Both the position numbers and the translations under genes were made by a program. The notes under the pieces were generated by a model, which was not told the origin of the DNA, ran no database searches, and was given only the letters and a program-made list of their open reading frames with translations. A DNA stretch of 64,000 nt from Terriglobales bacterium (lineage in GTDB: Bacteria; Acidobacteriota; Terriglobia; Terriglobales; Acidobacteriaceae). This document shows, piece by piece, positions 1 to 64,000 of this stretch (position 1 is the first letter of the stretch; each line of letters starts with the position of its first letter). The stretch lies in assembly GCA_035651995.1 (NCBI GenBank), contig DASRER010000039.1:1-64000 (forward strand). Reading direction: 5' to 3'.

Positions 1-197
1 AAATACTCCCAGGCGGTGCCGTAAGGGCTGTAGTCCTCGCGTACCGTCCCCCAGGCGCGCTCACTCAGGTACGGGCCCCAGCGCTTCCAGTGCCGGGTGC
101 GCTCGCGGCTTTCGGTGAGGCGTTCATCAACGGCGCAGCCCGCCCGGCGCGATCCGTCGCTGCTGGAGATGATCGAATTTTTGTCGCGTGGCGTCAT
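1..197 (-). CDS. MGH1-like glycoside hydrolase, N-terminal fragment
   Basis: The first 65 codons of a minus-strand gene that runs off the left edge; the ATG is at 195-197. The peptide contains [19 protein letters not shown] followed by a tyrosine-rich stretch. I know this block as the N-terminal signature of the large MGH1-like (GH63-related) glucosidases that act on alpha-glucosides such as glucosylglycerate or mannosylglycerate. The catalytic domain lies outside the window, so the substrate cannot be read. It is divergent from the MarR gene at 321. Family call is from this one motif; substrate unknown. Confidence 0.72.
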
Positions 198-294
198 CGC
201 GACTTTGGCACATCGAGGCGACCTGGTTAGGCTACGCGCACCACCGTGCCGTCCACAAGAAAAGCTCTCTTGACCGTTCTGATAACCTCACATT

Positions 295-310
295 GATCGT
301 TGCAGCGATC
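295..310. promoter_or_regulatory. Candidate MarR operator palindrome
   Basis: GATCGTTG-CAGCGATC is a 16-bp palindrome with one mismatch, lying in the gap between the divergent glycosidase and MarR genes, just upstream of the GTG start at 321. MarR proteins usually bind palindromes of this size in their own promoter. Function is inferred from position and symmetry only. Confidence 0.35.
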
Positions 311-320
311 GAGAACGACC

Positions 321-785
321 GTGGGAGAAGCGCTCCGCCGGCGGATTCAGCAATCGCGTTTTCGCAGCCCGACGCAGGAAGCTATGCTCAACCTGATCGT
401 GGCGGCGGCGCACGTGCGTGAGCGCGTCGACCGCGTTTGTTCCCGCTACGGCATCACCATGGGGCAGTACAACGTGCTCCGCATCCTGCGCGGCGTGCAT
501 CCTGAAGGCCATCCTCGCTGCGAAATCATCCGCCGCATGCTGGAGCGCGCCCCCGACGTCACGCGCCTGGTCGACCGGCTGGAAAAGCAGAGGCTGGTGG
601 CGCGCGACCGCTCCGAGCGCGACCGGCGACTCTCCCTCACCCGCATCACTCCCAGGGGCCTGCGCCTGCTGGAAACAATCGAGCCGGTGCTGGAGCGCGA
701 AGTGCAGCGCGAATTTTCCGAGCGCGTCTCCCGCGACGACTGCCGCGAACTGTCGCGCATCTGCGAAAACATCTACGGGGAATAG
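321..785 (+). CDS. MarR family transcriptional regulator
   Basis: A 154-residue winged-helix regulator. The region around YGITMGQYNVLRIL is the first helices of the MarR fold; DVTRLVDRLEKQRLVARD followed by SERDRR is the typical recognition helix, wing and the conserved DxRxR-like turn; the C-terminal helix closes the dimerisation domain. I prefer GTG at 321 to the in-frame TTG at 300 because the latter would sit inside a palindrome that looks like the operator. It ends 7 bp before the convergent stop of the RsbW-like gene. Effector and targets are unknown; the divergent glycosidase gene is a plausible target. Confidence 0.88.
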   Translation: MGEALRRRIQQSRFRSPTQEAMLNLIVAAAHVRERVDRVCSRYGITMGQYNVLRILRGVHPEGHPRCEIIRRMLERAPDVTRLVDRLEKQRLVARDRSERDRRLSLTRITPRGLRLLETIEPVLEREVQREFSERVSRDDCRELSRICENIYGE

Positions 786-792
786 GCGTTTG

Positions 793-1269
793 TCAGCCGC
801 CCAGGCCGCAGTTCTTCGGCTGGGTAAACTTGCGCATGCGGATCTCGGTGCCGCCGTTGCGGTACTCCACGTGGTCCATCAGCTGGTTGATGAGGAACAC
901 CCCGCGTCCATTGCGCTCGTAGAGCTGCCGGCCGTAAAGCGGGCTCGGCAGCCGCGCGGGATCGAAGCCCTCGCCCGGATCGCGCACAATCACCAGCAGG
1001 CCATGCTCATCGTCGCACGCCACGCAGCATTGCACCTGCTTGCTGGCGTCGCCCCGCGCGCCGTGCACCACGGCGTTTGCCAGGGCTTCCCGCAGCGCCA
1101 GCTCCACGTCCTGCTCCTGTCCGCAGGCGCAGTTCACCGCCGCCACGACTTTCATCACTGCATCGACAACCTTGTTGAGCCCGCCCGCGTCGGCAGGAAA
1201 TGACAGGCTGGCGCGCAGCCTGGTGCGGTCGGAGTCGAAGTCGCAGTGCAGCAGCCCGGGACTGGACAT
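793..1269 (-). CDS. RsbW-like anti-sigma factor / serine kinase (HATPase)
   Basis: A 158-residue GHKL-type ATPase domain standing alone. The N box is in ELALREALANAVVHGA (the E and N residues that hold Mg-ATP), the G1 box is DPGEGFDP, and NGRGVFLINQLMD is the G2 box and ATP lid. Isolated domains of this type are anti-sigma factors or serine kinases of partner-switching modules (RsbW/SpoIIAB family). The response regulator gene ends 30 bp upstream on the same strand, suggesting a two-gene operon. No anti-anti-sigma (STAS) or sigma gene is present nearby, so its partner must be encoded elsewhere. Confidence 0.85.
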   Translation of the reverse strand: MSSPGLLHCDFDSDRTRLRASLSFPADAGGLNKVVDAVMKVVAAVNCACGQEQDVELALREALANAVVHGARGDASKQVQCCVACDDEHGLLVIVRDPGEGFDPARLPSPLYGRQLYERNGRGVFLINQLMDHVEYRNGGTEIRMRKFTQPKNCGLGG

Positions 1270-1299
1270 GTCTCGATCCGGAGAAATTCTACTCTCCCG

Positions 1300-1674
1300 T
1301 CAAGCCGTATTCCCTTGCGCCCATCCTGGCGCCTCGCGCAGCAGCCGTTCCACCACTTCCACCAGCTCGCCGGCGCGGCTGCCCTTGCTGAGGAATTCGT
1401 CCACGAACTCCAACCCCTGGGGTCGCTCCGGATACCCGGAGAGCACCAGGATCGGCGCAGCCGGCCGCGCCTGGCGGATTCGGGCCAGGTAATCGGCGCC
1501 CTCGACGCCGCGCAGCAGATCAGACACCACCAGGTCAACTGCTTGGCTGGCCACCACCCCCAGCGCCTCTTCACCGGTCCCGACCGCGATCACTTCGTGA
1601 CCGGCGCGGCGGAGCACGATCGAATGCAGCTCGAGTATGTCGCGCTCGTCGTCAATGCACAGGATGCGGGCCAT
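1300..1674 (-). CDS. Single-domain response regulator (CheY-like receiver)
   Basis: A 124-residue receiver domain with no output domain. The acidic pair is in ILCIDDERD, the phospho-acceptor Asp is in DLVVSDLL (about residue 52), the switch residue is the Ser of LVLSGYPE, and the conserved Lys is in FLSKG. It therefore signals by protein-protein contact. It lies directly upstream of the RsbW-like ATPase gene on the same strand, so it may feed into the same partner-switching circuit. No histidine kinase is encoded nearby. Confidence 0.9.
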   Translation of the reverse strand: MARILCIDDERDILELHSIVLRRAGHEVIAVGTGEEALGVVASQAVDLVVSDLLRGVEGADYLARIRQARPAAPILVLSGYPERPQGLEFVDEFLSKGSRAGELVEVVERLLREAPGWAQGNTA

Positions 1675-1827
1675 AGGCGTGGCCGAGCCTCCGGGACCCC
1701 CGTACCGCCTCGATGATCGGGGCGGAGATTACCACTCGTTTATCTAAAACACCAGAAATTGATAACGAACACGTACATAACCTTGTTACTAGTAGCGCTC
1801 CCGACTGCGATTTTGACACTAAGTCAC

Positions 1828-1856
1828 TTCCCACGCGGATTGGGCCTCAGTAGAAT
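1828..1856 (+). promoter_or_regulatory. Candidate promoter of structured RNA copy A
   Basis: TAGAAT at 1851-1856 is a good -10 hexamer; TTCCCA at 1828-1833 lies 17 bp upstream as a weak -35. A TTGACA at 1813 is too far away for standard spacing. The -10 ends 7 bp before the 5' strand of the RNA closing stem, so transcription would begin almost exactly at the stem, as in copy B. Confidence 0.5.
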
Positions 1857-1863
1857 CTGCCCT

Positions 1864-1997
1864 GCCGAACAGCCACATCGGTTTAGCCGACACTCGCCTG
1901 CCTTACGGATGGATGCGCCGGGTCGAATCTCAAGTCCTAGCGTTCCGCAGGCGGTGGATTTGGGCTCACTCTGCTCCGGTGGCTGTTCGGCTTTATC
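1864..1997 (+). ncRNA. Structured RNA, copy A (paralog of 43376-43505)
   Basis: GCCGAACAGCCAC (1864-1876) pairs perfectly with GTGGCTGTTCGGC (1979-1991), closing a rod-like fold about 128 nt long followed by TTTATCT. Inside, AGCC pairs with GGCT, and CGCCTGC pairs with GCAGGCG. The core shares long blocks with the locus at 43376-43505: TTTAGCC, ACGGATGGA, AGGCGGTGGA and CTCTGCTCC occur in the same order. The closing stem differs in sequence between copies but stays paired, which supports selection on RNA structure. It lies in the gap between two divergent genes. I cannot match it to RNase P, tmRNA, SRP RNA or a riboswitch class that I know; the elongated shape is only loosely reminiscent of 6S RNA. 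Confidence 0.68.
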
Positions 1998-2299
1998 TCG
2001 CCTTCCGGCCCCGAAGCAGCAGAGAGATGCGCCCCCGACCAAAGGAACACATCTCTCGTGGCCCCTTTGACTGAGCAGAGCACGAAAAAGGGTGCCGGAA
2101 GGTGAGATGCTGCCCCGCCCTCCTGGGCAGCCCGGTTCAGCGGACCGCTTCCCGCAGCTCACCTCTGAGGTCCGCCGCCTCGCCGGCCGCTGCGCAAAAC
2201 TGTTGATCTCGCGCAACTTCGCACCGCAGGGTTCGGGCCGCGGCTACCCGCGACAAACTCCTCCTGGTTCTTGCCATCTGACTGCTGGGAGGGAAAACC
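1998..2299 (+). other. Non-coding gap with two hairpins
   Basis: No convincing gene. GAGAGATG (2022-2029) pairs with CATCTCTC (2050-2057), and GCTGCCC (2109-2115) pairs with GGGCAGC (2125-2131). These may be the 3' part of RNA copy A or the leader of the PA2169-like gene at 2300. A strong ribosome binding site (GGGAGGG) precedes that ATG. Confidence 0.4.
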
Positions 2300-2797
2300 A
2301 TGGCACAGCGCCATCCTGGCCGTCCCCAACCTGCCGCGGGAAAGTTCGACCCAGACCAGATACGTCTGCTCCTGGAGCACTTGATCGATACCTGCCGCGA
2401 CGGAGAGCAGGGATACCTTGACGCCGCCGACCGGGTCGAAGATCCCGAGTTGCGCGGCTTCTTCGCCGAACAGGCGCGGGAGCGCGGCCGCTTCGCCGTC
2501 GAGTTGCGGGGTGAGCTCGAGCGCCTGCTCGGAAAGTGGGAGTCCACGCGCGAAGGCAGCGTGGGAGGCATGCTGCGCCGCGCCTGGATCGACGTGAAGA
2601 GCGCCCTCGGCGGTGGCGACCTCGCCATCCTCGAATCAGTCGAAGCCGGCGAAGACGCCGCGCGCGACGCCTATCAGAAAGCCCTTAGTCAGCTCTTGCC
2701 GCCCGATCTGCTCGGCCGGCTGCGCACCCAGGCCCAGAGCGTCTATGCAGCCCACGACCACGTGCGTATGCTGCGGAACCGCCGCAGGGCGGCCTGA
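2300..2797 (+). CDS. PA2169-family (DUF2383) four-helix-bundle protein
   Basis: A 165-residue, fully helical, ferritin-like protein. LLEHLIDTCRDGEQGYLDAA at residues 23-42 is the first helix, ELRGFFAEQARERGRFAVEL the second, and AILESVEAGEDAARDAYQKA the fourth; this spacing matches the PA2169/DUF2383 family. Members are small stress-associated bundles of unsettled biochemical role. The ATG is preceded by GGGAGGGAAAACC, an excellent ribosome binding site. It stands alone between the RNA locus and the convergent gene ending at 2927. Confidence 0.82.
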   Translation: MAQRHPGRPQPAAGKFDPDQIRLLLEHLIDTCRDGEQGYLDAADRVEDPELRGFFAEQARERGRFAVELRGELERLLGKWESTREGSVGGMLRRAWIDVKSALGGGDLAILESVEAGEDAARDAYQKALSQLLPPDLLGRLRTQAQSVYAAHDHVRMLRNRRRAA

Positions 2798-2874
2798 GAC
2801 CTGCGCATGTCGTCACCGGTCCTTGCTCTGGCGGAACCGGAAGTCTGCGCCTCGCTCCTCCGGCGCGAAAAAAA

Positions 2875-2904
2875 TCGCCCCTGCTCGATATCGGGCAGGG
2901 GCGA
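2875..2904 (-). terminator. Intrinsic terminator of the 3625-2927 gene
   Basis: TCGCCCCTGC (2875-2884) pairs with GCAGGGGCGA (2895-2904). Read on the minus strand the hairpin is followed by a run of T, 22 bp after the stop of the minus-strand gene. Confidence 0.85.
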
Positions 2905-2926
2905 GAACGGTCAGCGCGCCGAACGA

Positions 2927-3625
2927 CTAGGCGACTTTTTTGCGGGCTTGCTGCTCGCCGCCGGCCATTTCGGCGCCTTCGATGCCCCGGGTGATCTCCA
3001 GGTAGCAGATCTTCCCGCGCTCGATGACGCTGGTCAGCTCTTCGATCACGCCGCGTCCGCTGGCGTAGCGGTCCACCAGCCGCTCGAGCTGCTTGCCGAA
3101 TTCGCGCGTGGCGTTGGCCGGACCTCCGGCTTCGGTGCGCACGCGTCCGCTGGGCAGGTCGGCCGGAATGAAGATGCCTTTGCTGGCCAGCAGGCCGAAC
3201 GCATAAAAGAGATGAGCGGTGGCGGCAAAGTACGCGCGGCGCTGCTGGTCCGGCTCGCGCGTTTCCAGCTGCTCCGCCACCTCCACCAGGCCGCGGGCGG
3301 AACGCGAGAGTTCAGTGATGAATGTGGCGTCCGTCGGCGGCAGGCCGAAGGTGGCGCCGATTGGCTGACGCAGCGCGCCGGCGAACTGCTCCGGCGAAAT
3401 GTGCGGCGGCTGTCCGAACTGCGCGCCAATGCCGATGTTGCCGGTCTCACTGGGGTTGATGCCGCCGAGCACCTGCTGCTCGCCCAGCGGCTGTATGGGC
3501 GCCTGCGCGAACCGTGACTGGAACGGTGCCGGCGGAACGAAGCTGAACGGCTGCGAATACGGGGTTCCGTATCCGAAGGCCGTCGGATTTCCGAATGAAT
3601 ATGCTGAAGCGCCGTACGGATTCAT
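2927..3625 (-). CDS. Hypothetical protein with aromatic/proline-rich N-terminus
   Basis: A 232-residue protein I do not recognise. Start ATG at 3625 follows an ideal AGGAGGAGT ribosome binding site. The first 60 residues are Tyr/Phe/Pro/Ser/Gly-rich and probably disordered (MNPYGASAYSFGNPTAFGYG). Residues about 90-225 look like an ordinary folded, largely helical domain: TFITELSRSARGLVEVAEQL, then AYFAATAHLFYAFGLLASKG. No signal peptide. It is the second gene of a pair with the Q/P-rich gene at 3667-4362 (41-bp gap) and ends at a strong terminator. Confidence 0.75.
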   Translation of the reverse strand: MNPYGASAYSFGNPTAFGYGTPYSQPFSFVPPAPFQSRFAQAPIQPLGEQQVLGGINPSETGNIGIGAQFGQPPHISPEQFAGALRQPIGATFGLPPTDATFITELSRSARGLVEVAEQLETREPDQQRRAYFAATAHLFYAFGLLASKGIFIPADLPSGRVRTEAGGPANATREFGKQLERLVDRYASGRGVIEELTSVIERGKICYLEITRGIEGAEMAGGEQQARKKVA

Positions 3626-3666
3626 GAACTCCTCCTGGATCCCAAAATGGTTCGAAGGTGAGTTGC

Positions 3667-4362
3667 CTAAACGCTGACGCCCGCGACGCATCCGTTGCGC
3701 GCGTCGAAGCTCACGCTGCGACCTGGGTCTTGCGCCAGGGCGCGCTTGGTGAGTGCGTCGAGCAGGGTGGGCACGATGACGTGAAGCACATACGCCTGTA
3801 TCTCGATCGGGTTGCGGCTGGCGAGCACCTGCGCTGGGATGGTGAGGTCAATGTCCACCGCGCGGGTCGTTACCACGTTGGCGTTGGGTATGCCCGCCCC
3901 GGGAAACGCTTGTGCCTGCATCTGCTGCTGCGCGCCCGCCCATTGCTGCTGCAGATGTGGCGCAACCTGCGGCCACATTGCCTGAAGGTGCGGCATCTGC
4001 GCGAAGCCTGCCGTGGCAGGATTGAACATTACAGGGTTGAACATTAAGGGATGGGCGAAGCCGGGCTGGCCCGCTTGCGCGAACCCCGGCTGCTGCCCCG
4101 GCGGTTGAAACAGCGGGCTGAGGCCTGGTTGCTGCGGCGGTTGCTGAAAAAACTGCTGTGGCGGTTGCTGGAAAAACTGTGGTGTCGGCTGTTGCAGGAA
4201 GGGATTACTCGCGAACGGGCCCTGCTGAAGCGGCTGACCGGCCCCTCCGGTTGCCCCCGTTTGAAAACCGGCGGTGAATGCCGGCGTCCAGCCAAACATT
4301 TCGTACGCGCTTCCGTTTCCGCGGGTTTGCGAGCTTGATGTCATCAATTCGTAGGGAACCAT
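3667..4362 (-). CDS. Q/P/F-rich low-complexity hypothetical protein
   Basis: A 231-residue protein of unknown function. The ATG at 4362 follows AGGAG. Residues about 45-150 are extremely rich in Gln, Pro and Phe, with near-repeats of QFFQQPPQ and later QQQWAGAQQQMQAQ; this composition resembles prion-like or phase-separating segments. The C-terminal 70 residues (TRAVDIDLTIPAQVLASRNP onward) look folded. No signal peptide or membrane segment. It is the first gene of a two-gene unit with the gene at 2927-3625, which also has a disordered N-terminus, so the two products may act together. An open frame continues upstream to 5007 but has no coding character. Confidence 0.75.
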   Translation of the reverse strand: MVPYELMTSSSQTRGNGSAYEMFGWTPAFTAGFQTGATGGAGQPLQQGPFASNPFLQQPTPQFFQQPPQQFFQQPPQQPGLSPLFQPPGQQPGFAQAGQPGFAHPLMFNPVMFNPATAGFAQMPHLQAMWPQVAPHLQQQWAGAQQQMQAQAFPGAGIPNANVVTTRAVDIDLTIPAQVLASRNPIEIQAYVLHVIVPTLLDALTKRALAQDPGRSVSFDARNGCVAGVSV

Positions 4363-5066
4363 GTTTCTCCTCGCTGTGATTTGCTGCAGAGGTCTGGTGA
4401 CGCGTGCTGGGTTGCAATTGAGCAGCGCTCCCGAGCGGAACGCCCCAATTTCATTGCTTCGTGATGGACTGTTCGATGACCGGCTCTTCCGTAACGGGTT
4501 GTCGTTCCTGCTGTGGAAAAGATTTTTTTCGCGAGCAGTTGCTCTCCGCTGAATCGTTCCGACCTTTACGCCGATCGTGCCTCCGGTCCGCCTTCCCTTT
4601 GCCTCGCTGGGGAACCAGCGCGCATCATCCAACCGCTGCTTCACCGAAGCGTCCGCAACGGTGAGGGACCAGGGTGCTGACTGCTGAGTGGCTTGTATCG
4701 GTGCGCCATTTGCGCTAGAGTCAATCAAGCTCTCTTGCGGTCCTCCGTCCGACCTCCTTAGTTCGCTCGCCGGGAAAAGAGCGCTCACAAGCTGCATTGG
4801 GTGTAGAACATCGTGGGGCAATCGCCAGGGGCCCCCTATATGTTGCGTTTGGCGCTTGACCAGCGCCCTCTTCGCCGGTACATTTACCTCATCTGGGGGT
4901 CCAGCCCACCCCGCGTCAGTGAGGTTTGAGTGACCGGCGCCGGCAGGATTGAGGTCCGGGCGGATACCTGTGCATTCCTCCGCCTTCCCCTCCCTGGCCG
5001 AGCACAAACGTCAACCTGCATCCAGAAGCCGCATAGCGGCTGTCCAGCCCGAGCCAGGAGTACGCG
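4363..5066. other. Intergenic region upstream of smc
   Basis: No gene is supported in these 704 bases. The right end holds the smc promoter and an inverted repeat; the left end must hold the promoter of the Q/P-rich gene, which I cannot place with confidence. Confidence 0.5.
4851..4884 (+). promoter_or_regulatory. smc promoter with inverted repeat over the -35
   Basis: TTGACC (4856-4861) and TACATT (4879-4884) are separated by exactly 17 bp. GGCGCT (4851-4856) and AGCGCC (4862-4867) form an inverted repeat centred on the -35 box, a typical place for a repressor operator. Position about 180 bp upstream of the smc start leaves a long leader. Confidence 0.5.
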
Positions 5067-8981
<3,915 letters not shown>

Positions 8982-9017
8982 AGGCATGGCTCGCTGCGTT
9001 TCTTCCCCGCGAAGGCG

Positions 9018-9030
9018 GAGACGTTGCAAG
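9018..9030. repeat. GAGACGTTGC-type palindrome, partial copy
   Basis: GGAGACGTTGCAAGCGCC matches the left half of the palindromic repeat seen at 11155-11179 and 60338-60359; the right half has decayed. Confidence 0.35.
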
Positions 9031-9062
9031 CGCCATCGCCACCCAGGTTGCCTCGCGGCAAG

Positions 9063-9102
9063 CCCGCGCAGAGACGCTGATCACGCCGCGTCTCTGCGCG
9101 GG
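9063..9102. repeat. Perfect 15-bp inverted repeat after smc
   Basis: CCCGCGCAGAGACGC (9063-9077) pairs perfectly with GCGTCTCTGCGCGGG (9088-9102) around a 10-nt loop. There is no T-run, so it is not a classical terminator. The CAGAGACGC/GCGTCTCTG words recur in the inverted repeats at 20930, 22041 and 25834. Confidence 0.7.
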
Positions 9103-9260
9103 GCCCTTCCGCTTCTCTGCTTCCTCAGCCATGCACAAAAAATTCACAGCGCCGGCGCCCTGAAACCGGCTACAGTCGGCCCGTTCGCGGCATCTGAATT
9201 CTGTCAATTGTTTTTCACCGGAGGAGCTCCGGCGCGCAACTCGCAAAATCGCCGCCCGCG

Positions 9261-9288
9261 TTGACAAAACAGGTTGGCTGGCTAGAAT
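9261..9288 (+). promoter_or_regulatory. Sigma70 promoter of purC operon
   Basis: TTGACA (9261-9266) and TAGAAT (9283-9288) with a 16-bp spacer, 34 bp upstream of the purC GTG. Confidence 0.7.
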
Positions 9289-9322
9289 ACGCCACTGTCC
9301 TGTTCGAAGAATATTTCTCATC

Positions 9323-10234
9323 GTGACTGCTTCTATTATCGAATCCGCACTGCTCCAGACCGACTTCCCCGACCTTGAACTCTGGGCCAGCGGCAAGGTC
9401 CGCGACATTTACCGCGTCGACAACGAACGCCTGCTGTTCATCGCCACCGATCGCATTTCGGCGTTCGATTACGTCCTCGCCACCGGCATCCCGCTCAAGG
9501 GCAAGGTCCTCACCCAGACCTCGCTGTTCTGGTTCGATTTCCTGCGCAACACGGTGCGCAACCACGTCATTACCGCTGACGTGAGGCAGTACCCGGCGCC
9601 GCTCGAAAAACACAAAGACCTGCTCCGTGGCCGTTCCATGCTGGTCGTCTCGGCGGACATGGTCGCCATCGAATGCGTCGTGCGTGGATACATTTCCGGC
9701 TCGGCCTGGAAGGAGTACCAGCAGGCCGGCACCGTGTGCGGCATCAGGCTGCCCGCGGGCCTGCGCGACAGCGACAAGCTCCCCGAACCCATTTTCACCC
9801 CGGCCATCAAGGCCACCAGCGGCCACGACGAAAACATCTCCTTCGCCGAGATGGTCAAGCGCGTCGGCCCTGAGCTGAGCGAAACGCTGCGCGACCTCAG
9901 CCTGCGCATCTACACCCAGGCGGCCGACTACGCCCTCACCCGCGGCATCATCATCGCTGATACGAAGTTCGAATTCGGCAACACCGCCGGCGGGCTGGTG
10001 CTCGCCGACGAAGTGCTGACTCCCGATTCGTCGCGCTTTTGGCCGGCCGACAAGTACCAGCCCGGCAAGGCGCAGGAGTCGTTCGACAAGCAGTACGTGC
10101 GCGATTACCTGGAGTCCATCCGCTGGAACAAGCAGCCGCCCGCTCCGGCCCTGCCGGCCGAGGTGGCGGCGCGCACCAGCGAAAAGTACGTGGAGGCGTT
10201 CCGGCGCCTCACCGGACGCGAGCTTGACGCCTAG
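9323..10234 (+). CDS. purC: SAICAR synthase
   Basis: A 303-residue phosphoribosylaminoimidazole-succinocarboxamide synthase, the step of de novo purine synthesis that joins CAIR and aspartate with ATP. ASGKVRDIYRVDNERLLFIA at residues 22-41, DRISAFDYVL, ECVVRGYISGSAWKEY and IIIADTKFEFG are family signatures. The length suits the long (about 300-residue) form. The GTG start lacks a clear Shine-Dalgarno and lies 34 bp after the promoter, so the leader is very short. First gene of an apparent purC-cvpA-Fis-like operon (21-bp gap to cvpA). No other pur gene is nearby. Confidence 0.97.
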   Translation: MTASIIESALLQTDFPDLELWASGKVRDIYRVDNERLLFIATDRISAFDYVLATGIPLKGKVLTQTSLFWFDFLRNTVRNHVITADVRQYPAPLEKHKDLLRGRSMLVVSADMVAIECVVRGYISGSAWKEYQQAGTVCGIRLPAGLRDSDKLPEPIFTPAIKATSGHDENISFAEMVKRVGPELSETLRDLSLRIYTQAADYALTRGIIIADTKFEFGNTAGGLVLADEVLTPDSSRFWPADKYQPGKAQESFDKQYVRDYLESIRWNKQPPAPALPAEVAARTSEKYVEAFRRLTGRELDA

Positions 10235-10255
10235 CGCGGCGCCGCCGGAGACGAC

Positions 10256-10813
10256 GTGAGCGGGCTGGACTGGCTCATCCTGGGCATCCTGCTGCTCTCG
10301 GTCCTCACGGCGGTGGCGCAGGGATTCTTCTTTGAGCTGTTTTCGCTGGCCGGCGCCGTCATTGGCTACCTGCTGGCGGCCTGGGCATACCCCCGGGCGG
10401 CAGCCTGGTTCTTGCCCTACGTGGCCACGCCGTGGATTGCCGACGTGGCCGGGTTTCTGACGATTTTCTTTGCCGTCGTGCTGCTGGCCGGTTTTGCCGG
10501 ACGCATGGCGCGGTGGATGTTCGAGGAAGCCGGCCTGCGATGGTTTGACCGCCTGCTGGGCGGCGCCTTCGGGCTGGCGCGCGGCGCGATTGTCGCCGTC
10601 GTCCTGGTGCTGGGAATGGCCGCGCTCTCGCCGGGCGCGCAGATGCTCGAGGGCTCGGCGCTGGCGCCCTATCTCCTGGTCATCGGACGCGCGGCAATCT
10701 GGTTGGCGCCCTCCAGCTTGCGCCAGGGATTTGAGCGCGGCCTCGACGCACTGCGTCACATCCAACGCAAGCCGGACGCACCTCAGCCGGCGACGGTACC
10801 TGCACAGCGCTGA
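10256..10813 (+). CDS. cvpA: CvpA family membrane protein
   Basis: A 185-residue inner-membrane protein. GTG start. MSGLDWLILGILLLSVLTAV is the first membrane segment and carries the typical CvpA opening; further hydrophobic helices occur at about 29-45, 60-82 and 98-120, with the family-like WFDRLLGGAFGLARGA between the last two. CvpA proteins are linked to colicin V production and envelope homeostasis in enterobacteria, and cvpA sits next to purF there; here it follows purC. Its stop codon overlaps the region of the next gene's possible start. The last 20 residues are polar and proline-rich. Confidence 0.85.
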   Translation: MSGLDWLILGILLLSVLTAVAQGFFFELFSLAGAVIGYLLAAWAYPRAAAWFLPYVATPWIADVAGFLTIFFAVVLLAGFAGRMARWMFEEAGLRWFDRLLGGAFGLARGAIVAVVLVLGMAALSPGAQMLEGSALAPYLLVIGRAAIWLAPSSLRQGFERGLDALRHIQRKPDAPQPATVPAQR

Positions 10814-10869
10814 TGCTGGCGCCGCGCGAAAGTACAGTTGGACTGCGTGGTCTTCTGAAGGAGACGGCC

Positions 10870-11151
10870 GTGAAGGACCAGTTGGAAGCGTTGGTTACGC
10901 AGATGTACCAGAGCGGGATCCTCTACTCGGAGGCGGTGCGCGAGTTCAAAAAGCGCTTCCTGCTGACCGTTCTGGCCCAGAACCACGGCAACCAGTCCAA
11001 GGCCGCCCGCGAGCTGGGCATGCACCGCAACACGCTCAGCCGCACCATCACCGAACTCAAGCTCGACGTGCACGCCCTGCGCGGCGGCGCGCGCCGCCCG
11101 CCCCGCGGCGCCCGTCCCCAGGTCATCGAGCGAAAGGCCGCCCGCGGGTAA
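10870..11151 (+). CDS. Fis-type helix-turn-helix regulator
   Basis: A short DNA-binding protein (93 residues from GTG at 10870). The HTH is NQSKAARELGMHRNTLSRTI, the same helix-turn-helix as the C-terminus of Fis and of NtrC-type activators. The C-terminal tail is Arg/Ala/Pro-rich and basic. I choose GTG at 10870 because AAGGAGA lies 6 bp upstream; an ATG at 10813 overlapping the cvpA stop would add 19 unconserved residues. Third gene of the purC operon. Targets unknown. Confidence 0.82.
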   Translation: MKDQLEALVTQMYQSGILYSEAVREFKKRFLLTVLAQNHGNQSKAARELGMHRNTLSRTITELKLDVHALRGGARRPPRGARPQVIERKAARG

Positions 11152-11154
11152 CCT

Positions 11155-11179
11155 GTAGCAACGTTGCTTGCAGCGTCTC
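11155..11179. repeat. GAGACGTTGC-type palindromic repeat
   Basis: AGCAACGTTGC followed by TTGCAGCGTCTC, immediately after the Fis-like stop codon. It matches GAGATGTTGC-TT-GCAACGTCTC at 60338-60359. Confidence 0.5.
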
Positions 11180-11340
11180 CTGCCTGGAAGGGCGCGGCTT
11201 CAGGACGCGCCAGTCGGCCCCGCCGCCGATTCGGCATTGGCCGCCGACGTATTCTCCGCCAGCGTTCCTTCCTCCGCTGCCAACGGGCAATACCTGCGGT
11301 CCGGAACTATCCGCTGGCCACGATCCACTCCGTAAAACAA

Positions 11341-11371
11341 AAAGCCCATCCCGCGAAGCGGGACGGGCTTT
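11341..11371. terminator. Bidirectional intrinsic terminator
   Basis: AAAGCCC-AT-CCCGC pairs with GCGGG-AC-GGGCTTT around a GAA loop. It lies between the convergent Fis-like operon and the TPR gene and has A/T tracts on both sides, so it can serve both strands. Confidence 0.85.
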
Positions 11372-11387
11372 GCATTCCGCCAGAGGT

Positions 11388-12710
11388 CTACCGCTTCTTC
11401 GGGGGCGTCCGCCGGGTCGTGCCGGTGTTGCGCTTCGGCGCCGCCGGCTTCAGTGCGGCCGCCACGGCCTGCGCCGTCTTGCCCACGAACACGCCCTTGT
11501 CCATGTGCATCATGAACGGGTTCGGATCGTAGCTGGTCGGCGTGCCCTGGAACTGGATCATGGTGCCGTCCGCCGGCACCGCCTTGGCCGGGATCGGCTC
11601 AACCATGGTCAGCTCGATGTCGGCCTTGTTCGCCTCAATGTCCTCCGCGCTGCCGGAAATAGTGAGCTTCGCCGGCGAACCGCTCAGCAGCTTGGCCTCG
11701 AGCTGGATCGGTTTGTTCTCGATCTGGCTCCACAGCTGCTGCGCCGCCTGCTGATTGCCCGACGTCAGAATGAACTCGATCTCGTCAAACGTCATCTGGT
11801 TGACGGGCTTGCTCTGGATCATCTTCGCCGCCTGCTCGGGCGGGGTCGGCGCCGGTGCGACGGTGAATCCGGCCGGCGGATTGGGCGACGCCTTCGCCTG
11901 CGCCAGCAACTCGGGCCAGCCATCTTCTCCGCCGTGATAGCGGATGTACTTCGAGCGTCCGTACTGCGTCAGCTGCGTCTGGGCGGGCGTTCCGGCAGGC
12001 GCCAGATTGGCCGCCACCGCGGCGTAGTACAGGCCCAGCGGGTTCGGCGGCTTCTGTTCGAGATACGCCACCGCCAGCGGATAGATGTTCCGCAGGTCCG
12101 GTGGCGCGCCCTGCACGGCCGCCTGCAGGTGCTGCGCCGCGCTGGCGTAATCCTTCGACTGGAGCGCCGCAAATCCGGCGCCGCCTTCAAAAATCGTGCG
12201 CAGCTGCGACTTCAGCTTGTCCACGTCGGCGGGCTGCATGCCCTCCGGATTCGGCATCGATTGCAGCGCCTGCAGGCCGCGCGAGCAGGTCTGCTGCGCG
12301 TTGGCCACGTTCTGCTGCTGGTTCTGCCCCTGCTCCGCGTTGGCGCGGCTCAGGTAGCACTGCAGCGCGAGGGCCCGGACGTTGTTCGGATTGGCCGCCA
12401 GCACGCGCTGCGCTGCCTCCATCGTCTTCGCCTGGTTGCCGGTGGCCTGGTAGGCGCCCATCAGCAGCTCGAGCGCGTCTTCCTTCATCACGCTGTTCGG
12501 ATAAGCCTGCAGGAAGCCTTCCAGCGCCGCTGCTTTGGCCGTCGCGTCCGGCGTATTAAGGGCATTGACGTAGGCGTTGTACTCCGCCGGGTCCTTGATT
12601 TCTTTCTTCTGCTGCGCCGGCGCACCCTGCGCCGGCGCCGCCTGCTGATCGGCGCTCTGGGCAATGGCGCCCACCGCGAACAACAGCATCACCGCGACTA
12701 ACTTCTTCAT
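11388..12710 (-). CDS. Secreted TPR-repeat protein
   Basis: A 440-residue exported protein. ATG at 12710 follows AAGGAG; residues 1-18 (MKKLVAVMLLFAVGAIAQ) are a signal peptide. A Gln/Ala-rich linker precedes helical TPR-like repeats from about 45 to 260 (for example AAALEGFLQAYPNSVMKEDA and AKTMEAAQRVLAANPNNVRA). Residues about 300-420 form a different, strand-rich domain (LEAKLLSGSPAKLTISGSAE). The tail is basic (TRRTPPKKR). Likely periplasmic; specific role unknown. Monocistronic, with a terminator just after the stop. Confidence 0.8.
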   Translation of the reverse strand: MKKLVAVMLLFAVGAIAQSADQQAAPAQGAPAQQKKEIKDPAEYNAYVNALNTPDATAKAAALEGFLQAYPNSVMKEDALELLMGAYQATGNQAKTMEAAQRVLAANPNNVRALALQCYLSRANAEQGQNQQQNVANAQQTCSRGLQALQSMPNPEGMQPADVDKLKSQLRTIFEGGAGFAALQSKDYASAAQHLQAAVQGAPPDLRNIYPLAVAYLEQKPPNPLGLYYAAVAANLAPAGTPAQTQLTQYGRSKYIRYHGGEDGWPELLAQAKASPNPPAGFTVAPAPTPPEQAAKMIQSKPVNQMTFDEIEFILTSGNQQAAQQLWSQIENKPIQLEAKLLSGSPAKLTISGSAEDIEANKADIELTMVEPIPAKAVPADGTMIQFQGTPTSYDPNPFMMHMDKGVFVGKTAQAVAAALKPAAPKRNTGTTRRTPPKKR

Positions 12711-12988
12711 TCCTGCGCTCCTTGGAACCTCGGGAAGTGAGGAGACAATGATCCTGAACGCCATCACACGTACGTCACCACGCGCCACACTTCTTCGCAG
12801 CGCTCGCTTCCAATCCCTCGACCAGGACCGGGACCGGTCACAAAAGCTGCGATTATACATTGCACTGCTCTTTAGGCAAGCTGCGCCTGTGGTCCGCCTT
12901 CCCTTTGCTATCTTGGATGCGCGTTGCAGCCTTGCTGGATGTTTTGGCATCCAAAAAGCGCCCCGCCAGCGGCGCCCGGAGCCTTGGG

Positions 12989-13714
12989 ATGAACGATGGG
13001 ACACCGCAACTACGCGATCAGGTCGCCGTCGTGACCGGCGGCGGCCGCGGCATCGGCGCCGCCATCTCTCGCCGTCTCGCCTCCCTTGGCATGAAGGTGG
13101 TGGTGTGCGGCAGGACGCGCGCCCGCCTCGACCAGACCGCCGGCGCCATCCGCGAAGCGGGCGGTCAGGCCGAAGCTGCCGTCTGCGACGTGGGCCGGCT
13201 CGCCGACGTCGAAGCCCTCGCCCGCCACGTGCGGCAAACCCACGGTCGCATTGACGTGCTGGTGAACAACGCCGGCGTGGGCGTTTTCAGCGCCCCGCTG
13301 CACCTGCTCTCGCCCGAAGACTGGGAGCGCGTGATGGGCACCAACCTGCGCGGCGTGTACCACACCATCCGCGCCTTCGCGCCGATGATGATCGCCGCGA
13401 AAAAAGGACAGATCATCAACATCTCCTCCGGCGCCGGACGCAATCCCCTGCCCAACGGCGCCGCTTATGCCGCCTCGAAATGGGGACTGAACGGCTTGAC
13501 GTTTTCCGTCGCCGAAGAACTGCGCCAATACAACATTCGCGTCGCCGTCGTCGCGCCCGGCTCGGTCAACACCGAACTCAGCCCGCACCCCGGCAAAGAC
13601 CCGAGCAAAATGCTCCAGCCCGACGACATCGCCGGCATCGTCCAGATGATGGTCACCGCCTCGCCGCAATCGTTCATTCGCGACGTCTTTGTCACCCCGG
13701 CGCAGAGACCATGA
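12989..13714 (+). CDS. Short-chain dehydrogenase/reductase
   Basis: A 241-residue classical SDR. The NAD(P)-binding motif TGGGRGIG is at residues 16-23, CGRT after the second strand suggests NADP preference, NNAGVGVFS is the structural motif, and ISS with YAASK supplies the catalytic Ser, Tyr and Lys. The ending (VAPGSVNTELSPHPGK) is typical of 3-oxoacyl-ACP-reductase-like members. Substrate not readable. ATG at 12989 follows GGAGCC; an upstream extension to 12860 is rejected because it adds non-homologous sequence. Stands alone. Confidence 0.9.
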   Translation: MNDGTPQLRDQVAVVTGGGRGIGAAISRRLASLGMKVVVCGRTRARLDQTAGAIREAGGQAEAAVCDVGRLADVEALARHVRQTHGRIDVLVNNAGVGVFSAPLHLLSPEDWERVMGTNLRGVYHTIRAFAPMMIAAKKGQIINISSGAGRNPLPNGAAYAASKWGLNGLTFSVAEELRQYNIRVAVVAPGSVNTELSPHPGKDPSKMLQPDDIAGIVQMMVTASPQSFIRDVFVTPAQRP

Positions 13715-13770
13715 ATTCACCATCGGGCCTATCGGGCCAGAGGCGGGCGGCGCGGGCCCTGTGACGCCTT

Positions 13771-13810
13771 CCCTTTGCGCCCTTCGTGCGACCTTCGCGT
13801 TCTTTGTGGT
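13771..13810. repeat. 40-bp CTTYGYG repeat, copy 1
   Basis: Four CTTTG/CTTCG words with spacings of 9, 11 and 9 bp. It matches 35 of 40 positions with 20332-20371 by eye; a looser relative is at 51540-51573. Confidence 0.6.
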
Positions 13811-13824
13811 CCGCTTTTGATTTT

Positions 13825-13862
13825 CAACTACCCGATTACTCAATTCCTCAATTACCCGATTC
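13825..13862. repeat. 8-bp-period repeat array upstream of YtxH gene
   Basis: On the minus strand the array reads as octamers ATCGGGTA, ATTGAGGA, ATTGAGTA, ATCGGGTA. The same octamer class reappears at 14879-14923, so the YtxH/DUF948 pair is flanked by it. Confidence 0.65.
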
Positions 13863-13907
13863 GCTGTGCTACTATTCTGCGTTTCCGAAACCCTTGGAGG
13901 TTGTGCC

Positions 13908-14222
13908 ATGTCACGTGACGAGAGCAGCAGCGGGTTCCTGTGGTTCCTGGCAGGTCTGGGCATCGGGGCCACGCTCGGCGTTCTGTACGCGCCCAAGTCG
14001 GGCGTGGAAACGCGCGAAGCCCTGCGCCGCAGCGCCGAGGAAGGACGCGATTTCGTGGTAACGCGCGCGCGCCAGGCGCGTGAGCAGGCCGAGCAATGGG
14101 CCGAACGCGGCCGCGACTACCTGAACCAGCAGAAGGACAGCTGGAACCAGGCCGTGCAGGCCGGCAAGCAGGCCTATCGCGAGGCCTCCGCCGGCGAAGC
14201 CGCCAAGCCGGCCAAGTCGTAA
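13908..14222 (+). CDS. YtxH domain protein
   Basis: A 104-residue protein. ATG at 13908 follows TTGGAGG. The start FLWFLAGLGIGATLGVLYAP is the diagnostic YtxH membrane helix with glycine zipper and the APKSG turn, followed by a long charged, Ala/Gln-rich amphipathic helix (residues about 40-90). YtxH proteins are small stress-associated membrane proteins of unclear biochemistry. It pairs with the DUF948-like gene 149 bp downstream, a combination common in Bacillota and Acidobacteriota. Confidence 0.88.
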   Translation: MSRDESSSGFLWFLAGLGIGATLGVLYAPKSGVETREALRRSAEEGRDFVVTRARQAREQAEQWAERGRDYLNQQKDSWNQAVQAGKQAYREASAGEAAKPAKS

Positions 14223-14294
14223 CCGGCGCGGCCGGGTCAGCCCCTGCCGGTCTTCTGTTTCCGGGCGCCGCGTTCCCCTGCTGCGGGGCGGTGC

Positions 14295-14333
14295 CCCACG
14301 TTCGCGCCGCGTCCTTCGCGGCGCTGACGTGGG
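14295..14333. repeat. Long hairpin between YtxH and DUF948-like genes
   Basis: CCCACGT (14295-14301) pairs with ACGTGGG (14327-14333), and GCGCCGCG (14304-14311) with CGCGGCGC (14317-14324). No T-run; it could attenuate or stabilise the mRNA between the two genes, or be a dispersed palindrome. Confidence 0.6.
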
Positions 14334-14370
14334 AACGAGCCGCTACTCGCGCTACTGCCTCTTTTGACTT

Positions 14371-14877
14371 ATGGACAACAACGTTCTGGGATGGTTCGTC
14401 ATCGTCGCCGCCGTCGCCATCGTGGTGCAGATGGGCATTCTCATCGCCATGTACGTGAGCATGCGAAAGACGGGCCAGGCGGTGCAGGGCATGGTCGCGC
14501 AGGCGCAGCCGGTGATCTCGCACGCCAGGACATTTCTCGATGAGAACGGCCCGCGCGTCAACTCCATCCTCACCGACGCAGCCCACAGCGCCACTGTCGT
14601 TCGCGCCCAGGTCGAGCGCCTCGACGCCACCGTAACCGACATCGTGGACCGCACCCGCCTTCAGGTCATCCGCGCCGACGAGCTCGTCACCACCACGCTC
14701 AACCGCGTGGAAGACACCACCGACATGGTCCACCGCACCGTCATCTCGCCGGTGCGCACCGCTGCCGCTCTCATTCAGGGAATCACCGCCGGCGCCCAGG
14801 CCCTGGTCGGCGTCCGCCAGGAACGCCGCCGTAGGAAGGCCGCGGGAACGGGCGGCGATGAAGAGATGTTTATCTAA
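14371..14877 (+). CDS. DUF948-like membrane-anchored helical protein
   Basis: A 168-residue protein with one N-terminal membrane helix (residues 8-28, FVIVAAVAIVVQMGILIAMY) followed by a long predicted coiled coil (about 30-130) with DENGPRVNSILTDAAHSATV and ATVTDIVDRTRLQVIR, resembling the DUF948 family of methyl-accepting-like stress proteins. The C-terminus is basic then acidic (RRRRKAAGTGGDEEMFI). It sits downstream of the YtxH gene on the same strand and probably belongs to the same transcript or regulon. Confidence 0.7.
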   Translation: MDNNVLGWFVIVAAVAIVVQMGILIAMYVSMRKTGQAVQGMVAQAQPVISHARTFLDENGPRVNSILTDAAHSATVVRAQVERLDATVTDIVDRTRLQVIRADELVTTTLNRVEDTTDMVHRTVISPVRTAAALIQGITAGAQALVGVRQERRRRKAAGTGGDEEMFI

Positions 14878-14878
14878 G

Positions 14879-14976
14879 ATCGGGTAATTTCGTAATCGGG
14901 TATTTGAGAAAATGAAAACCGGGACCTGCGATCATCTCGCCCGCGTCCCGCTTTCCCGGTTTCTCAATTGACCGAT
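14879..14976. repeat. Octamer array with inverted arm reaching into mnmA 3' end
   Basis: Octamers ATCGGGTA ATTTCGTA, then ATCGGGTA TTTGAGAA (14879-14910), with an inverted arm at 14952-14976 (CCCGGTTTCTCAATTGACCG). The right arm overlaps the last codons and stop of mnmA at 14964. Confidence 0.6.
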
Positions 14977-16100
14977 GAACTGATCCACCCTCCGCCCACC
15001 ACCACATCACCCTGATAGAACACCACCGCCTGCCCCGGCGTGATCGCGCGCTGCGGCTCGCGGAATGTCACCACCGCTTCGCCGCCGCTCGCCGGTGACA
15101 CGATTGCCGCCGCGGGCACGTGCCGGTTGCGGATCTTCGCCTCGACCTCGATCGGCTCGGTCAGCCGCTCGATCGCGATCCAGTTCAGGTCGCGCGCGCG
15201 CAGCGTCGTGCGGTACAGCTCATCGTTCGAACCGACCACCACCTGCCGCCGCTCGCCGCGAATCTCCAGCACGTACAGCGGTGATCCCGGCGCCGCGTTC
15301 CGGTTCCGATGGATTCCCTTGCGCTGTCCGACCGTGTAGTTGTGAATGCCGTCGTGCTCGCCGATGACGTCGCCCGACGTCGTCACCAGTTCGCCGGCGG
15401 TCTCCGGCAGGCCCTCCCCGCTCTCAGCCAGATACGCGTCAATGAAGCGCTTGTAATCACCGCCCGGGACGAAGCAGATTTCCTGCGAGTCGGGCTTGTC
15501 GGCCAGCGCCAGTCCGTGCGAACGCGCGATCTGGCGGACATCGTCCTTCAACATCCCTCCCAGCGGAAAAATCGTCCGGCTGAGCTGCTCCTGCGTCAGC
15601 CCGAACAGGAAGTACGTCTGGTCGCGCGCCGCATCCATCGGACGCTTCAGCACCCAGCGCCCGCGCTCGCCCCGGTACTCCACGCGCGCGTAATGCCCGG
15701 TGGCCAGCCGCCCGGCGCCAATCTGCCGCGCCGTCACCAGCAGTTGGTCAAACTTCAGGTGGTTGTTGCACAGGCTGCACGGAATCGGCGTCCGCCCGCT
15801 CAGATACTCCGACACGAACGGACGCACCACGTCGCGCTCGAAGCGCTCCTCCTGGTTCACCACGTAGTACGGAATCCCCAGCCGCTCGGCCACGCGCCGC
15901 GCGTCGTACACGTCATCGAGCGAGCAGCAGCGCCCCTGCACCGCCTCCGGCATGCCCTCTTGACCCGCCAGCCGCCGCTGGTTCCACAGTTGCATCGTCA
16001 AGCCGACAACGCTGTGTCCCTCCGCCCGCAGCATGGCCGCGACCGCGGAGGAATCCACTCCTCCGGACATGGCGACGGCGATGGTTTCTGTTTGCGTCAT
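14964..16100 (-). CDS. mnmA: tRNA-specific 2-thiouridylase
   Basis: A 378-residue MnmA, which adds sulfur to U34 of Lys, Glu and Gln tRNAs. The PP-loop [15 protein letters not shown] is at residues 10-24, the nucleophile Cys is in [12 protein letters not shown], and the second catalytic Cys in [21 protein letters not shown] is the C-terminal domain signature. I take ATG at 16100; a longer start at 16130 would begin in a repeat array. It follows iscS on the same strand, and IscS is the known sulfur donor for MnmA, so the two likely form a working pair. Its stop lies inside an 8-bp-period repeat. Confidence 0.95.
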
Positions 16101-16130
16101 GAGCTTGATTGCTGCTTCGGCACTTGGCAT

Positions 16131-16223
16131 TTAGCAGTTAGCATTTAGCCGTCCAGGTTTTTGCCAACGCGCCAAATCGAATGTGTAGGGGCTATGCCAA
16201 TTGCTAAGTGCTAACTGCCGAAT
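16131..16223. repeat. Heptamer arrays as inverted pair between mnmA and iscS
   Basis: TTAGCAG TTAGCAT TTAGCCG (16131-16151) and, inverted, GCTAAGT GCTAACT (16203-16216) followed by GCCGAAT. The arms can pair across about 50 nt. The right arm contains the iscS stop codon. Confidence 0.7.
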
Positions 16224-17391
16224 GTCGTTGCTGCCACACAGGACTGAGATCCCGCAGCCTTCCCACCGTCTCCGGCACCAGCTCCAACGCGAAGTTTGCG
16301 TCCTCGGCGGTGTTCTGCTTGCCCAGCGAAAAGCGCAGGCTCGCCCGCGCTCGCTCCGGCGTCAGTCCCATCGCGGTCAACACGTGCGACGGCTCGATGG
16401 CGCCCGAGGAACACGCCGCGCCCGTTGAAACCGCCAGTCCCTTCAGGTCGAGCGCGATCACCAGCGCCTCACCCTCGATGTGTTCGAAGCAGATGCTGCT
16501 GGTGTTCGGCACGCGCGGCGCTCCGGCGCTGTTGACCTTCACCGCCTCGACCGCGTTCACAATTCCCTGCTCCAGGCGATCGCGGAGCGCGGCCATTTTC
16601 TCCGCGCCGCCCCTCGCAAGCCACTCCCGCGCCAATTCCGCGGCCGCGCCCAGCGCCACGATGCCCGGCACGTTCTCCGTGCCCGCGCGACGCGAGCGCT
16701 CGTGCCGCCCGCCGAAGAACAGCGGCGTCAGGATCGTCCCCTTGCGCACATACAGCGCCCCCACGCCCTGCGGCGCATGCAGCTTGTGTCCGGAAAGCGT
16801 CAGCAGGTCGCACCCGATCTCGCCCACGTCCACCGGGACCTTGCCCGCCGCCTGCACCGCGTCGGTGTGGAACCAGATGTCGGCCTCGGCCGCAATCTTT
16901 CCGATCTCCGCCACCGGCTGCACCACGCCGGTCTCGTTGTTGGCCATCATTACCGTGATCAGGCGCGTGTTCTCACGCAGCGCTGCGCGCACGTCATCCG
17001 GATTCACCAGGCAGCGCCCGTCCACCCGCAGATACGTGACCTCGCACCCCAGCTGCTCCAGCCGCTTGGCCGCGTTGAGCACCGCGTGGTGCTCGATCGC
17101 CGACGTGATCACGTGGTCGCCGGCGCGCAGCAGCCCGCCAAACAGTCCGAACAGCGCCAGGTTGTCGCCTTCCGTGCCCCCGCTGGTAAAGACAATCTCC
17201 GCCGGACGCGCCCCGATCAGCTGCGCCACCTGCTCACGCGCGCGCTCCACCGCCGCCCGCGTGTGCTGTCCGTGATGGTGGATCGACGACGCGTTGCCGA
17301 ACTCCTCTCCGAAGTACGGCTGCATCGCCGCCATCACCTCCGGCAGCACGGGCGTGGTGGCGTTATTGTCGAGATAGACACGGCGCATCAT
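16204..17391 (-). CDS. iscS: Cysteine desulfurase (NifS/IscS family)
   Basis: A 395-residue PLP enzyme that takes sulfur from cysteine for Fe-S clusters and tRNA thiolation. YLDNNATTPV opens the fold; FTSGGTEGDN binds PLP phosphate; SAIEHHAVL carries the stacking His; TLSGHKLHAPQG contains the PLP lysine; the mobile catalytic Cys is in STGAACSSGAIEPSHVL. The 12-residue Cys loop with SGAIEPSHVL is of the NifS/IscS (group I) kind, not SufS. ATG at 17391 (a second ATG follows directly). Upstream of mnmA on the same strand; iscU and other isc genes are not here. Symbol by family; a NifS-type name would be equally fair. Confidence 0.93.
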   Translation of the reverse strand: MMRRVYLDNNATTPVLPEVMAAMQPYFGEEFGNASSIHHHGQHTRAAVERAREQVAQLIGARPAEIVFTSGGTEGDNLALFGLFGGLLRAGDHVITSAIEHHAVLNAAKRLEQLGCEVTYLRVDGRCLVNPDDVRAALRENTRLITVMMANNETGVVQPVAEIGKIAAEADIWFHTDAVQAAGKVPVDVGEIGCDLLTLSGHKLHAPQGVGALYVRKGTILTPLFFGGRHERSRRAGTENVPGIVALGAAAELAREWLARGGAEKMAALRDRLEQGIVNAVEAVKVNSAGAPRVPNTSSICFEHIEGEALVIALDLKGLAVSTGAACSSGAIEPSHVLTAMGLTPERARASLRFSLGKQNTAEDANFALELVPETVGRLRDLSPVWQQRHSAVST

Positions 17392-17538
17392 GGCTGCTAA
17401 TTAGATTTTACGCTGGCAGGAAAGGCTTCAGGGAGGAACGCGCCTGGCACTTCGCGATTGCGCCCTTGGACGCTCGATTCTGCGCGCCGCCAAGGACCCG
17501 CGCGGCCAAATGCCAGGTGCTGATTGCTGCGTGCCGTT

Positions 17539-18678
17539 CTACCCACGCTGCTCGATCGGCACGTATTTCTGCCGATACGCCGGCCCGGCATAATCGGCGC
17601 GCGGACGGATCAGGCGGTTGTCGTCGAGCTGCTCGATCACGTGCGCCGCCCAGCCCGCGATGCGCGACACGGCGAAGATGGGCGTGAACAGGTCCACATC
17701 CAGCCCGAGCACGTGGTACGTCGATGCCGAGTAGAAGTCCACGTTCGCGTTCAGCTTCTTCTCGCGCTTGATGAACTCCTCGATCTTGCGCGACATATCG
17801 AACCACTTCGGCTGCCCGGCCGACTTGCCAAGCTCTTCCGACATTTTTCGCAGGTGCGTCGCCCGCGGATCTTCGGTGTGGTACACGCGGTGGCCGAACG
17901 CCGGCACTTTCTTCTTCACGTCGAGATAGTTCGTCTTCACGTACTGCACCGGGTCGGCGCCCGCCTTGTCGATGGCGAACAGCATCCGCATCGCGGCTTC
18001 GTTGGCGCCGCCGTGCAGCGGCCCTTTCAGCGCGCCCAGCGCGCCGGTAATGGCCGAGTGCATGTCGCTTTCCGTGGCCGCGATCACCCGCGCGGCGAAG
18101 GTCGAAGCGTTGAACTCGTGATCGGCGTGCAGAATCAGCGCCACGTCGAACGCGCGCTCCGCCGTCTTGGAGGGCTTTTCTCCGCTGAGCATCCACACGA
18201 AGTTGCCGGCGTGGCTCAGCGACGTGTCCGGCTCCACCACTTCCTTGCCCTTGCGGATGCGGTCGTACGCCGTCACGATCATCGCGATCTGCGACGTCAG
18301 CCGGAACGACTTGCGCACGTTCGCCGCATGGTCGATCGCGGAGTGGTCCGGGTCATACGAGGACAGCGCCGAAACCGCGGTGCGCAGCACTTCCATCGGC
18401 GTTGCGCCCTTGGGAAGCTGCCGCAGCAAGGTGATGATCGCCGCATCGAGCTTGCGCGCGCTCGCCAGCTCCCTGCGAAACGCCTCCAGCTCAGCCCGCG
18501 TCGGAAACCTGGCGTTCCACAGCAGGTAGCAGACTTCCTCGAACGTCGAGTGCTCCGCCAGGTCGTGAATGTCAACGCCGCGATAGGAAAGAATGCCGCG
18601 CTCGCCATCGATGTAGCAGATGCTCGACGCTGCGGCTACAACCCCTTCCAATCCCTTCGTGGCCATCGTGGTGGACAT
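17539..18678 (-). CDS. gltA: Citrate synthase
   Basis: A 379-residue citrate synthase, condensing oxaloacetate and acetyl-CoA. SICYIDGERGILSYRGVDIH is the N-terminal family signature; the catalytic histidines lie in ILHADHEFNASTF and GPLHGGANEA, and the Asp in NVDFYSAST; GHRVYHTEDPRA binds CoA. The length and the LSYRG opening match the short type found in Acidobacteriota, Firmicutes and archaea (CitZ/2-methylcitrate-synthase-like), so a 2-methylcitrate role cannot be excluded. ATG at 18678 follows GGAAGGGA; an upstream in-frame ATG at 18729 seems less likely. Monocistronic. Confidence 0.93.
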   Translation of the reverse strand: MSTTMATKGLEGVVAAASSICYIDGERGILSYRGVDIHDLAEHSTFEEVCYLLWNARFPTRAELEAFRRELASARKLDAAIITLLRQLPKGATPMEVLRTAVSALSSYDPDHSAIDHAANVRKSFRLTSQIAMIVTAYDRIRKGKEVVEPDTSLSHAGNFVWMLSGEKPSKTAERAFDVALILHADHEFNASTFAARVIAATESDMHSAITGALGALKGPLHGGANEAAMRMLFAIDKAGADPVQYVKTNYLDVKKKVPAFGHRVYHTEDPRATHLRKMSEELGKSAGQPKWFDMSRKIEEFIKREKKLNANVDFYSASTYHVLGLDVDLFTPIFAVSRIAGWAAHVIEQLDDNRLIRPRADYAGPAYRQKYVPIEQRG

Positions 18679-18790
18679 GGTATTCCCTTCCGCGACGGCG
18701 CGCTGCGGCACGCCGAGGGCAACTTTCATTTATACACCTGACGTTTATCGCCTTACCAGCCAGTTAGATGCTGTTACCGGCGTCGCTGGC

Positions 18791-18835
18791 CCGTGCCCTG
18801 CACGTTGGTCCGGCGGCCGCCCGTCGGTACGCCGC
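18791..18835. repeat. Dispersed repeat, copy 1 of 2
   Basis: CCGTGCCCTGCACGTTG followed by CGCCCGTCGGTACG. The same order of words (GGTGCCCTCCACGTTG, then CGCCCCTCGGTACCG) occurs 300 bp downstream in the same orientation. Confidence 0.5.
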
Positions 18836-18920
18836 CAGGGTCCGGAATGCCTCGATCTGCCTGCCGCGGACGCCCTCGTCCGCGAACACAATCGGCATGA
18901 CCACAACGGTGGGCGCCCGC

Positions 18921-18957
18921 CCTTCCGCCTTCGTTGGGCGGAGGGGCGGCCGGGCAA
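18921..18957. repeat. GC-rich hairpin
   Basis: GCCCGCCCTTCCGCC can pair with GGGCGGAGGGGCGG across TTCGTT. Confidence 0.6.
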
Positions 18958-19096
18958 CGCGGTCGCCTAAAAACGTGTCAAGTACCCTCAGCCTCGCTAT
19001 TCCGTCCAAGTGCTTGCATCCTCGGGCCAAAAAGATTTCCGCCGCCTTCCCATTCGCCCCGCCCGATTTGTTACGCTGGAAGTAGGTGGGCGGACC

Positions 19097-19142
19097 GGTG
19101 CCCTCCACGTTGTAGCGACGGGCGCCTCGCCCCTCGGTACCG
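19097..19142. repeat. Dispersed repeat, copy 2 of 2
   Basis: GGTGCCCTCCACGTTG and GCGACGGGCGCC with CTCGGTACCG; see the copy at 18791. Confidence 0.5.
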
Positions 19143-19189
19143 CGCCACGAACGCCCGGGTGCTGAGGTGCCGCCCCACGCAATTTGGGA

Positions 19190-19275
19190 GTCGCGGAGCG
19201 ACGCCACAGTCTTAGCCCCGCACGTGAGTGCGGGGTGTCGAGCGTTTCCTTGCGCAAGTCCCGGAGGGACGGCAC
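19190..19275. repeat. REP-like element of three hairpins
   Basis: GTCGC-GGA-GCGAC (19191-19203), CCCCGCAC-GTGA-GTGCGGGG (about 19215-19234) and GTCCC-GGA-GGGAC (19258-19270). The first and third are the same unit, each followed by G(C/G)CACA, and differ by a compensated base pair. This mosaic layout resembles REP/BIME elements mobilised by RAYT transposases in other bacteria; no RAYT gene is in the window. Confidence 0.6.
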
Positions 19276-19324
19276 AAAGGCGTTGCACCAAAATAGTTGC
19301 TGGAAACGTAAGGCCTTGAACCAC

Positions 19325-19355
19325 AGCCACTTAAGACCTCGGTCTTAACCTGGCT
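19325..19355. repeat. Perfect hairpin downstream of amidohydrolase
   Basis: TTAAGACC-TC-GGTCTTAA nested inside AGCCA and TGGCT. It lies beyond the minus-strand amidohydrolase stop but has no T-run. Confidence 0.6.
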
Positions 19356-19428
19356 GCTCTCAACATTTTGCGGAGAACTACTCTTGTAACCGATTCAAAA
19401 CTCAAGGACCGAGCCGGGGGCGCCGGGT

Positions 19429-20268
19429 CTACGCCGGCCACAGCTTCAACGCGTTTGTCTCCAGGATCGCTTGCTGCGTATCGGGTGATAGCGGCAACGC
19501 TCGGAAGTCATCGAGATTGCGCTTGATGTCGGGCACGCCGGGGCCGGGCCAGTCGGTACCGAACAGCGTCTTGGACGCGATCTCCTCCAGCCGCGGAAAA
19601 TACTTCAGCAGCGTCTTGGGCGGAATGCCGCTGATGTCGAGAAACACGTTCGGATGCCGCCGCACCAGGAAGAACGCCGTGTCCATCCACAGCGGACGAC
19701 CGCCGTGCGCCAGGAGAATTTTCAGGTCCGGAAAGTCTACAGCAACGTCGTCAACGTGGATGGGATCGCCGAACTTGTTCCGCGCGCCGGGAAAGATCGA
19801 CGTTCCCGTATGGAACATGATGGGAATGCCGTTCGCCTCGGCCGCGCGGTAGATGATCTCCAGCTCCTTGACGCCGCGCAGGTAGTCGTTGGGATACAGC
19901 AGCTGGTGCGGCGGATGGATCTTGATGAGCCGGATGCCGAGCCGCACGATCTGCTCCACGTCGGCCATCACGTTCTGCGTGTGCCGCGGATGCAGCGAGC
20001 CGCACGGGATCAGCCGCTTCGGCGCCGCTTTCACGTAATCGGCCACAAACTGGTTTACGCCCGCCGTGAACCCGATCACCTCCGGCGCAACGTAGTTGAT
20101 GAGCACCGCGCGATCCACGCCCGCTTCGTCCAGGTGCTTGAGAAACGCCTTCGGCGAGCGGCAGAACTCCTCCACCCGCGGCCATTGCGGGCGCTTCTTC
20201 ATCAGCGCCAGCGCCTCGGGCTTGAACATCTCTACGGGCTGAATGTGGACGTGGCAATCAGTGATCAA
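19429..20268 (-). CDS. Amidohydrolase (TIM-barrel, Amidohydro_2)
   Basis: A 279-residue metal-dependent hydrolase. CHVHIQP at residues 5-11 is the HxH metal pair at strand 1; FHTGTS and LLAHGG give the later histidines; LFGTDWPG gives the catalytic Asp at strand 8. This is the family of aminocarboxymuconate-semialdehyde decarboxylase, gamma-resorcylate decarboxylase and lactone hydrolases, so an aromatic-acid decarboxylase or hydrolase role is possible but unproven. The start is TTG at 20268, just downstream of a heptamer array. It lies on the same strand as the aromatic-CoA-like cluster but is separated from it by an opposite-strand gene. Confidence 0.85.
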   Translation of the reverse strand: MITDCHVHIQPVEMFKPEALALMKKRPQWPRVEEFCRSPKAFLKHLDEAGVDRAVLINYVAPEVIGFTAGVNQFVADYVKAAPKRLIPCGSLHPRHTQNVMADVEQIVRLGIRLIKIHPPHQLLYPNDYLRGVKELEIIYRAAEANGIPIMFHTGTSIFPGARNKFGDPIHVDDVAVDFPDLKILLAHGGRPLWMDTAFFLVRRHPNVFLDISGIPPKTLLKYFPRLEEIASKTLFGTDWPGPGVPDIKRNLDDFRALPLSPDTQQAILETNALKLWPA

Positions 20269-20274
20269 GAGCAG

Positions 20275-20305
20275 CTCTCGGTTCTCGGTTCGCGGTTCTG
20301 CGGTT
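20275..20305. repeat. Heptamer array (TTCTCGG class)
   Basis: CTCTCGG TTCTCGG, then TTCGCGG and TTCTGCGG; the same class as at 24775, 31374, 45938 and 58792. It lies directly upstream of the amidohydrolase start. Confidence 0.65.
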
Positions 20306-20331
20306 CATGACTTGGCGTGCCTGGCATGGGT

Positions 20332-20371
20332 CCCTTTGCGCCCTTCGTGCTTCCTTCGTGTCCTTTGCGGT
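20332..20371. repeat. 40-bp CTTYGYG repeat, copy 2
   Basis: CCCTTTGCGCCCTTCGTGC followed by CCTTCG and CTTTGCGG; the same architecture as 13771-13810. Confidence 0.6.
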
Positions 20372-20457
20372 TGTGCTCGGCGACCCGCGCCGGAAACGCG
20401 ATTGTATCTTCCGGGCTGCTCGCTGGGCTACGATGTTGCGACTCCGGGGAGAGAACA

Positions 20458-20904
20458 ATGAAACGCATCGCTGTCGCCCTGCTGCTTGCGGCCCTCGCCG
20501 TGTCTGCCCTTGCGCAATCCGCCGCGCCCAAGTCCGCCGCGGATAAGCCCTGCGCGGTCGAGTACTACTACAAGGTCCAGTGGGGACATCAGGACGAGTT
20601 CCTGCGCCTGTTCAAGAAGAACCACTATCCGCTGCTGAAGAAGCAGATCGAAACCGGCCGCATCCTGCGCGTGGAGATGGTCGCGCCTGAGAACCACATG
20701 ACCGAAGACGCGCGCTGGGACTTTCGCGTGACCATCGTGTTCAGGAACGTGGCTGCGCTGTACACCGGCGAATCCGACGCGCTGACCAGGCAGCTCTATC
20801 CCGACCAGGAAACGTTCAGGAAGGAAGAACAGCGCCGCTTCGAAATCCTCCTGGCCCACTGGGATCTGCCCGTGACCAGCGTGGACCTGGAGAAAACGCC
20901 GTAA
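20458..20904 (+). CDS. Small secreted protein of unknown function
   Basis: A 148-residue protein with a clear signal peptide (MKRIAVALLLAALAVSALAQ); ATG at 20458 follows GGGAGAG. The mature part is a compact alpha/beta domain: CAVEYYYKVQWGHQDEFLRL, FKKNHYPLLKKQIETGRI, WDFRVTIVFRNVAAL. The layout resembles dimeric alpha-beta barrel (ABM-like) proteins, which include monooxygenases and stress proteins, but no catalytic residue can be named. It is the only plus-strand gene between the amidohydrolase and the molybdoenzyme cluster. Confidence 0.8.
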   Translation: MKRIAVALLLAALAVSALAQSAAPKSAADKPCAVEYYYKVQWGHQDEFLRLFKKNHYPLLKKQIETGRILRVEMVAPENHMTEDARWDFRVTIVFRNVAALYTGESDALTRQLYPDQETFRKEEQRRFEILLAHWDLPVTSVDLEKTP

Positions 20905-20929
20905 GGTTTCTTCTCGCCTTCGCAGAAAA

Positions 20930-20979
20930 AGCGCGGAGTCGCAGAGAAATGAATCGTCTTTGTCTGCGTCCTCCGCGCT
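20930..20979. repeat. Inverted repeat abutting a stop codon (GCAGAGA class)
   Basis: AGCGCGGAG (20930-20938) and GCAGA (20941-20945) pair with TCTGC (20963-20967) and CTCCGCGCT (20971-20979). It ends 1 bp from the stop of the FAD subunit gene at 20981. Confidence 0.7.
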
Positions 20980-20980
20980 C

Positions 20981-22030
20981 TCAGCGTCCTCGGCGTTGGA
21001 AGTTCTCCACTAGCGCCGCCAGCAGCGCCCGGCGCGTGAAAACGCGGATCATCTCGCGGCGGTACTCCGGGGTCAACGCGGAGGTGGTCAGCGGCTTGGC
21101 CGTGCGCGCCGCCGCGTCGGCCACCTGCTCGGCCAGTTCCGCAACAGCCGCCGTGGACTTGCCGCCGAGGAGGCGATCGGTTCCCTTCACCAGCAGCGGC
21201 GCGGGATTCACCGCGGTGAGCGCCACGCGCGGATGCTCGATGTGGCCGTTGGCGTGGAACGCTACGGCAACGCCGGCGAGGGGATAATCAATGGACCCGC
21301 GCATCCGCAGCTTGAGGTAAGCACCGCGCATTCCGGCGGACGCAGACGGCAGGAAAACGCGCGTAACGATTTCGTTCTTCGCCAGCCGGATGCGACCGTC
21401 GCCAACGTTGGTGTACAGCTCGCTCACCGCGGCGCGCCGCGCGCCGCCGGGTCCGGCAATCTCGACTTCCGCGCCCAGGCAGAGCAGCGCAGGAGGCGTG
21501 TCGGCGCTGAACGCGGCCCAGCACTTGGTGCCGCCGGGCGCGACGTGGCACAGGTCGCCGTCCTTCTTGATGCAGAAGCCGCACGATTTCCGCCACGCCA
21601 GCGACTGGTTGTACCAGAGGCACCGCGTGTCCAGGCACAGGTTGCCGCCCAGCGTCGCCTGGTTCCGGATCACCGGCGACGCGACCGTCTTCACGGCTTC
21701 GTGCAAAACTCGAAAGCGGTCGGTGATAAGCGGTGATCGCTCAACCTCGGTCAGCGTGGTCAGCGCGCCAATCTCAACGCCGCCGTCGGGCAGCTCGCGG
21801 ATCCCGCGCAGCTCGCCGATGCCGCGGATGTCGAGCACGTAGTCGGGCTCGAACAGCTTCTGCCCCATCGAAGGCACCAGGTCGGTGCCTCCGGCCAGGA
21901 TCTGCACGCCGCCGCGCGCCAGCTTCGTGTTCGGCTCGGCGAGCGTTAGCGCCGGCGCATGCTTCGACAGCAGCGTGACGGCATCGCTCACCGTGCGCGG
22001 GCGCAGAAGTTGGAATCCGTTCAGGCTCAT
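20981..22030 (-). CDS. HcrB-like FAD and [4Fe-4S] subunit of a molybdenum hydroxylase
   Basis: A 349-residue FAD-binding subunit of the xanthine dehydrogenase family. ILAGGTDLVPSMGQ at residues 44-57 and TLGGNLCLDTRC at 127-138 bind FAD. Between 132 and 170 it carries six cysteines not found in ordinary members. C137, C153, C161 and C170 have spacings 16, 8 and 9, which, as I recall, equal those of the four [4Fe-4S] ligands (122, 138, 146, 155) of the beta subunit of Thauera 4-hydroxybenzoyl-CoA reductase. That extra cluster is the hallmark of the reductases that remove the para-hydroxyl from hydroxybenzoyl-CoA. ATG at 22030. Last gene of the 12-kb cluster. Confidence 0.85.
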   Translation of the reverse strand: MSLNGFQLLRPRTVSDAVTLLSKHAPALTLAEPNTKLARGGVQILAGGTDLVPSMGQKLFEPDYVLDIRGIGELRGIRELPDGGVEIGALTTLTEVERSPLITDRFRVLHEAVKTVASPVIRNQATLGGNLCLDTRCLWYNQSLAWRKSCGFCIKKDGDLCHVAPGGTKCWAAFSADTPPALLCLGAEVEIAGPGGARRAAVSELYTNVGDGRIRLAKNEIVTRVFLPSASAGMRGAYLKLRMRGSIDYPLAGVAVAFHANGHIEHPRVALTAVNPAPLLVKGTDRLLGGKSTAAVAELAEQVADAAARTAKPLTTSALTPEYRREMIRVFTRRALLAALVENFQRRGR

Positions 22031-22040
22031 GCAGGAACTT

Positions 22041-22106
22041 CCACCACAGCGGCACAGAGACACAGAAAAACCACGGCAATCCTCTGCGCCTCCGTGTCTC
22101 GGTGGT
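22041..22106. repeat. Imperfect inverted repeat between hcrA-like and hcrB-like genes
   Basis: Left arm CCACCACAGCGGCACAGAGA, right arm CCGTGTCTCGGTGGT; built of CAGAGACAC/GTGTCTC words. It lies 5 bp from the large-subunit stop at 22112. Confidence 0.6.
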
Positions 22107-22111
22107 AGGCG

Positions 22112-24775
22112 TTAATCATTCGCGGCTCGCGCCGTGGAACGCGCCGGATCGAGCTCATGCCGCTCCGGTCCTTTGCCCGCGTACCACAGCGATCCGCCAT
22201 GTTCGCGGAATGTCTTCGGCTGCACCGGATCGACGCCCTCGGTCAGGTTCAGCTTCTTCTCGGCGCGCTTCGCGCGCAGCGCCGCCAGCACGCGCTCGGG
22301 CGTGAAGGGCGACTCGCGCAGCCGAACGCCGACCGCGTCGTAGATGGCATTGGCGATCGCCGGAATCGTCGCGGCGAGAGAGCCTTCGCTGCACTCCTTG
22401 GCGCCGAACGGTCCTTCGGGATCGACGCTCTCGACGATGATGCACTCGACTTCCGGCGACTCGACTGCCGAGGGCGACCGGTACTCGAGCATTCCGGGAT
22501 TCATCAGCAGGCCGTCTTTCCAGACCATCTCTTCCTGGAGCGCCTGCCCCAGTCCCATCCAGACCGAGCCGATCACCTGGCCTTCGACCGAGACGGGATT
22601 GAGCGCGCGCCCGCAGTCGTGCGCCGCCCAGACCTTGTGCACCGTAACCTCGCCGGTGTCCTCGTCCACGCTGACTTCGGCCACCTGCGCTGCGTACGAG
22701 TACGCCGGCGATGGCCCCACGCCGCCGCCCTTGTGCCCGCCGCCGCGCGCCTCCTGCGGCGGCGCGTACGAACCGGTACCGGTGAGCGCGCCCTGGAAGT
22801 CGATCGCGGCAACCACAGCTTCTTCGAAAGTGAGCTGCGATTTCGGCCCTTCGTCGCGCCGCTTCTGCTGCAACGACCCGCGCAGGATCTGCCCCTCGAC
22901 GCGGCCCGCGACGGTAGGACCGGAGCCAGCCGCGGAGGGGACCACCGGCACGGTTTCCGGACTGTAGGGAGCATCCTTCTTCTCGAGGATCTCCGCGGCG
23001 CGATGCGCCGGTGACGCGGCGATCTTCGCGTCTGGCGACTCGCCGCGGCGCAGCACCATGTCGCCGCGCATCACCACGTCTTCGGGCGCGCAGTTCATCT
23101 TCCGCGCCGCCGCCGCGACGATGCGCTGTTTCACCTGCTCGGCGGCGCGCAGCGTCGCGTTGCCGTTCATGAACGTGACGCGGCTGGAATACGAGCCGAT
23201 GTCAATCGGCGTCAGATCGGTGTCGGCCGCGACCACTTTAACGCGCGCCAGCGAGCAGCCCAGCACCTCCGCCGCGATCTGCGCCACCATCGTGTCCGAG
23301 CCCTGACCGATGTCGCTCGCGCCCGTGTAGATGACCACGCCGCCGTCGCGGTCAATCTTGATGTTCACCGTCGAATGCGGCATGTCCGACCGGATGATGC
23401 TGTTGGCCGCGCCGCTCACGTAGTGGCTGCAGGCCAGGCCGAGTCCGCGCTTCACGCGCGAGCCGTTCGTCGCCGCGGTGTTGAGCTTGCCGCGCCGCTC
23501 CATCCACTTCGACCGCTCTACCACGCGCTCGATGCACTCCGGCAGGCCGTAACTCTGCACCCGCAGGCCATTCACCGTGATCGTCGGCGGTTTGAGCAGG
23601 TTCACGCGCCGGATCTCGGCCGGGTCGAGCCCAAGCTGCGTGGCGATCTCGTCCAGCTGCGACTCGAAGGCGAAGCGGACGTTCACCGTGCCGTGCCCGC
23701 GCATGGCGCCGCACGCGGGCTTGTTGGTGAGCACGCGGTAACCGTCGTAGCGGATGTTGGGAATGTCGTACAGCGCGCCGAGCAGCGCGCCTGAATACAG
23801 GATCGTGACCACGCCGTACGAGCAGTAACCGCCGCCGTCCTGCACCACGCGCGCCGCGACCGCCGTGATCCGCCCATCACGCTTCACACCGGTCTTCAGG
23901 TCGATAATCGTTCGCGGACGCCCGCGATGCGCCCAGAACACTTCCTCGCGCGTGTAGGTGATCTTCACCGGCGCGCGTGCCGCCCGCGCCGCTACCGCCG
24001 CGATGATCTCCAGCGGAATCACTTCGCTCTTGCCGCCGAAGCCGCCGCCGACCAGCGGCTTGATCACGCGTATCTGCGACATCGGCAGGCCAAGCACCAG
24101 CGACAGTTTGTGCTGCAGGTAGTACGGCACCTGCGTGGACGACCACACCGTCAGCCGCCCGAGCTGTCCGGTGTGCGGGTCAAGGTCGAAGCTGGCGAGC
24201 GTGGAGTGCGGCTCCATCGCCGCGTGCGTGACCTCGTTGGCCAGGTAGCGCTGCTCGGCCACCCAATCCGCCTGCGCGAAGCCCGCGTCCGGATCGCCGA
24301 AGACGTGGTGATAGTCCTTCTCGATGTTGTGCGGCTTGTGATCGTGGATCAGGTCGCGCTCCGCCTTCATCGACTGCTCGGGATCGAAGTACGCCGGCAG
24401 CAGCTCGTACTCGACATCGATCAGCTCGAGCGCGCGCTCGGCCGTGGCTTCATCCACGGCCGCGACGCAGGCCACGTTGTCGCCCACGTAGCGGACCTTG
24501 TCGAGCGCCAGCGCATGCTCATCGTGGCCGACGGGAAGGATGCCGTAGGGCGTAGGCGCGTCTTTGCCGGTAACGACCGCGATGACGCCCTCCAGCCCCA
24601 TCGCCTTCGACGCGTCAATGCGCTTGATGCGCGCATGCGGATGCGGCGAGTGCAGGATCTTCCCCACGAGCATGCCGGGAAGCGACAGGTCGTCGGCGTA
24701 CTTCCCCGAGCCCGTCGTCTTGCCCGCTGCGTCCACGAACGCGATCGGCTTGCCGATGATGGAAAAGTCAGACAT
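22112..24775 (-). CDS. HcrA-like molybdopterin-binding large subunit
   Basis: An 887-residue xanthine-dehydrogenase-family catalytic subunit. TGSGKYADDLSLPGMLVGKI at residues 21-40 is the conserved N-terminal ridge; PLVGGGFGGKSEV binds the molybdenum cofactor; PACGAMRGHG is the cofactor Arg motif; the catalytic Glu is in GPFGAKECSEG. The partner subunits at 20981 (FAD plus extra Fe-S) and 25296 (two [2Fe-2S]) make a complete three-subunit enzyme. The Hcr-type beta subunit makes an aryl-CoA reductase more likely than a xanthine or CO dehydrogenase. The ATG overlaps the stop of the upstream gene by one base (TGATG), so translation is probably coupled. An upstream heptamer array stands where the Shine-Dalgarno would be. 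Confidence 0.88.
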   Translation of the reverse strand: MSDFSIIGKPIAFVDAAGKTTGSGKYADDLSLPGMLVGKILHSPHPHARIKRIDASKAMGLEGVIAVVTGKDAPTPYGILPVGHDEHALALDKVRYVGDNVACVAAVDEATAERALELIDVEYELLPAYFDPEQSMKAERDLIHDHKPHNIEKDYHHVFGDPDAGFAQADWVAEQRYLANEVTHAAMEPHSTLASFDLDPHTGQLGRLTVWSSTQVPYYLQHKLSLVLGLPMSQIRVIKPLVGGGFGGKSEVIPLEIIAAVAARAARAPVKITYTREEVFWAHRGRPRTIIDLKTGVKRDGRITAVAARVVQDGGGYCSYGVVTILYSGALLGALYDIPNIRYDGYRVLTNKPACGAMRGHGTVNVRFAFESQLDEIATQLGLDPAEIRRVNLLKPPTITVNGLRVQSYGLPECIERVVERSKWMERRGKLNTAATNGSRVKRGLGLACSHYVSGAANSIIRSDMPHSTVNIKIDRDGGVVIYTGASDIGQGSDTMVAQIAAEVLGCSLARVKVVAADTDLTPIDIGSYSSRVTFMNGNATLRAAEQVKQRIVAAAARKMNCAPEDVVMRGDMVLRRGESPDAKIAASPAHRAAEILEKKDAPYSPETVPVVPSAAGSGPTVAGRVEGQILRGSLQQKRRDEGPKSQLTFEEAVVAAIDFQGALTGTGSYAPPQEARGGGHKGGGVGPSPAYSYAAQVAEVSVDEDTGEVTVHKVWAAHDCGRALNPVSVEGQVIGSVWMGLGQALQEEMVWKDGLLMNPGMLEYRSPSAVESPEVECIIVESVDPEGPFGAKECSEGSLAATIPAIANAIYDAVGVRLRESPFTPERVLAALRAKRAEKKLNLTEGVDPVQPKTFREHGGSLWYAGKGPERHELDPARSTARAAND

Positions 24776-24808
24776 CAGTTCTCGGTTCTCAGTTCTCGGT
24801 CCTCAGCC
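24775..24808. repeat. Heptamer array overlapping a stop and a start codon
   Basis: TCAGTTC TCGGTTC, then TCAGTTC TCGGTCC. It encodes the C-terminus of the upstream gene and lies directly before the large-subunit ATG. Confidence 0.75.
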
Positions 24809-25296
24809 TTTGGTAAAGGCGCCTTCTTCATCGCCTTGCTCTCGCGGTCCCAGTAGAACAACTCAGGCGCATCGTTGCCCTGCAACAGGCGCACCGCCGG
24901 CCGCTTCAGCACGACTTTCGCTGGAACGCCGTTCTTGCACGCGTCGTTCGCCGCGTCTTTGCCGCATGCCGTCTCAACCGTAGCCGGCTTAACCAGCTCG
25001 ATCCGCCGGTCGCCGAACTTGCCGACTGCCGCGCTCTCCAGCTTCGCCCAGCGCGATGTGGCTGTCGTGTAGACGAACAGCCCTGAAGCGCGTCCGGGAT
25101 CGTCGGCGAGGATGATGGCCATGTCCGGCTTGCCGTCGCCGTCAAAGTCGGCGCGCAGCAGGACGTCGACCGGCTTCCGCTCGGCCATCTCGGTGCCGGC
25201 CAGCTTGTGCCAGCCGAAGGGGACGTCTTTTTGGGCAAACGCGGCTGTTGTCGCCAATAGCATCAACATCGCGACCGCCGCTGACTTCCAGCGCAT
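24775..25296 (-). CDS. Secreted FG-GAP/VCBS-like protein inside the hcr-like operon
   Basis: A 173-residue exported protein. The ATG at 25296 overlaps the stop of the Fe-S subunit gene (TGATG) and follows GGGAGGTGA; the stop overlaps the ATG of the large-subunit gene in the same way. MRWKSAAVAMLMLLATTAAF is a signal peptide. VLLRADFDGDGKPDMAIILA is a calcium-binding FG-GAP/VCBS-type repeat. The last ten residues are encoded by a 7-bp-period repeat array, so the C-terminus looks recently changed. Function unknown; a periplasmic protein between subunits of a normally cytoplasmic molybdoenzyme is unexpected. Confidence 0.8.
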   Translation of the reverse strand: MRWKSAAVAMLMLLATTAAFAQKDVPFGWHKLAGTEMAERKPVDVLLRADFDGDGKPDMAIILADDPGRASGLFVYTTATSRWAKLESAAVGKFGDRRIELVKPATVETACGKDAANDACKNGVPAKVVLKRPAVRLLQGNDAPELFYWDRESKAMKKAPLPKAEDRELRTEN

Positions 25297-25820
25297 CACT
25301 TCACCTCCCGGGCGGCCATTTCGCCAGCACGGCCCTTTCGCTCCGCTACGATCGCCGCGCGGATCGCCTGGTACATCTGCGAGTATCCGGTGCAGCGGCA
25401 CAGGTTCCCGCTGAGCGCGTGACGGATTTCGTCCTCGCTGGGATCAGGGTTTTCCGCCAGCAGCGCGTCGACGGTCATCATGAATCCCGGTGTGCAGTAA
25501 CCGCACTGCGCGCCGCCCCAGTCACCGTAGGCCTTTTGCAGCGCGGCCAGCGCGCCGTGCTCGGCCAGGCCCTCGACGGTGGTGATCTCGTGGCGCTCGT
25601 CTTCGTCGCTCTGGCAGCTCGCAGCCAGCAGCGCGCAGGAGAGCACGGGCACACCGTCGAGCTGCACCGTGCAGGCGCCGCACGAGGAGTCGTCGCAGCC
25701 GCGCTTCGACCCGGTCAGGCCCAGGTCCTGGCGCAGCGCGTCGAGCAGCAGCTTCGACGGCTCGACGGCGATCTCGTGCGCGCGTCCGTTGACGCGCAGC
25801 GTGATGAGTGTCTTCTTCAC
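25296..25820 (-). CDS. HcrC-like [2Fe-2S] subunit
   Basis: A 174-residue iron-sulfur subunit of a molybdenum hydroxylase. The plant-type cluster is held by C42, C47, C50 and C62 (GCDDSSCGACTV) and the second by C106, C109, C141 and C143 (QCGYCTPG and LCRCTGY). It passes electrons between the molybdenum centre and the FAD subunit. First of the three enzyme genes in the cluster; translationally coupled to the secreted FG-GAP gene. Confidence 0.92.
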   Translation of the reverse strand: MKKTLITLRVNGRAHEIAVEPSKLLLDALRQDLGLTGSKRGCDDSSCGACTVQLDGVPVLSCALLAASCQSDEDERHEITTVEGLAEHGALAALQKAYGDWGGAQCGYCTPGFMMTVDALLAENPDPSEDEIRHALSGNLCRCTGYSQMYQAIRAAIVAERKGRAGEMAAREVK

Positions 25821-25833
25821 CTGTTCAATTCTT

Positions 25834-25902
25834 AACCGCGGAGGCGCTCGGACCAGGAGGCTTCTGTTTCGTTTGTCTCCGTGGTCCCGCGTCTCCGCGG
25901 TT
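25834..25902. repeat. Inverted repeat between CoA-transferase and hcrC-like genes
   Basis: AACCGCGGAGGCGC (25834-25847) pairs with GCGTCTCCGCGGTT (25889-25902) with one G-U. The inner sequence holds TCTCCGTGG. It ends 5 bp from the stop at 25908. Confidence 0.75.
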
Positions 25903-25907
25903 GAAAC

Positions 25908-26894
25908 TCAGTAGCCATAGTCCGCGGCGGCCGCGTATGCGTGCTGCTTCACACCCAGCTCCTCCACGCGGCAGGCGCCGAGCTGGTTGATGTACTCGCG
26001 CCGGTCGGCGACGCCGTGCACCCAGCGCGCCGCCCACGCCTGGAAGTCCGCCGGCGTCTTCGACTGCTCGTGATACTGGCGAAACATGGCGTCGTCGCGC
26101 TTGTAATGGCCCTGCACCGGCGAAGGATGCGCCCCGAACGGCTCGTGCACGACGGCCGTGACCAGGAATCCCGGAATCACTGTGCGGTTCGGATCGCTGG
26201 CAATGACCTCAGGCGCGGCGATCTCTTCCGCGACCACGATCACCCGCTTCGCCGCCTTCACCGCCTCCAGCATCACGCCGAAATTTCCCCAGCAGTGCGC
26301 GTTGCCTTCGGCGTCGGCGCGCTGCACATGAACGATCGTGACGTCAGGATTCAGGGCGCGCACCGCCAACAGCGGCTGCATCACCGCAGGGGACGATGGC
26401 TGGCCGTCGCCGCTGACCGGGCCGATGGCTACTTCCGTCTCCGCGAACGGCGACATGATCGGACGAAAGAAATGGTTGCCCTTCGCCACGTCGCTGCCCT
26501 GCGCGGTGCGCGTGGGCAGGAACGGCACGCCCATGGCGCCGGCCTGCAGCGCCAGCGCGATGGTGAAGTTCGTCATGTTGATGACGTTCAGCTTTTCGCC
26601 CGGCGTTCCCGGGTTTTCTTCTTCACAGGCACGCCGAAAGTTGTACGCCGAGCCCATCATTACGTTCCCGACCCAGGCGGCGATCACGCGCGCCACGCAT
26701 CCGGCGCCGATCATCTGGTCGAAAAGAATGTCGGAGATCGGCCCGACCAGCGTCAGCCCGCGGCGCCGCTGGCGCATGATCTCGTGTCCAGCGGCGAACG
26801 GGATCATCTGCTCGAGCTGGAGCCCGAGCGCGACCGTCGCCCCGTCGGGGAGGAGGTCGGCGATCGCAGCGCGCATGGAGGTAAGCTTGCTCAT
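25908..26894 (-). CDS. Class I CoA-transferase, alpha subunit (GctA/IpdA-like)
   Basis: A 328-residue alpha subunit of a family I CoA-transferase. DLLPDGATVALG is the opening strand-turn, LVGPISDILFDQMIGAG follows, and VQRADAEGNAHCWGNFG is the typical late motif. With the beta subunit at 27732 it can form a heteromeric glutaconate-CoA-transferase-like enzyme, or a ring-opening hydrolase of the IpdAB type known from steroid degradation. A crotonase gene lies between the two subunit genes, unlike the usual adjacent order. ATG at 26894 follows AAGGGGAA. Confidence 0.85.
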   Translation of the reverse strand: MSKLTSMRAAIADLLPDGATVALGLQLEQMIPFAAGHEIMRQRRRGLTLVGPISDILFDQMIGAGCVARVIAAWVGNVMMGSAYNFRRACEEENPGTPGEKLNVINMTNFTIALALQAGAMGVPFLPTRTAQGSDVAKGNHFFRPIMSPFAETEVAIGPVSGDGQPSSPAVMQPLLAVRALNPDVTIVHVQRADAEGNAHCWGNFGVMLEAVKAAKRVIVVAEEIAAPEVIASDPNRTVIPGFLVTAVVHEPFGAHPSPVQGHYKRDDAMFRQYHEQSKTPADFQAWAARWVHGVADRREYINQLGACRVEELGVKQHAYAAAADYGY

Positions 26895-26904
26895 TTCCCC
26901 TTGC

Positions 26905-27687
26905 TCATTTCCCTTTCCACATAGGCGCGCGCTTCTCCATCCACGCCTGGATGCCTTCCACCGAGTCGGCCGTCTTCACCAGCTCGTTCAGGTAAATCTG
27001 CTCGGCGCGGGCCAGGCCCTTGTCGAAGTGCATCGAGTCCCAGGAATAAAACGCTTTCTTGGCCAGGCCGAGGGCGACCGAACTCAGCGGATCCAGGTGC
27101 GCCACCGCGTCGTCCACCAGCGACTCGAGTTCCTCGGTGCGGGCCGCGCGCGTGGCCAGGCCGATGGCGAGGGCCTCGTCGCCCGAGATCTGCCGGCCGG
27201 TGAAGATCAGCTCGGCGGCGCGCTTGGGGCCGACCACCGACGCCAGCGCCGCGGCAGCGACCGGCGGAAAGCACGCCAGCTTGATCTCAGGAAATGCCCA
27301 CGACGCGTTACGCGCCGTGTAGACCATGTCGCAGACCAGCGCTAGTTCCGCGCCGCCGCCCAGGCAGGCGCCTTCCACCTGCGCGATGGTGATCTTCGGC
27401 GTTGCAAGCATCGCACGGATGACGCTGTGAAACTTCACCAGCATGCCCTGGACCTTGTCGGGCGTGTGCGCCGCAATGTCCACGCCGGCGGAGAACTGCT
27501 TGCCGGCGCCCCGAATCACCACCGCGGTCACGCCGGGCCGCTCCACCTGCTCCATCACGGCGATCAGCTCGTCCATCATCTGAAGGTCGATCACGTTCAG
27601 CGGCGGGTTGGAGAGCGTGACGCGCGCCACCGGCCCTTCGAGGTCCAGCGTGAGCCGCTGGAGTTGAGTTGTGGTGTCAATCTTCAT
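26905..27687 (-). CDS. Enoyl-CoA hydratase family, cyclohexadienecarbonyl-CoA hydratase (Dch)-like
   Basis: A 260-residue crotonase. FSAGVDIAAHTPDKVQGML and GACLGGGAELALVCD form the oxyanion hole, and FPEIKLACFPPVAA the acid/base region. The combination HTPDKV, GACLGGG and FPPVAA is what I associate with cyclohexa-1,5-diene-1-carbonyl-CoA hydratase rather than beta-oxidation hydratases; this fits the neighbouring Hcr-like reductase. The assignment within the crotonase family is inference. It lies between the two CoA-transferase subunit genes, 10 bp from the alpha gene. Confidence 0.78.
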   Translation of the reverse strand: MKIDTTTQLQRLTLDLEGPVARVTLSNPPLNVIDLQMMDELIAVMEQVERPGVTAVVIRGAGKQFSAGVDIAAHTPDKVQGMLVKFHSVIRAMLATPKITIAQVEGACLGGGAELALVCDMVYTARNASWAFPEIKLACFPPVAAAALASVVGPKRAAELIFTGRQISGDEALAIGLATRAARTEELESLVDDAVAHLDPLSSVALGLAKKAFYSWDSMHFDKGLARAEQIYLNELVKTADSVEGIQAWMEKRAPMWKGK

Positions 27688-27731
27688 TGTGGTCCGCGTT
27701 CAGCCGCGCTTGTCCGCGCGGTATGCGTTTC

Positions 27732-28526
27732 CTATTTCGTCCAGAAACCCTCGCGATCGTAGTCGCGGATGGCGCGAAGCTCGTCGTCGCCGGGCGGGTC
27801 CGTGGTCTTCACATTCCCGCTGACGCGCAGCTTCCAGCCGGTGTTGGCCAGAACGTCGTCCACGCTGACGCCCGGATGCACTGAGTCGAGATACGCTTCG
27901 CCGCGCTCATCGAATCGCAAAACACACTTGGTCGTGATCACCGCCGCCGGCCCGCCGCGCGGCAGGCCGACGCGCCTGCGCCAGTTGCCGCCTTCGCCGT
28001 TTCCCGGGCTTGTGATGTAGCCCACGCGCTCCGGCAGACGGCGCTTGGAGTGCTCCAGCAGGACGACAAAACGCTGCGCGAGTGACGCAATGTCGCACGC
28101 GCCGCCGGAACCGGGCAGGCGCACGAATTGCTCGCTGCCGCCGCCGACCTGGGTTGAATTCAGGTTTCCGAAGCGATCTACCTCGGCCGCGCCGAGAAAG
28201 CCGAGATTCACACGGCCCGACTGCAGCAGCGACATGACCTCCATCATCGCGACGCACTGCGTGGCGCCGACGATGTTGGGCGGATCGGCCATGGTGTAGA
28301 TCAGCTCGCGCGCCGGTGTGGAGCGGATCACGCCGTTCTCGAACAGCCCGATGGCGTTGGGCGCATGCGTCTGCTTGGCCACGACAAAGGCGATCAGCGG
28401 CAGCCGCATGCCCACAAACACAACTTCGCCGTCGCCGATCTCACGCGCCGCGGCCGCCACCATCAGCTCGCCCATGGTGGACCGTTGCCAGGCTGCCTGC
28501 GCCGTTACCGTGTTCACGGTCGTCAT
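27732..28526 (-). CDS. Class I CoA-transferase, beta subunit (GctB/IpdB-like)
   Basis: A 264-residue beta subunit. The family active-site block is present as GLFENGVIRS, keeping the E-N-G of the class I signature (usual SENG; Ser is Phe here). FLGAAEVDRFGNLNSTQVGG is the second family motif and GFWTK the end. ATG at 28526. Together with the alpha subunit at 25908 it would transfer CoA to or from an organic acid, or hydrolyse a cyclic 3-oxoacyl-CoA. Same strand as the whole cluster, 53 bp downstream of the BoxB-like gene. Confidence 0.83.
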   Translation of the reverse strand: MTTVNTVTAQAAWQRSTMGELMVAAAAREIGDGEVVFVGMRLPLIAFVVAKQTHAPNAIGLFENGVIRSTPARELIYTMADPPNIVGATQCVAMMEVMSLLQSGRVNLGFLGAAEVDRFGNLNSTQVGGGSEQFVRLPGSGGACDIASLAQRFVVLLEHSKRRLPERVGYITSPGNGEGGNWRRRVGLPRGGPAAVITTKCVLRFDERGEAYLDSVHPGVSVDDVLANTGWKLRVSGNVKTTDPPGDDELRAIRDYDREGFWTK

Positions 28527-28579
28527 AGAAAAGACAGGCTCCGCGCTCTGGCCGACAGCGAGCCGGACACGGAGAGCGT

Positions 28580-29752
28580 CTACAGGTTGATTGCCTGCTT
28601 TCTCGGCTCGGCGATCGTGGCCAGCGGGTCGCGCGCTCCCTGCTTCGGCATAATCCACTTCTTCTCGCTGCTCAGGATGTCGAGCAGCAGCTTCTTGTCT
28701 GCCGCTGTCGGCAAAAAGGAATCGAGCTGCTGCTTGTATTCCTTTTCCTCCATCGGCTCGCCCGTCTGCGGATGGAACATCTGCCCCGCCCAGCGCCCGA
28801 TCGCGCGGTTGAACTTGATGTGCGGCGCGTACAGGCGCGGATCCTCGGGACGCAAGTGGCCGTTCAGGCGCTCCACCAGGCCCGCGACTTCGTCATGGTA
28901 TAGCTTACGGTTATAGTCGTTGAGGTCGCTGAGATCGGCTTCGGTTTCGTTCTTCGGCTCGTCGTAGCGGCCCTTCACGCCCCACACGTAGGCCCAGTGC
29001 GCCGACGACGAGTTGTCGGTGCCGAACAGGTCGTGCGAAGTGGAGATCCACTTGTTCAGATATTTCTGCATCAGCCACGCGGGCACCACGCCCGCTTCGA
29101 CAATTCGCCGCAAGCCGTCGTTGCCCGTACCCATGTGGAACGCTTCTTCGCGCAGCATGTACGACATCGAACGTCCCAGCGGAGCGAACGCCGAGTACTT
29201 CAGCATCTGGAGCTGGAACTTGCCGTCGCGGTCCACGAAGTCGGTGTAGGTGTAGAAGTCGAGCCAGTTGTCGACATCTTCATTGAAGGCCCCGAGCAGG
29301 CGCTTGTTCTCGAAGGCGCGCCGCTCCAGCATCTTCTGCGCCTCAACCTTGCCGGAGTGGCCAAAGTGCTCCACCAGCAGCGCGCACATCTGCCAGCCGT
29401 GGCGCATTTCTTCCACCATCACGCGCACGAGCGCGTTGCGGTCGTAATCGGAGGGCGCGCTTTCGAAAAGGAAGCGCTGCTGCTCCACCGAGGCGAACTC
29501 GGTATCGCCCTGATAGACGATGAGGTTCATCAGCGCGTCGCGAATCTGCTGGTTCGGAACGCCGCGCAGCGTCTCCCACTTGCGCCGGCCCTTGTAGTGT
29601 CCGAACTGGATCTCTTCCGTCTCGATGGCGCCGTAGAGCGTTTCGAACTTGAAGCCGCCGGTTTCCGAAACGTCCACGCCGATGTCTTTCTTCCATGCCT
29701 CGAACAGGCCAACCCAGTCGGAGAAAGTGTTGATCTTTGTCGCCGTCTGCAT
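28580..29752 (-). CDS. BoxB/PaaA-family diiron oxygenase component
   Basis: A 390-residue protein of the phenylacetyl-CoA/benzoyl-CoA epoxidase family. YQGDTEFASVEQQR at residues 80-93 closely resembles the BoxB block around its first iron ligand; EEMRH at 114-118, AFNE at 155-158 and EEAFH at 202-206 supply the remaining likely ligands. DRDGKFQLQMLKYSAFAPLG also matches BoxB. It is shorter than BoxB (about 470) and longer than PaaA (about 310). No BoxA-type reductase or PaaB/C/D/E subunit gene is here, so the electron donor is unknown. Predicted role: epoxidation or hydroxylation of an aryl-CoA thioester. Confidence 0.85.
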   Translation of the reverse strand: MQTATKINTFSDWVGLFEAWKKDIGVDVSETGGFKFETLYGAIETEEIQFGHYKGRRKWETLRGVPNQQIRDALMNLIVYQGDTEFASVEQQRFLFESAPSDYDRNALVRVMVEEMRHGWQMCALLVEHFGHSGKVEAQKMLERRAFENKRLLGAFNEDVDNWLDFYTYTDFVDRDGKFQLQMLKYSAFAPLGRSMSYMLREEAFHMGTGNDGLRRIVEAGVVPAWLMQKYLNKWISTSHDLFGTDNSSSAHWAYVWGVKGRYDEPKNETEADLSDLNDYNRKLYHDEVAGLVERLNGHLRPEDPRLYAPHIKFNRAIGRWAGQMFHPQTGEPMEEKEYKQQLDSFLPTAADKKLLLDILSSEKKWIMPKQGARDPLATIAEPRKQAINL

Positions 29753-29898
29753 AAATCAATCATTCCTCATCAATTTGAAGCGCCCATCGCCTTCACTGAC
29801 GCCCAATCCCCTGGGTCGGCTGAGATTCAACTTTCTGCCCAGCAGGCCACCGCCAGTACCACGGCCGCCGCAATGAGGACGTCCATCGCGCTGCTCCG

Positions 29899-31371
29899 CT
29901 ACAGGCTCAGCCACACGCTCTTTACTTCGGTGTAGTTGTCCAGCGCCACGGCGCCGAGCTCGCGCCCAAAACCCGACTGCTTGTAGCCGCCGAAGGGCAG
30001 CGCCACGTCGTACAGGTTGTAAGCGTTCACCCACACCGTTCCCGCCTTCAGCCGGCGCACAATGGCGTGGGCCTTGCGTACGTCGCTGGTCCAGACGGCC
30101 GCCGCCAGCCCATAAACGTTCTGGTTGGCGATGTCGGCCACCTGCTCGACGTCGTCGAAAGGAATGGTCGCCAGCACCGGCCCAAAGATTTCTTCCTGCG
30201 CGATCTTCATGCGGTTGTCGACATCATCGAAGATGGTCGGCTCGAGGAAGTATCCCTTGCCGCCGTCCACCGAAGCGCGCTTGCCCCCGGCAACCAGCCT
30301 GGCGCCTTCGCCCTTGCCGGCCTCGATGTAGCCGAGCACGGTGTTCATCTGCTGCTCGCTGACGATGGCGCCCAGGCGCGTCTTGGGATCGAGCGGATCG
30401 CCGGGCTTGAGCTTCCTGGCGCGGTCCACCAGCTTGGACATGAACTCGTCATGGATTTTGCGCTCGACGAACAGCCGCGAACCGGCGGCGCAAACTTCGC
30501 CCTTGCCATAAAAAATGCCGGTGGTCGCCCCCTTGACGGCCTCGTCCATGTTGGCGTCGGCCAGCACGATGTTGGGAGACTTGCCGCCCAGCTCCAGGGT
30601 CACGCGCTTGACCGTGTCGGCGGCGGCGCGCATCACTTCTTTGCCCACTGCGGTCGAACCGGTGAAGGCGACCTTGTCCACTCCCGGATGCTTCACCAGG
30701 CCCATCCCGACAACGCTTCCCGGTCCGGGAAGAACGTTGATCACGCCCGGCGGGACCCCGGCTTCCATCATCAGCTCGCCCACGCGCAGCGCCGTCAGCG
30801 AGGTCTGCGACGCCGGCTTCCAGATGACGGTGTTGCCGCAGGCCAGCGCCGGCGCGATCTTCCACGACGCCAGCAGCAGCGGAAAATTCCACGGGACGAT
30901 GGCGGCGACCACGCCAAGCGGCTCGCGCAGCGTGTACGTAAAAGCGTTGGGCCGCGAGTTGATGGTTTCGCCGTGAATTTTCGTGGCGAAACCCGCGTAG
31001 TAGCGGAAAACGTCGCACACCATGGGAACGTCGACGTAACGCGACTCGAAGATCGGCTTGCCGTTGTCGAGCGTCTCGAGTTCGGCGACCTCGTCAATGT
31101 TCTTCTCGATGAGGTCGGCGATCTTCCAGAGCAGCTTGCCGCGCTCCCCGGCCGGCATTTTCTGCCACGGGCCGCCGGGATCGTCGAATGCGCGGCGCGC
31201 CGCCTTCACGGCGCGATCGACATCTTCACCGGTTGCCGCGGCGATTTGCGTCAGCACTTCGCCGGTCGCGGGATTGATGGTGTCGAAGGTCTTGCCATCG
31301 GACGAAAAAACCCATTCGCCGCCGATCAGCAGCTTGCCGGGAGCTATTCTGGCTTTGGTGGCTGCAATCAT
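29899..31371 (-). CDS. NAD(P)-dependent aldehyde dehydrogenase
   Basis: A 490-residue ALDH. PWNFPLLLASWKIAPALACG and FTGSTAVGKEV form the cofactor fold; the catalytic Glu is in TLELGGKSPN and the catalytic Cys in GKGEVCAAGSR, where the usual GQ.C is GEVC. Length is normal. In the cluster it could oxidise a semialdehyde after ring cleavage, the job of BoxD in the aerobic benzoyl-CoA pathway, but sequence is closer to general betaine/phenylacetaldehyde-type ALDHs. A heptamer array replaces a visible Shine-Dalgarno immediately upstream of the ATG. Confidence 0.93.
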   Translation of the reverse strand: MIAATKARIAPGKLLIGGEWVFSSDGKTFDTINPATGEVLTQIAAATGEDVDRAVKAARRAFDDPGGPWQKMPAGERGKLLWKIADLIEKNIDEVAELETLDNGKPIFESRYVDVPMVCDVFRYYAGFATKIHGETINSRPNAFTYTLREPLGVVAAIVPWNFPLLLASWKIAPALACGNTVIWKPASQTSLTALRVGELMMEAGVPPGVINVLPGPGSVVGMGLVKHPGVDKVAFTGSTAVGKEVMRAAADTVKRVTLELGGKSPNIVLADANMDEAVKGATTGIFYGKGEVCAAGSRLFVERKIHDEFMSKLVDRARKLKPGDPLDPKTRLGAIVSEQQMNTVLGYIEAGKGEGARLVAGGKRASVDGGKGYFLEPTIFDDVDNRMKIAQEEIFGPVLATIPFDDVEQVADIANQNVYGLAAAVWTSDVRKAHAIVRRLKAGTVWVNAYNLYDVALPFGGYKQSGFGRELGAVALDNYTEVKSVWLSL

Positions 31372-31373
31372 TG

Positions 31374-31472
31374 TCAGTTCTCAGTTCTCGGTTCGCCGTT
31401 CTCAGTTACGCAAGCCGGTGGCTGGCCATCGGGCCGTCGCTCCAAGCCAAAAGCTATAGCTAACAGCTATTT
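31374..31472. repeat. Two heptamer arrays in the ALDH/ECH gap
   Basis: TCAGTTC TCAGTTC, TCGGTTC GCCGTTC and TCAGTTA at 31374-31408; AGCTATA GCTAACA with GCTATTT at 31452-31472. The second overlaps the ECH stop codon at 31467; the first ends 3 bp from the ALDH start. Confidence 0.7.
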
Positions 31473-32282
31473 CGCCCTGAACTCCGCCGGCCGCTTCTCC
31501 ACGTAGGCGCTCAGGCCCTCTTTCGCGTCCTGGCTCTTGAACAAAAGCGATTGGAGCTCGCGCTCAATCGCCAGCGCCGCCTCCAGCGGGATCTCCCACC
31601 CGGTCTGCACCGAGCGCTTGATGTGGCCCACCGCCATCGCCGCCTTGTTCGGCGGGCAGAACTGGCGCGCGTATTCGAGCACGTTTTCCATGAAGCCCTC
31701 GCGCTCGAAGATGTCGTTGATGATCCCCATGTCCTTCGCTTCTTCGAAGCTGAAGGTGTTGCCGGTGACCATCAGCTCAATCGCTTTCGACTTGCCTACC
31801 AGCCGCGACAGCCGCTGCGTCCCGCCGGTGCCGGGCAGCACGCCGAGGTTGACTTCGGGCAGGCCGATCTTGCCGGCGTCTTTGCGCGCGATGCGCAGGT
31901 CGCACGACATGGCGATCTCCAGGCCCCCGCCCACGCAGTGTCCATTGATCGCCGCGATCACCAGCTTGGGCGTGTGCTCCAGCCGCAGCAGCGTCTCGTT
32001 GGCGTGCAGGCAGAAGTAGTACTTGAACACCGGGTCCACGCTGGCCAGCATCTTGATGTTGGCGCCGGCGGAAAAAAACTTGTCGCCCGCCCCGGTCAGC
32101 AGCATGACGTGCACGTTGTTGTCGAAGCGCGCCTTCAGGATCGCCTCGTCGAGCTGCCGGTTCATCTCGTAGGTGTAGGTGTTCGCCGGCGGATCGGTCA
32201 TGGTGATGATGGCCACGCCATCGTCCACGCGGTACTGCACCAGTTCCCTGGTCGCCTCGGCGGTCTGTGTTGTAGTTGCCAT
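31467..32282 (-). CDS. Enoyl-CoA hydratase/isomerase
   Basis: A 271-residue crotonase. FFSAGANIKM and GHCVGGGLEIAMSCD form the oxyanion hole, with the first catalytic Glu in GGGLE and the second in LPEVNLGVLPGTGGTQRL. Both acids are present, so it should be a working hydratase. ATG at 32282 follows AGGAGA; an upstream extension is not supported. It starts 17 bp after the TetR stop and is the second gene of the cluster. The substrate is presumably an enoyl-CoA made by ring cleavage. Confidence 0.9.
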   Translation of the reverse strand: MATTTQTAEATRELVQYRVDDGVAIITMTDPPANTYTYEMNRQLDEAILKARFDNNVHVMLLTGAGDKFFSAGANIKMLASVDPVFKYYFCLHANETLLRLEHTPKLVIAAINGHCVGGGLEIAMSCDLRIARKDAGKIGLPEVNLGVLPGTGGTQRLSRLVGKSKAIELMVTGNTFSFEEAKDMGIINDIFEREGFMENVLEYARQFCPPNKAAMAVGHIKRSVQTGWEIPLEAALAIERELQSLLFKSQDAKEGLSAYVEKRPAEFRAK

Positions 32283-32299
32283 GCGCGTTCTCCTGAATG

Positions 32300-33022
32300 C
32301 TAGTGAGCTGCTGTTCTGTTTGCCCATCTCTTGCGCCGCTTTGTCGTGCCGCGGCCGTTGCTGGCGGAGAGCCCATAAAGAAAGATGTCGCCCATCTGGC
32401 GGGCGAGCGCGCCGGCGTCGCCGTCGGTGCGCGGCCGGTGCCAGGTGTAGATCCAGTTCATCATGCCGAAAAGGCTGAGGACGGCGATGCGGATCTCCGC
32501 GTCGTTCGCGTGACGGCGACCGCCGTTCGCCGCGCCCGATTTTACGCTCCCGCCGCGCTTCCAGTCCGCCACCAGCCCAACGCAGATGCGGTAATACTCA
32601 CGCTTGATGGCGGCGATCTCGGCGCCGGCGGCGCCCCGCAGCACGTCGTCCTCGTGCGAGAGAACGCTCATCGCTTCCGAATTGGCCAGGAAGTATTCCA
32701 GATGGTTGTGAATGAAGATGCGGATGCGCTGCTCGGGATCGCGCACGCCCGCGAGCCGCTGCCGCAGCGTGTCAACCACCGTGCGGAAGGTGTGCTTCTG
32801 GATCAGGTAAAGCAGCTTCTCTTTCGACTCGAAGTAGTAATAAAGACCGGCCAGCGACATGCCCGTGGCGCGCGAAAGGTCGCGCATGCTGGCGCCTTCG
32901 TATCCTTTTTCGCAGAAAACCTCGGTCGCATGGCGCAGGATCTCCGCCATGCGGCGGTCGAAGCGGGAATCGCCGTTGGGCGAAGCGCCAGGCGCCGGAG
33001 TTGGGGTCGTCAGCAAGGCCAC
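32300..33022 (-). CDS. TetR family transcriptional regulator
   Basis: About 240 residues. The N-terminal HTH is AEILRHATEVFCEKGYEGAS and MRDLSRATGMSLAGLYYYFE, followed by SKEKLLYLI, a textbook TetR domain. The C-terminal ligand domain resembles regulators of fatty acid and aromatic catabolism. A TTG at 33031 would overlap the operator palindrome, so I take GTG at 33022; the exact start is uncertain. First gene of the 12-kb minus-strand cluster, so it probably represses the cluster and itself until a CoA-ester or aromatic ligand binds. Confidence 0.88.
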   Translation of the reverse strand: MALLTTPTPAPGASPNGDSRFDRRMAEILRHATEVFCEKGYEGASMRDLSRATGMSLAGLYYYFESKEKLLYLIQKHTFRTVVDTLRQRLAGVRDPEQRIRIFIHNHLEYFLANSEAMSVLSHEDDVLRGAAGAEIAAIKREYYRICVGLVADWKRGGSVKSGAANGGRRHANDAEIRIAVLSLFGMMNWIYTWHRPRTDGDAGALARQMGDIFLYGLSASNGRGTTKRRKRWANRTAAH

Positions 33023-33030
33023 GAGGAACA

Positions 33031-33050
33031 ATTCGAACGTTCGTTCGAAT
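33031..33050. promoter_or_regulatory. TetR operator palindrome
   Basis: ATTCGAACGTTCGTTCGAAT: two perfect 9-bp arms with a 2-bp centre, directly upstream of the TetR gene and between it and the divergent deacetylase. The CGAACG-N2-CGTTCG core is typical of TetR-family operators. Confidence 0.8.
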
Positions 33051-33219
33051 CCTCACAGTATAGAAATGTGCGGCCCTCCGGTCAAGTTGTCCCGGTCCGC
33101 CCTGGCGTCGTCGGGCTCCGCGTTTGGACTTCCCGTCCGCCGGGCCCGAAGTTGTCTGCATCGCCGGGCTCCCTGTACAACTCTAAGCACCGGAAGCGGA
33201 CCCCCGGAGGACCTTTCGC

Positions 33220-36078
33220 ATGCCGTTCGTCTCCGCGCCCTGGGCGCGCCAGGCCGTCACCAATCTGCTCATCGTCGTACTCATCGTTTCACTCCTCACG
33301 TTGCCCCTTTCAGCCCAACAGGCTTCCGGCACGGCGCAGGCGGTCCCCGCACCCACCACCCAGGCGCCGGCGCCGGTTGCGCCCCCGGTCCTGCCCAATG
33401 TATGGGCCGCCGGCCCGCTCGCGCAGGACACCGGGTTCAATGCCGTCTATCAGGACCTGGTCAAGCTGCGCACCACCGGCCGCCTGCTGCACGTCACCGC
33501 TCACCCCGACGACGAGGACGGCGGCCTGCTCACGCTGGCCTCGCGCGGCTTGGGCGCCAGCGTGATGCTGGCCACGCTGAATCGCGGCGAAGGCGGGCAA
33601 AACAAGTTCGGCAGCGAACTGTTCGACGAACTCGGCATTCTGCGCACGCTCGAGCTGGTCGCCGCCGACCAGTACTACGGCTGCGAGCAGCGCTTCACCC
33701 GCGTCGCCGACTTCGGGTTCTCCAAGAACGCCGCCGAGACGTTTCAAAAGTGGGGCGGGCACGATGTCGCGCTCGGCGACCTGGTGCGCATCATCCGCAG
33801 CTTCCGCCCTGACGTGATCACCACCGCCTTCACCGGCACACCACGCGATGGCCACGGCAACCACGAAGCGTCTGCGATCCTGGCGCAGGAAGCTTTCCGC
33901 GCCGCTGCCGATCCGGCGCGTTTTCCCGAGCAGCTTCGCGAAGGCTTGCTGCCGTGGCGTGCTTCAAAACTCTACCTGCGCGCGCGCGGCGACGAGGCCA
34001 CGCTGCGCATGAACACCGGCGTCTACGCGCCGGTATTGGGTTCCAGTTACGTGCAGTTCGCGCTGGAGGGGCTGGCGCACCAGATCTCGCAGGGCACCGG
34101 CGGCCTGCGCGTGCCGCCCGGCGATCGCTTCAGCGGCTACCGGCTGGCGGACTCAGCCAATGGCCTGCTGCCCTCGGCCGACAAGCAACTCTTCGACTTC
34201 GTGGATACTTCCCTGCCCGGACTGGCGTCGCGCCTCGGCCCGGAGCAGAGCAAGGTGCCTTTTCTCCGCCGCGCGCTGGAGGCGATCGACGGCAACGCTC
34301 AGCAGGCGATCGCCGGCTTCACTCTGTCAAATCCATCGCGCGCCGCGGGGCCTCTGCTGGAAGGCGTGGCGAACCTGCAGGACACCATCGCCAAAGTCGC
34401 GGCGTCCACCATCGACCCTGCGCCCAAGCTCGATCTGCTCACCCACTTGCGCACCAAGCTCGAACAATTCCAGAAGGCCGCCGCCGATGCGCTCGGCCTG
34501 GCGCTCACGGCCAGCGTCGATCCGCCGCAGAACGCGCCGCAACAGGGCTTCTTCCGCTTCGAGCAAACGTTCCTCATGGCATATCCCGGCCAGACGTTCA
34601 CCCTGACGGCGCACTTCTACAATCGCAGCCAGCAGAACGTCGACACGCCGCAGTTCGAGCTGCTCGCGCCGGCCGGCTGGAAGTGGGAGATGACGACCTT
34701 TGCGCCGCAGCATGGCGCCATCGTTCCCAACGGCGAGGCGAGCGCCCAGTTTTCAGTCACCGTTCCGGAAAACGCCGAATACACCAAGCCTTATTTTCAT
34801 CGCAACGACCCGCAGCAGGAAAACGCGTATACGATTGACGATCCGCGATGGCTCACACAGCCCTTCGCGCCGCCGCCGCTGATCGTCCGCGTGCGCTACA
34901 CCACCGGCCCCAACGACCGGAGTGGTGAAATGAATTCCGCCGTGCAGGTGAAGTACGTGGATCCCATCTACGGTCAGCAGCAGCGCCCCATGCCGGTCGG
35001 GCCGCCACTCTCGGTGGAGCTGGAGCCGCCCACGCAAGTCGTGCCCACCCAAGGCGCGGGCGCGACGCACGTACGCGTGGGCGTGCGCAACAACGTAATA
35101 GGGGGCGCGAAGGCAACGCTGCGCCTGGAAGCGCCCTCAGGATGGAAATTCACGCCCGCTTCTCTGCCGGTGAGCTTCAGCGCCGACGGTGAATATCAGG
35201 CATTCGACTTCACCGTCACGCCGCCGCAACTCAGCGAGCGCCGATATCAGGTCAAGGCCGTGCTCGACTACAACGGCAAGCAGGTTCGCGACGGATACCG
35301 CGTGGTGACCCGCCACGACCTGGGCGCTTACTACTACTACCATCCCGCCGAGCAGAACGTGAGCGCCGTGCAAGTCAAGACGCCGCCGCGTCTGCGCGTG
35401 GGCTACATCATGGGCGCCGGCGACGATATTCCTCCCGTGCTGAGGCAGGTCGGGATCAACGTCTCGCTCATCCCGCCGCAAGAGCTGGCTTCCGGCGACT
35501 TGAGCGTCTACGACGCCATCGTGCTCGGCATCCGCGCCTACGACGTCCGCACCGACGTGCGCGAGCACAACCGCCGTCTGCTCGGCTACGTCTCCGCTGG
35601 CGGCCGTCTGATCGTGCAGTACAACGCCCAGACAGCGCTGTTCAACGCCGGGCACTACACCCCGTATCCGGCGACGCTGGGCAGCGACCGCGTCACGGTG
35701 GAAGAAGCGCCGGTGGAAGTGCTGGCTGCGCAGGATTCCGTCTTCCACGCGCCGAACCACATCACCGCCCACGACTTCGACGGCTGGGTGCAGGAGCGCG
35801 GCCTCTACTTCATGCACGATTGGGACGCGCGCTACACGCCGCTGCTCGCTTCCCACGATCCGGGCGAGTCTCCGCTCAAGGGCGGGCTGCTCGTGGCCCG
35901 GTACGGCAAAGGCACATGGATCTACACCGGCTACGCCTTCTTCCGGCAGCTGCCGGCCGGCGTGCCGGGGGCGACGCGATTGTTCGTGAATCTCCTGGGG
36001 CCAGGTAAAGTTCACGGTCCACCGTCTGCAGTTCACGGTAACGGCGCTTCACGTGGTTCGCTTGACGGTGGACTGTGA
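33220..36078 (+). CDS. Secreted PIG-L deacetylase with NEW3-like domains
   Basis: A 952-residue exported protein. Residues about 12-33 are a hydrophobic export signal, then a Pro/Ala linker. The PIG-L/LmbE zinc motif is TAHPDDEDGG at 93-102, with the later ligand His in GHGNHEAS. The middle (about 440-700) has two beta-rich regions like NEW3/alpha-galactosidase-associated domains (LLAPAGWKWEMTTF and LRLEAPSGWKFTPASL). The C-terminal 200 residues resemble a GATase-like/ThuA fold (YDAIVLGIRAYDVRTDVREH). Likely deacetylates an N-acetylated sugar outside the cytoplasm. The last 23 residues are translated from a heptamer repeat. Confidence 0.86.
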   Translation: MPFVSAPWARQAVTNLLIVVLIVSLLTLPLSAQQASGTAQAVPAPTTQAPAPVAPPVLPNVWAAGPLAQDTGFNAVYQDLVKLRTTGRLLHVTAHPDDEDGGLLTLASRGLGASVMLATLNRGEGGQNKFGSELFDELGILRTLELVAADQYYGCEQRFTRVADFGFSKNAAETFQKWGGHDVALGDLVRIIRSFRPDVITTAFTGTPRDGHGNHEASAILAQEAFRAAADPARFPEQLREGLLPWRASKLYLRARGDEATLRMNTGVYAPVLGSSYVQFALEGLAHQISQGTGGLRVPPGDRFSGYRLADSANGLLPSADKQLFDFVDTSLPGLASRLGPEQSKVPFLRRALEAIDGNAQQAIAGFTLSNPSRAAGPLLEGVANLQDTIAKVAASTIDPAPKLDLLTHLRTKLEQFQKAAADALGLALTASVDPPQNAPQQGFFRFEQTFLMAYPGQTFTLTAHFYNRSQQNVDTPQFELLAPAGWKWEMTTFAPQHGAIVPNGEASAQFSVTVPENAEYTKPYFHRNDPQQENAYTIDDPRWLTQPFAPPPLIVRVRYTTGPNDRSGEMNSAVQVKYVDPIYGQQQRPMPVGPPLSVELEPPTQVVPTQGAGATHVRVGVRNNVIGGAKATLRLEAPSGWKFTPASLPVSFSADGEYQAFDFTVTPPQLSERRYQVKAVLDYNGKQVRDGYRVVTRHDLGAYYYYHPAEQNVSAVQVKTPPRLRVGYIMGAGDDIPPVLRQVGINVSLIPPQELASGDLSVYDAIVLGIRAYDVRTDVREHNRRLLGYVSAGGRLIVQYNAQTALFNAGHYTPYPATLGSDRVTVEEAPVEVLAAQDSVFHAPNHITAHDFDGWVQERGLYFMHDWDARYTPLLASHDPGESPLKGGLLVARYGKGTWIYTGYAFFRQLPAGVPGATRLFVNLLGPGKVHGPPSAVHGNGASRGSLDGGL

Positions 36079-36081
36079 ACT
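36009..36081. repeat. Heptamer inverted pair inside the deacetylase 3' end
   Basis: AGTTCACGGTCCACCGTC (36009-36026) pairs with GACGGTGGACTGTGAACT (36064-36081), 18 positions with one G-U. Units are 7 bp (AGTTCAC GGTCCAC). It is in frame and codes for the C-terminus. Further GTGAACT-class units run on to about 36095. Confidence 0.8.
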
Positions 36082-36103
36082 GTAAACTGTGAACTCGCCA
36101 TCC

Positions 36104-37585
36104 ATGCCCACCGCCGCCGAGCAGCAACAACCAGCCTCCCGCCTCATCCGCGGCGTCGGCCTCCGGGAAGCCACCGCGCTGAACATGATTGACATGATCG
36201 GCGTCGGCCCGTTCATCACCATTCCCCTCATCGTGAGCGCCATGGGAGGACCGCAGGCCATGCTGGGATGGATTCTCGGCGCCGTCTTCGCCATGTGCGA
36301 CGGCATGGTCTGGGCAGAACTGGGCGCCGCCATGCCCGCCGCCGGCGGCTCGTACTGGTATCTGAAGGAAATCTACGGCCCGAAGTCGCTCGGCCGCCTG
36401 CTCAGCTTCCTCTTCATCTGGCAGCTCTCGTTCAGCGCGCCCCTTTCCATTGCGTCGGGCGGAATCGGTTTGGCGCAATACGCCGGATACATCTGGAAGC
36501 CGCTGACCGCCACCTTGGCTTCGCGCAGCTTCGTTGCCAGCATTCCCGGCCTCGGCCCGCTGGAATTGCGCGTGCTCATCACCGCGGGGACGTGGGTTGC
36601 CGTGGGCACGGTGGCGCTCGCCACGGTCCTGCTTTATCGCCGCATCACCGTGATCGGGACGCTCTCCAAATTCCTCTGGGTTGGCGTCGTGGGCACGGTC
36701 GCATGGGTCATCTTCGCCGGACTCACGCACTTCGACGCGTCCAAGGCGTTCCGCTTTCCTCCCGGAGCGTTCACGCTCTCGCACAATTTCTTCACCGGGC
36801 TGGGCGCGGCCATGCTGATCGCCGCCTACGACTACTGGGGTTACTACAACGTGTGCTTCCTGGGCGAAGAAATTCGCGACCCCGGGCGCAATATCCCGCG
36901 CGCCGTGCTCTATTCGATTGCCGCCGTCGCCGCAATCTACATCGTGATGAACATCAGCATCCTCGGCGTGGTGCCCTGGCAGGAGATGATGGAGGCCGCC
37001 GGAAGCGAAGAGCGCTTCTACATCGTCAGCGTTTTCATGGAGCGCATTTACGGACCTGGGGCCGCACTTCTGGTGACGGCGCTCATCATGTGGACGGCCT
37101 TCGCCTCGGTTTTTTCGCTGATGCTGGGATACTCGCGCGTCCCCTACGCGGCCGCGCTCGACGGCAACTACTTTTCCGCCCTCGCGCGCGTTCATCCCGC
37201 CGGACGCTTTCCCAGCGTGTCGCTGCTGGCGCTGGGCGTGGTGGCGGCCGCGTTCTGCTTCCTGCGGTTGCAGGACGTAATCGCGGCGCTGGTCGTGATC
37301 CGAATCCTGCTGCAGTTCCTGTTGCAGGCCGTCGGCGTGATCGTGCTGCGCCGCCGCCGGCCTGAGCTGCCTCGTCCCTTCCGGATGTGGCTTTATCCCA
37401 TCCCCGCGCTGCTGGCAGCGGCTGGATTCATCTATGTTCTGGTTTCCCGACCGAACGCGTTCAAAGAGATACGCTATGCCGCCGTTCTCGTCGCCGTCGG
37501 CCTCGTCCTTTATATGTGGCGAGCGTGGCGACGGCGCGAATGGCCGTTTGCGGCTGCATCCTTAGGCTCTGGCGAACCGGCGTGA
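36104..37585 (+). CDS. APC-family amino acid permease
   Basis: A 493-residue membrane protein with about 12 hydrophobic segments. LREATALNMIDMIGVGPFIT is the first unwound helix of the APC fold, and AELGAAMPAAGGSYWYLKEI is the conserved helix 3 loop; WGYYNVCFLGEEIRDPGRNI is the helix 6 substrate region. It should import amino acids or related amines by proton symport. I take ATG at 36104; GTG at 36089 adds five residues and sits in the repeat tail. No clear Shine-Dalgarno. Follows the deacetylase by about 25 bp on the same strand. Confidence 0.9.
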   Translation: MPTAAEQQQPASRLIRGVGLREATALNMIDMIGVGPFITIPLIVSAMGGPQAMLGWILGAVFAMCDGMVWAELGAAMPAAGGSYWYLKEIYGPKSLGRLLSFLFIWQLSFSAPLSIASGGIGLAQYAGYIWKPLTATLASRSFVASIPGLGPLELRVLITAGTWVAVGTVALATVLLYRRITVIGTLSKFLWVGVVGTVAWVIFAGLTHFDASKAFRFPPGAFTLSHNFFTGLGAAMLIAAYDYWGYYNVCFLGEEIRDPGRNIPRAVLYSIAAVAAIYIVMNISILGVVPWQEMMEAAGSEERFYIVSVFMERIYGPGAALLVTALIMWTAFASVFSLMLGYSRVPYAAALDGNYFSALARVHPAGRFPSVSLLALGVVAAAFCFLRLQDVIAALVVIRILLQFLLQAVGVIVLRRRRPELPRPFRMWLYPIPALLAAAGFIYVLVSRPNAFKEIRYAAVLVAVGLVLYMWRAWRRREWPFAAASLGSGEPA

Positions 37586-37708
37586 CATCGCTGTCATTCG
37601 CCGTCCTTTGCGGCCATGCGGTAAAGAAGTTGTTTCGTTTTGACGGCTCACGAATCTGCTTTTCAGGAATCTATAGAAAAGCTATACCGTTCAAGGTGAC
37701 GAGGCGCG

Positions 37709-39013
37709 ATGGGACAAGCCGGCATGGCTGACGTGCGCGAACAGGTCAGGGGCCAGTACCAGGAGCAGGCGCACGCCGGGCCGGCCCTGGAGCCCCTGCG
37801 CGAGCCGCTGTTCCGCTCTCTTTGGATCGCCGCCGTCATCTCCTACACCGGCACGTGGATGCAGAACGTGGGCGCGGGCTGGCTCATGACCTCGCTCACC
37901 ATGGACCAGCCGCGCGCGCCCCTCATGGTCGGCCTGGTGCAGGCCGCCACCAGCCTTCCCGTGTTCCTCGTGGTTCTGGTCGCCGGCGCCCTCGCCGACA
38001 TGGTGGACCGCCGCCGCCTGCTGCTCACCGCGCAAATCTGGATGACGCTCGCCGCCGCCGCCCTCGGCGTCCTCACGCTGCTGGGCATGGTCGGCCCGTG
38101 GACGCTGCTCGCCTTCACCTTCCTGCTCGGCTTCGGCAACGTGATGAACGATCCCGCTTGGCAGGCGATCACGCCGGAAATCGTCTCCGCCCGATGTTTT
38201 GCCGCAGCCGTCGCGCTCAACTCCGCCGGATTCAATGTAGCTCGCGCCGTCGGCCCGGCAATTGGCGGCGTGGTGGTTGCCATGGCCGGATCAGGCGCCG
38301 CCTTCCTGCTCAACGCAGCTTCCTTCCTCGGCGTCATCGTTTTTCTCTATCGCTGGAAGCGCGCGCCTCAGGCTTCGAATCATCCCGCGCAGCGCGTGTG
38401 GCATGCCGTCGGGGCCGGACTCGATTACATTCGCGGCGCCCCGGCGGTTCGCGCCGTTCTGGTGCGCACCGGACTGTTCAGCCTCTTCGCCAGCGCGCTC
38501 TGGGCCATGCTGCCGCTCATCGCGAAAGAGCACGGCTCGATCGGGTTCGGAACGCTGGTGGCATGCCTGGGAGCGGGCGCCGTCGTGGGCGCCACGCTGA
38601 TTCCGGCGCTGCGCCGCCGGATGTCGCTCAATCGCCTCGTCGCCCTCGCCACCGCCGTGTTCGCGGTCGTGACATGTGTTGCCGGCGTTGTCCGGGTGTT
38701 TCCGGTGCTCTGCCTGGTCCTGTTCCTCGGCGGGATGGCGTGGCTCAGCATCCTGGCCAGCCTGAATCTTTCGGCGCAGACCATGTCGCCGCAGTGGGTG
38801 CGCGCCCGCGCTCTCTCGGCGTATCTTCTTGTGCTGCAGGGCGGCATGGCGGCCGGCGGCGCGCTCTGGGGCGCGCTGGCCGGCGAAATCGGTATCACCC
38901 GGGCGCTCGCCGTCGCGGCGGCAGGCCTGACGATGGGATTGCTTTTCGCCCGCCGCTATCGCCTTGGCGCTGCGTGGGTGGAGCTTCCGCCCCCGGTTAC
39001 CACCGGGGCATGA
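37709..39013 (+). CDS. MFS transporter, EntS/MFS_3-like exporter
   Basis: A 434-residue major facilitator with twelve membrane segments. LFRSLWIAAVISYTGTWMQN opens helix 1, and AGALADMVDRRRLLL is the cytoplasmic signature between helices 2 and 3; NVMNDPAWQAITPEIV is typical of the enterobactin-exporter (EntS) group. Probably an exporter; the substrate is unknown. ATG at 37709 has AAGGTGACGAGG upstream; an in-frame ATG five codons later is possible. Confidence 0.9.
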   Translation: MGQAGMADVREQVRGQYQEQAHAGPALEPLREPLFRSLWIAAVISYTGTWMQNVGAGWLMTSLTMDQPRAPLMVGLVQAATSLPVFLVVLVAGALADMVDRRRLLLTAQIWMTLAAAALGVLTLLGMVGPWTLLAFTFLLGFGNVMNDPAWQAITPEIVSARCFAAAVALNSAGFNVARAVGPAIGGVVVAMAGSGAAFLLNAASFLGVIVFLYRWKRAPQASNHPAQRVWHAVGAGLDYIRGAPAVRAVLVRTGLFSLFASALWAMLPLIAKEHGSIGFGTLVACLGAGAVVGATLIPALRRRMSLNRLVALATAVFAVVTCVAGVVRVFPVLCLVLFLGGMAWLSILASLNLSAQTMSPQWVRARALSAYLLVLQGGMAAGGALWGALAGEIGITRALAVAAAGLTMGLLFARRYRLGAAWVELPPPVTTGA

Positions 39014-39087
39014 GATTCATTTCGCGGCGCTCGAAGGCGCAAACGGCCCGGCCGGTCAAGTCATTACTAATTGAAGGAGAAACTCAC

Positions 39088-39657
39088 ATGAAATACGCGC
39101 GACATCCATGGGCCCTGCTCATCATCGCTTGCGCCGCTGCCGCCTGGGCGCAGGCGCCCGCTGCGTCAACATCTCCGAGCGTGGGACAGATCCTCGATCG
39201 CCAGATTGGCGGCGTGGAGTCGGAGTTCGTCCCGGCTGCCGAGGCGATGCCGGAGGACAAATACAACTTCGCTCCGACCAGCGGCGAATTCAAGGGCGTT
39301 CGCACCTATGCGCAGCAGATCAAGCACGTTGCGGCGGTGAACTACGTGGTCTTCGCCGCCATCGCTGGTGAGAAGCCCCCGGCCGACACCGGCGGCGAGA
39401 GCGGTCCGGATTCGGTGAAAACGAAGGCCGAGATCATAAAGTACCTGAAGGACTCGTTCGCTTACGCGCACAAGGTTGCCGCAGGCATCACCAAAGAGAG
39501 CACCACTGACATGGTGCAGAGCCCATTCGGCTCCAACAAGGTCAGCAAGCTCGGCCTGGCGGCGATCGGAATCAGCCACCCCTTCGACCACTACGGACAG
39601 ATGGTGGTCTATCTGCGGATGAACGGCATCATTCCGCCGGCCAGCCGCGCCCAGTAG
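39088..39657 (+). CDS. Secreted DinB-like four-helix protein
   Basis: A 189-residue protein. ATG at 39088 follows GAAGGAGA. MKYARHPWALLIIACAAAAW is a signal peptide. The body matches the DinB/YfiT metal-binding bundle: MPEDKYNFAPTSGEFKGVRT, then YAQQIKHVAAVNYVVFAAIA with the first His, and ISHPFDHYGQMVVYLRMNGI with the H-x3-H pair. Exported DinB-like proteins are common in Acidobacteriota; the activity is unknown. A terminator follows 20 bp after the stop. Confidence 0.88.
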   Translation: MKYARHPWALLIIACAAAAWAQAPAASTSPSVGQILDRQIGGVESEFVPAAEAMPEDKYNFAPTSGEFKGVRTYAQQIKHVAAVNYVVFAAIAGEKPPADTGGESGPDSVKTKAEIIKYLKDSFAYAHKVAAGITKESTTDMVQSPFGSNKVSKLGLAAIGISHPFDHYGQMVVYLRMNGIIPPASRAQ

Positions 39658-39677
39658 CAAGCAGGCATCAGATTGGG

Positions 39678-39705
39678 GCCCGGCCGCCTTCGGCCGGGCT
39701 TTCCC
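39678..39705 (+). terminator. Intrinsic terminator after DinB-like gene
   Basis: GCCCGGCCG-CCTT-CGGCCGGGC followed by TTTCCCTC. Confidence 0.8.
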
Positions 39706-39707
39706 TC

Positions 39708-39742
39708 TCGCTACTCGGTACTCAGGGCTCGGTGCTGATTAC
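39708..39742. repeat. Heptamer array (TCGGTAC class)
   Basis: TCGCTAC TCGGTAC, TCAGGGC TCGGTGC and TGATTAC, a 7-bp period with drift. Confidence 0.65.
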
Positions 39743-39822
39743 CTCGGTCCATGCACCCTCGTATCCCGCCAAGGCCCTTCGTACTCTTTCGCTTCGCGCC
39801 CAGGGGCATCATTATTCCTGGC

Positions 39823-40365
39823 ATGGCAAGCAGACTCCTGGACGTGTTTTCGCTGTTGAGTTGCGCCCACAAGTTTTCCTGGCCACGCCGCATGGACAGC
39901 GGCGAGTACTACCAGGTCTGCCTGATGTGCGGAACCGAATACGGCTACGACTGGAACACCATGCGACGCACCGCGCCGCGCCAGACCCCCGAACCGTCGT
40001 CGCGGCGAAAGAACGAAGCAGCGCCGCGCGGCGGACGGCCTCGCGCGCACTGCACCTGGCAGCCGCGTGCGCGCCGGCTGCGTCACCACGTCCCGGTGCG
40101 CTATCGCCTGCAGGGATCCACGCCCTGGCTCGAGGGCACGATGGAAAACGTGAGCCGCTCCGGCGTCCTGTTCTCATGTCACACTGCGCTCGATCGCGGC
40201 GCCGTCATCGAAATGGTCTTCGAGATGCCGGAGGAAATCGCCGCCCAGCGCGGCTGCAAGGCGCTGTGCCGCGGCATGGTGACGCGCAGCGTCGGCTTCG
40301 ACGGCGATGCCGCCACGATCGCCGCCAGCATCAGCGACTGCCGCCTGCTGAACACGCCCAACTGA
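39823..40365 (+). CDS. PilZ-domain protein with N-terminal Cys/His cluster
   Basis: A 180-residue cytoplasmic protein. The C-terminal half is a PilZ domain: an Arg cluster RRLRHHVPVRYRL (RxxxR-like) and ENVSRSGVLFSC (the [DN]xSxxG motif), so it probably binds cyclic di-GMP. The N-terminal 40 residues hold C14, H16, C33 and C36 (SCAHK and VCLMCGTEY), which could chelate zinc. I take ATG at 39823; an upstream ATG at 39751 adds 24 residues without coding character and no better ribosome site. It precedes the TPR/ClC gene pair. Confidence 0.85.
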   Translation: MASRLLDVFSLLSCAHKFSWPRRMDSGEYYQVCLMCGTEYGYDWNTMRRTAPRQTPEPSSRRKNEAAPRGGRPRAHCTWQPRARRLRHHVPVRYRLQGSTPWLEGTMENVSRSGVLFSCHTALDRGAVIEMVFEMPEEIAAQRGCKALCRGMVTRSVGFDGDAATIAASISDCRLLNTPN

Positions 40366-40405
40366 CGCCGGGCCGCCGGAGTAGCTACAATACTTATTTC
40401 GGCCT

Positions 40406-41551
40406 ATGGCGGCGGCCCCTCCTATCCTCCGGCGCGGTCGTGAACCCGCGGCCCTTCTTCTGCTCGTGCTTGGAGTTGCGCTCTGCTTTATCGCGGTCAG
40501 CTTTCTTACCCGGCAATATAAGGAGCGGCGCGATTTTCTGGCACGTTCGTGGTATGCCCGGGGAGAGCAGGCGCTGGCCGCCGGCGATTCTGCGCGCGCC
40601 ATCGCCGATCTCCGCAACGCGCTCGCTTACGATCGCGACAACAGCGATTACTATCTCCTGCTCGGCGAGGCCCTGGAAAGGGCGGGACAAGGCGCCGAGT
40701 CGCGCTCCTACCTGCTCGGCCTGCTCGAGGCCGATCCCGCCAGCGGGCGCGTGAATCTGGATTTGGCGCGCATCGCTGCCGGCGAAGGCGCCATCGAGCA
40801 GGCGCGCCGCTACTATCACAACGCGATCTACGGCTTCTGGCCGGAAAACGCCCCCGAGCAACGCCGCCGGTTACGCTTTGAACTGGCCCGGCTCCTGCTT
40901 CGCCACAAGCTGCGGAATGAGGCCGACTCTGAACTCGTCGCCCTTCTGGAGACCATGCCCAGGGGCTCGCCCGCTGACCTCCAGGCCGGCGAGCTGTTGC
41001 TGGAGGCCGGCGACTACAGCCGCGCCTACGAGGTATTCACCGCCAGCCTGCGCAGCGACAAACGCAACATTGTGGCGCTGGCCGGGGCCGGTGAGGCAGC
41101 GTTTCAGCAGGGTGATTACCGTTCCGCGCGATCTTACCTGGCGCGCGCCGTGGAACTTGGTCCCGTCAACACGCGCGCGGCCGAACTGCTGGCCGCCGCC
41201 GACGAGATTGCGCGCGTGAATCCGCTGGCGCCGCTGATTACCAGCGCGGAGCGCGTGCGGCGTGTGCGCCAAGCTGTAAAGACCGCCTCGGCCCGCATCG
41301 CCGACTGTATCAGCTCCACACCCCGCGCCGGCGACGCCCAAAGCGCCTCCGCGCTGGTTTCGCTCGCCGCGCAGCTGGCGGGCGCTGAAAAACAGGCCGC
41401 TCGGCTGCATGACAACCCCGAGGCGATTGCGGCGGTATTGAGCACCGTGTTTGCTGCCGAGGCCGCCGCGGAACGGAACTGCGGCCCGGCTACCGGCGCC
41501 GACCTGGCCCTGCTGCGTATCGGTCGCTCCGGCGAGGCGCGCGTTCCATGA
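40406..41551 (+). CDS. Membrane-anchored TPR protein
   Basis: A 381-residue protein with one N-terminal membrane helix (residues 15-33, AALLLLVLGVALCFIAVSFL) and then TPR repeats: ARGEQALAAGDSARAIADLR, YYLLLGEALERAGQGAESRS, and later LAGAGEAAFQQGDYRSARSY. The C-terminal 100 residues are helical with two Cys. It likely assembles partners in the periplasm. Its stop overlaps the ATG of the ClC gene by 4 bp (ATGA), so the two are translationally coupled. Confidence 0.83.
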   Translation: MAAAPPILRRGREPAALLLLVLGVALCFIAVSFLTRQYKERRDFLARSWYARGEQALAAGDSARAIADLRNALAYDRDNSDYYLLLGEALERAGQGAESRSYLLGLLEADPASGRVNLDLARIAAGEGAIEQARRYYHNAIYGFWPENAPEQRRRLRFELARLLLRHKLRNEADSELVALLETMPRGSPADLQAGELLLEAGDYSRAYEVFTASLRSDKRNIVALAGAGEAAFQQGDYRSARSYLARAVELGPVNTRAAELLAAADEIARVNPLAPLITSAERVRRVRQAVKTASARIADCISSTPRAGDAQSASALVSLAAQLAGAEKQAARLHDNPEAIAAVLSTVFAAEAAAERNCGPATGADLALLRIGRSGEARVP

Positions 41552-43287
41552 GCGCGCGCGCCGCTGCCGCCGGCCAGGACGACGCCGTCCTGCGCCAGGC
41601 GCCACGCCCTCTTCTCCGCGAAGAACAATACTTCCTGCTGCTGGCGATTGTGATCGGCGTGTACTCCGGCCTGGCCGTGGTCTGCTTCCGTCTCGCCATT
41701 GAATGGACGCGCCTGTGGATGCTCGGCCCGGCTCTCACCGCCTCGCCATTGCGCACCCTGGCGGCCCCGGCCGCGGCCGGATTGCTCGTCGCGCTTCTGG
41801 TGGTGCGCCTCTTCCCTCGCGCTCGCGGCAGCGGCGTCAATCAGACCAAGTCCGCCGTCTACATCTACGACGGCTCCATTCCCTTTCGCACCGTCGTCGG
41901 GAAGTTCATCACCGCGGCGCTTGCCATCGGCAGCGGACACTCCCTCGGTCCGGAAGATCCCTCTCTGCAAGTGGGCGCCGGTCTCGCCTCGGCCATCGGG
42001 CGCCGGCTGCACCTCTCGCGCGAGCGAGTGCGGCTCATCGCGCCGCTGGGCGCCGCCGCCGGTCTCGCCGCCGCCTTCAACTCGCCGATCGCCGCCGTCC
42101 TGTTTGTGATCGAGGAAGTCATCGGACGCTGGAGCGCCGGCGTGCTCGGCGCCGTCGTGCTCTCCGCCGTTTCCGGGACGGTTGTCGCGCGCTGGTTCCT
42201 CGGCTCCGAGCCCATGTTTCGCGTGCCCGCTTTCGAGCTGCGCAATCCCGCCGAACTGCTCGCCTACGCCGCGCTCGGCGTGGTGGGCGGGCTGGCGTCA
42301 GTCGTGTTCCTCAAGCTTGTGCTCGGCCTGCGTCCGCGCCTCAAGGCCCTTCCGCGCTGGACGCAATACCTGCAGCCCGCGATTGCCGGGCTGATCGTGG
42401 GCGCCCTGGGGCTGTTTGCGCCGCAGGTGATGGGCGCCGGCTACGAGGCGATGGACCAGGCCATGCACGGCCAGTACAGCTGGCAGCTGCTCGGTGGACT
42501 GGCGGGGCTGAAGATCGCCGCCACCGCCGCCTCTTTCGTCAGCGGCACACCCGGCGGCCTGTTTGCGCCCACCCTCTTCATCGGCGCCATGCTCGGCGCC
42601 GCCGTCAACGGCGTGTCGCAACAGTTGGCGCCCCACCTCACCGGGCCCATCGGGGCCTACGCATTGGTCGGCATGGGCACCGCCTTTGCCGGGATTCTGC
42701 GCGCGCCCATGACTTCCGTCTTCATGGTCCTCGAGGTCGGCGGCAACTACGGCATCATTCTGCCGGTGATGATCTCCAACACCGTCGCGTATCTCATCTC
42801 GCGCTCGCTGCAGCGCACGCCCCTGTTCGACGAGCTTTCGCGCCAGGACGGCATTGACCTGCCTTCGATGGAAGAGCTGCGCGAAGAACGCACACTGCGC
42901 GTGGAAGACGCGATGCAGCCTCCGCCTTCGCCGGTCCTCGACGCCGGCGCCACCGTGGACGACGCCCTGAAGCAGGTCGCGGGCAGTTCCGGCGGATTTT
43001 TCCTCGTGAACGGGGCCGGCGCGTGGCGGATCGTTCGCCGTCCCGAGCTGGAGCAACTCGGCGCCTCGGGCGCGGCCATGCACAAGCTCCACACCGTCGC
43101 AGGCGACGTGCTGCCGGTCGTGCATCCCGACCATTCGCTGGAGCACGCCCTGCGAATGATGAAAAGCGGCCAACTGCTTCCGGTCGTCCATCGCGCCAGC
43201 GTCGCGCAGTTGCTCGGAACAGTTTCCGCCGACGACATTCTCCGCGCCTACCACGAAGCGGGACGCGAGATCGGGATCGAAGACTGA
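41548..43287 (+). CDS. ClC-type chloride channel/transporter with CBS domains
   Basis: A 579-residue ClC protein: membrane part to about 430, then paired CBS domains (about 450-575). Anion-path motifs are altered: GSGVN at 94-98 where GSGIP is usual, and GPEDP at 134-138 where GREGP is usual; the gating glutamate is kept as E136. GTPGGLFAPTLFIGAMLG is the normal GxFxP region. The CBS pair (VEDAMQPPPSPVLDAGATVD and GDVLPVVHPDHSLEHALRMM) may sense nucleotides. Anion specificity cannot be given. Coupled to the TPR gene; the RNA B locus follows. Confidence 0.92.
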   Translation: MSARAAAAGQDDAVLRQAPRPLLREEQYFLLLAIVIGVYSGLAVVCFRLAIEWTRLWMLGPALTASPLRTLAAPAAAGLLVALLVVRLFPRARGSGVNQTKSAVYIYDGSIPFRTVVGKFITAALAIGSGHSLGPEDPSLQVGAGLASAIGRRLHLSRERVRLIAPLGAAAGLAAAFNSPIAAVLFVIEEVIGRWSAGVLGAVVLSAVSGTVVARWFLGSEPMFRVPAFELRNPAELLAYAALGVVGGLASVVFLKLVLGLRPRLKALPRWTQYLQPAIAGLIVGALGLFAPQVMGAGYEAMDQAMHGQYSWQLLGGLAGLKIAATAASFVSGTPGGLFAPTLFIGAMLGAAVNGVSQQLAPHLTGPIGAYALVGMGTAFAGILRAPMTSVFMVLEVGGNYGIILPVMISNTVAYLISRSLQRTPLFDELSRQDGIDLPSMEELREERTLRVEDAMQPPPSPVLDAGATVDDALKQVAGSSGGFFLVNGAGAWRIVRRPELEQLGASGAAMHKLHTVAGDVLPVVHPDHSLEHALRMMKSGQLLPVVHRASVAQLLGTVSADDILRAYHEAGREIGIED

Positions 43288-43361
43288 TCTCCGCCCGCTC
43301 TTGTTGTTAACAATCTTTACAGTATCGCCAAAGACACTCCCAATTCCCTGCTTGCTTCCCC

Positions 43362-43367
43362 TACAAT
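43362..43367 (+). promoter_or_regulatory. -10 element of structured RNA copy B
   Basis: TACAAT at 43362-43367, ending 8 bp before the closing stem. No strong -35 is seen at 17 bp. The ClC and peptidase genes converge on this gap, so the RNA needs its own promoter. Confidence 0.5.
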
Positions 43368-43375
43368 GCCCTCCG

Positions 43376-43505
43376 ACCGGGCGGCCCGACATTTAGCCAC
43401 CACCGTTGCTTCTACCACGGATGGAAGCCCGCTGGATTGAGTTCCTGCGAGTCCGTAGGCGGTGGAATACGGCTCGCTCTGCTCCTGGGGCTGCCCGGTC
43501 TTTCA
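43376..43505 (+). ncRNA. Structured RNA, copy B (paralog of 1864-1997)
   Basis: ACCGGGCGGCCC (43376-43387) pairs with GGGCTGCCCGGT (43488-43499), including one G-U. The stem is unrelated in sequence to that of copy A but occupies the same place. The enclosed core shares TTTAGCC, ACGGATGGA, AGGCGGTGGA, CTCTGCTCC with copy A in the same order. Internal pairs include AGCC/GGCT and ACGGA/TCCGT. No open frame is conserved between copies. The type is unknown; see findings. Confidence 0.72.
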
Positions 43506-43817
43506 GGATTCGCAAGAATCCGCAGGAGCGTGGCGAGACGTGCTGGGCTGGTCTGTTCGAAACTGGGTCCTGGGGAAGGCTGTTCGCGGGCCGCACACCG
43601 CGGTCCTACCTAACCCGGTGACAGGGAAGGGCTCAGGTACATTCGACAGACAGTTTAGGTATTAACCCCAGTTTGTGCAGGGGCAGTCCAGGTACATAGT
43701 CACAAACAGTGCGGGCGGGGCCACGGCTGCACTAGCGTTTTGGGGAAAACACTGATGTAGTTGTTGGAACCCCGCCCACACCTTTTAGCGTTGACTCCTA
43801 GTCCTTCCGTAGCACCC
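43506..43817 (+). ncRNA. Structured non-coding continuation of the RNA B locus
   Basis: GGATTC-GCAA-GAATCC at 43506-43521 is a GNRA-tetraloop hairpin. AGTTTGTG pairs with CACAAAC near 43670-43710. GCGGGCGGGG (about 43711-43720) pairs with CCCCGCCC (about 43771-43778), enclosing CTGCA/TGTAG and GTTTT-GGGG-AAAAC. With no gene in the gap and a terminator at the end, this is probably the 3' part of a long (about 470-nt) RNA or a second RNA. Copy A has no obvious equivalent. Confidence 0.5.
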
Positions 43818-43845
43818 ACCGCCGCGAGGCGGTTTTTCTTTTTCT
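43818..43845 (+). terminator. Strong intrinsic terminator of the RNA B locus
   Basis: ACCGCC-GCGA-GGCGGT followed by TTTTCTTTTTC: a 6-bp stem with GNRA loop and long T tract, pointing in the plus direction. Confidence 0.9.
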
Positions 43846-43860
43846 GCCATGCCGGTGTCG

Positions 43861-43882
43861 ACGCGGGCGACCTCGCCCGCGT
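43861..43882. repeat. Dispersed palindrome, copy 1
   Basis: ACGCGGGCGA-CC-TCGCCCGCGT, a perfect 10-bp palindrome 3 bp beyond the stop at 43886. The same core occurs at 50510-50533. Confidence 0.75.
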
Positions 43883-43885
43883 GAG

Positions 43886-45916
43886 TTACTTCACCGCCGC
43901 GAAGTGCGCGTCGTACCAGGCAAGCGAGCGCGTAATCCAGTCCACCAAGTGCTTCGGTTCGCGCAAGCCGTGGCCTTCGCGCGGATAACGCGCGAACACC
44001 GTCTCCACGCCAACATCCTTGAGCGCGATGTAGAACTGCTCGCTCTCCGCGATCGGCACGTCGGGATCGTTCTCGCCGTGGACCAGCAGCGTGGGAGTTT
44101 TCGCCTTGGCCACGTGCTTGAGCGGCGAGCGCTCCCAGAGCACGTCCATCAACTTGCCCTGGTGCGGACGCGCGCCCCACTCCATTTCCTCGTACTGGTT
44201 GTAATAGGTCATGTAGTTGTAGCTGATGAAATTGGTGATCGCCGCCGTAGGAATCGCCGCTTTGAACATGCTGGTCTGCGTGATCAGCCACGCCGTGAGC
44301 TGTCCGCCATAGCTCACGCCCTCGATGCCGAGCCGGTCCGGATCGAGCCACCGATAGCGCCGCAGCGCCGCGCCCACGCCGTAGAGCACGTCCATGCCTT
44401 CGTCCCCGTCCTGGTCCCGGAAGACGGCGTCGGCGAACTCCTGTCCGTAGCCGGTGGAACCGCGAAAGTTCACCATCAGCGTGGCGTATCCGTGCGCGGC
44501 GTACACCTGGTTCTTGAAATTGAATGCCGGGCCCTGCTGTCCGTGCGGCCCGCCGTGAATCACGACGATGAGCGGATACTTGCCTTCCGGCTTCCAGTTC
44601 AGCGGACGCGTAAGGAACGCTTCCACGTTCCACTTGTTGTCGTTGCTGATGAACGTGAACGACTCAACCGGCGCGAGCTGCTTTCCGCCGAGGACGCCGG
44701 CGTTGAGGTTCATCAGCCGGCGGGGCTCCGCTGCTCCGGACTTGAGGAACAACTCCGTCGTGTCGCTGCGGCCCGCGAAGGTGTAGGCGATCGCGTTGTC
44801 CCTGCGTGCCGCAAACGTGCCCACGAATCCGGCGTCGCCAACAACCATCTCCGGCTTTCCGCCCGCTACCGGCAGCCGATACAGGTGATTGCTCCCGCGC
44901 TCCTGCACGGTGAACAGCAGCGCCGCACCGTCACCGGTCCACGCCGGCGCACCCTGGCGATTGTTGATCGCAGCGCCGATCTCACGACGACCGGTGCCGT
45001 CAGCGTTCATCACCCAGACGTGCGTATCCTCCATGTTGGTTTCGAGGTCGGTGAGGCCGCGCTTGGTGGCGCGGTACGCGATCATCTTGCCGTCGGGCGA
45101 CCAGCGCGGTTGGAATTCGCATCCCTCGGTTGCCGTGAGCCGGCGCACCGCGCCCGTCGCCGCGCTGACCGTGAACAGGTCGTTGTTGAAAATGCGGTCC
45201 GGATCGGGCTCGCGGTTGGAAACGAACACGATCTCATCCCCGCTTGGCGCCCAGTCAATCGAGTGCTCGTAGTAGTTGCCGGTGGTGAGCTGGCGCGGCG
45301 TCCCGCCGGCGGCGTCAATCACGAACACGTGCGTGCGCTTGTTGTCGTTGAAGTGCGAGTTCCCTTCCCAGAAGTCTGGCTTGTACAGATACCGCGTGAT
45401 GATCATTGGATCGCCGTTCGCGTCTTTCGTCTCCGGACCAGGCACGGCAGAGACGAACGCAATGCGCTGGCTGTCGGGCGACCACGTAATCGTCTTCCCG
45501 GCGTTGGGATTTGGGCTGTTCGTGCCGTCGGTCTCGGCAAGAAAGCGCGGCGCCGAGCCGTCCGCGCCCGCAACAAACAATCCGCCCTTGCCGCCAATCC
45601 TGCCATCGAAGGCCAGCCAGCGCGAATCGGGCGACCAGGTCGGCTCCGAGCCGTGATCGTCGGCGCCGCCCACTCGCACGGACTTGCCGTCAGCCACCGT
45701 CATGACCCACAGCGTTGCGTACGGACGCCCCGTGCCGTCGTTGTTGTCCACGACGTAGGCCAGCCGCGTGCCATCAGGCGAGAACGCGACGTCGGCCACG
45801 CTGCGCAGGCGCAACAGGTCAGAAGCCTGCAAACCAGCGGGAAATGACGCAACCGTCTGCGCAACCGCGCAACAGGTCAGAAACAGAACTAGCAACGCTC
45901 GCGACAATGAACTCAT
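43886..45916 (-). CDS. Secreted S9-family serine peptidase (acylaminoacyl-peptidase-like)
   Basis: A 676-residue exported peptidase. ATG at 45916 follows GGGGGAG; MSSLSRALLVLFLTCCAVAQ is a signal peptide. Residues about 30-410 form a WD40-like/TolB beta-propeller (VAFSPDGTRLAYVVDNND, PTWSPDSRWLAFDG). The alpha/beta-hydrolase domain carries the nucleophile Ser in GVSYGGQL (about residue 535), the Asp in GENDPDVPI (about 616) and the His in REGHGL (about 648). It should release N-terminal residues from peptides outside the cytoplasm. First of a run of secreted proteins on this strand. Confidence 0.92.
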   Translation of the reverse strand: MSSLSRALLVLFLTCCAVAQTVASFPAGLQASDLLRLRSVADVAFSPDGTRLAYVVDNNDGTGRPYATLWVMTVADGKSVRVGGADDHGSEPTWSPDSRWLAFDGRIGGKGGLFVAGADGSAPRFLAETDGTNSPNPNAGKTITWSPDSQRIAFVSAVPGPETKDANGDPMIITRYLYKPDFWEGNSHFNDNKRTHVFVIDAAGGTPRQLTTGNYYEHSIDWAPSGDEIVFVSNREPDPDRIFNNDLFTVSAATGAVRRLTATEGCEFQPRWSPDGKMIAYRATKRGLTDLETNMEDTHVWVMNADGTGRREIGAAINNRQGAPAWTGDGAALLFTVQERGSNHLYRLPVAGGKPEMVVGDAGFVGTFAARRDNAIAYTFAGRSDTTELFLKSGAAEPRRLMNLNAGVLGGKQLAPVESFTFISNDNKWNVEAFLTRPLNWKPEGKYPLIVVIHGGPHGQQGPAFNFKNQVYAAHGYATLMVNFRGSTGYGQEFADAVFRDQDGDEGMDVLYGVGAALRRYRWLDPDRLGIEGVSYGGQLTAWLITQTSMFKAAIPTAAITNFISYNYMTYYNQYEEMEWGARPHQGKLMDVLWERSPLKHVAKAKTPTLLVHGENDPDVPIAESEQFYIALKDVGVETVFARYPREGHGLREPKHLVDWITRSLAWYDAHFAAVK

Positions 45917-45937
45917 GAACTCCCCCGCGTTTTTGGT

Positions 45938-45965
45938 GAGAACCGAGGACCGCGAACTGACAACT
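45938..45965. repeat. Heptamer array after the BNR-protein stop
   Basis: GAGAACC GAGGACC and GCGAACT GACAACT. It overlaps the stop codon at 45964. Reverse complement of the TCAGTTC class. Confidence 0.7.
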
Positions 45966-47019
45966 ACTTCAACGACGGCCGCTTCCCTCCCGGCGCGCTG
46001 CCTGCCACGCGAACGATCGTTCCTTGCGGCCCGACCGCGTATCCCGCGTCGGGCGCTGCGAACGCAACCGCGTTGAAGTTGCCCTCGGCCAGGTGCTTCC
46101 ACGTGCGTCCGCCGTCAATGGAATAGTCGGAACCGGTCGTTCCGACCGCGATCATCGTGGGCCACTGCGTGTTCGGGACCACCGCCACCGCCGACCGGTA
46201 TCCGGCCGGCTGCTCCGACGCCAGCTTCCACGTCTTGCCTCCGTCGCTCGTCCAGGCCGCGTTTGCGTTGGCGACGGTGGGACTCTTGTAGTCGCCGCCG
46301 ACGATCACACCCCGGTCGGTGTCGGCGAATGCAACCGAGAAAATTCCCGCGCCCTCTTTCCCCGCGGCAAACGGCGTGCTCACCGCCGTCCACGTCTTGC
46401 CGGCGTCGCTGGTGCGAAACACGCGCCCCACCGCCCCGCCGCCGGTCACGAACCAGGCGTACTTTTTCTCCGCCACGGCCACGCACGTTCCGCTCGCCGC
46501 AAAGGCGCCTTCGCCGTCGAGCGCCGCGGGCATGCCGCGCTCCGGCACGGCGGTCCACATCGCGCCCCCGTCAGACGTGAGCAGCACCGTGAAGCGTCCG
46601 CCCACCGGATCGCCGACAACGATGCCGTGCTGCGCGTCCCAGAACGCCATGCAGTCGAGAAAGCCCTTGGGATCGTGATTCGCGTATTGCGCGGTCCAAT
46701 GCGCGCCGCCATCGGTGGTCTTGAAGATGCGTGACGCCTCGCCCGGCCCGGCCGCCAGCAGGTACGCCGTGCTCGCATCGAAGGCCTGCACGTCGCGAAA
46801 GTCGAGCGTCTCGGCGCCGGCCACCTGCGCCGGCGTCCACGTCTCGCCGCCGTCGGTCGTCCGCAGATACGTGCCCCGCGTGCCGCTCGCCCACGCAATT
46901 TTGCCGTCCACAACCGAAATCCCGCGCAGGCTGCTGGTCGTTCCGCTGTTCTGCGGCGCCCACTGGGCAAAGCACTGCGTTGCGAGCAGCAGGATTGCGA
47001 TCGGCACACTCCTCTTCAT
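45964..47019 (-). CDS. Secreted YCF48/BNR-type beta-propeller protein
   Basis: A 351-residue exported protein. ATG at 47019; MKRSVPIAILLLATQCFAQ is a signal peptide. Several Asp-box repeats follow: LRTTDGGETWTPA, FKTTDGGAHWTAQ, LLTSDGGAMWTAV, FRTSDAGKTWTAV, AWTSDGGKTWKLA, YSIDGGRTWKHL. This pattern matches the YCF48/BNR-like propeller group. No catalytic residues of sialidases are apparent, so it is likely a binding or assembly protein. It sits between an S9 peptidase and a VPS10-like propeller on the same strand. Confidence 0.87.
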   Translation of the reverse strand: MKRSVPIAILLLATQCFAQWAPQNSGTTSSLRGISVVDGKIAWASGTRGTYLRTTDGGETWTPAQVAGAETLDFRDVQAFDASTAYLLAAGPGEASRIFKTTDGGAHWTAQYANHDPKGFLDCMAFWDAQHGIVVGDPVGGRFTVLLTSDGGAMWTAVPERGMPAALDGEGAFAASGTCVAVAEKKYAWFVTGGGAVGRVFRTSDAGKTWTAVSTPFAAGKEGAGIFSVAFADTDRGVIVGGDYKSPTVANANAAWTSDGGKTWKLASEQPAGYRSAVAVVPNTQWPTMIAVGTTGSDYSIDGGRTWKHLAEGNFNAVAFAAPDAGYAVGPQGTIVRVAGSAPGGKRPSLK

Positions 47020-47052
47020 AAGGGAAAACAGTCTATCGAATGGCACGAAAAT

Positions 47053-47078
47053 GCGCGCCTGCCGCGGGGCAGGCGCGC
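47053..47078 (-). terminator. Terminator-like hairpin after VPS10-like gene
   Basis: GCGCGCCTGCC pairs with GGCAGGCGCGC. On the minus strand it is followed by ATTTTCG, so it may end transcription of the gene at 47120. Confidence 0.6.
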
Positions 47079-47084
47079 CCCTAT

Positions 47085-47119
47085 GACTTGGTGCTCGCAA
47101 CTCGGTTCTCGGCACTGCT
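47085..47119. repeat. Heptamer array directly after a stop codon
   Basis: GACTTGG TGCTCGC, then AACTCGG TTCTCGG; it touches the stop codon at 47120. Confidence 0.6.
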
Positions 47120-50100
47120 CTACTTCGACCCTCCCGCCTGCGCATCGGCGCCCTTCAGTTCGATGGGATTGCCGGCGAACAGCGTGCTCGCTCCCTTGTC
47201 GAGCGCCAGCTTGTTGAAGTCGTTCACGTCGCCCTTGAGCAGCGCGTTGAACTCGGCCAGGTGCGACTCCAGCTGCTTGCGCAGCGTGGCCATCTCTTCC
47301 TGTTCCAGTTCAGTCGGCGCCACGCCGTAGCGGCCGCTGATGGAGAACATCAGTCCCTGCAGCCGTTGCTGGAAGCGGTCCAGGTAATGCAGCGTATCGC
47401 TGCCGCCCTGTTGCAGCTCGGTGTTGAAGATCTTCTCCTCGAACCCGCGCAGCTTGCGGTCGAGCGCCCGCGCCTGCTGCATCACCGGCTGATACGACGC
47501 CTGCGCCACGCCGCCCTCCTCGTTGCCCGCGCTGAGGAAGCGCTGCACCGCGAGCAGCTGTGTGTGCATGCTCTCCAGCCGGTTCAGCGCCGTGTTCAGG
47601 GCCGTCACCTCGTCGCGCAACTCCAGCGCCGCCTTGGTCTGCGCCGCGAACACCTCCATCGGGATGTTGAAGCGCGGATCAGGACGCGTTTCCGCCACCG
47701 TGGTTTGCGAATCGTTGCCCACGCTCACCGTGATCTTGAAGCTGCCCGGAACCACCGGCGGCCCCGAGCGCGGGAAGAATTCGGCTTCGAACTCGCTTTC
47801 CTGCTGCTGCTGGAAGTCCAGACGCGTGGCGCCGTCGTAGGTCATGTCCCAGCTCACGCGATTGAACCCGGCATTCGCGGTGCCGTAGAACGTGCGGACC
47901 TTCTGGCCGGCCGCGTCGGTGACCGTGATTTTCACCGGCGTCTGCCGCCGGCGGCGCATCTCCGGCGTGGTCTCCAGCGCCGACTTCAACCAGTACTGCA
48001 CCACCACGCCCGGCGGCGGATTCGGCGCCGGCGGCGTGGCCGATGAGTTGAACCCGCCGCGGTTCCAGTTCTGCCAGCGGCGCGCCGGCAGCGTGGTGAA
48101 CACGTGCAGGTTCGTGTTGGCCGCGATCTTGTCCTGTTCTTCCAGCGGCACGATGTTGTCGAGGACGAACAACCCCCGCCCGTGCGTGGCCACGATCAGG
48201 TCGTGACGGTCCTTGTGGAACTTCACGTCATACACGGGAACGTTCGGGAAGTTGCCCTTCAGCGGCTTCCAGTCGTCACCATCGTTCATGGAAAAGTACA
48301 GCCCGGTGTCGGTGCCCAGCACCAGGAAGCCCTTGCGGTTGGGGTTCTCGCGCACAACCCGCGCCGGCTCGTCGTCCGGCAGGCCCTTGATGATCGCCGT
48401 CCAAGTCTTGCCGCCATCGTGCGTGCGGTAGACGTATGGCTTGTTGTTGTCGAGCTGGTGCGCGTCGTAGGCCACGTACGCCGACTCGGGCGAGAACGGA
48501 GACACGTCGATCTGCTGAATGCGCGCCCACTCCGGCGCGCCCTTCGGCGTCACGTTCGTCCAGTGCGCGCCGCCGTCTTTGGTCATCTGCACCAGGCCGT
48601 CGTCGGTGCCCACCCAGATCACGTTCGCGTCGGTCGGCGCGATACTGAACGAGAGGATGGTGCCATAGGTCTCCGCGCCGCTCAGGTCGAGCAGGATCTG
48701 CCCGCCGCTGGAGGCCTGCTTCGTCTTGTCGTTGCGAGTCAGGTCGGGACTGATCGGCTGCCAGTGCGCGCCCGCGTCGGTGGACTTGAACAGCACGTTC
48801 GCGCCCAGGTAAACGGTGTTGGCGTCCTTGCGGTCAACGCCGATGGGCGACGTCCAGTTGAACCGATACTTTAAGTCTGCCGGCGCCATCGAACCAACCC
48901 CATGCAGGTACGGACGCACGCTGATCGAGCGCCCGTTCGTCTTGTCGAAGCGCGAAATGAACCCGTTCTGCGAGTCGGCATAGATGATGTTGCTCTTGCC
49001 CGGCGCCGGGACAACGTATTCCCCGTCGCCGCCCGTCGCCGTCCACCACAGCGAGCCGGGAATGCCGCCGCGGCTCAGGCTGTTCGACGGGCCGCACCAG
49101 CCGTTGTTGTCCTGCAAGCCGCCGCACAGCAGGTACGGCTCGTCGTCGTCGTGCGCCACCATGTAGAACTGCTCGATCGGCAAATTGTCGAGGAAGCGCC
49201 ACGTCTTGCCGCCGTCGCCGGTCACGTACACTCCGCCGTCGTTGCCTTCGATCATCCGCTCCGGTTGCGTCGGATCGATCCATAGCGAGTGATGGTCGGG
49301 ATGCACGCCGCGCCCGATGTTGCGCGCGTTCTTGCCGCCGTCGTCCGACTGCAGAATGTCGAACGACAGGAAGTACAGCCGGTCTTCGCGATCGGGCGCC
49401 ACGTACACCTGGCTGAAGTACCACGGCCGCGCGGCCAGCACGTGCCGGTCGCTGACCTCGGTCCAGTGGTCGCCGTTGTCCTTCGACTCCCACAGGCGTC
49501 CTTTCTTGGCGCCACCCAGCGCGTAGATGTGCGACGAGTTCGACTTCGCAATCGCCAGGCCGATGCGCGACATCACTTTCGGCAGGCCCTCGGTCAGGCG
49601 CGTCCACGTCACGCCGCCGTCAGTCGAGCGCCACACGCCGCTGTTCGGGCCGCCGTCGTCGAACATCCACGGACGCCTCGTCGCCTGCCACGTCGAGGCG
49701 AACAGCACCAGCGGATTGTTCGGGTCCATCACCAGCGCAGCCACGCCGGTGCTGTCGTCCACGAACAACGTTTTCGTCCACGTCTTGCCGCCGTCGGTGG
49801 TGCGGAACACGCCGCGGTCCTTGTTCGGACCCCACGCGTGTCCCTGCACGCCGACCAGCACAATGTTGGGATCGGCTGGATGAATCACGATGCTGGAAAT
49901 CTGTCCCGCATCGCCCAGGCCCATGAAGCGCCACGAGGCGCCCGCGTCGGGCGAGAAGTACACGCCCTTCCCCGTGACCACGTCGTTGCGGATGTTGGCC
50001 TCGCCCGTGCCCACCCAGATCAGGTTGGGATTCGATGGCGCCAGCGCGATCGCGCCGATCGATGGCGGATACTTTTCGAAGATCGGCTTCCACGACAGCC

Positions 50101-50368
50101 CGCCGTCCACGCTCTTGAACACGCCGCCGGCTGCCGCGCCCGCATAATAGATGTTGGGCTTTCCCGGCACGCCCACAACCGCGGTCACGCGCCCGCCGCC
50201 CACCGTCGGCCCCAGGTTGCGGAACTTCAGGTTCTCCAGCGGATCGGTGCTCTTGCTGGGCGCGGGTGCGGCTTCTTCCCTCTCCTGCTCCTGCGCCATC
50301 GCGCCGACGCAGAACAGCACCAGCAGCAACAGGGCGGACAACTTCCACAGGCGAAGCATGGACTTCAT
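47120..50368 (-). CDS. Secreted VPS10/sortilin-like giant beta-propeller protein
   Basis: A 1082-residue exported protein. MKSMLRLWKLSALLLLVLFC starts a signal peptide ending at AMAQ. Residues about 45-790 are BNR/Asp-box repeats in VPS10-like spacing ([78 protein letters not shown]). A beta-sandwich region (PVKITVTDAAGQKVRTFYGT) and a helical C-terminus follow. Such proteins are expanded in Acidobacteriota and annotated as sortilin-like or glycosyl hydrolase; catalytic activity is not evident. Probably monocistronic. Confidence 0.9.
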   Translation of the reverse strand: MKSMLRLWKLSALLLLVLFCVGAMAQEQEREEAAPAPSKSTDPLENLKFRNLGPTVGGGRVTAVVGVPGKPNIYYAGAAAGGVFKSVDGGLSWKPIFEKYPPSIGAIALAPSNPNLIWVGTGEANIRNDVVTGKGVYFSPDAGASWRFMGLGDAGQISSIVIHPADPNIVLVGVQGHAWGPNKDRGVFRTTDGGKTWTKTLFVDDSTGVAALVMDPNNPLVLFASTWQATRRPWMFDDGGPNSGVWRSTDGGVTWTRLTEGLPKVMSRIGLAIAKSNSSHIYALGGAKKGRLWESKDNGDHWTEVSDRHVLAARPWYFSQVYVAPDREDRLYFLSFDILQSDDGGKNARNIGRGVHPDHHSLWIDPTQPERMIEGNDGGVYVTGDGGKTWRFLDNLPIEQFYMVAHDDDEPYLLCGGLQDNNGWCGPSNSLSRGGIPGSLWWTATGGDGEYVVPAPGKSNIIYADSQNGFISRFDKTNGRSISVRPYLHGVGSMAPADLKYRFNWTSPIGVDRKDANTVYLGANVLFKSTDAGAHWQPISPDLTRNDKTKQASSGGQILLDLSGAETYGTILSFSIAPTDANVIWVGTDDGLVQMTKDGGAHWTNVTPKGAPEWARIQQIDVSPFSPESAYVAYDAHQLDNNKPYVYRTHDGGKTWTAIIKGLPDDEPARVVRENPNRKGFLVLGTDTGLYFSMNDGDDWKPLKGNFPNVPVYDVKFHKDRHDLIVATHGRGLFVLDNIVPLEEQDKIAANTNLHVFTTLPARRWQNWNRGGFNSSATPPAPNPPPGVVVQYWLKSALETTPEMRRRRQTPVKITVTDAAGQKVRTFYGTANAGFNRVSWDMTYDGATRLDFQQQQESEFEAEFFPRSGPPVVPGSFKITVSVGNDSQTTVAETRPDPRFNIPMEVFAAQTKAALELRDEVTALNTALNRLESMHTQLLAVQRFLSAGNEEGGVAQASYQPVMQQARALDRKLRGFEEKIFNTELQQGGSDTLHYLDRFQQRLQGLMFSISGRYGVAPTELEQEEMATLRKQLESHLAEFNALLKGDVNDFNKLALDKGASTLFAGNPIELKGADAQAGGSK

Positions 50369-50509
50369 GGCGAACTCTCCTCTATGCGGGTGGGTGACGT
50401 CAGCCAGGATTGCTCGGCAGGCAGACTGCTCCCGAAACGGTTAGCCAGCTTACCGCAACAGGCAGAGACAATAAAGAGCAGCCCTGGCTCGAAGCATCAC
50501 GGACCGTGT

Positions 50510-50533
50510 GGCGCGGGCGACCTCGCCCGCGCC
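50510..50533. repeat. Dispersed palindrome, copy 2
   Basis: GGCGCGGGCGA-CC-TCGCCCGCGCC, a perfect 11-bp palindrome sharing its CGCGGGCGACC core with 43861-43882. Confidence 0.75.
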
Positions 50534-50600
50534 TGTTCGGCGCCCGCAAGTTTTCCCACAAAAACCGATCTCCCCGGCGAGGACCTGCGTACCATCTGTC

Positions 50601-51536
50601 ATGCGGACCGCCGCCACCCTCGTCCTTGCGCTGCTGGTTTGCCCGGCCCTGCTCGCCCAGGACGACCTCGCCACCTTCAAGGCCGAGGTCAACCTCGTGC
50701 TGCTCGACGCCACCGTCCGCGACCGCCAGGGCCGCGTCATGACCGACCTGGGGAAAGACGACTTCCGCCTGCTGGAAGACGGACGCGAGCAGCGCATTCA
50801 GTACTTCTCGCGCGACGAGCTGCCGCTGGCCATCGCGCTCGTGCTCGACGTGAGCGGCAGCATGAAGCCAACCTTCGCGCAACTGCGGCGCTCGATGGTT
50901 TACGCCCTCGACCGCCTGCGTCCCACCGACCGCGCCGTGCTCTTCGCCTTCAGCCGCGACACCGAACGCCTCACCGGCCTCACCAGCAACCACGACCAGC
51001 TCGCCGACGCCATGGAATCGGTGAGCGCGCGCGGCGGCACCGACATCCTCGACGCGCTCTGGGCCGCCAGCGTCTACCTGAAGCAGCAGGCCCCGAAAGA
51101 CCGCCGCGCCGTCATCCTCATCTCCGACAACATCGCCCCCAAGCGCGCCGAGCATGGCACGAAGGAAGTCATCGAGACCGCGCTCGAGTTCGAAACCGAA
51201 GTCCACAGCCTGTGCGTGTGCAACATGCCGCTCGGCTACGCGCTCCGCTTTACCCAGCCGGCATTCGCGCGCGTGAACGTTAGCAAAATCGTGAAGGCAA
51301 CCGGCGGCGCTCTCACCAAGACTGGCTCCGACCAAACCCTCATCGAAGCCCTCGGCCAGACGCTGACCCGTCTGCGCCAGCGCTACACGCTGGGCTATAC
51401 GCCCGACAAACGCAAAGACGCCAGGCCCGGCCAGTTCCACCGCGTCGAAATCCGCCTCTCACCCCAGATCGGCAAGCCTGGCGACGACTACACCGTCTCC
51501 GCACGCTCGGGCTACTACACGCCGTCGACTCCCTGA
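50601..51536 (+). CDS. Secreted VWFA-domain protein, acidobacterial type
   Basis: A 311-residue protein. MRTAATLVLALLVCPALLAQ is a signal peptide. FKAEVNLVLLDATVRDRQGR and DDFRLLEDGREQRIQYFS are the N-terminal strands typical of the VWFA-related domain described from Acidobacteria (TIGR03436 type). The MIDAS metal motif is DVSGS at residues 83-87, with the Thr in RGGTD. The C-terminal half ends with YTLGYTPDKRKD and SGYYTP, common in this family. Likely binds a protein partner through Mg. Start ATG at 50601; the upstream GTG would translate a palindromic repeat. Confidence 0.92.
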   Translation: MRTAATLVLALLVCPALLAQDDLATFKAEVNLVLLDATVRDRQGRVMTDLGKDDFRLLEDGREQRIQYFSRDELPLAIALVLDVSGSMKPTFAQLRRSMVYALDRLRPTDRAVLFAFSRDTERLTGLTSNHDQLADAMESVSARGGTDILDALWAASVYLKQQAPKDRRAVILISDNIAPKRAEHGTKEVIETALEFETEVHSLCVCNMPLGYALRFTQPAFARVNVSKIVKATGGALTKTGSDQTLIEALGQTLTRLRQRYTLGYTPDKRKDARPGQFHRVEIRLSPQIGKPGDDYTVSARSGYYTPSTP

Positions 51537-51539
51537 AGC

Positions 51540-51573
51540 CTTCGTGTCCTGTGTCCCTTCGTGCCCTTTGTGT
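51540..51573. repeat. CTTYGYG repeat, divergent copy
   Basis: CTTCGTGTCCTGTGTCC followed by CTTCGTGCC and CTTTGTG; related to 13771 and 20332. It begins 4 bp after the VWFA stop. Confidence 0.45.
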
Positions 51574-51715
51574 TTAAGGCTTTTGACTTTGAATTTGCTT
51601 TTGCCGCGCGATTCGGTCCGCTGACGCCGGCAAAATTCGACTTTTGCTCACAGTCCCGCTATAAATGTCCGCTCCGCGCACTGAATTGGTTCCTGGTTTC
51701 TGCCGTCGCAAGTGG

Positions 51716-51750
51716 GTTTCACTCGAAACTTGAAACTGAACACTGTTTCC
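51716..51750. repeat. Heptamer array (GAAAC class) upstream of S9 peptidase
   Basis: GTTTCAC TCGAAAC, TTGAAAC TGAACAC and TGTTTCC. The same class returns at 54127, just after the peptidase gene. Confidence 0.65.
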
Positions 51751-51760
51751 GGGAGGCCTC

Positions 51761-54079
51761 ATGCTGCGTCGTTCCGCCGCGATCGCGGTTCTAACCCTGA
51801 TCACCCTGACCGCGCTCATCGCGCAAACGCCCGCCCGCCGTGCCATCACCGAAAAAGACATCTTCGCCTTCCAGTGGATTGGCGATCCGCAACCCTCGCC
51901 CGACGGACAGCGCGTGGCCTTCGTCAAGGTCACCGTGAACGAGAAGCGCGACGGCTACGACACGGCCATCTACACCGTCTCCACGCGCGGCAACGCGGCT
52001 CCCGAGCGGCTGACCGGCGGCCGGCACGATTCCGCCCCGCGCTGGTCGCCTGACGGAACGCGGCTGGCATTCCTCCGCTTTGAAGAAAAGGACGGCAAGC
52101 CGCAGCCGCCGCAGCTCTATCTTCTCTCGATTGCTGGCGGCGGCGAGGCCGTGCAGCTCACCCACATGCCGAAAGGCGCGGGCGCGCCCAACTGGTCACC
52201 CGACGGCAAGCACATCGCCTTCACCAGCACGACATTGCCCGAGGAGTTCGCCAGGTCCGAGCGCGAGCGCAAGATGAAAGAAGCGGAGATCAGGGCCGGG
52301 CCGGCAGCGAAACCGGAGGACGAGAAGGCCCGCACCGAGAAGAAGGAAGAAACCGAAACCAGCGGCGAAGGCGCCAGGGCCAGCTTCAATCCCGGACACG
52401 AGAGCGACGTCCGCGTCATCACCCGCGCCGTTTACCGCATGAACGGCGCCGGCTATCTCGATCCCTCGCATCCCACGCACATCTGGATGCTCGACACGCC
52501 CGCTCCCGGCGGCCCCGAGCCCACGCCGCGCCAGCTCACCTCCGGCAAGTTCGACGAAAGCGACATTACCTGGTCCAACGACAGCGCCCTCGTCTATTAC
52601 ACGACCACGCGAATCGAAGAACAGTACTACGAGCTGCCGCAGAGCGACGTGTACGCCGTCGCGCTTGCGGGCGGCGAGCCGCGCAAAATCGCCGCCCTTG
52701 ACTTCGACGCCGGCGGACTCTCGCTCAGCCCCGACGGCAAGCGCCTGGCCCTGCGCGGCGACGCGCGCCACGTGCCGGTGCAGTCCTACACGCAGCCTGA
52801 CTTGTGGGTGCTCGACATCGCCTCCGGCGGCCCGCCGCGCAACTTGACCGAAAAGTACGACTACGACGTCGGCGCCGGTCTCACCGGCGACCAGTCCGCC
52901 CCGCGCGCCGCCGGCAACTCGCGACCCATCTGGACCGCGGACGGCCGCGCCATCATTGACGTGGTCTCCAAGGAAGGCCGCGCCAACCTCGTCCAGTTCG
53001 ACGCGTCCACCGGCGCGCCCACCGAGTACACGCGCGGCAACCACGCCGTGATGAGCTTCCGCGCCCTCTCGTCCGCGAGCGGCCCGGCCGGCTTGCTGCT
53101 CAGCATCTCCACCCCCACCAACATCGCCGATCTTTATTCGTTGAGCGGCCCGGGCGGCGAAATGCGCCGCCTCACCAGCATCAACGCCGGCCTGTTCAGC
53201 CAGCTCAATCTCACCGAGCCGGAAGAAATCTGGTATCCGAGCTTCGACGGCAAGCGCATTCAGGCCTGGGTGCAGAAGCCGCCCGACTTCGACCCCGCGA
53301 AGAAGTACCCGCTCATCCTCAACATCCACGGCGGCCCGCACGCCGCTTACGGCTTCGTCTTCGACCACGAATTCCAGTGGATGGCGGCCAAGGGCTACGT
53401 CGTGCTCTATCCCAACCCGCGCGGGTCAACCAGCTACGGACAGGAGTTCGGCAACATCATTCAGTACCACTACCCGGGCGATGACTCCCGCGACCTGCTG
53501 CTCGGCGTGGATGAACTCATCCGGCGCGGCTATGTCGACGCGAAGAAACTCGGCGTCACCGGCGGCTCCGGGGGCGGCGTGCTCACCAACTGGATCGTGA
53601 CGCACAGCGATCGTTTCGCCGCCGCGGTCTCCCAGCGCGACATCAGCGACTGGGCCTCGTGGTGGTACACCGCCGATTTCACGCTTTTCCACGAAAACTG
53701 GTTCAAGGCGCCGCCGTTCGAAGATCCGGCCGACTACGCGGCACGCTCCGCCATCACCTTCGTCAAGAACATCCGCACTCCGATGATGTTCATCCTGGGC
53801 GAGGCCGACTACCGCACGCCTCCCACCTCGGGCGGCGAGCAGCTCTTCCGCGCGCTCAAGTACCTGAAACGCCCCACCATCATGATCCGTTTCCCCGGCG
53901 AGTCACACGAACTCTCCCGCAGCGGCCAGCCCTGGCACCGGGTGGAGCGCCTGCAACACATCGTGGGATGGATGGACAAGTACCTTCAGGGAAAGCGCAT
54001 CCCGCAGTACGACAGCGTGGCTGAGCAGCAACCGGCCGGCGTGCCAAAACCTGCCGAGCAGCCGGAAAAACGGAAGTAG
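51761..54079 (+). CDS. Secreted S9-family prolyl oligopeptidase
   Basis: A 772-residue exported peptidase. ATG at 51761 follows GGGAGG; residues 1-22 are a signal peptide. Propeller repeats (PQPSPDGQRVAFVKV, PRWSPDGTRLAFLRF, PNWSPDGKHIAFTS) span about 40-470, with a charged insertion at about 165-205 (KARTEKKEETETSGEG). The hydrolase domain holds the nucleophile Ser in VTGGSGGGVLTNW (about 602), the Asp in LGEADYRTPP (about 683) and the His in PGESHELS (about 715). The nucleophile elbow GGSGGG differs from the GxSYGG of the gene at 43886. Tail is Gln/Pro/Lys-rich. Confidence 0.93.
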   Translation: MLRRSAAIAVLTLITLTALIAQTPARRAITEKDIFAFQWIGDPQPSPDGQRVAFVKVTVNEKRDGYDTAIYTVSTRGNAAPERLTGGRHDSAPRWSPDGTRLAFLRFEEKDGKPQPPQLYLLSIAGGGEAVQLTHMPKGAGAPNWSPDGKHIAFTSTTLPEEFARSERERKMKEAEIRAGPAAKPEDEKARTEKKEETETSGEGARASFNPGHESDVRVITRAVYRMNGAGYLDPSHPTHIWMLDTPAPGGPEPTPRQLTSGKFDESDITWSNDSALVYYTTTRIEEQYYELPQSDVYAVALAGGEPRKIAALDFDAGGLSLSPDGKRLALRGDARHVPVQSYTQPDLWVLDIASGGPPRNLTEKYDYDVGAGLTGDQSAPRAAGNSRPIWTADGRAIIDVVSKEGRANLVQFDASTGAPTEYTRGNHAVMSFRALSSASGPAGLLLSISTPTNIADLYSLSGPGGEMRRLTSINAGLFSQLNLTEPEEIWYPSFDGKRIQAWVQKPPDFDPAKKYPLILNIHGGPHAAYGFVFDHEFQWMAAKGYVVLYPNPRGSTSYGQEFGNIIQYHYPGDDSRDLLLGVDELIRRGYVDAKKLGVTGGSGGGVLTNWIVTHSDRFAAAVSQRDISDWASWWYTADFTLFHENWFKAPPFEDPADYAARSAITFVKNIRTPMMFILGEADYRTPPTSGGEQLFRALKYLKRPTIMIRFPGESHELSRSGQPWHRVERLQHIVGWMDKYLQGKRIPQYDSVAEQQPAGVPKPAEQPEKRK

Positions 54080-54126
54080 AAGTACGACGGGCGCGGCGCC
54101 CGCCGCACCCGTCGCGCTGCTCTTTC

Positions 54127-54150
54127 GTGAAACGGGAAACGTGAAACGGT
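54127..54150. repeat. Heptamer array (GAAAC class) after msrA stop
   Basis: GTGAAAC GGGAAAC and GTGAAAC GGTTCTT, ending 2 bp from the stop of msrA at 54153. Confidence 0.7.
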
Positions 54151-54152
54151 TC

Positions 54153-54620
54153 TTAGAAGTGGCACACCCTGCCGTGCTTCTCGAAATACTTCTGGTGATA
54201 CTCCTCCGCCCGCCAGAACGGCGAAGCCGGCGCGATCTGCGTCACGATCGGCTTGCGGAAACGCCCTGACTTATCCAGCGCCTCCTTGCTCGCCTTCGCC
54301 GCCGCCTCCTGCTCCGGCGAATAATAGAAGATGACGCTGCGATACTGCTTGCCGAAATCCGGACCCTGCCGGTTGAGCTGCGTCGGGTCGTGAATCTGCC
54401 AGAATCGGTCGAGCAACTGCTCGTAGCTCACCTTCTTGGGATCGAACGTGACTTCCACCACCTCGGCGTGCCCGGTCGTGTCGGTACAAACTTCCTGGTA
54501 ACTGGGGTTCTCTGTCTTCCCGCCCATGTAGCCCGAAACGGCATCAATCACCCCCGGGACCTCGCGGAACGCCGCCTCAACACCCCAGAAGCAGCCCGCG
54601 CCAAACGTGGCCTTTTCCAT
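54153..54620 (-). CDS. msrA: Peptide methionine-(S)-sulfoxide reductase
   Basis: A 155-residue MsrA, which repairs oxidised methionine. The catalytic motif GAGCFWGVE holds C10; [20 protein letters not shown] and [13 protein letters not shown] are the following family blocks. The resolving Cys is near the end (GRVCHF). ATG at 54620 follows AAGGAGAGG. No signal peptide, so cytoplasmic. Monocistronic, convergent with the S9 peptidase. Confidence 0.97.
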
Positions 54621-54924
54621 GGTCCTCTCCTTATGAATGTCTATGAGTGTAACGATAAACCTGATGAAGGGTCAGGCTGGCGGCGCGCAACTCCCGCGCC
54701 ACACGCTTTACGTACGCAACTGACCGATGTCCGGATTCGCCCCTCGGCGCGTCCGAATGACGCATCCTGGCACACCTGTTAGATACCTTCTGCCGCCCTA
54801 AAGTTTCGCGCATCCCAGGCCGTCAACTCCGTTCTTCTCTCGATTGACACCAGAGTACCCGGTTGCTAGAGTCGCATCCTCGTCCAAATTTTGTCCGCGG
54901 AGCACACAGGAGACTTCCCGACCG
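54621..54924. other. Divergent intergenic region, msrA to BNR-IPT gene
   Basis: No gene seen. It holds the promoter of the BNR-IPT gene (54844-54872) and must hold that of msrA. Confidence 0.5.
54844..54872 (+). promoter_or_regulatory. Sigma70 promoter of BNR-IPT gene
   Basis: TTGACA (54844-54849) and TAGAGT (54867-54872) with the ideal 17-bp spacer. Confidence 0.7.
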
Positions 54925-57900
54925 ATGACACGCCGTCTGGGCCCGCTGTGCTGCGCTCCGCTCTGTCTCCTTCTCCTGCTGACCGCCCATCCTCTGCCTG
55001 CGCAACAGCGCAATCCGTTCGCGCAGCGGCGCATTCCCCAGCGCCGCGCGGCTGATGCCGATGCCAATCGCCGGGACCGCTCCGGCGGGCGACGCGAGCA
55101 CGACGGCCCCGAACAAATCCAGAAGCGCCAGGACTGGTTCTACCGCCAGCGCGCGTTTCCCCTCAAGCGCATCCCGGCGGGCGCGCGGCTCCGCGGCCTG
55201 CGCCAGATGGAAGCCATGGTCCGCGAGCAGCAGCGCGCGGCTGCCGCCTCCGGTCTGGGCATCACTGCCAATGCGAACACGTGGACGCTCATCGGCCCGC
55301 AGAGTGTCGTCCCGTTCAATGACAATCAGAGTGGCGCGCCCAATGCCACCGGTCGTATCACCGCGCTCGCCGTTGATCCGCGCAACGCCAATGTTGTCTA
55401 CGCGGGCGCCGCCCAGGGCGGCGTTTGGAAGTCCACCAACGGCGGACAGACCTGGACGCCGCTCACCGACCAGCAACCTTCATTGTCGGTAGGCGCAATC
55501 GCCATCGCTCCGTCGGCGCCCGACACCATTTACGTCGGCACCGGCGAATTCAACCTGGCGCTCGACGCCTACTACGGCGTCGGTGTGCTCAAGTCCACCG
55601 ACGGCGGCGCCACTTGGACTTACCTTCCCGGTTCGTTCTCCGGCCCTCTCGGCGCCGGCTTCTTCGGCGATGGCGGCGGCGCCTACTTCGGCTCCATCGC
55701 CGTGCATCCCACGAATCCCAACCTTGTGCTCGCCTCCGTGTTCAAGGAGACTGACACACAGGAGTTCTCCGGCGTCTATCGCTCCACCGACGGCGGCGTC
55801 ACCTGGACGCGCGTGCTCAATGGCTTCACGTTCCAGGTGGTGTTCGATGCCACCGGCAATAACGCCTATACCGGCCTGGGATACTGCGACGACCCGGGCA
55901 GCCCGTTCGATTGCGTTTCCATTGGCCAGCAGCCCGGCGGCTTTTACAAGTCGGCCAACAGCGGCCAGACCTGGTCGAAGGTGAACAACTTCGGTCTCGG
56001 CGCGCAGAACACGGAATTCATCGGGCGCGTGGCGCTCGGCGTCGCCCCCTCCAGTCCGAATACTCTTTTCGCCGCGGTAGGCGACAGCGCCGACGGCGGC
56101 TCCGATGGCGTTTTCAAGTCAATCGACGGCGGCAATACCTGGAGCACGGTTTTCAGCGGCGCGAATAATTTCTGCGGCCCGCAATGCGATTACGACCTTG
56201 TGCTCGGTATCCATCCCACGAACCCCAACACCGTTTTCATCGGCGGCTCCAGCCCCAAGTTCGCCGATAACAATGGCGTCGGCATGTTCCTCCGCTCCCT
56301 CAATTCCGGAAACTTCGTGGACATCTCCGGGAATCAGCCCACGCTCGCCGCCACCCGCCTGCACTCGGACCAGCACGCCATCGCCTTCTCCGCCGACGGC
56401 AGCAAGATGTACGTCGGCAACGATGGCGGCGTTTGGAGCACCACCGACGCGCTGAATGCGACTGTGACCTGGACTAGCCTGAACAACAACCTCGCCACGC
56501 TCCAGTTCTATCCCGGCGTGGCGGTGAATCCCGCCAACGTGAACTTCCTCCTCGGCGGCACGCAGGACAACTCCACGCTGCGCACCAGCGACACCAACAC
56601 CTGGTCGGAAGTAACCTGCGGCGACGGCGCCTTCAACCTCATCGACCCCAATACGCCGGCCACCGTTTACGCCACCTGCTTCGACGACGGCTCGGTGCAG
56701 AAGTCGGTGCAGGGCGGCGACGCGCCGAGCTGGGTCAACATCATGAACGGCATCGGCAGCGACCCGGTTCTCGACGCTACGCTGCTGCCGCCGCTGGCGA
56801 TGGATCCGAACAACTCCAACCGCCTCTACTTCGGCACCACGCGCCTCTACCGCAGCGAAAACGGCGGCGCAAACTGGACGGTCATTTCAAATTCTCTCCT
56901 CGGGCCGAACGCATTCGCAGGCTTCGACGCGCTCACCGCCATCGCGCCCTCGCCGGTGGACAACAACACGGTCTTTGTCGCTACCTCCGACGGCGTCGTC
57001 CGCTTCACGCGCAACGCGCTCGCCGGCGGCCTGAGCACGTTCACCTCCGTCAGCGGACTGCCCGGACGCTGGGTCACGAGCCTGGCCGTCAGCCCACGCA
57101 ACGGCGCCGCCTACGTCGGCGTCTCAGGCTTTTCTGGCTTCAGCGACAATCTTGGCCACGTCTTCTCCATTACGCTCAACGGCAACACGCCGACGCTCAC
57201 CGATATCAGTGGCAATCCGAACACGGGCGGGTTGCCCAACATCCCGGTGAACGACGTCATCGTCGATCCCGACGTGGACAACACGCTCTACATCGGCACC
57301 GACGTCGGCGTGTTCTACACCACAAACAACGGGGCCTCCTGGACGGCCTTGGTGAACGGCCTGCCGCGCTCGGCGGTCATGGGCCTGCGCCTGCACCGGG
57401 CGACGCGCACCTTGATCGCGGCCACGCATGGCCGAAGCGCCTGGGCCATCATCAGTCCGGTCGCCGCCACCGGCAATCCGGCGCCCACCCTGACCTCGCT
57501 GCAACCCAGCAATCTGGCTGCGGGCAGCGCCGGGTTTCAGCTCACCGTGAACGGAACGAATTTCGTGAGCGGCGCTGCTGTGCAATGGAACGGCTCAGCG
57601 CGGACCACCACGTTCGTCAATTCCACCCAGGTGAAGGCGGCCATCACCGCGGCCGACGTCTCCGCAGCCGGAAGCGCGAATGTCACGGTCGTGAATCCTG
57701 CACCCGGCGGTGGACCCTCGAACGCGTTGGTTTTCACCGTCAATCCTCCGCCTAAGCCGGGGCTGAATTCCATCTCCCCTGGAACTGCGGTCGCCAACAG
57801 CGGTGGCTTCACTCTCACGGTCAACGGCGCCGGCTTCACCCCCTCGTCGGTAGTTGGATGGAACGGCGCCGCGCGCTCCACAACGTTCGTCAGCGCGACG

Positions 57901-58725
57901 CAGCTCACCGCCGCGATTCTGCCCTCTGACGTGGCTGCGGCGGGCGCCGCAGCCGTGACTGTGTCCACGCCCGCTCCCGGTGGCGGCACATCAGACGCCG
58001 TAACATTCTTCATCACCAATGGAAACACGGTGCCGGCCTCGCTTCCGCAAGCCCGCTACTGGCCCCACATCGTCGCAGGCGCCGGCTACGTGACCAAGAT
58101 GACGGTCACCAACCTGACCAACGCGCCCAATGACATCCTGGTCTACTTCACCAGCCAGGCCGGCCAGACGCTGAAGACCGCCTCACTCCACCTCGCCGCC
58201 GCCGGCACCGCGCGCATCGCCACGCTCGAATCCGACCGCTTCGGCGCGCTCCAGATTCAGTGGGCCATCGTCAACAGCCAGGCCGACGTCACCATCAACC
58301 TGTTCTTCGAGTTCATCGCCGACGCCAACACGGGCGCCATCGTCAACACGGTCGGCTTCAACGACTCGCCCGGCCTGACCGCGTTCACCGTTCCCGTCGA
58401 GTTTGAGCCGCCGCCCCCCAACTTCGGCATCGGACGCACGGTCGGCATCGCCATCGCCAATCCCAACAACGCGCAGGCCACCGTCACCATCAAGCTGCTC
58501 GACAGCAGCGGCAGCATCGCCGCCACCCTCACGCGCAACGTGCCTGCCTTCGGTCAGATTTCCTTCCCGCTGGAGACGACGCCGGAATTTTCCGCCGTGC
58601 TGCCGAACGCAAACTTCCTTGGCAGCATCGCCGTCACCAGCACACAACCCGTCTCCGCCATCGCGCTGGAAGACGACCTCGGCCCGTTCTCGGCAATACC
58701 GGTGGTGCCAGGGACGGCGAAATGA
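54925..58725 (+). CDS. Secreted BNR propeller protein with IPT/TIG domains
   Basis: A 1266-residue exported protein. [20 protein letters not shown] starts a signal peptide; a basic Arg/Gln linker follows. Residues about 110-850 hold Asp-box repeats ([64 protein letters not shown]). Two IPT/TIG domains follow at about 852-1032 ([20 protein letters not shown] and its partner starting [20 protein letters not shown]). The last 230 residues ([19 protein letters not shown] onward) are a separate beta-rich module that I believe recurs at the ends of acidobacterial secreted proteins. Role likely adhesion or surface binding. Own promoter at 54844. Confidence 0.88.
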
Positions 58726-58753
58726 TCGCCCCGTCCGTTTTTCGTCCAGGACA

Positions 58754-58780
58754 AAACCGCGCCCCATCGGGACGCGGTTT
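58754..58780. terminator. Bidirectional terminator-like hairpin
   Basis: AAACCGCG-C-CCC pairs with GGG-A-CGCGGTTT between the convergent BNR-IPT and lpd genes; T tract better on the minus strand. Confidence 0.65.
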
Positions 58781-58791
58781 CTGTTGCTAGT

Positions 58792-58819
58792 GTCCGAGAA
58801 CCGGAAACTGAGAACTCAC
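58792..58819. repeat. Heptamer array at the lpd stop
   Basis: GTCCGAG AACCGGA and AACTGAG AACTCAC. It overlaps the lpd stop codon at 58816. Confidence 0.7.
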
Positions 58820-60240
58820 TTCTTCGGCCGATAAATATCGGTCGCCGTTCCATAGTAGGAATCGGCCGCTTCCATCAGCGTCTCTGAGAGCGTCGGGTGC
58901 GGATGAATGGTCAGGCCCAGGTCCGCCGCGGTCGCGGCCATTTCGATGGCGTGCACGCCCTCGGCGATCATCTCGCCTGCCCGTGTCCCGGTAATGCCCA
59001 TGCCCAGGATGCGGTCCGTCTTCGGATCGATGATCAGCTTGGTCACGCCGTCGGTGCGGTCCATGCTGACCGCGCGCCCCGACGCAGCCCACGGATAGCG
59101 CACCACCTTCACCTCGCGTCCTTCCGCCTGCGCCTGCGTTTCGGTGAGCCCAGCCCACGCAATTTCCGGATCGGTGAACACGACGGCGGGAATCGCCTGG
59201 GGCTCGAACGCCACCCGCTTGCCCGCGATCACCTCGGCCGCCACCCGCCCCTCGTGCATCGCTTTGTGCGCCAGCATGGGCTCGCCGGCAATGTCGCCGA
59301 TGGCGAAAATCGCCGCCTCTTTGGTGCGCCGCTGCTCATCCACCTCGATGAACCCACGCTTGTCCTTCGTCACCTTCGTCTTCTCGAGGCCCTCAATCTC
59401 GGTGTTCGGCTTGCGCCCCACCGATACCAGAATCTTGTCGTACACCTGCTCACCCGCGGCTTCGCCCTCGAACTTCACGCGAATGCCGGTCTTCTCCTCT
59501 TTGATCTGGGTGACCTTGGTGTTGAGCATCACCTTGTCGAATACTTTCTCGATGCGCTTCGCCAGCGGCGTCACCAGGTCGCGATCAGCGCCCGGCAGCA
59601 GCCCCGAAAGCACTTCGACCACCGATACCTTCGTCCCCAGCGCCGCGTAGACCGTGCCGAGTTCCAGCCCGATATACCCGCCGCCAACGACCAGCAGCGT
59701 CTTCGGCACATCCGTCAGGTCGAGCGCGCCGGTGGAATCCATCACGCGCGCGCTCTTGATGTCGAACACCGGCAGCGTCGCCGGACGCGAACCCGTCGCC
59801 AGGATGATGTTGTCGAAGCGGATCTTTTCTTCCCCGCCGGCCGCCTTCGCGATCGAAACCGTGTTCGCGTCCGCCAGCGACGCCTTGCCCTGGATGTAGG
59901 TGACCTTGCGCTGCTTGGCGAGCTGTCCCAGCCCGCCGGTCAGCTTGCTGACCACGCTCGTCTTGAACGCGCGCAGCTTGTCCACGTCCACCTTCGGCTT
60001 CGCGAAGGCAACGCCCCACGCCGCCGCGTGGTCGGCTTCGTTGATCAGTTCCGCCACGTGCAGCAGCGCCTTCGACGGAATGCAGCCCACGTACAGACAC
60101 ACGCCGCCCGGATTCACGTCGCTGCCGATCATCGTGACCTCCAGCCCCAGGTCGGCGGCCATGAAGGCGGCGGCGTACCCGCCCGGACCCGCGCCTACCA
60201 CTGCAACTTTCTTTTTTGCGCCACTGCTCTGCTCAGCCAC
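58816..60240 (-). CDS. lpd: Dihydrolipoamide dehydrogenase (E3)
   Basis: A 474-residue flavoprotein disulfide reductase, E3 of the pyruvate dehydrogenase complex. FAD site VVGAGPGGYAAAF at residues 14-26; redox pair C48 and C53 in CLYVGCIPSK; second dinucleotide fold LVVGGGYIGLELGTV; C-terminal active-site His in HPHPTLSETLMEA. The GTG start at 60240 follows GGAGAACGCAG; the frame is open further upstream but lacks homology. Last gene of the aceE-aceF-lpd operon, about 117 bp after aceF. Confidence 0.97.
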   Translation of the reverse strand: MAEQSSGAKKKVAVVGAGPGGYAAAFMAADLGLEVTMIGSDVNPGGVCLYVGCIPSKALLHVAELINEADHAAAWGVAFAKPKVDVDKLRAFKTSVVSKLTGGLGQLAKQRKVTYIQGKASLADANTVSIAKAAGGEEKIRFDNIILATGSRPATLPVFDIKSARVMDSTGALDLTDVPKTLLVVGGGYIGLELGTVYAALGTKVSVVEVLSGLLPGADRDLVTPLAKRIEKVFDKVMLNTKVTQIKEEKTGIRVKFEGEAAGEQVYDKILVSVGRKPNTEIEGLEKTKVTKDKRGFIEVDEQRRTKEAAIFAIGDIAGEPMLAHKAMHEGRVAAEVIAGKRVAFEPQAIPAVVFTDPEIAWAGLTETQAQAEGREVKVVRYPWAASGRAVSMDRTDGVTKLIIDPKTDRILGMGITGTRAGEMIAEGVHAIEMAATAADLGLTIHPHPTLSETLMEAADSYYGTATDIYRPKK

Positions 60241-60337
60241 GCCTGCGTTCTCCTTGTTTTTTGGGAAACCTCTTGAGGAAACCAACTACTTGAGTGATGG
60301 GATCGGGCCGGTCAACGATTCAACTCGCGGAGCCGTA

Positions 60338-60359
60338 GAGATGTTGCTTGCAACGTCTC
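60338..60359. repeat. GAGACGTTGC-type palindrome at the aceF stop
   Basis: GAGATGTTGC-TT-GCAACGTCTC, perfect but for one G-U, overlapping the aceF stop codon at 60358-60360. Confidence 0.7.
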
Positions 60360-61761
60360 ACCCTTCCAGCGACAGCAGGAACGGCTGCTCGAAAGCGTCG
60401 GCCAGCCAGCGCAGGAAGCGCGCCGCGTCGGCGCCGTCAATCAGCCGGTGATCGTACGAAAGCGAGAGCGGCAGCATCAGCCGCGGCTCGAACCTGTCGC
60501 CGCGCCACACCGGCTCGCGCTGCGCCCGCGCCATGCCCAGGATCGCCACCTCGGGATGATGGATGATCGGCGAGAAGAAGCTGCCGCCGATCCCGCCGAG
60601 GTTGGTGATGCTGAACACGCCGCCTTCCATCTCTTCCAGCCCGAGCTTGTGCGTGCGCGCCTTCTCCGCCGCCTGCGCCAGCTCCGCCGCCAGTTGGATG
60701 ATGTTCTTCTTGTCCACGTCGCGGACCACCGGCACCAGCAGCCCGCGGTCCGTGTCGACCGCCACGCCGATGTGGACGTATTTCTTGTAAACGATTTCTT
60801 CCGTCGCCAGGTCGAGTGACGCGCCGAACTGCGGAAACTTCTTCAGCGCCGCCGCCACCAGCTTCAGCGCGATCGCGGTCATGGTGAGCTTGCCGCCTGC
60901 CTGCTCGGCGCGCTTGGCAAAGCGCTCGCGCAGCGCTTCCAGGTCGGTGATGTCGGCCTTCTCGTTCTGCGTGACCCGCGGAATCGTCCACGCAATCTGC
61001 AGGTGCCTGGCTGTCGCCCGCCGGATGCTCGACATCGGCTTGCGCTCGACCGCGCCCCAGCGGCTGAAGTCGGGCAGCTGCGCGGCCGGCAGCGCAACCC
61101 CGGCGGCAGGTGCGGGCGCACCCGCGGCGGCCTTCGACCGCTCGCGCGCGTGCCGCTTCACATCGGTTTCCGTCACCCGGCCGCCGGCGCCCGTGCCCTG
61201 CACCTGCGTGATGTCCACGCCAATCTCGCGCGCCAGTTGGCGCACCGATGGCGACGCCGGCACGTCCGCCGGCGAAATTCCTCCCACCGGCGCGCGCGAC
61301 GGCGTGGGTGTGTAGCGCGCAATCGGCGGCAAATCTTCCGGTGCGGGCTTCGGCTCGGGGCGAATCGGCGTCACCTGCGCCGCCGGACGCTCCTCGGCCT
61401 CCTGCGCCGGCTCTGCCGGCTTGCCCGTCACGTTCGATTCAGGCGCGCGTGCCGCTTCCGGCCTCGGCGACTCAACTGCAACCGGCGCTGCCTTCGCCTC
61501 GGTCTTCGGAGCGCCGCCGTTCGCCCCATCGCGCAGCGAGAGAATCGCCTGCCCGACCTTGACCTTCTCTCCTTCTTTCACGTGGATCGCTTCCACCGTG
61601 CCGCCCAACGGCGCCGGCACCTCGATCGTGGCCTTGTCGGTTTCCAGCTCCAGCACCGCCTGGTCCTTCTCGATGCGGTCGCCAACCTTCACCAGCACCT
61701 TCACCAGGTCGCCGGCGGTTACGTTCTCACCCAGTTCGGGGAGTTTCACTTCCGTGCTCAT
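60358..61761 (-). CDS. aceF: Dihydrolipoamide acetyltransferase (E2)
   Basis: A 467-residue E2 of pyruvate dehydrogenase. One lipoyl domain (residues 1-78; lipoyl Lys is K43 in ETDKATIEVP), a Pro/Ala/Glu-rich linker, the E3-binding domain near 165-200 (ASPSVRQLAREIGVDITQVQ), then the catalytic domain ending with SYDHRLIDGADAARF whose His is the active-site base. Paired with a homodimeric E1 (aceE). ATG at 61761 with GAAGAGG upstream; a much longer open frame upstream overlaps aceE and is not real. Confidence 0.96.
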   Translation of the reverse strand: MSTEVKLPELGENVTAGDLVKVLVKVGDRIEKDQAVLELETDKATIEVPAPLGGTVEAIHVKEGEKVKVGQAILSLRDGANGGAPKTEAKAAPVAVESPRPEAARAPESNVTGKPAEPAQEAEERPAAQVTPIRPEPKPAPEDLPPIARYTPTPSRAPVGGISPADVPASPSVRQLAREIGVDITQVQGTGAGGRVTETDVKRHARERSKAAAGAPAPAAGVALPAAQLPDFSRWGAVERKPMSSIRRATARHLQIAWTIPRVTQNEKADITDLEALRERFAKRAEQAGGKLTMTAIALKLVAAALKKFPQFGASLDLATEEIVYKKYVHIGVAVDTDRGLLVPVVRDVDKKNIIQLAAELAQAAEKARTHKLGLEEMEGGVFSITNLGGIGGSFFSPIIHHPEVAILGMARAQREPVWRGDRFEPRLMLPLSLSYDHRLIDGADAARFLRWLADAFEQPFLLSLEG

Positions 61762-61825
61762 GCCTCTTCGCTCACCTGTCTCACGAAGCCCCGGGCGCCG
61801 GCCACCGGGCGCCGCGTTGCCGATT

Positions 61826-61854
61826 GGCCAGCTGGCAGCCGGCAGCTGGCAGCC
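61826..61854. repeat. Heptamer array (GGCAGCY class) after aceE stop
   Basis: GGCAGCC GGCAGCT with a third GGCAGCC, preceded by GGCCAGCT; it ends 2 bp from the aceE stop at 61857. Confidence 0.7.
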
Positions 61855-61856
61855 AT

Positions 61857-64000
<2,144 letters not shown>

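Follow-up and report, generated by a model that had tools for sequence, protein, structure and literature searches.

The analysed stretch of DNA, hereafter the window, comprises 64,000 nucleotides and contains two similar intergenic elements, copies A and B, the parts of which are listed in Table 1. Copy A is located between a response-regulator receiver gene (1300-1674, minus strand) and a DUF2383 gene (2300-2797, plus strand), and copy B between a ClC channel/CBS gene (41548-43287, plus strand) and an S9 prolyl oligopeptidase gene (43886-46102, minus strand). The minus-strand genes next to copy A encode a HATPase_c_2 protein (anti-sigma-type kinase) and a stand-alone receiver domain (window 793-1674). 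Seven mechanically called ORFs overlap or flank the copies: five overlap A or B, one enters B from the ClC side, and one (43904-45847, plus strand) lies opposite the peptidase gene; none of them, the last included, matched a Pfam family. No tRNA-like genes were found in the window.

Table 1. Features of copies A and B in the window (all predicted from the DNA sequence)
Feature	Position	Strand	Remark
RNA copy A	1864-1991	+	predicted 5' end through end of closing stem; length 128 nt
RNA copy B	43375-43500	+	length 126 nt
TTCCCA, weak -35, copy A	1828	+	17-nt spacer
TAGAAT, -10-like hexamer, copy A	1851-1856	+	
TACAAT, -10-like hexamer, copy B	43362-43367	+	
Closing stem P1, 5' arm, copy A	1864-1876	+	
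Closing stem P1, 3' arm, copy A	1979-1991	+	
Closing stem P1, 5' arm, copy B	43375-43387	+	
Closing stem P1, 3' arm, copy B	43488-43500	+	
Conserved block TTTAGCC, copy A	1882-1888	+	
Conserved block TTTAGCC, copy B	43392-43398	+	
Conserved block ACGGATGGA, copy A	1905-1913	+	
Conserved block ACGGATGGA, copy B	43417-43425	+	
Conserved block AGGCGGTGGA, copy A	1949-1958	+	
Conserved block AGGCGGTGGA, copy B	43457-43466	+	
Invariant CTCTGCTCC, proposed seed, copy A	1969-1977	+	unpaired in consensus fold
Invariant CTCTGCTCC, proposed seed, copy B	43477-43485	+	
Intrinsic-terminator-like site 3' of B	43818-43843	+	possible end of a long B transcript form

Both elements are followed by further potential secondary structure. 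Directly after copy A lies an element with a 16-bp closing stem and 84 nt inside (1994-2109), which is present in a single copy in the genome according to BLAST. After copy B, a strong hairpin with a long G-C-rich inverted repeat (window 43700-43790) precedes the terminator-like site, a type of site that was found once against 0.6 expected in shuffles. Elsewhere, the window's longest inverted repeat of its span class, 17 bp with G-U pairs permitted, is located at 48774-48886.

Two coding-related roles were considered and rejected. A cis-regulatory leader or riboswitch would have to apply to both copies: copy A does precede the plus-strand DUF2383 gene, which lies about 300 nt further on, but copy B is located downstream of the plus-strand ClC gene and faces the minus-strand peptidase gene and is therefore unlikely to be the leader of a coding gene. 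A conserved reading frame was dismissed because a shared ATG precedes AGGCGGTGGA by 40 nt in copy A but by 36 nt in copy B, a difference that breaks any common frame.

The relationship between the two copies is evident from several comparisons. Their local alignment scores 54, against a mean of 15.4 (s.d. 2.3) and a maximum of 31 in 2,000 dinucleotide-preserving shuffles, and when B was slid over the window in 130-nt tiles, the score was 53 at A and did not exceed 29 wherever a tile overlapped neither copy. A covariance model built from B alone recovers A both in the window (56.4 bits, E 7e-9) and at genome scale (E 4e-7). The blocks TTTAGCC, ACGGATGGA, AGGCGGTGGA and GGCTC-N-CTCTGCTCC follow each other in the same order in both copies, and CTCTGCTCC is identical at all nine positions. 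The initial annotation had claimed identical spacing as well as identical order, but the spacing is only roughly alike: 16 nt in A and 18 nt in B lie between TTTAGCC and ACGGATGGA, the step from ACGGATGGA to AGGCGGTGGA measures 44 nt in A and 40 nt in B, and only the last two blocks, AGGCGGTGGA and CTCTGCTCC, are equally spaced (20 nt). As judged from these alignments, A and B are homologous intergenic elements, and they very probably represent a pair of RNA genes.

The position of the putative promoters points in the same direction. Between the end of each -10-like hexamer and the start of pairing in the corresponding stem lie 7 nt (7 and 8 nt if the aligned register is used), which confirms the earlier remark that the stems begin 7-8 nt after a -10 hexamer. 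Each hexamer is also the only sequence in its intergenic region, on either strand, that matches TATAAT in at least five of six positions; hexamers of this class with A2 and T6 occupy 26 of the 127,990 hexamer positions of the window (0.02%). For copy B no -35 element is recognisable, and a scan found no sigma-70-type hexamer pair. With two homologous copies, each with a predicted promoter of its own, A and B conform in this respect to sibling sRNAs; transcription of both is a prediction from their promoter-like sequences. Sequence, promoter position and intergenic location together lend good support to the proposal of two paralogous, separately transcribed RNAs, with transcription still at the level of prediction.

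In both copies the predicted 5' end can pair with the 3' end over 13 bp, perfectly in A and with one G-U pair in B. This agrees with the paired closing stems of the initial annotation, but not with its statement that they differ at most positions: among the 12 aligned pairs, 7 are unchanged, 4 are changed on both sides (double compensatory) and 1 is changed to G-U. A second count gave the same result plus one outer pair that is formed only by B. Stems of at least 12 bp at such a span occur 18 times in the window and 5-15 times in five local shuffles, and because a stem of such length alone is not rare, the case for A and B is made by the shared core together with the promoter position. As a predicted structure, the closing stem is well supported.

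The fold of the inner part is less well supported. On the plus strand, the folding energies of both copies are better than all of 200 shuffles (z-scores of -4.4 for A and -3.4 for B, computed with a few flanking bases added), and the corresponding minus-strand values are -3.6 and -2.4. The alifold consensus proposes a rod inside the closing stem, with a large internal loop and an imperfect apical rod, at an energy of -40.7 kcal/mol for A, whose minimum is -64.5, and of -47.2 for B, whose minimum is -62.8. Counted across the complete consensus structure, pairing holds in 98.5% of the cells, compared with 34-44% when the partners are slid by 1-3 columns, a count that is equalled by 13 of 500 letter shuffles and leans towards the favourable side since the alignment was fitted to a structure derived from the same two sequences. 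Only the closing stem reaches high base-pair probabilities in A as well as in B, and the single-sequence minimum-energy folds of A and B disagree on the arrangement of the loops. The structural selection suggested earlier is hence supported by compensatory changes for the closing stem; this support does not extend to the inner part, where pairs hardly vary and energies favour no common fold.

In a search with Rfam 15, a single match in the window reaches its gathering score, and it lies on neither copy: Acido-Lenti-1 (RF01687) at 19189-19235, minus strand (44.5 bits, cut-off 37), which fits the acidobacterial source assumed in the initial annotation. With E values up to 10, a single match touches a copy, namely a minus-strand match of a human lncRNA model to the final 19 nt of A (10.8 bits, cut-off 40); in the intergenic stretches, two microRNA families, an enterococcal RNA and the human lncRNA appear at E 0.5-8, all far below their cut-offs. 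At both thresholds, the search bears out the earlier impression that no known family fits. The consensus fold does have a 6S-like outline, with single-sequence folds that disagree inside, but the likeness to 6S RNA fails as family membership: RF00013 matches neither copy at the gathering score or at E values up to 10. The genome encodes a separate 6S RNA of 192 nt (76 bits to RF00013, cut-off 46.4; G000:C4:112600-112791, minus strand; positions 1501-1692 of locus L001), which in turn is not matched by the model built from A and B.

The distribution of the two elements appears to be narrow. In their own genome, only A and B were found at E values up to 10 (82 of 96 first-look candidates scored). 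The A+B model yielded no other credible match in 348 genomes of the family or in 396 genomes of the phylum, and four weak hits without the ordered blocks among 41 relatives (L072-L075, E 0.55 to 7.6). In 399 genomes of the class, the B-only model recovered copy A as a held-out positive control and, under the same strict settings, gave one other hit without the core (L143 in genome G940, 23 bits, E 0.84). Each of these four sets includes the own genome and the draws overlap; in the runs over more than 40 genomes (the 348, 396 and 399 sets), only eight to nine candidates per genome were scored in full for the genomes listed, which limits the sensitivity. BLAST of copy A against 150 family genomes, the own one included, produced weak hits in three others, again without ordered blocks, and a 24-base pattern with three mismatches had one other match among 300 family genomes (G181), which lacks the upstream ACGGATGGA block.

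Wider searches, in collections that may omit records of the own or very near genomes, gave a similar picture. An 18-base pattern found 41 stretches in a contig collection of 84,980 species, and no exact ACGGATGGA precedes any of them within 100 nt. Two of these stretches (L042 and L057) contain all blocks at up to two mismatches each, and the model fails at both pattern sites. Of two patterns run on viral contigs, one had no match and the other matched 19 stretches, all of which lack the remaining blocks. When the A+B model was run on 53 loci, that is, all 41 from the contig collection, 10 of the 19 viral ones, L008 and the 6S locus L001, it gave 12 hits with a best E of 0.46; two of them overlap pattern sites (L047 and L052) at about 11 bits. 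Nothing related was found in phages, and the sole plasmid match is a 41-bp stretch of 85% identity in two plasmid records of Paracoccus aminovorans, in one of which it lies inside a LysR-type regulator gene. The ClC and DUF2383 neighbourhoods of relatives, searched at 26 of 35 loci (L077-L096, L107-L112), do not carry the RNA and gave two hits of 8-9 bits (E 7 and 9) to short hairpins only. In the literature listings and excerpts consulted, no description of these RNAs was found.

Because no second genome of the same genus is among the 300 family genomes listed, this absence means that A and B are not seen beyond the genus, not that they are unique. The initial annotation had named a lack of homologues outside the window as evidence against its own reading, and none were found; we interpret the absence as lineage restriction and not as disproof, since each copy corroborates the other and A is recovered by the model built from B alone. 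On these comparisons of sequence, A and B are an orphan sibling pair and constitute a predicted new RNA family of a known kind.

We propose that a single ancestral gene gave rise to A and B as sibling genes for small RNAs. Each RNA would start at its own -10 element and be closed by pairing of its 5' end with a sequence some 115 nt further downstream; compensatory changes would let this closing stem diverge, and the inner blocks would stay conserved. Next to the stem, the internal loop would expose CUCUGCUCC, an invariant segment rich in pyrimidines, which could pair with GGAGCAGAG at ribosome-binding sites and so keep a small set of putative secreted surface proteins from being translated. 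Taken as a whole, from sibling origin to a loop seed that blocks surface-protein translation, this explanation is tentative and somewhat more apt to fail than to hold; the seed mechanism considered separately is a shade more doubtful. That A and B may dampen the production of surface proteins is only a lead.

The segment CTCTGCTCC is the strongest short signal in the two RNAs, being identical in both copies, on which its conservation as a seed rests, and unpaired in the consensus fold. Its complement GGAGCAGAG contains a Shine-Dalgarno core and occurs 41 times in the genome, the two RNAs included, compared with 17 occurrences of the pattern in reverse. All 39 other sites were inspected (30 judged on frames of at least 60 codons, 9 on any frame), and in 13 cases a start codon follows after 2-13 nt, mostly one inside a frame that is open far upstream. 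Two look like gene starts, a choice among the 13 that involved judgement. In the first candidate target, on the minus strand of contig C19 of the genome (G000) at about 11.2 kb (L155, 9425-11227), GGAGCAGAG lies 6 nt before the ATG, and in the second, on the plus strand of contig C28 at about 136.9 kb (L156, about 10890-13589), it lies 9 nt before the ATG, in a frame that is open for 72 codons upstream of this codon.

The proteins encoded at the two candidate sites are 35% identical over 410 amino acids (BLASTP E 2e-54, with ORFs cut at the locus ends), and both have signal-like N-termini. Counted from the chosen ATGs, the residues C27, V29, Q30, V32 and T33 are shared at identical positions, which supports the choice of start codons. 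The C19 protein matched no Pfam or NCBIfam family, and the C28 protein contains choice-of-anchor D and Z domains and an ASH domain. No third member of this surface-protein family was found in the 191 kb (5.2%) of the own genome that were examined, and the family is probably not very large.

The link between the RNAs and these leaders is open to simpler readings. In the two candidate leaders, GGAG is located 11 and 14 nt before the ATG, which is long for a Shine-Dalgarno site. The loop-leader duplexes have calculated energies of -21.5 to -31.9 kcal/mol for both leaders, values that add little because the sites were chosen for complementarity. A rough estimate gives one or two matches at ribosome-binding sites from GGAG bias alone, and the two cases among 39 may perhaps reflect no more than the usual GGAG bias before genes. 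The only striking point is that the two target genes are homologous, an observation made post hoc, and a leader handed down from their common ancestor may be explanation enough. Sequences near the RNAs might provide partners as well, in transcripts of sufficient length: GAGCAGAG (2073-2080, inside the 1994-2109 stem) could pair with the loop of A, and CAGGAGC at 43523, after B, could pair with GCTCCTG of B.

Several other functions would account for parts of these observations. The two RNAs could be scaffolds of a hitherto undescribed RNA-protein particle, in which the inner blocks would form a protein-binding core and CUCUGCUCC would be no seed. The conservation of four inner blocks, ACGGATGGA and AGGCGGTGGA included, instead of a single seed is in line with this idea, as are the plus-strand folding energies below those of all 200 shuffles and the pairing of the ends into a closed molecule, which is a property of many stable RNAs. 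We nevertheless consider a scaffold rather unlikely, given that the nine flanking ORFs scanned reveal no protein family common to both sides and that a lineage restriction as strong as that of A and B is, to our knowledge, unusual for such RNAs. Improbable, too, is a role as extra, shortened 6S-like decoys that would hold RNA polymerase via the internal loop between the closing stem and an inner helix. Some bacteria have two 6S RNAs, and the outline is alike, with G-C-rich edges of the closing stem, one large internal loop and an imperfect apical rod; still, neither copy matches the Rfam 6S model even at E 10, the full 6S RNA elsewhere in the genome is not recognised by the A+B model, and lengths of 126-128 nt are short compared with the 192 nt of that RNA.

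A still smaller probability is assigned to A and B being remnants of a mobile or repetitive DNA element and not RNA genes. Strong hairpins and the 16-bp-stem element (1994-2109) that abuts copy A would suit such an origin, but only two copies were found in the genome at E 10 among the candidates scored, the abutting element is itself single-copy by BLAST, and phages and plasmids contribute only the short Paracoccus aminovorans match; moreover, equal distances to the -10 hexamers and compensated stems would not be expected of remnants. The blocks have finally been considered as CsrA/RsmA-binding GGA motifs, which would make A and B Csr sponges of the CsrB/RsmZ type. Their ACGGAUG resembles the CsrA consensus, but each copy has few GGA motifs, and CsrA (PF02599) was not found in the genome, which is 99.35% complete, by a search whose control matches 3 of 14 known genomes. 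This candidate was rejected as extremely improbable.

The reading that we prefer remains that of sibling small RNA genes. A broader proposal is speculative and unlikely: A and B would exemplify a new lineage-restricted class of closed-rod bacterial RNAs whose 5' and 3' ends are zipped together by a freely drifting stem, and function would reside not in a terminator-type sRNA body but in the fixed inner core, which would combine a dedicated protein partner with an internal-loop seed and regulate a family of extracellular proteins.

According to the excerpted text of a 2022 review, four distinct annotated sRNAs are on record for Acidobacteria (PMC9029176), the likely source of the window. For a phylum in which hardly any sRNAs have been described, these two siblings lend themselves to direct tests through their conserved putative seed and the two candidate targets named above. 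The orphan pair of one genome has limited wider reach; it illustrates how paralogues within a single genome can reveal lineage-specific RNA genes that lack homologues in databases.

Among known RNAs, 6S RNA (RF00013) is described, in the parts of the sources used here, by an outline of closing stem, central bubble flanked by G-C pairs and apical stem (PMC1242208, PMC4064990). The consensus fold of A and B shares the terminal stem, the large internal loop and the rod-like apical part, but both are shorter, lack a model match and coexist with a separate 6S RNA in the same genome. Acido-1 (RF01686) and Acido-Lenti-1 (RF01687), listed as candidate ncRNAs of Acidobacteria in the portion consulted of their description (PMC2864571), are likewise structured RNAs without known function from the same phylum, but neither model matches A or B. 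The cyanobacterial ncRNAs Yfr1 and Yfr2-Yfr4 have a patchy distribution; in the excerpt of the same source that describes them (PMC1242208), Yfr1 has its own mapped start site and Yfr2-Yfr4 form a family of structurally similar RNAs. They differ from A and B in size and hosts, their sequences having been compared by the Rfam scan only. The sibling sRNAs LhrC1-5 of Listeria monocytogenes, as far as the available part of the report goes, use CU-rich single-stranded regions to pair with Shine-Dalgarno regions; there are three such regions, one of them in the terminator loop, and the targets include the mRNA of a cell-wall adhesin (PMC5880928). In contrast, A and B contain a single invariant segment of this kind, and their 5' and 3' ends form a long-range closing stem; here again, sequences were compared by the Rfam scan only. 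Like LhrC, they are predicted to be several homologous sRNAs within one genome, and on the tentative reading above they would act in a similar way.
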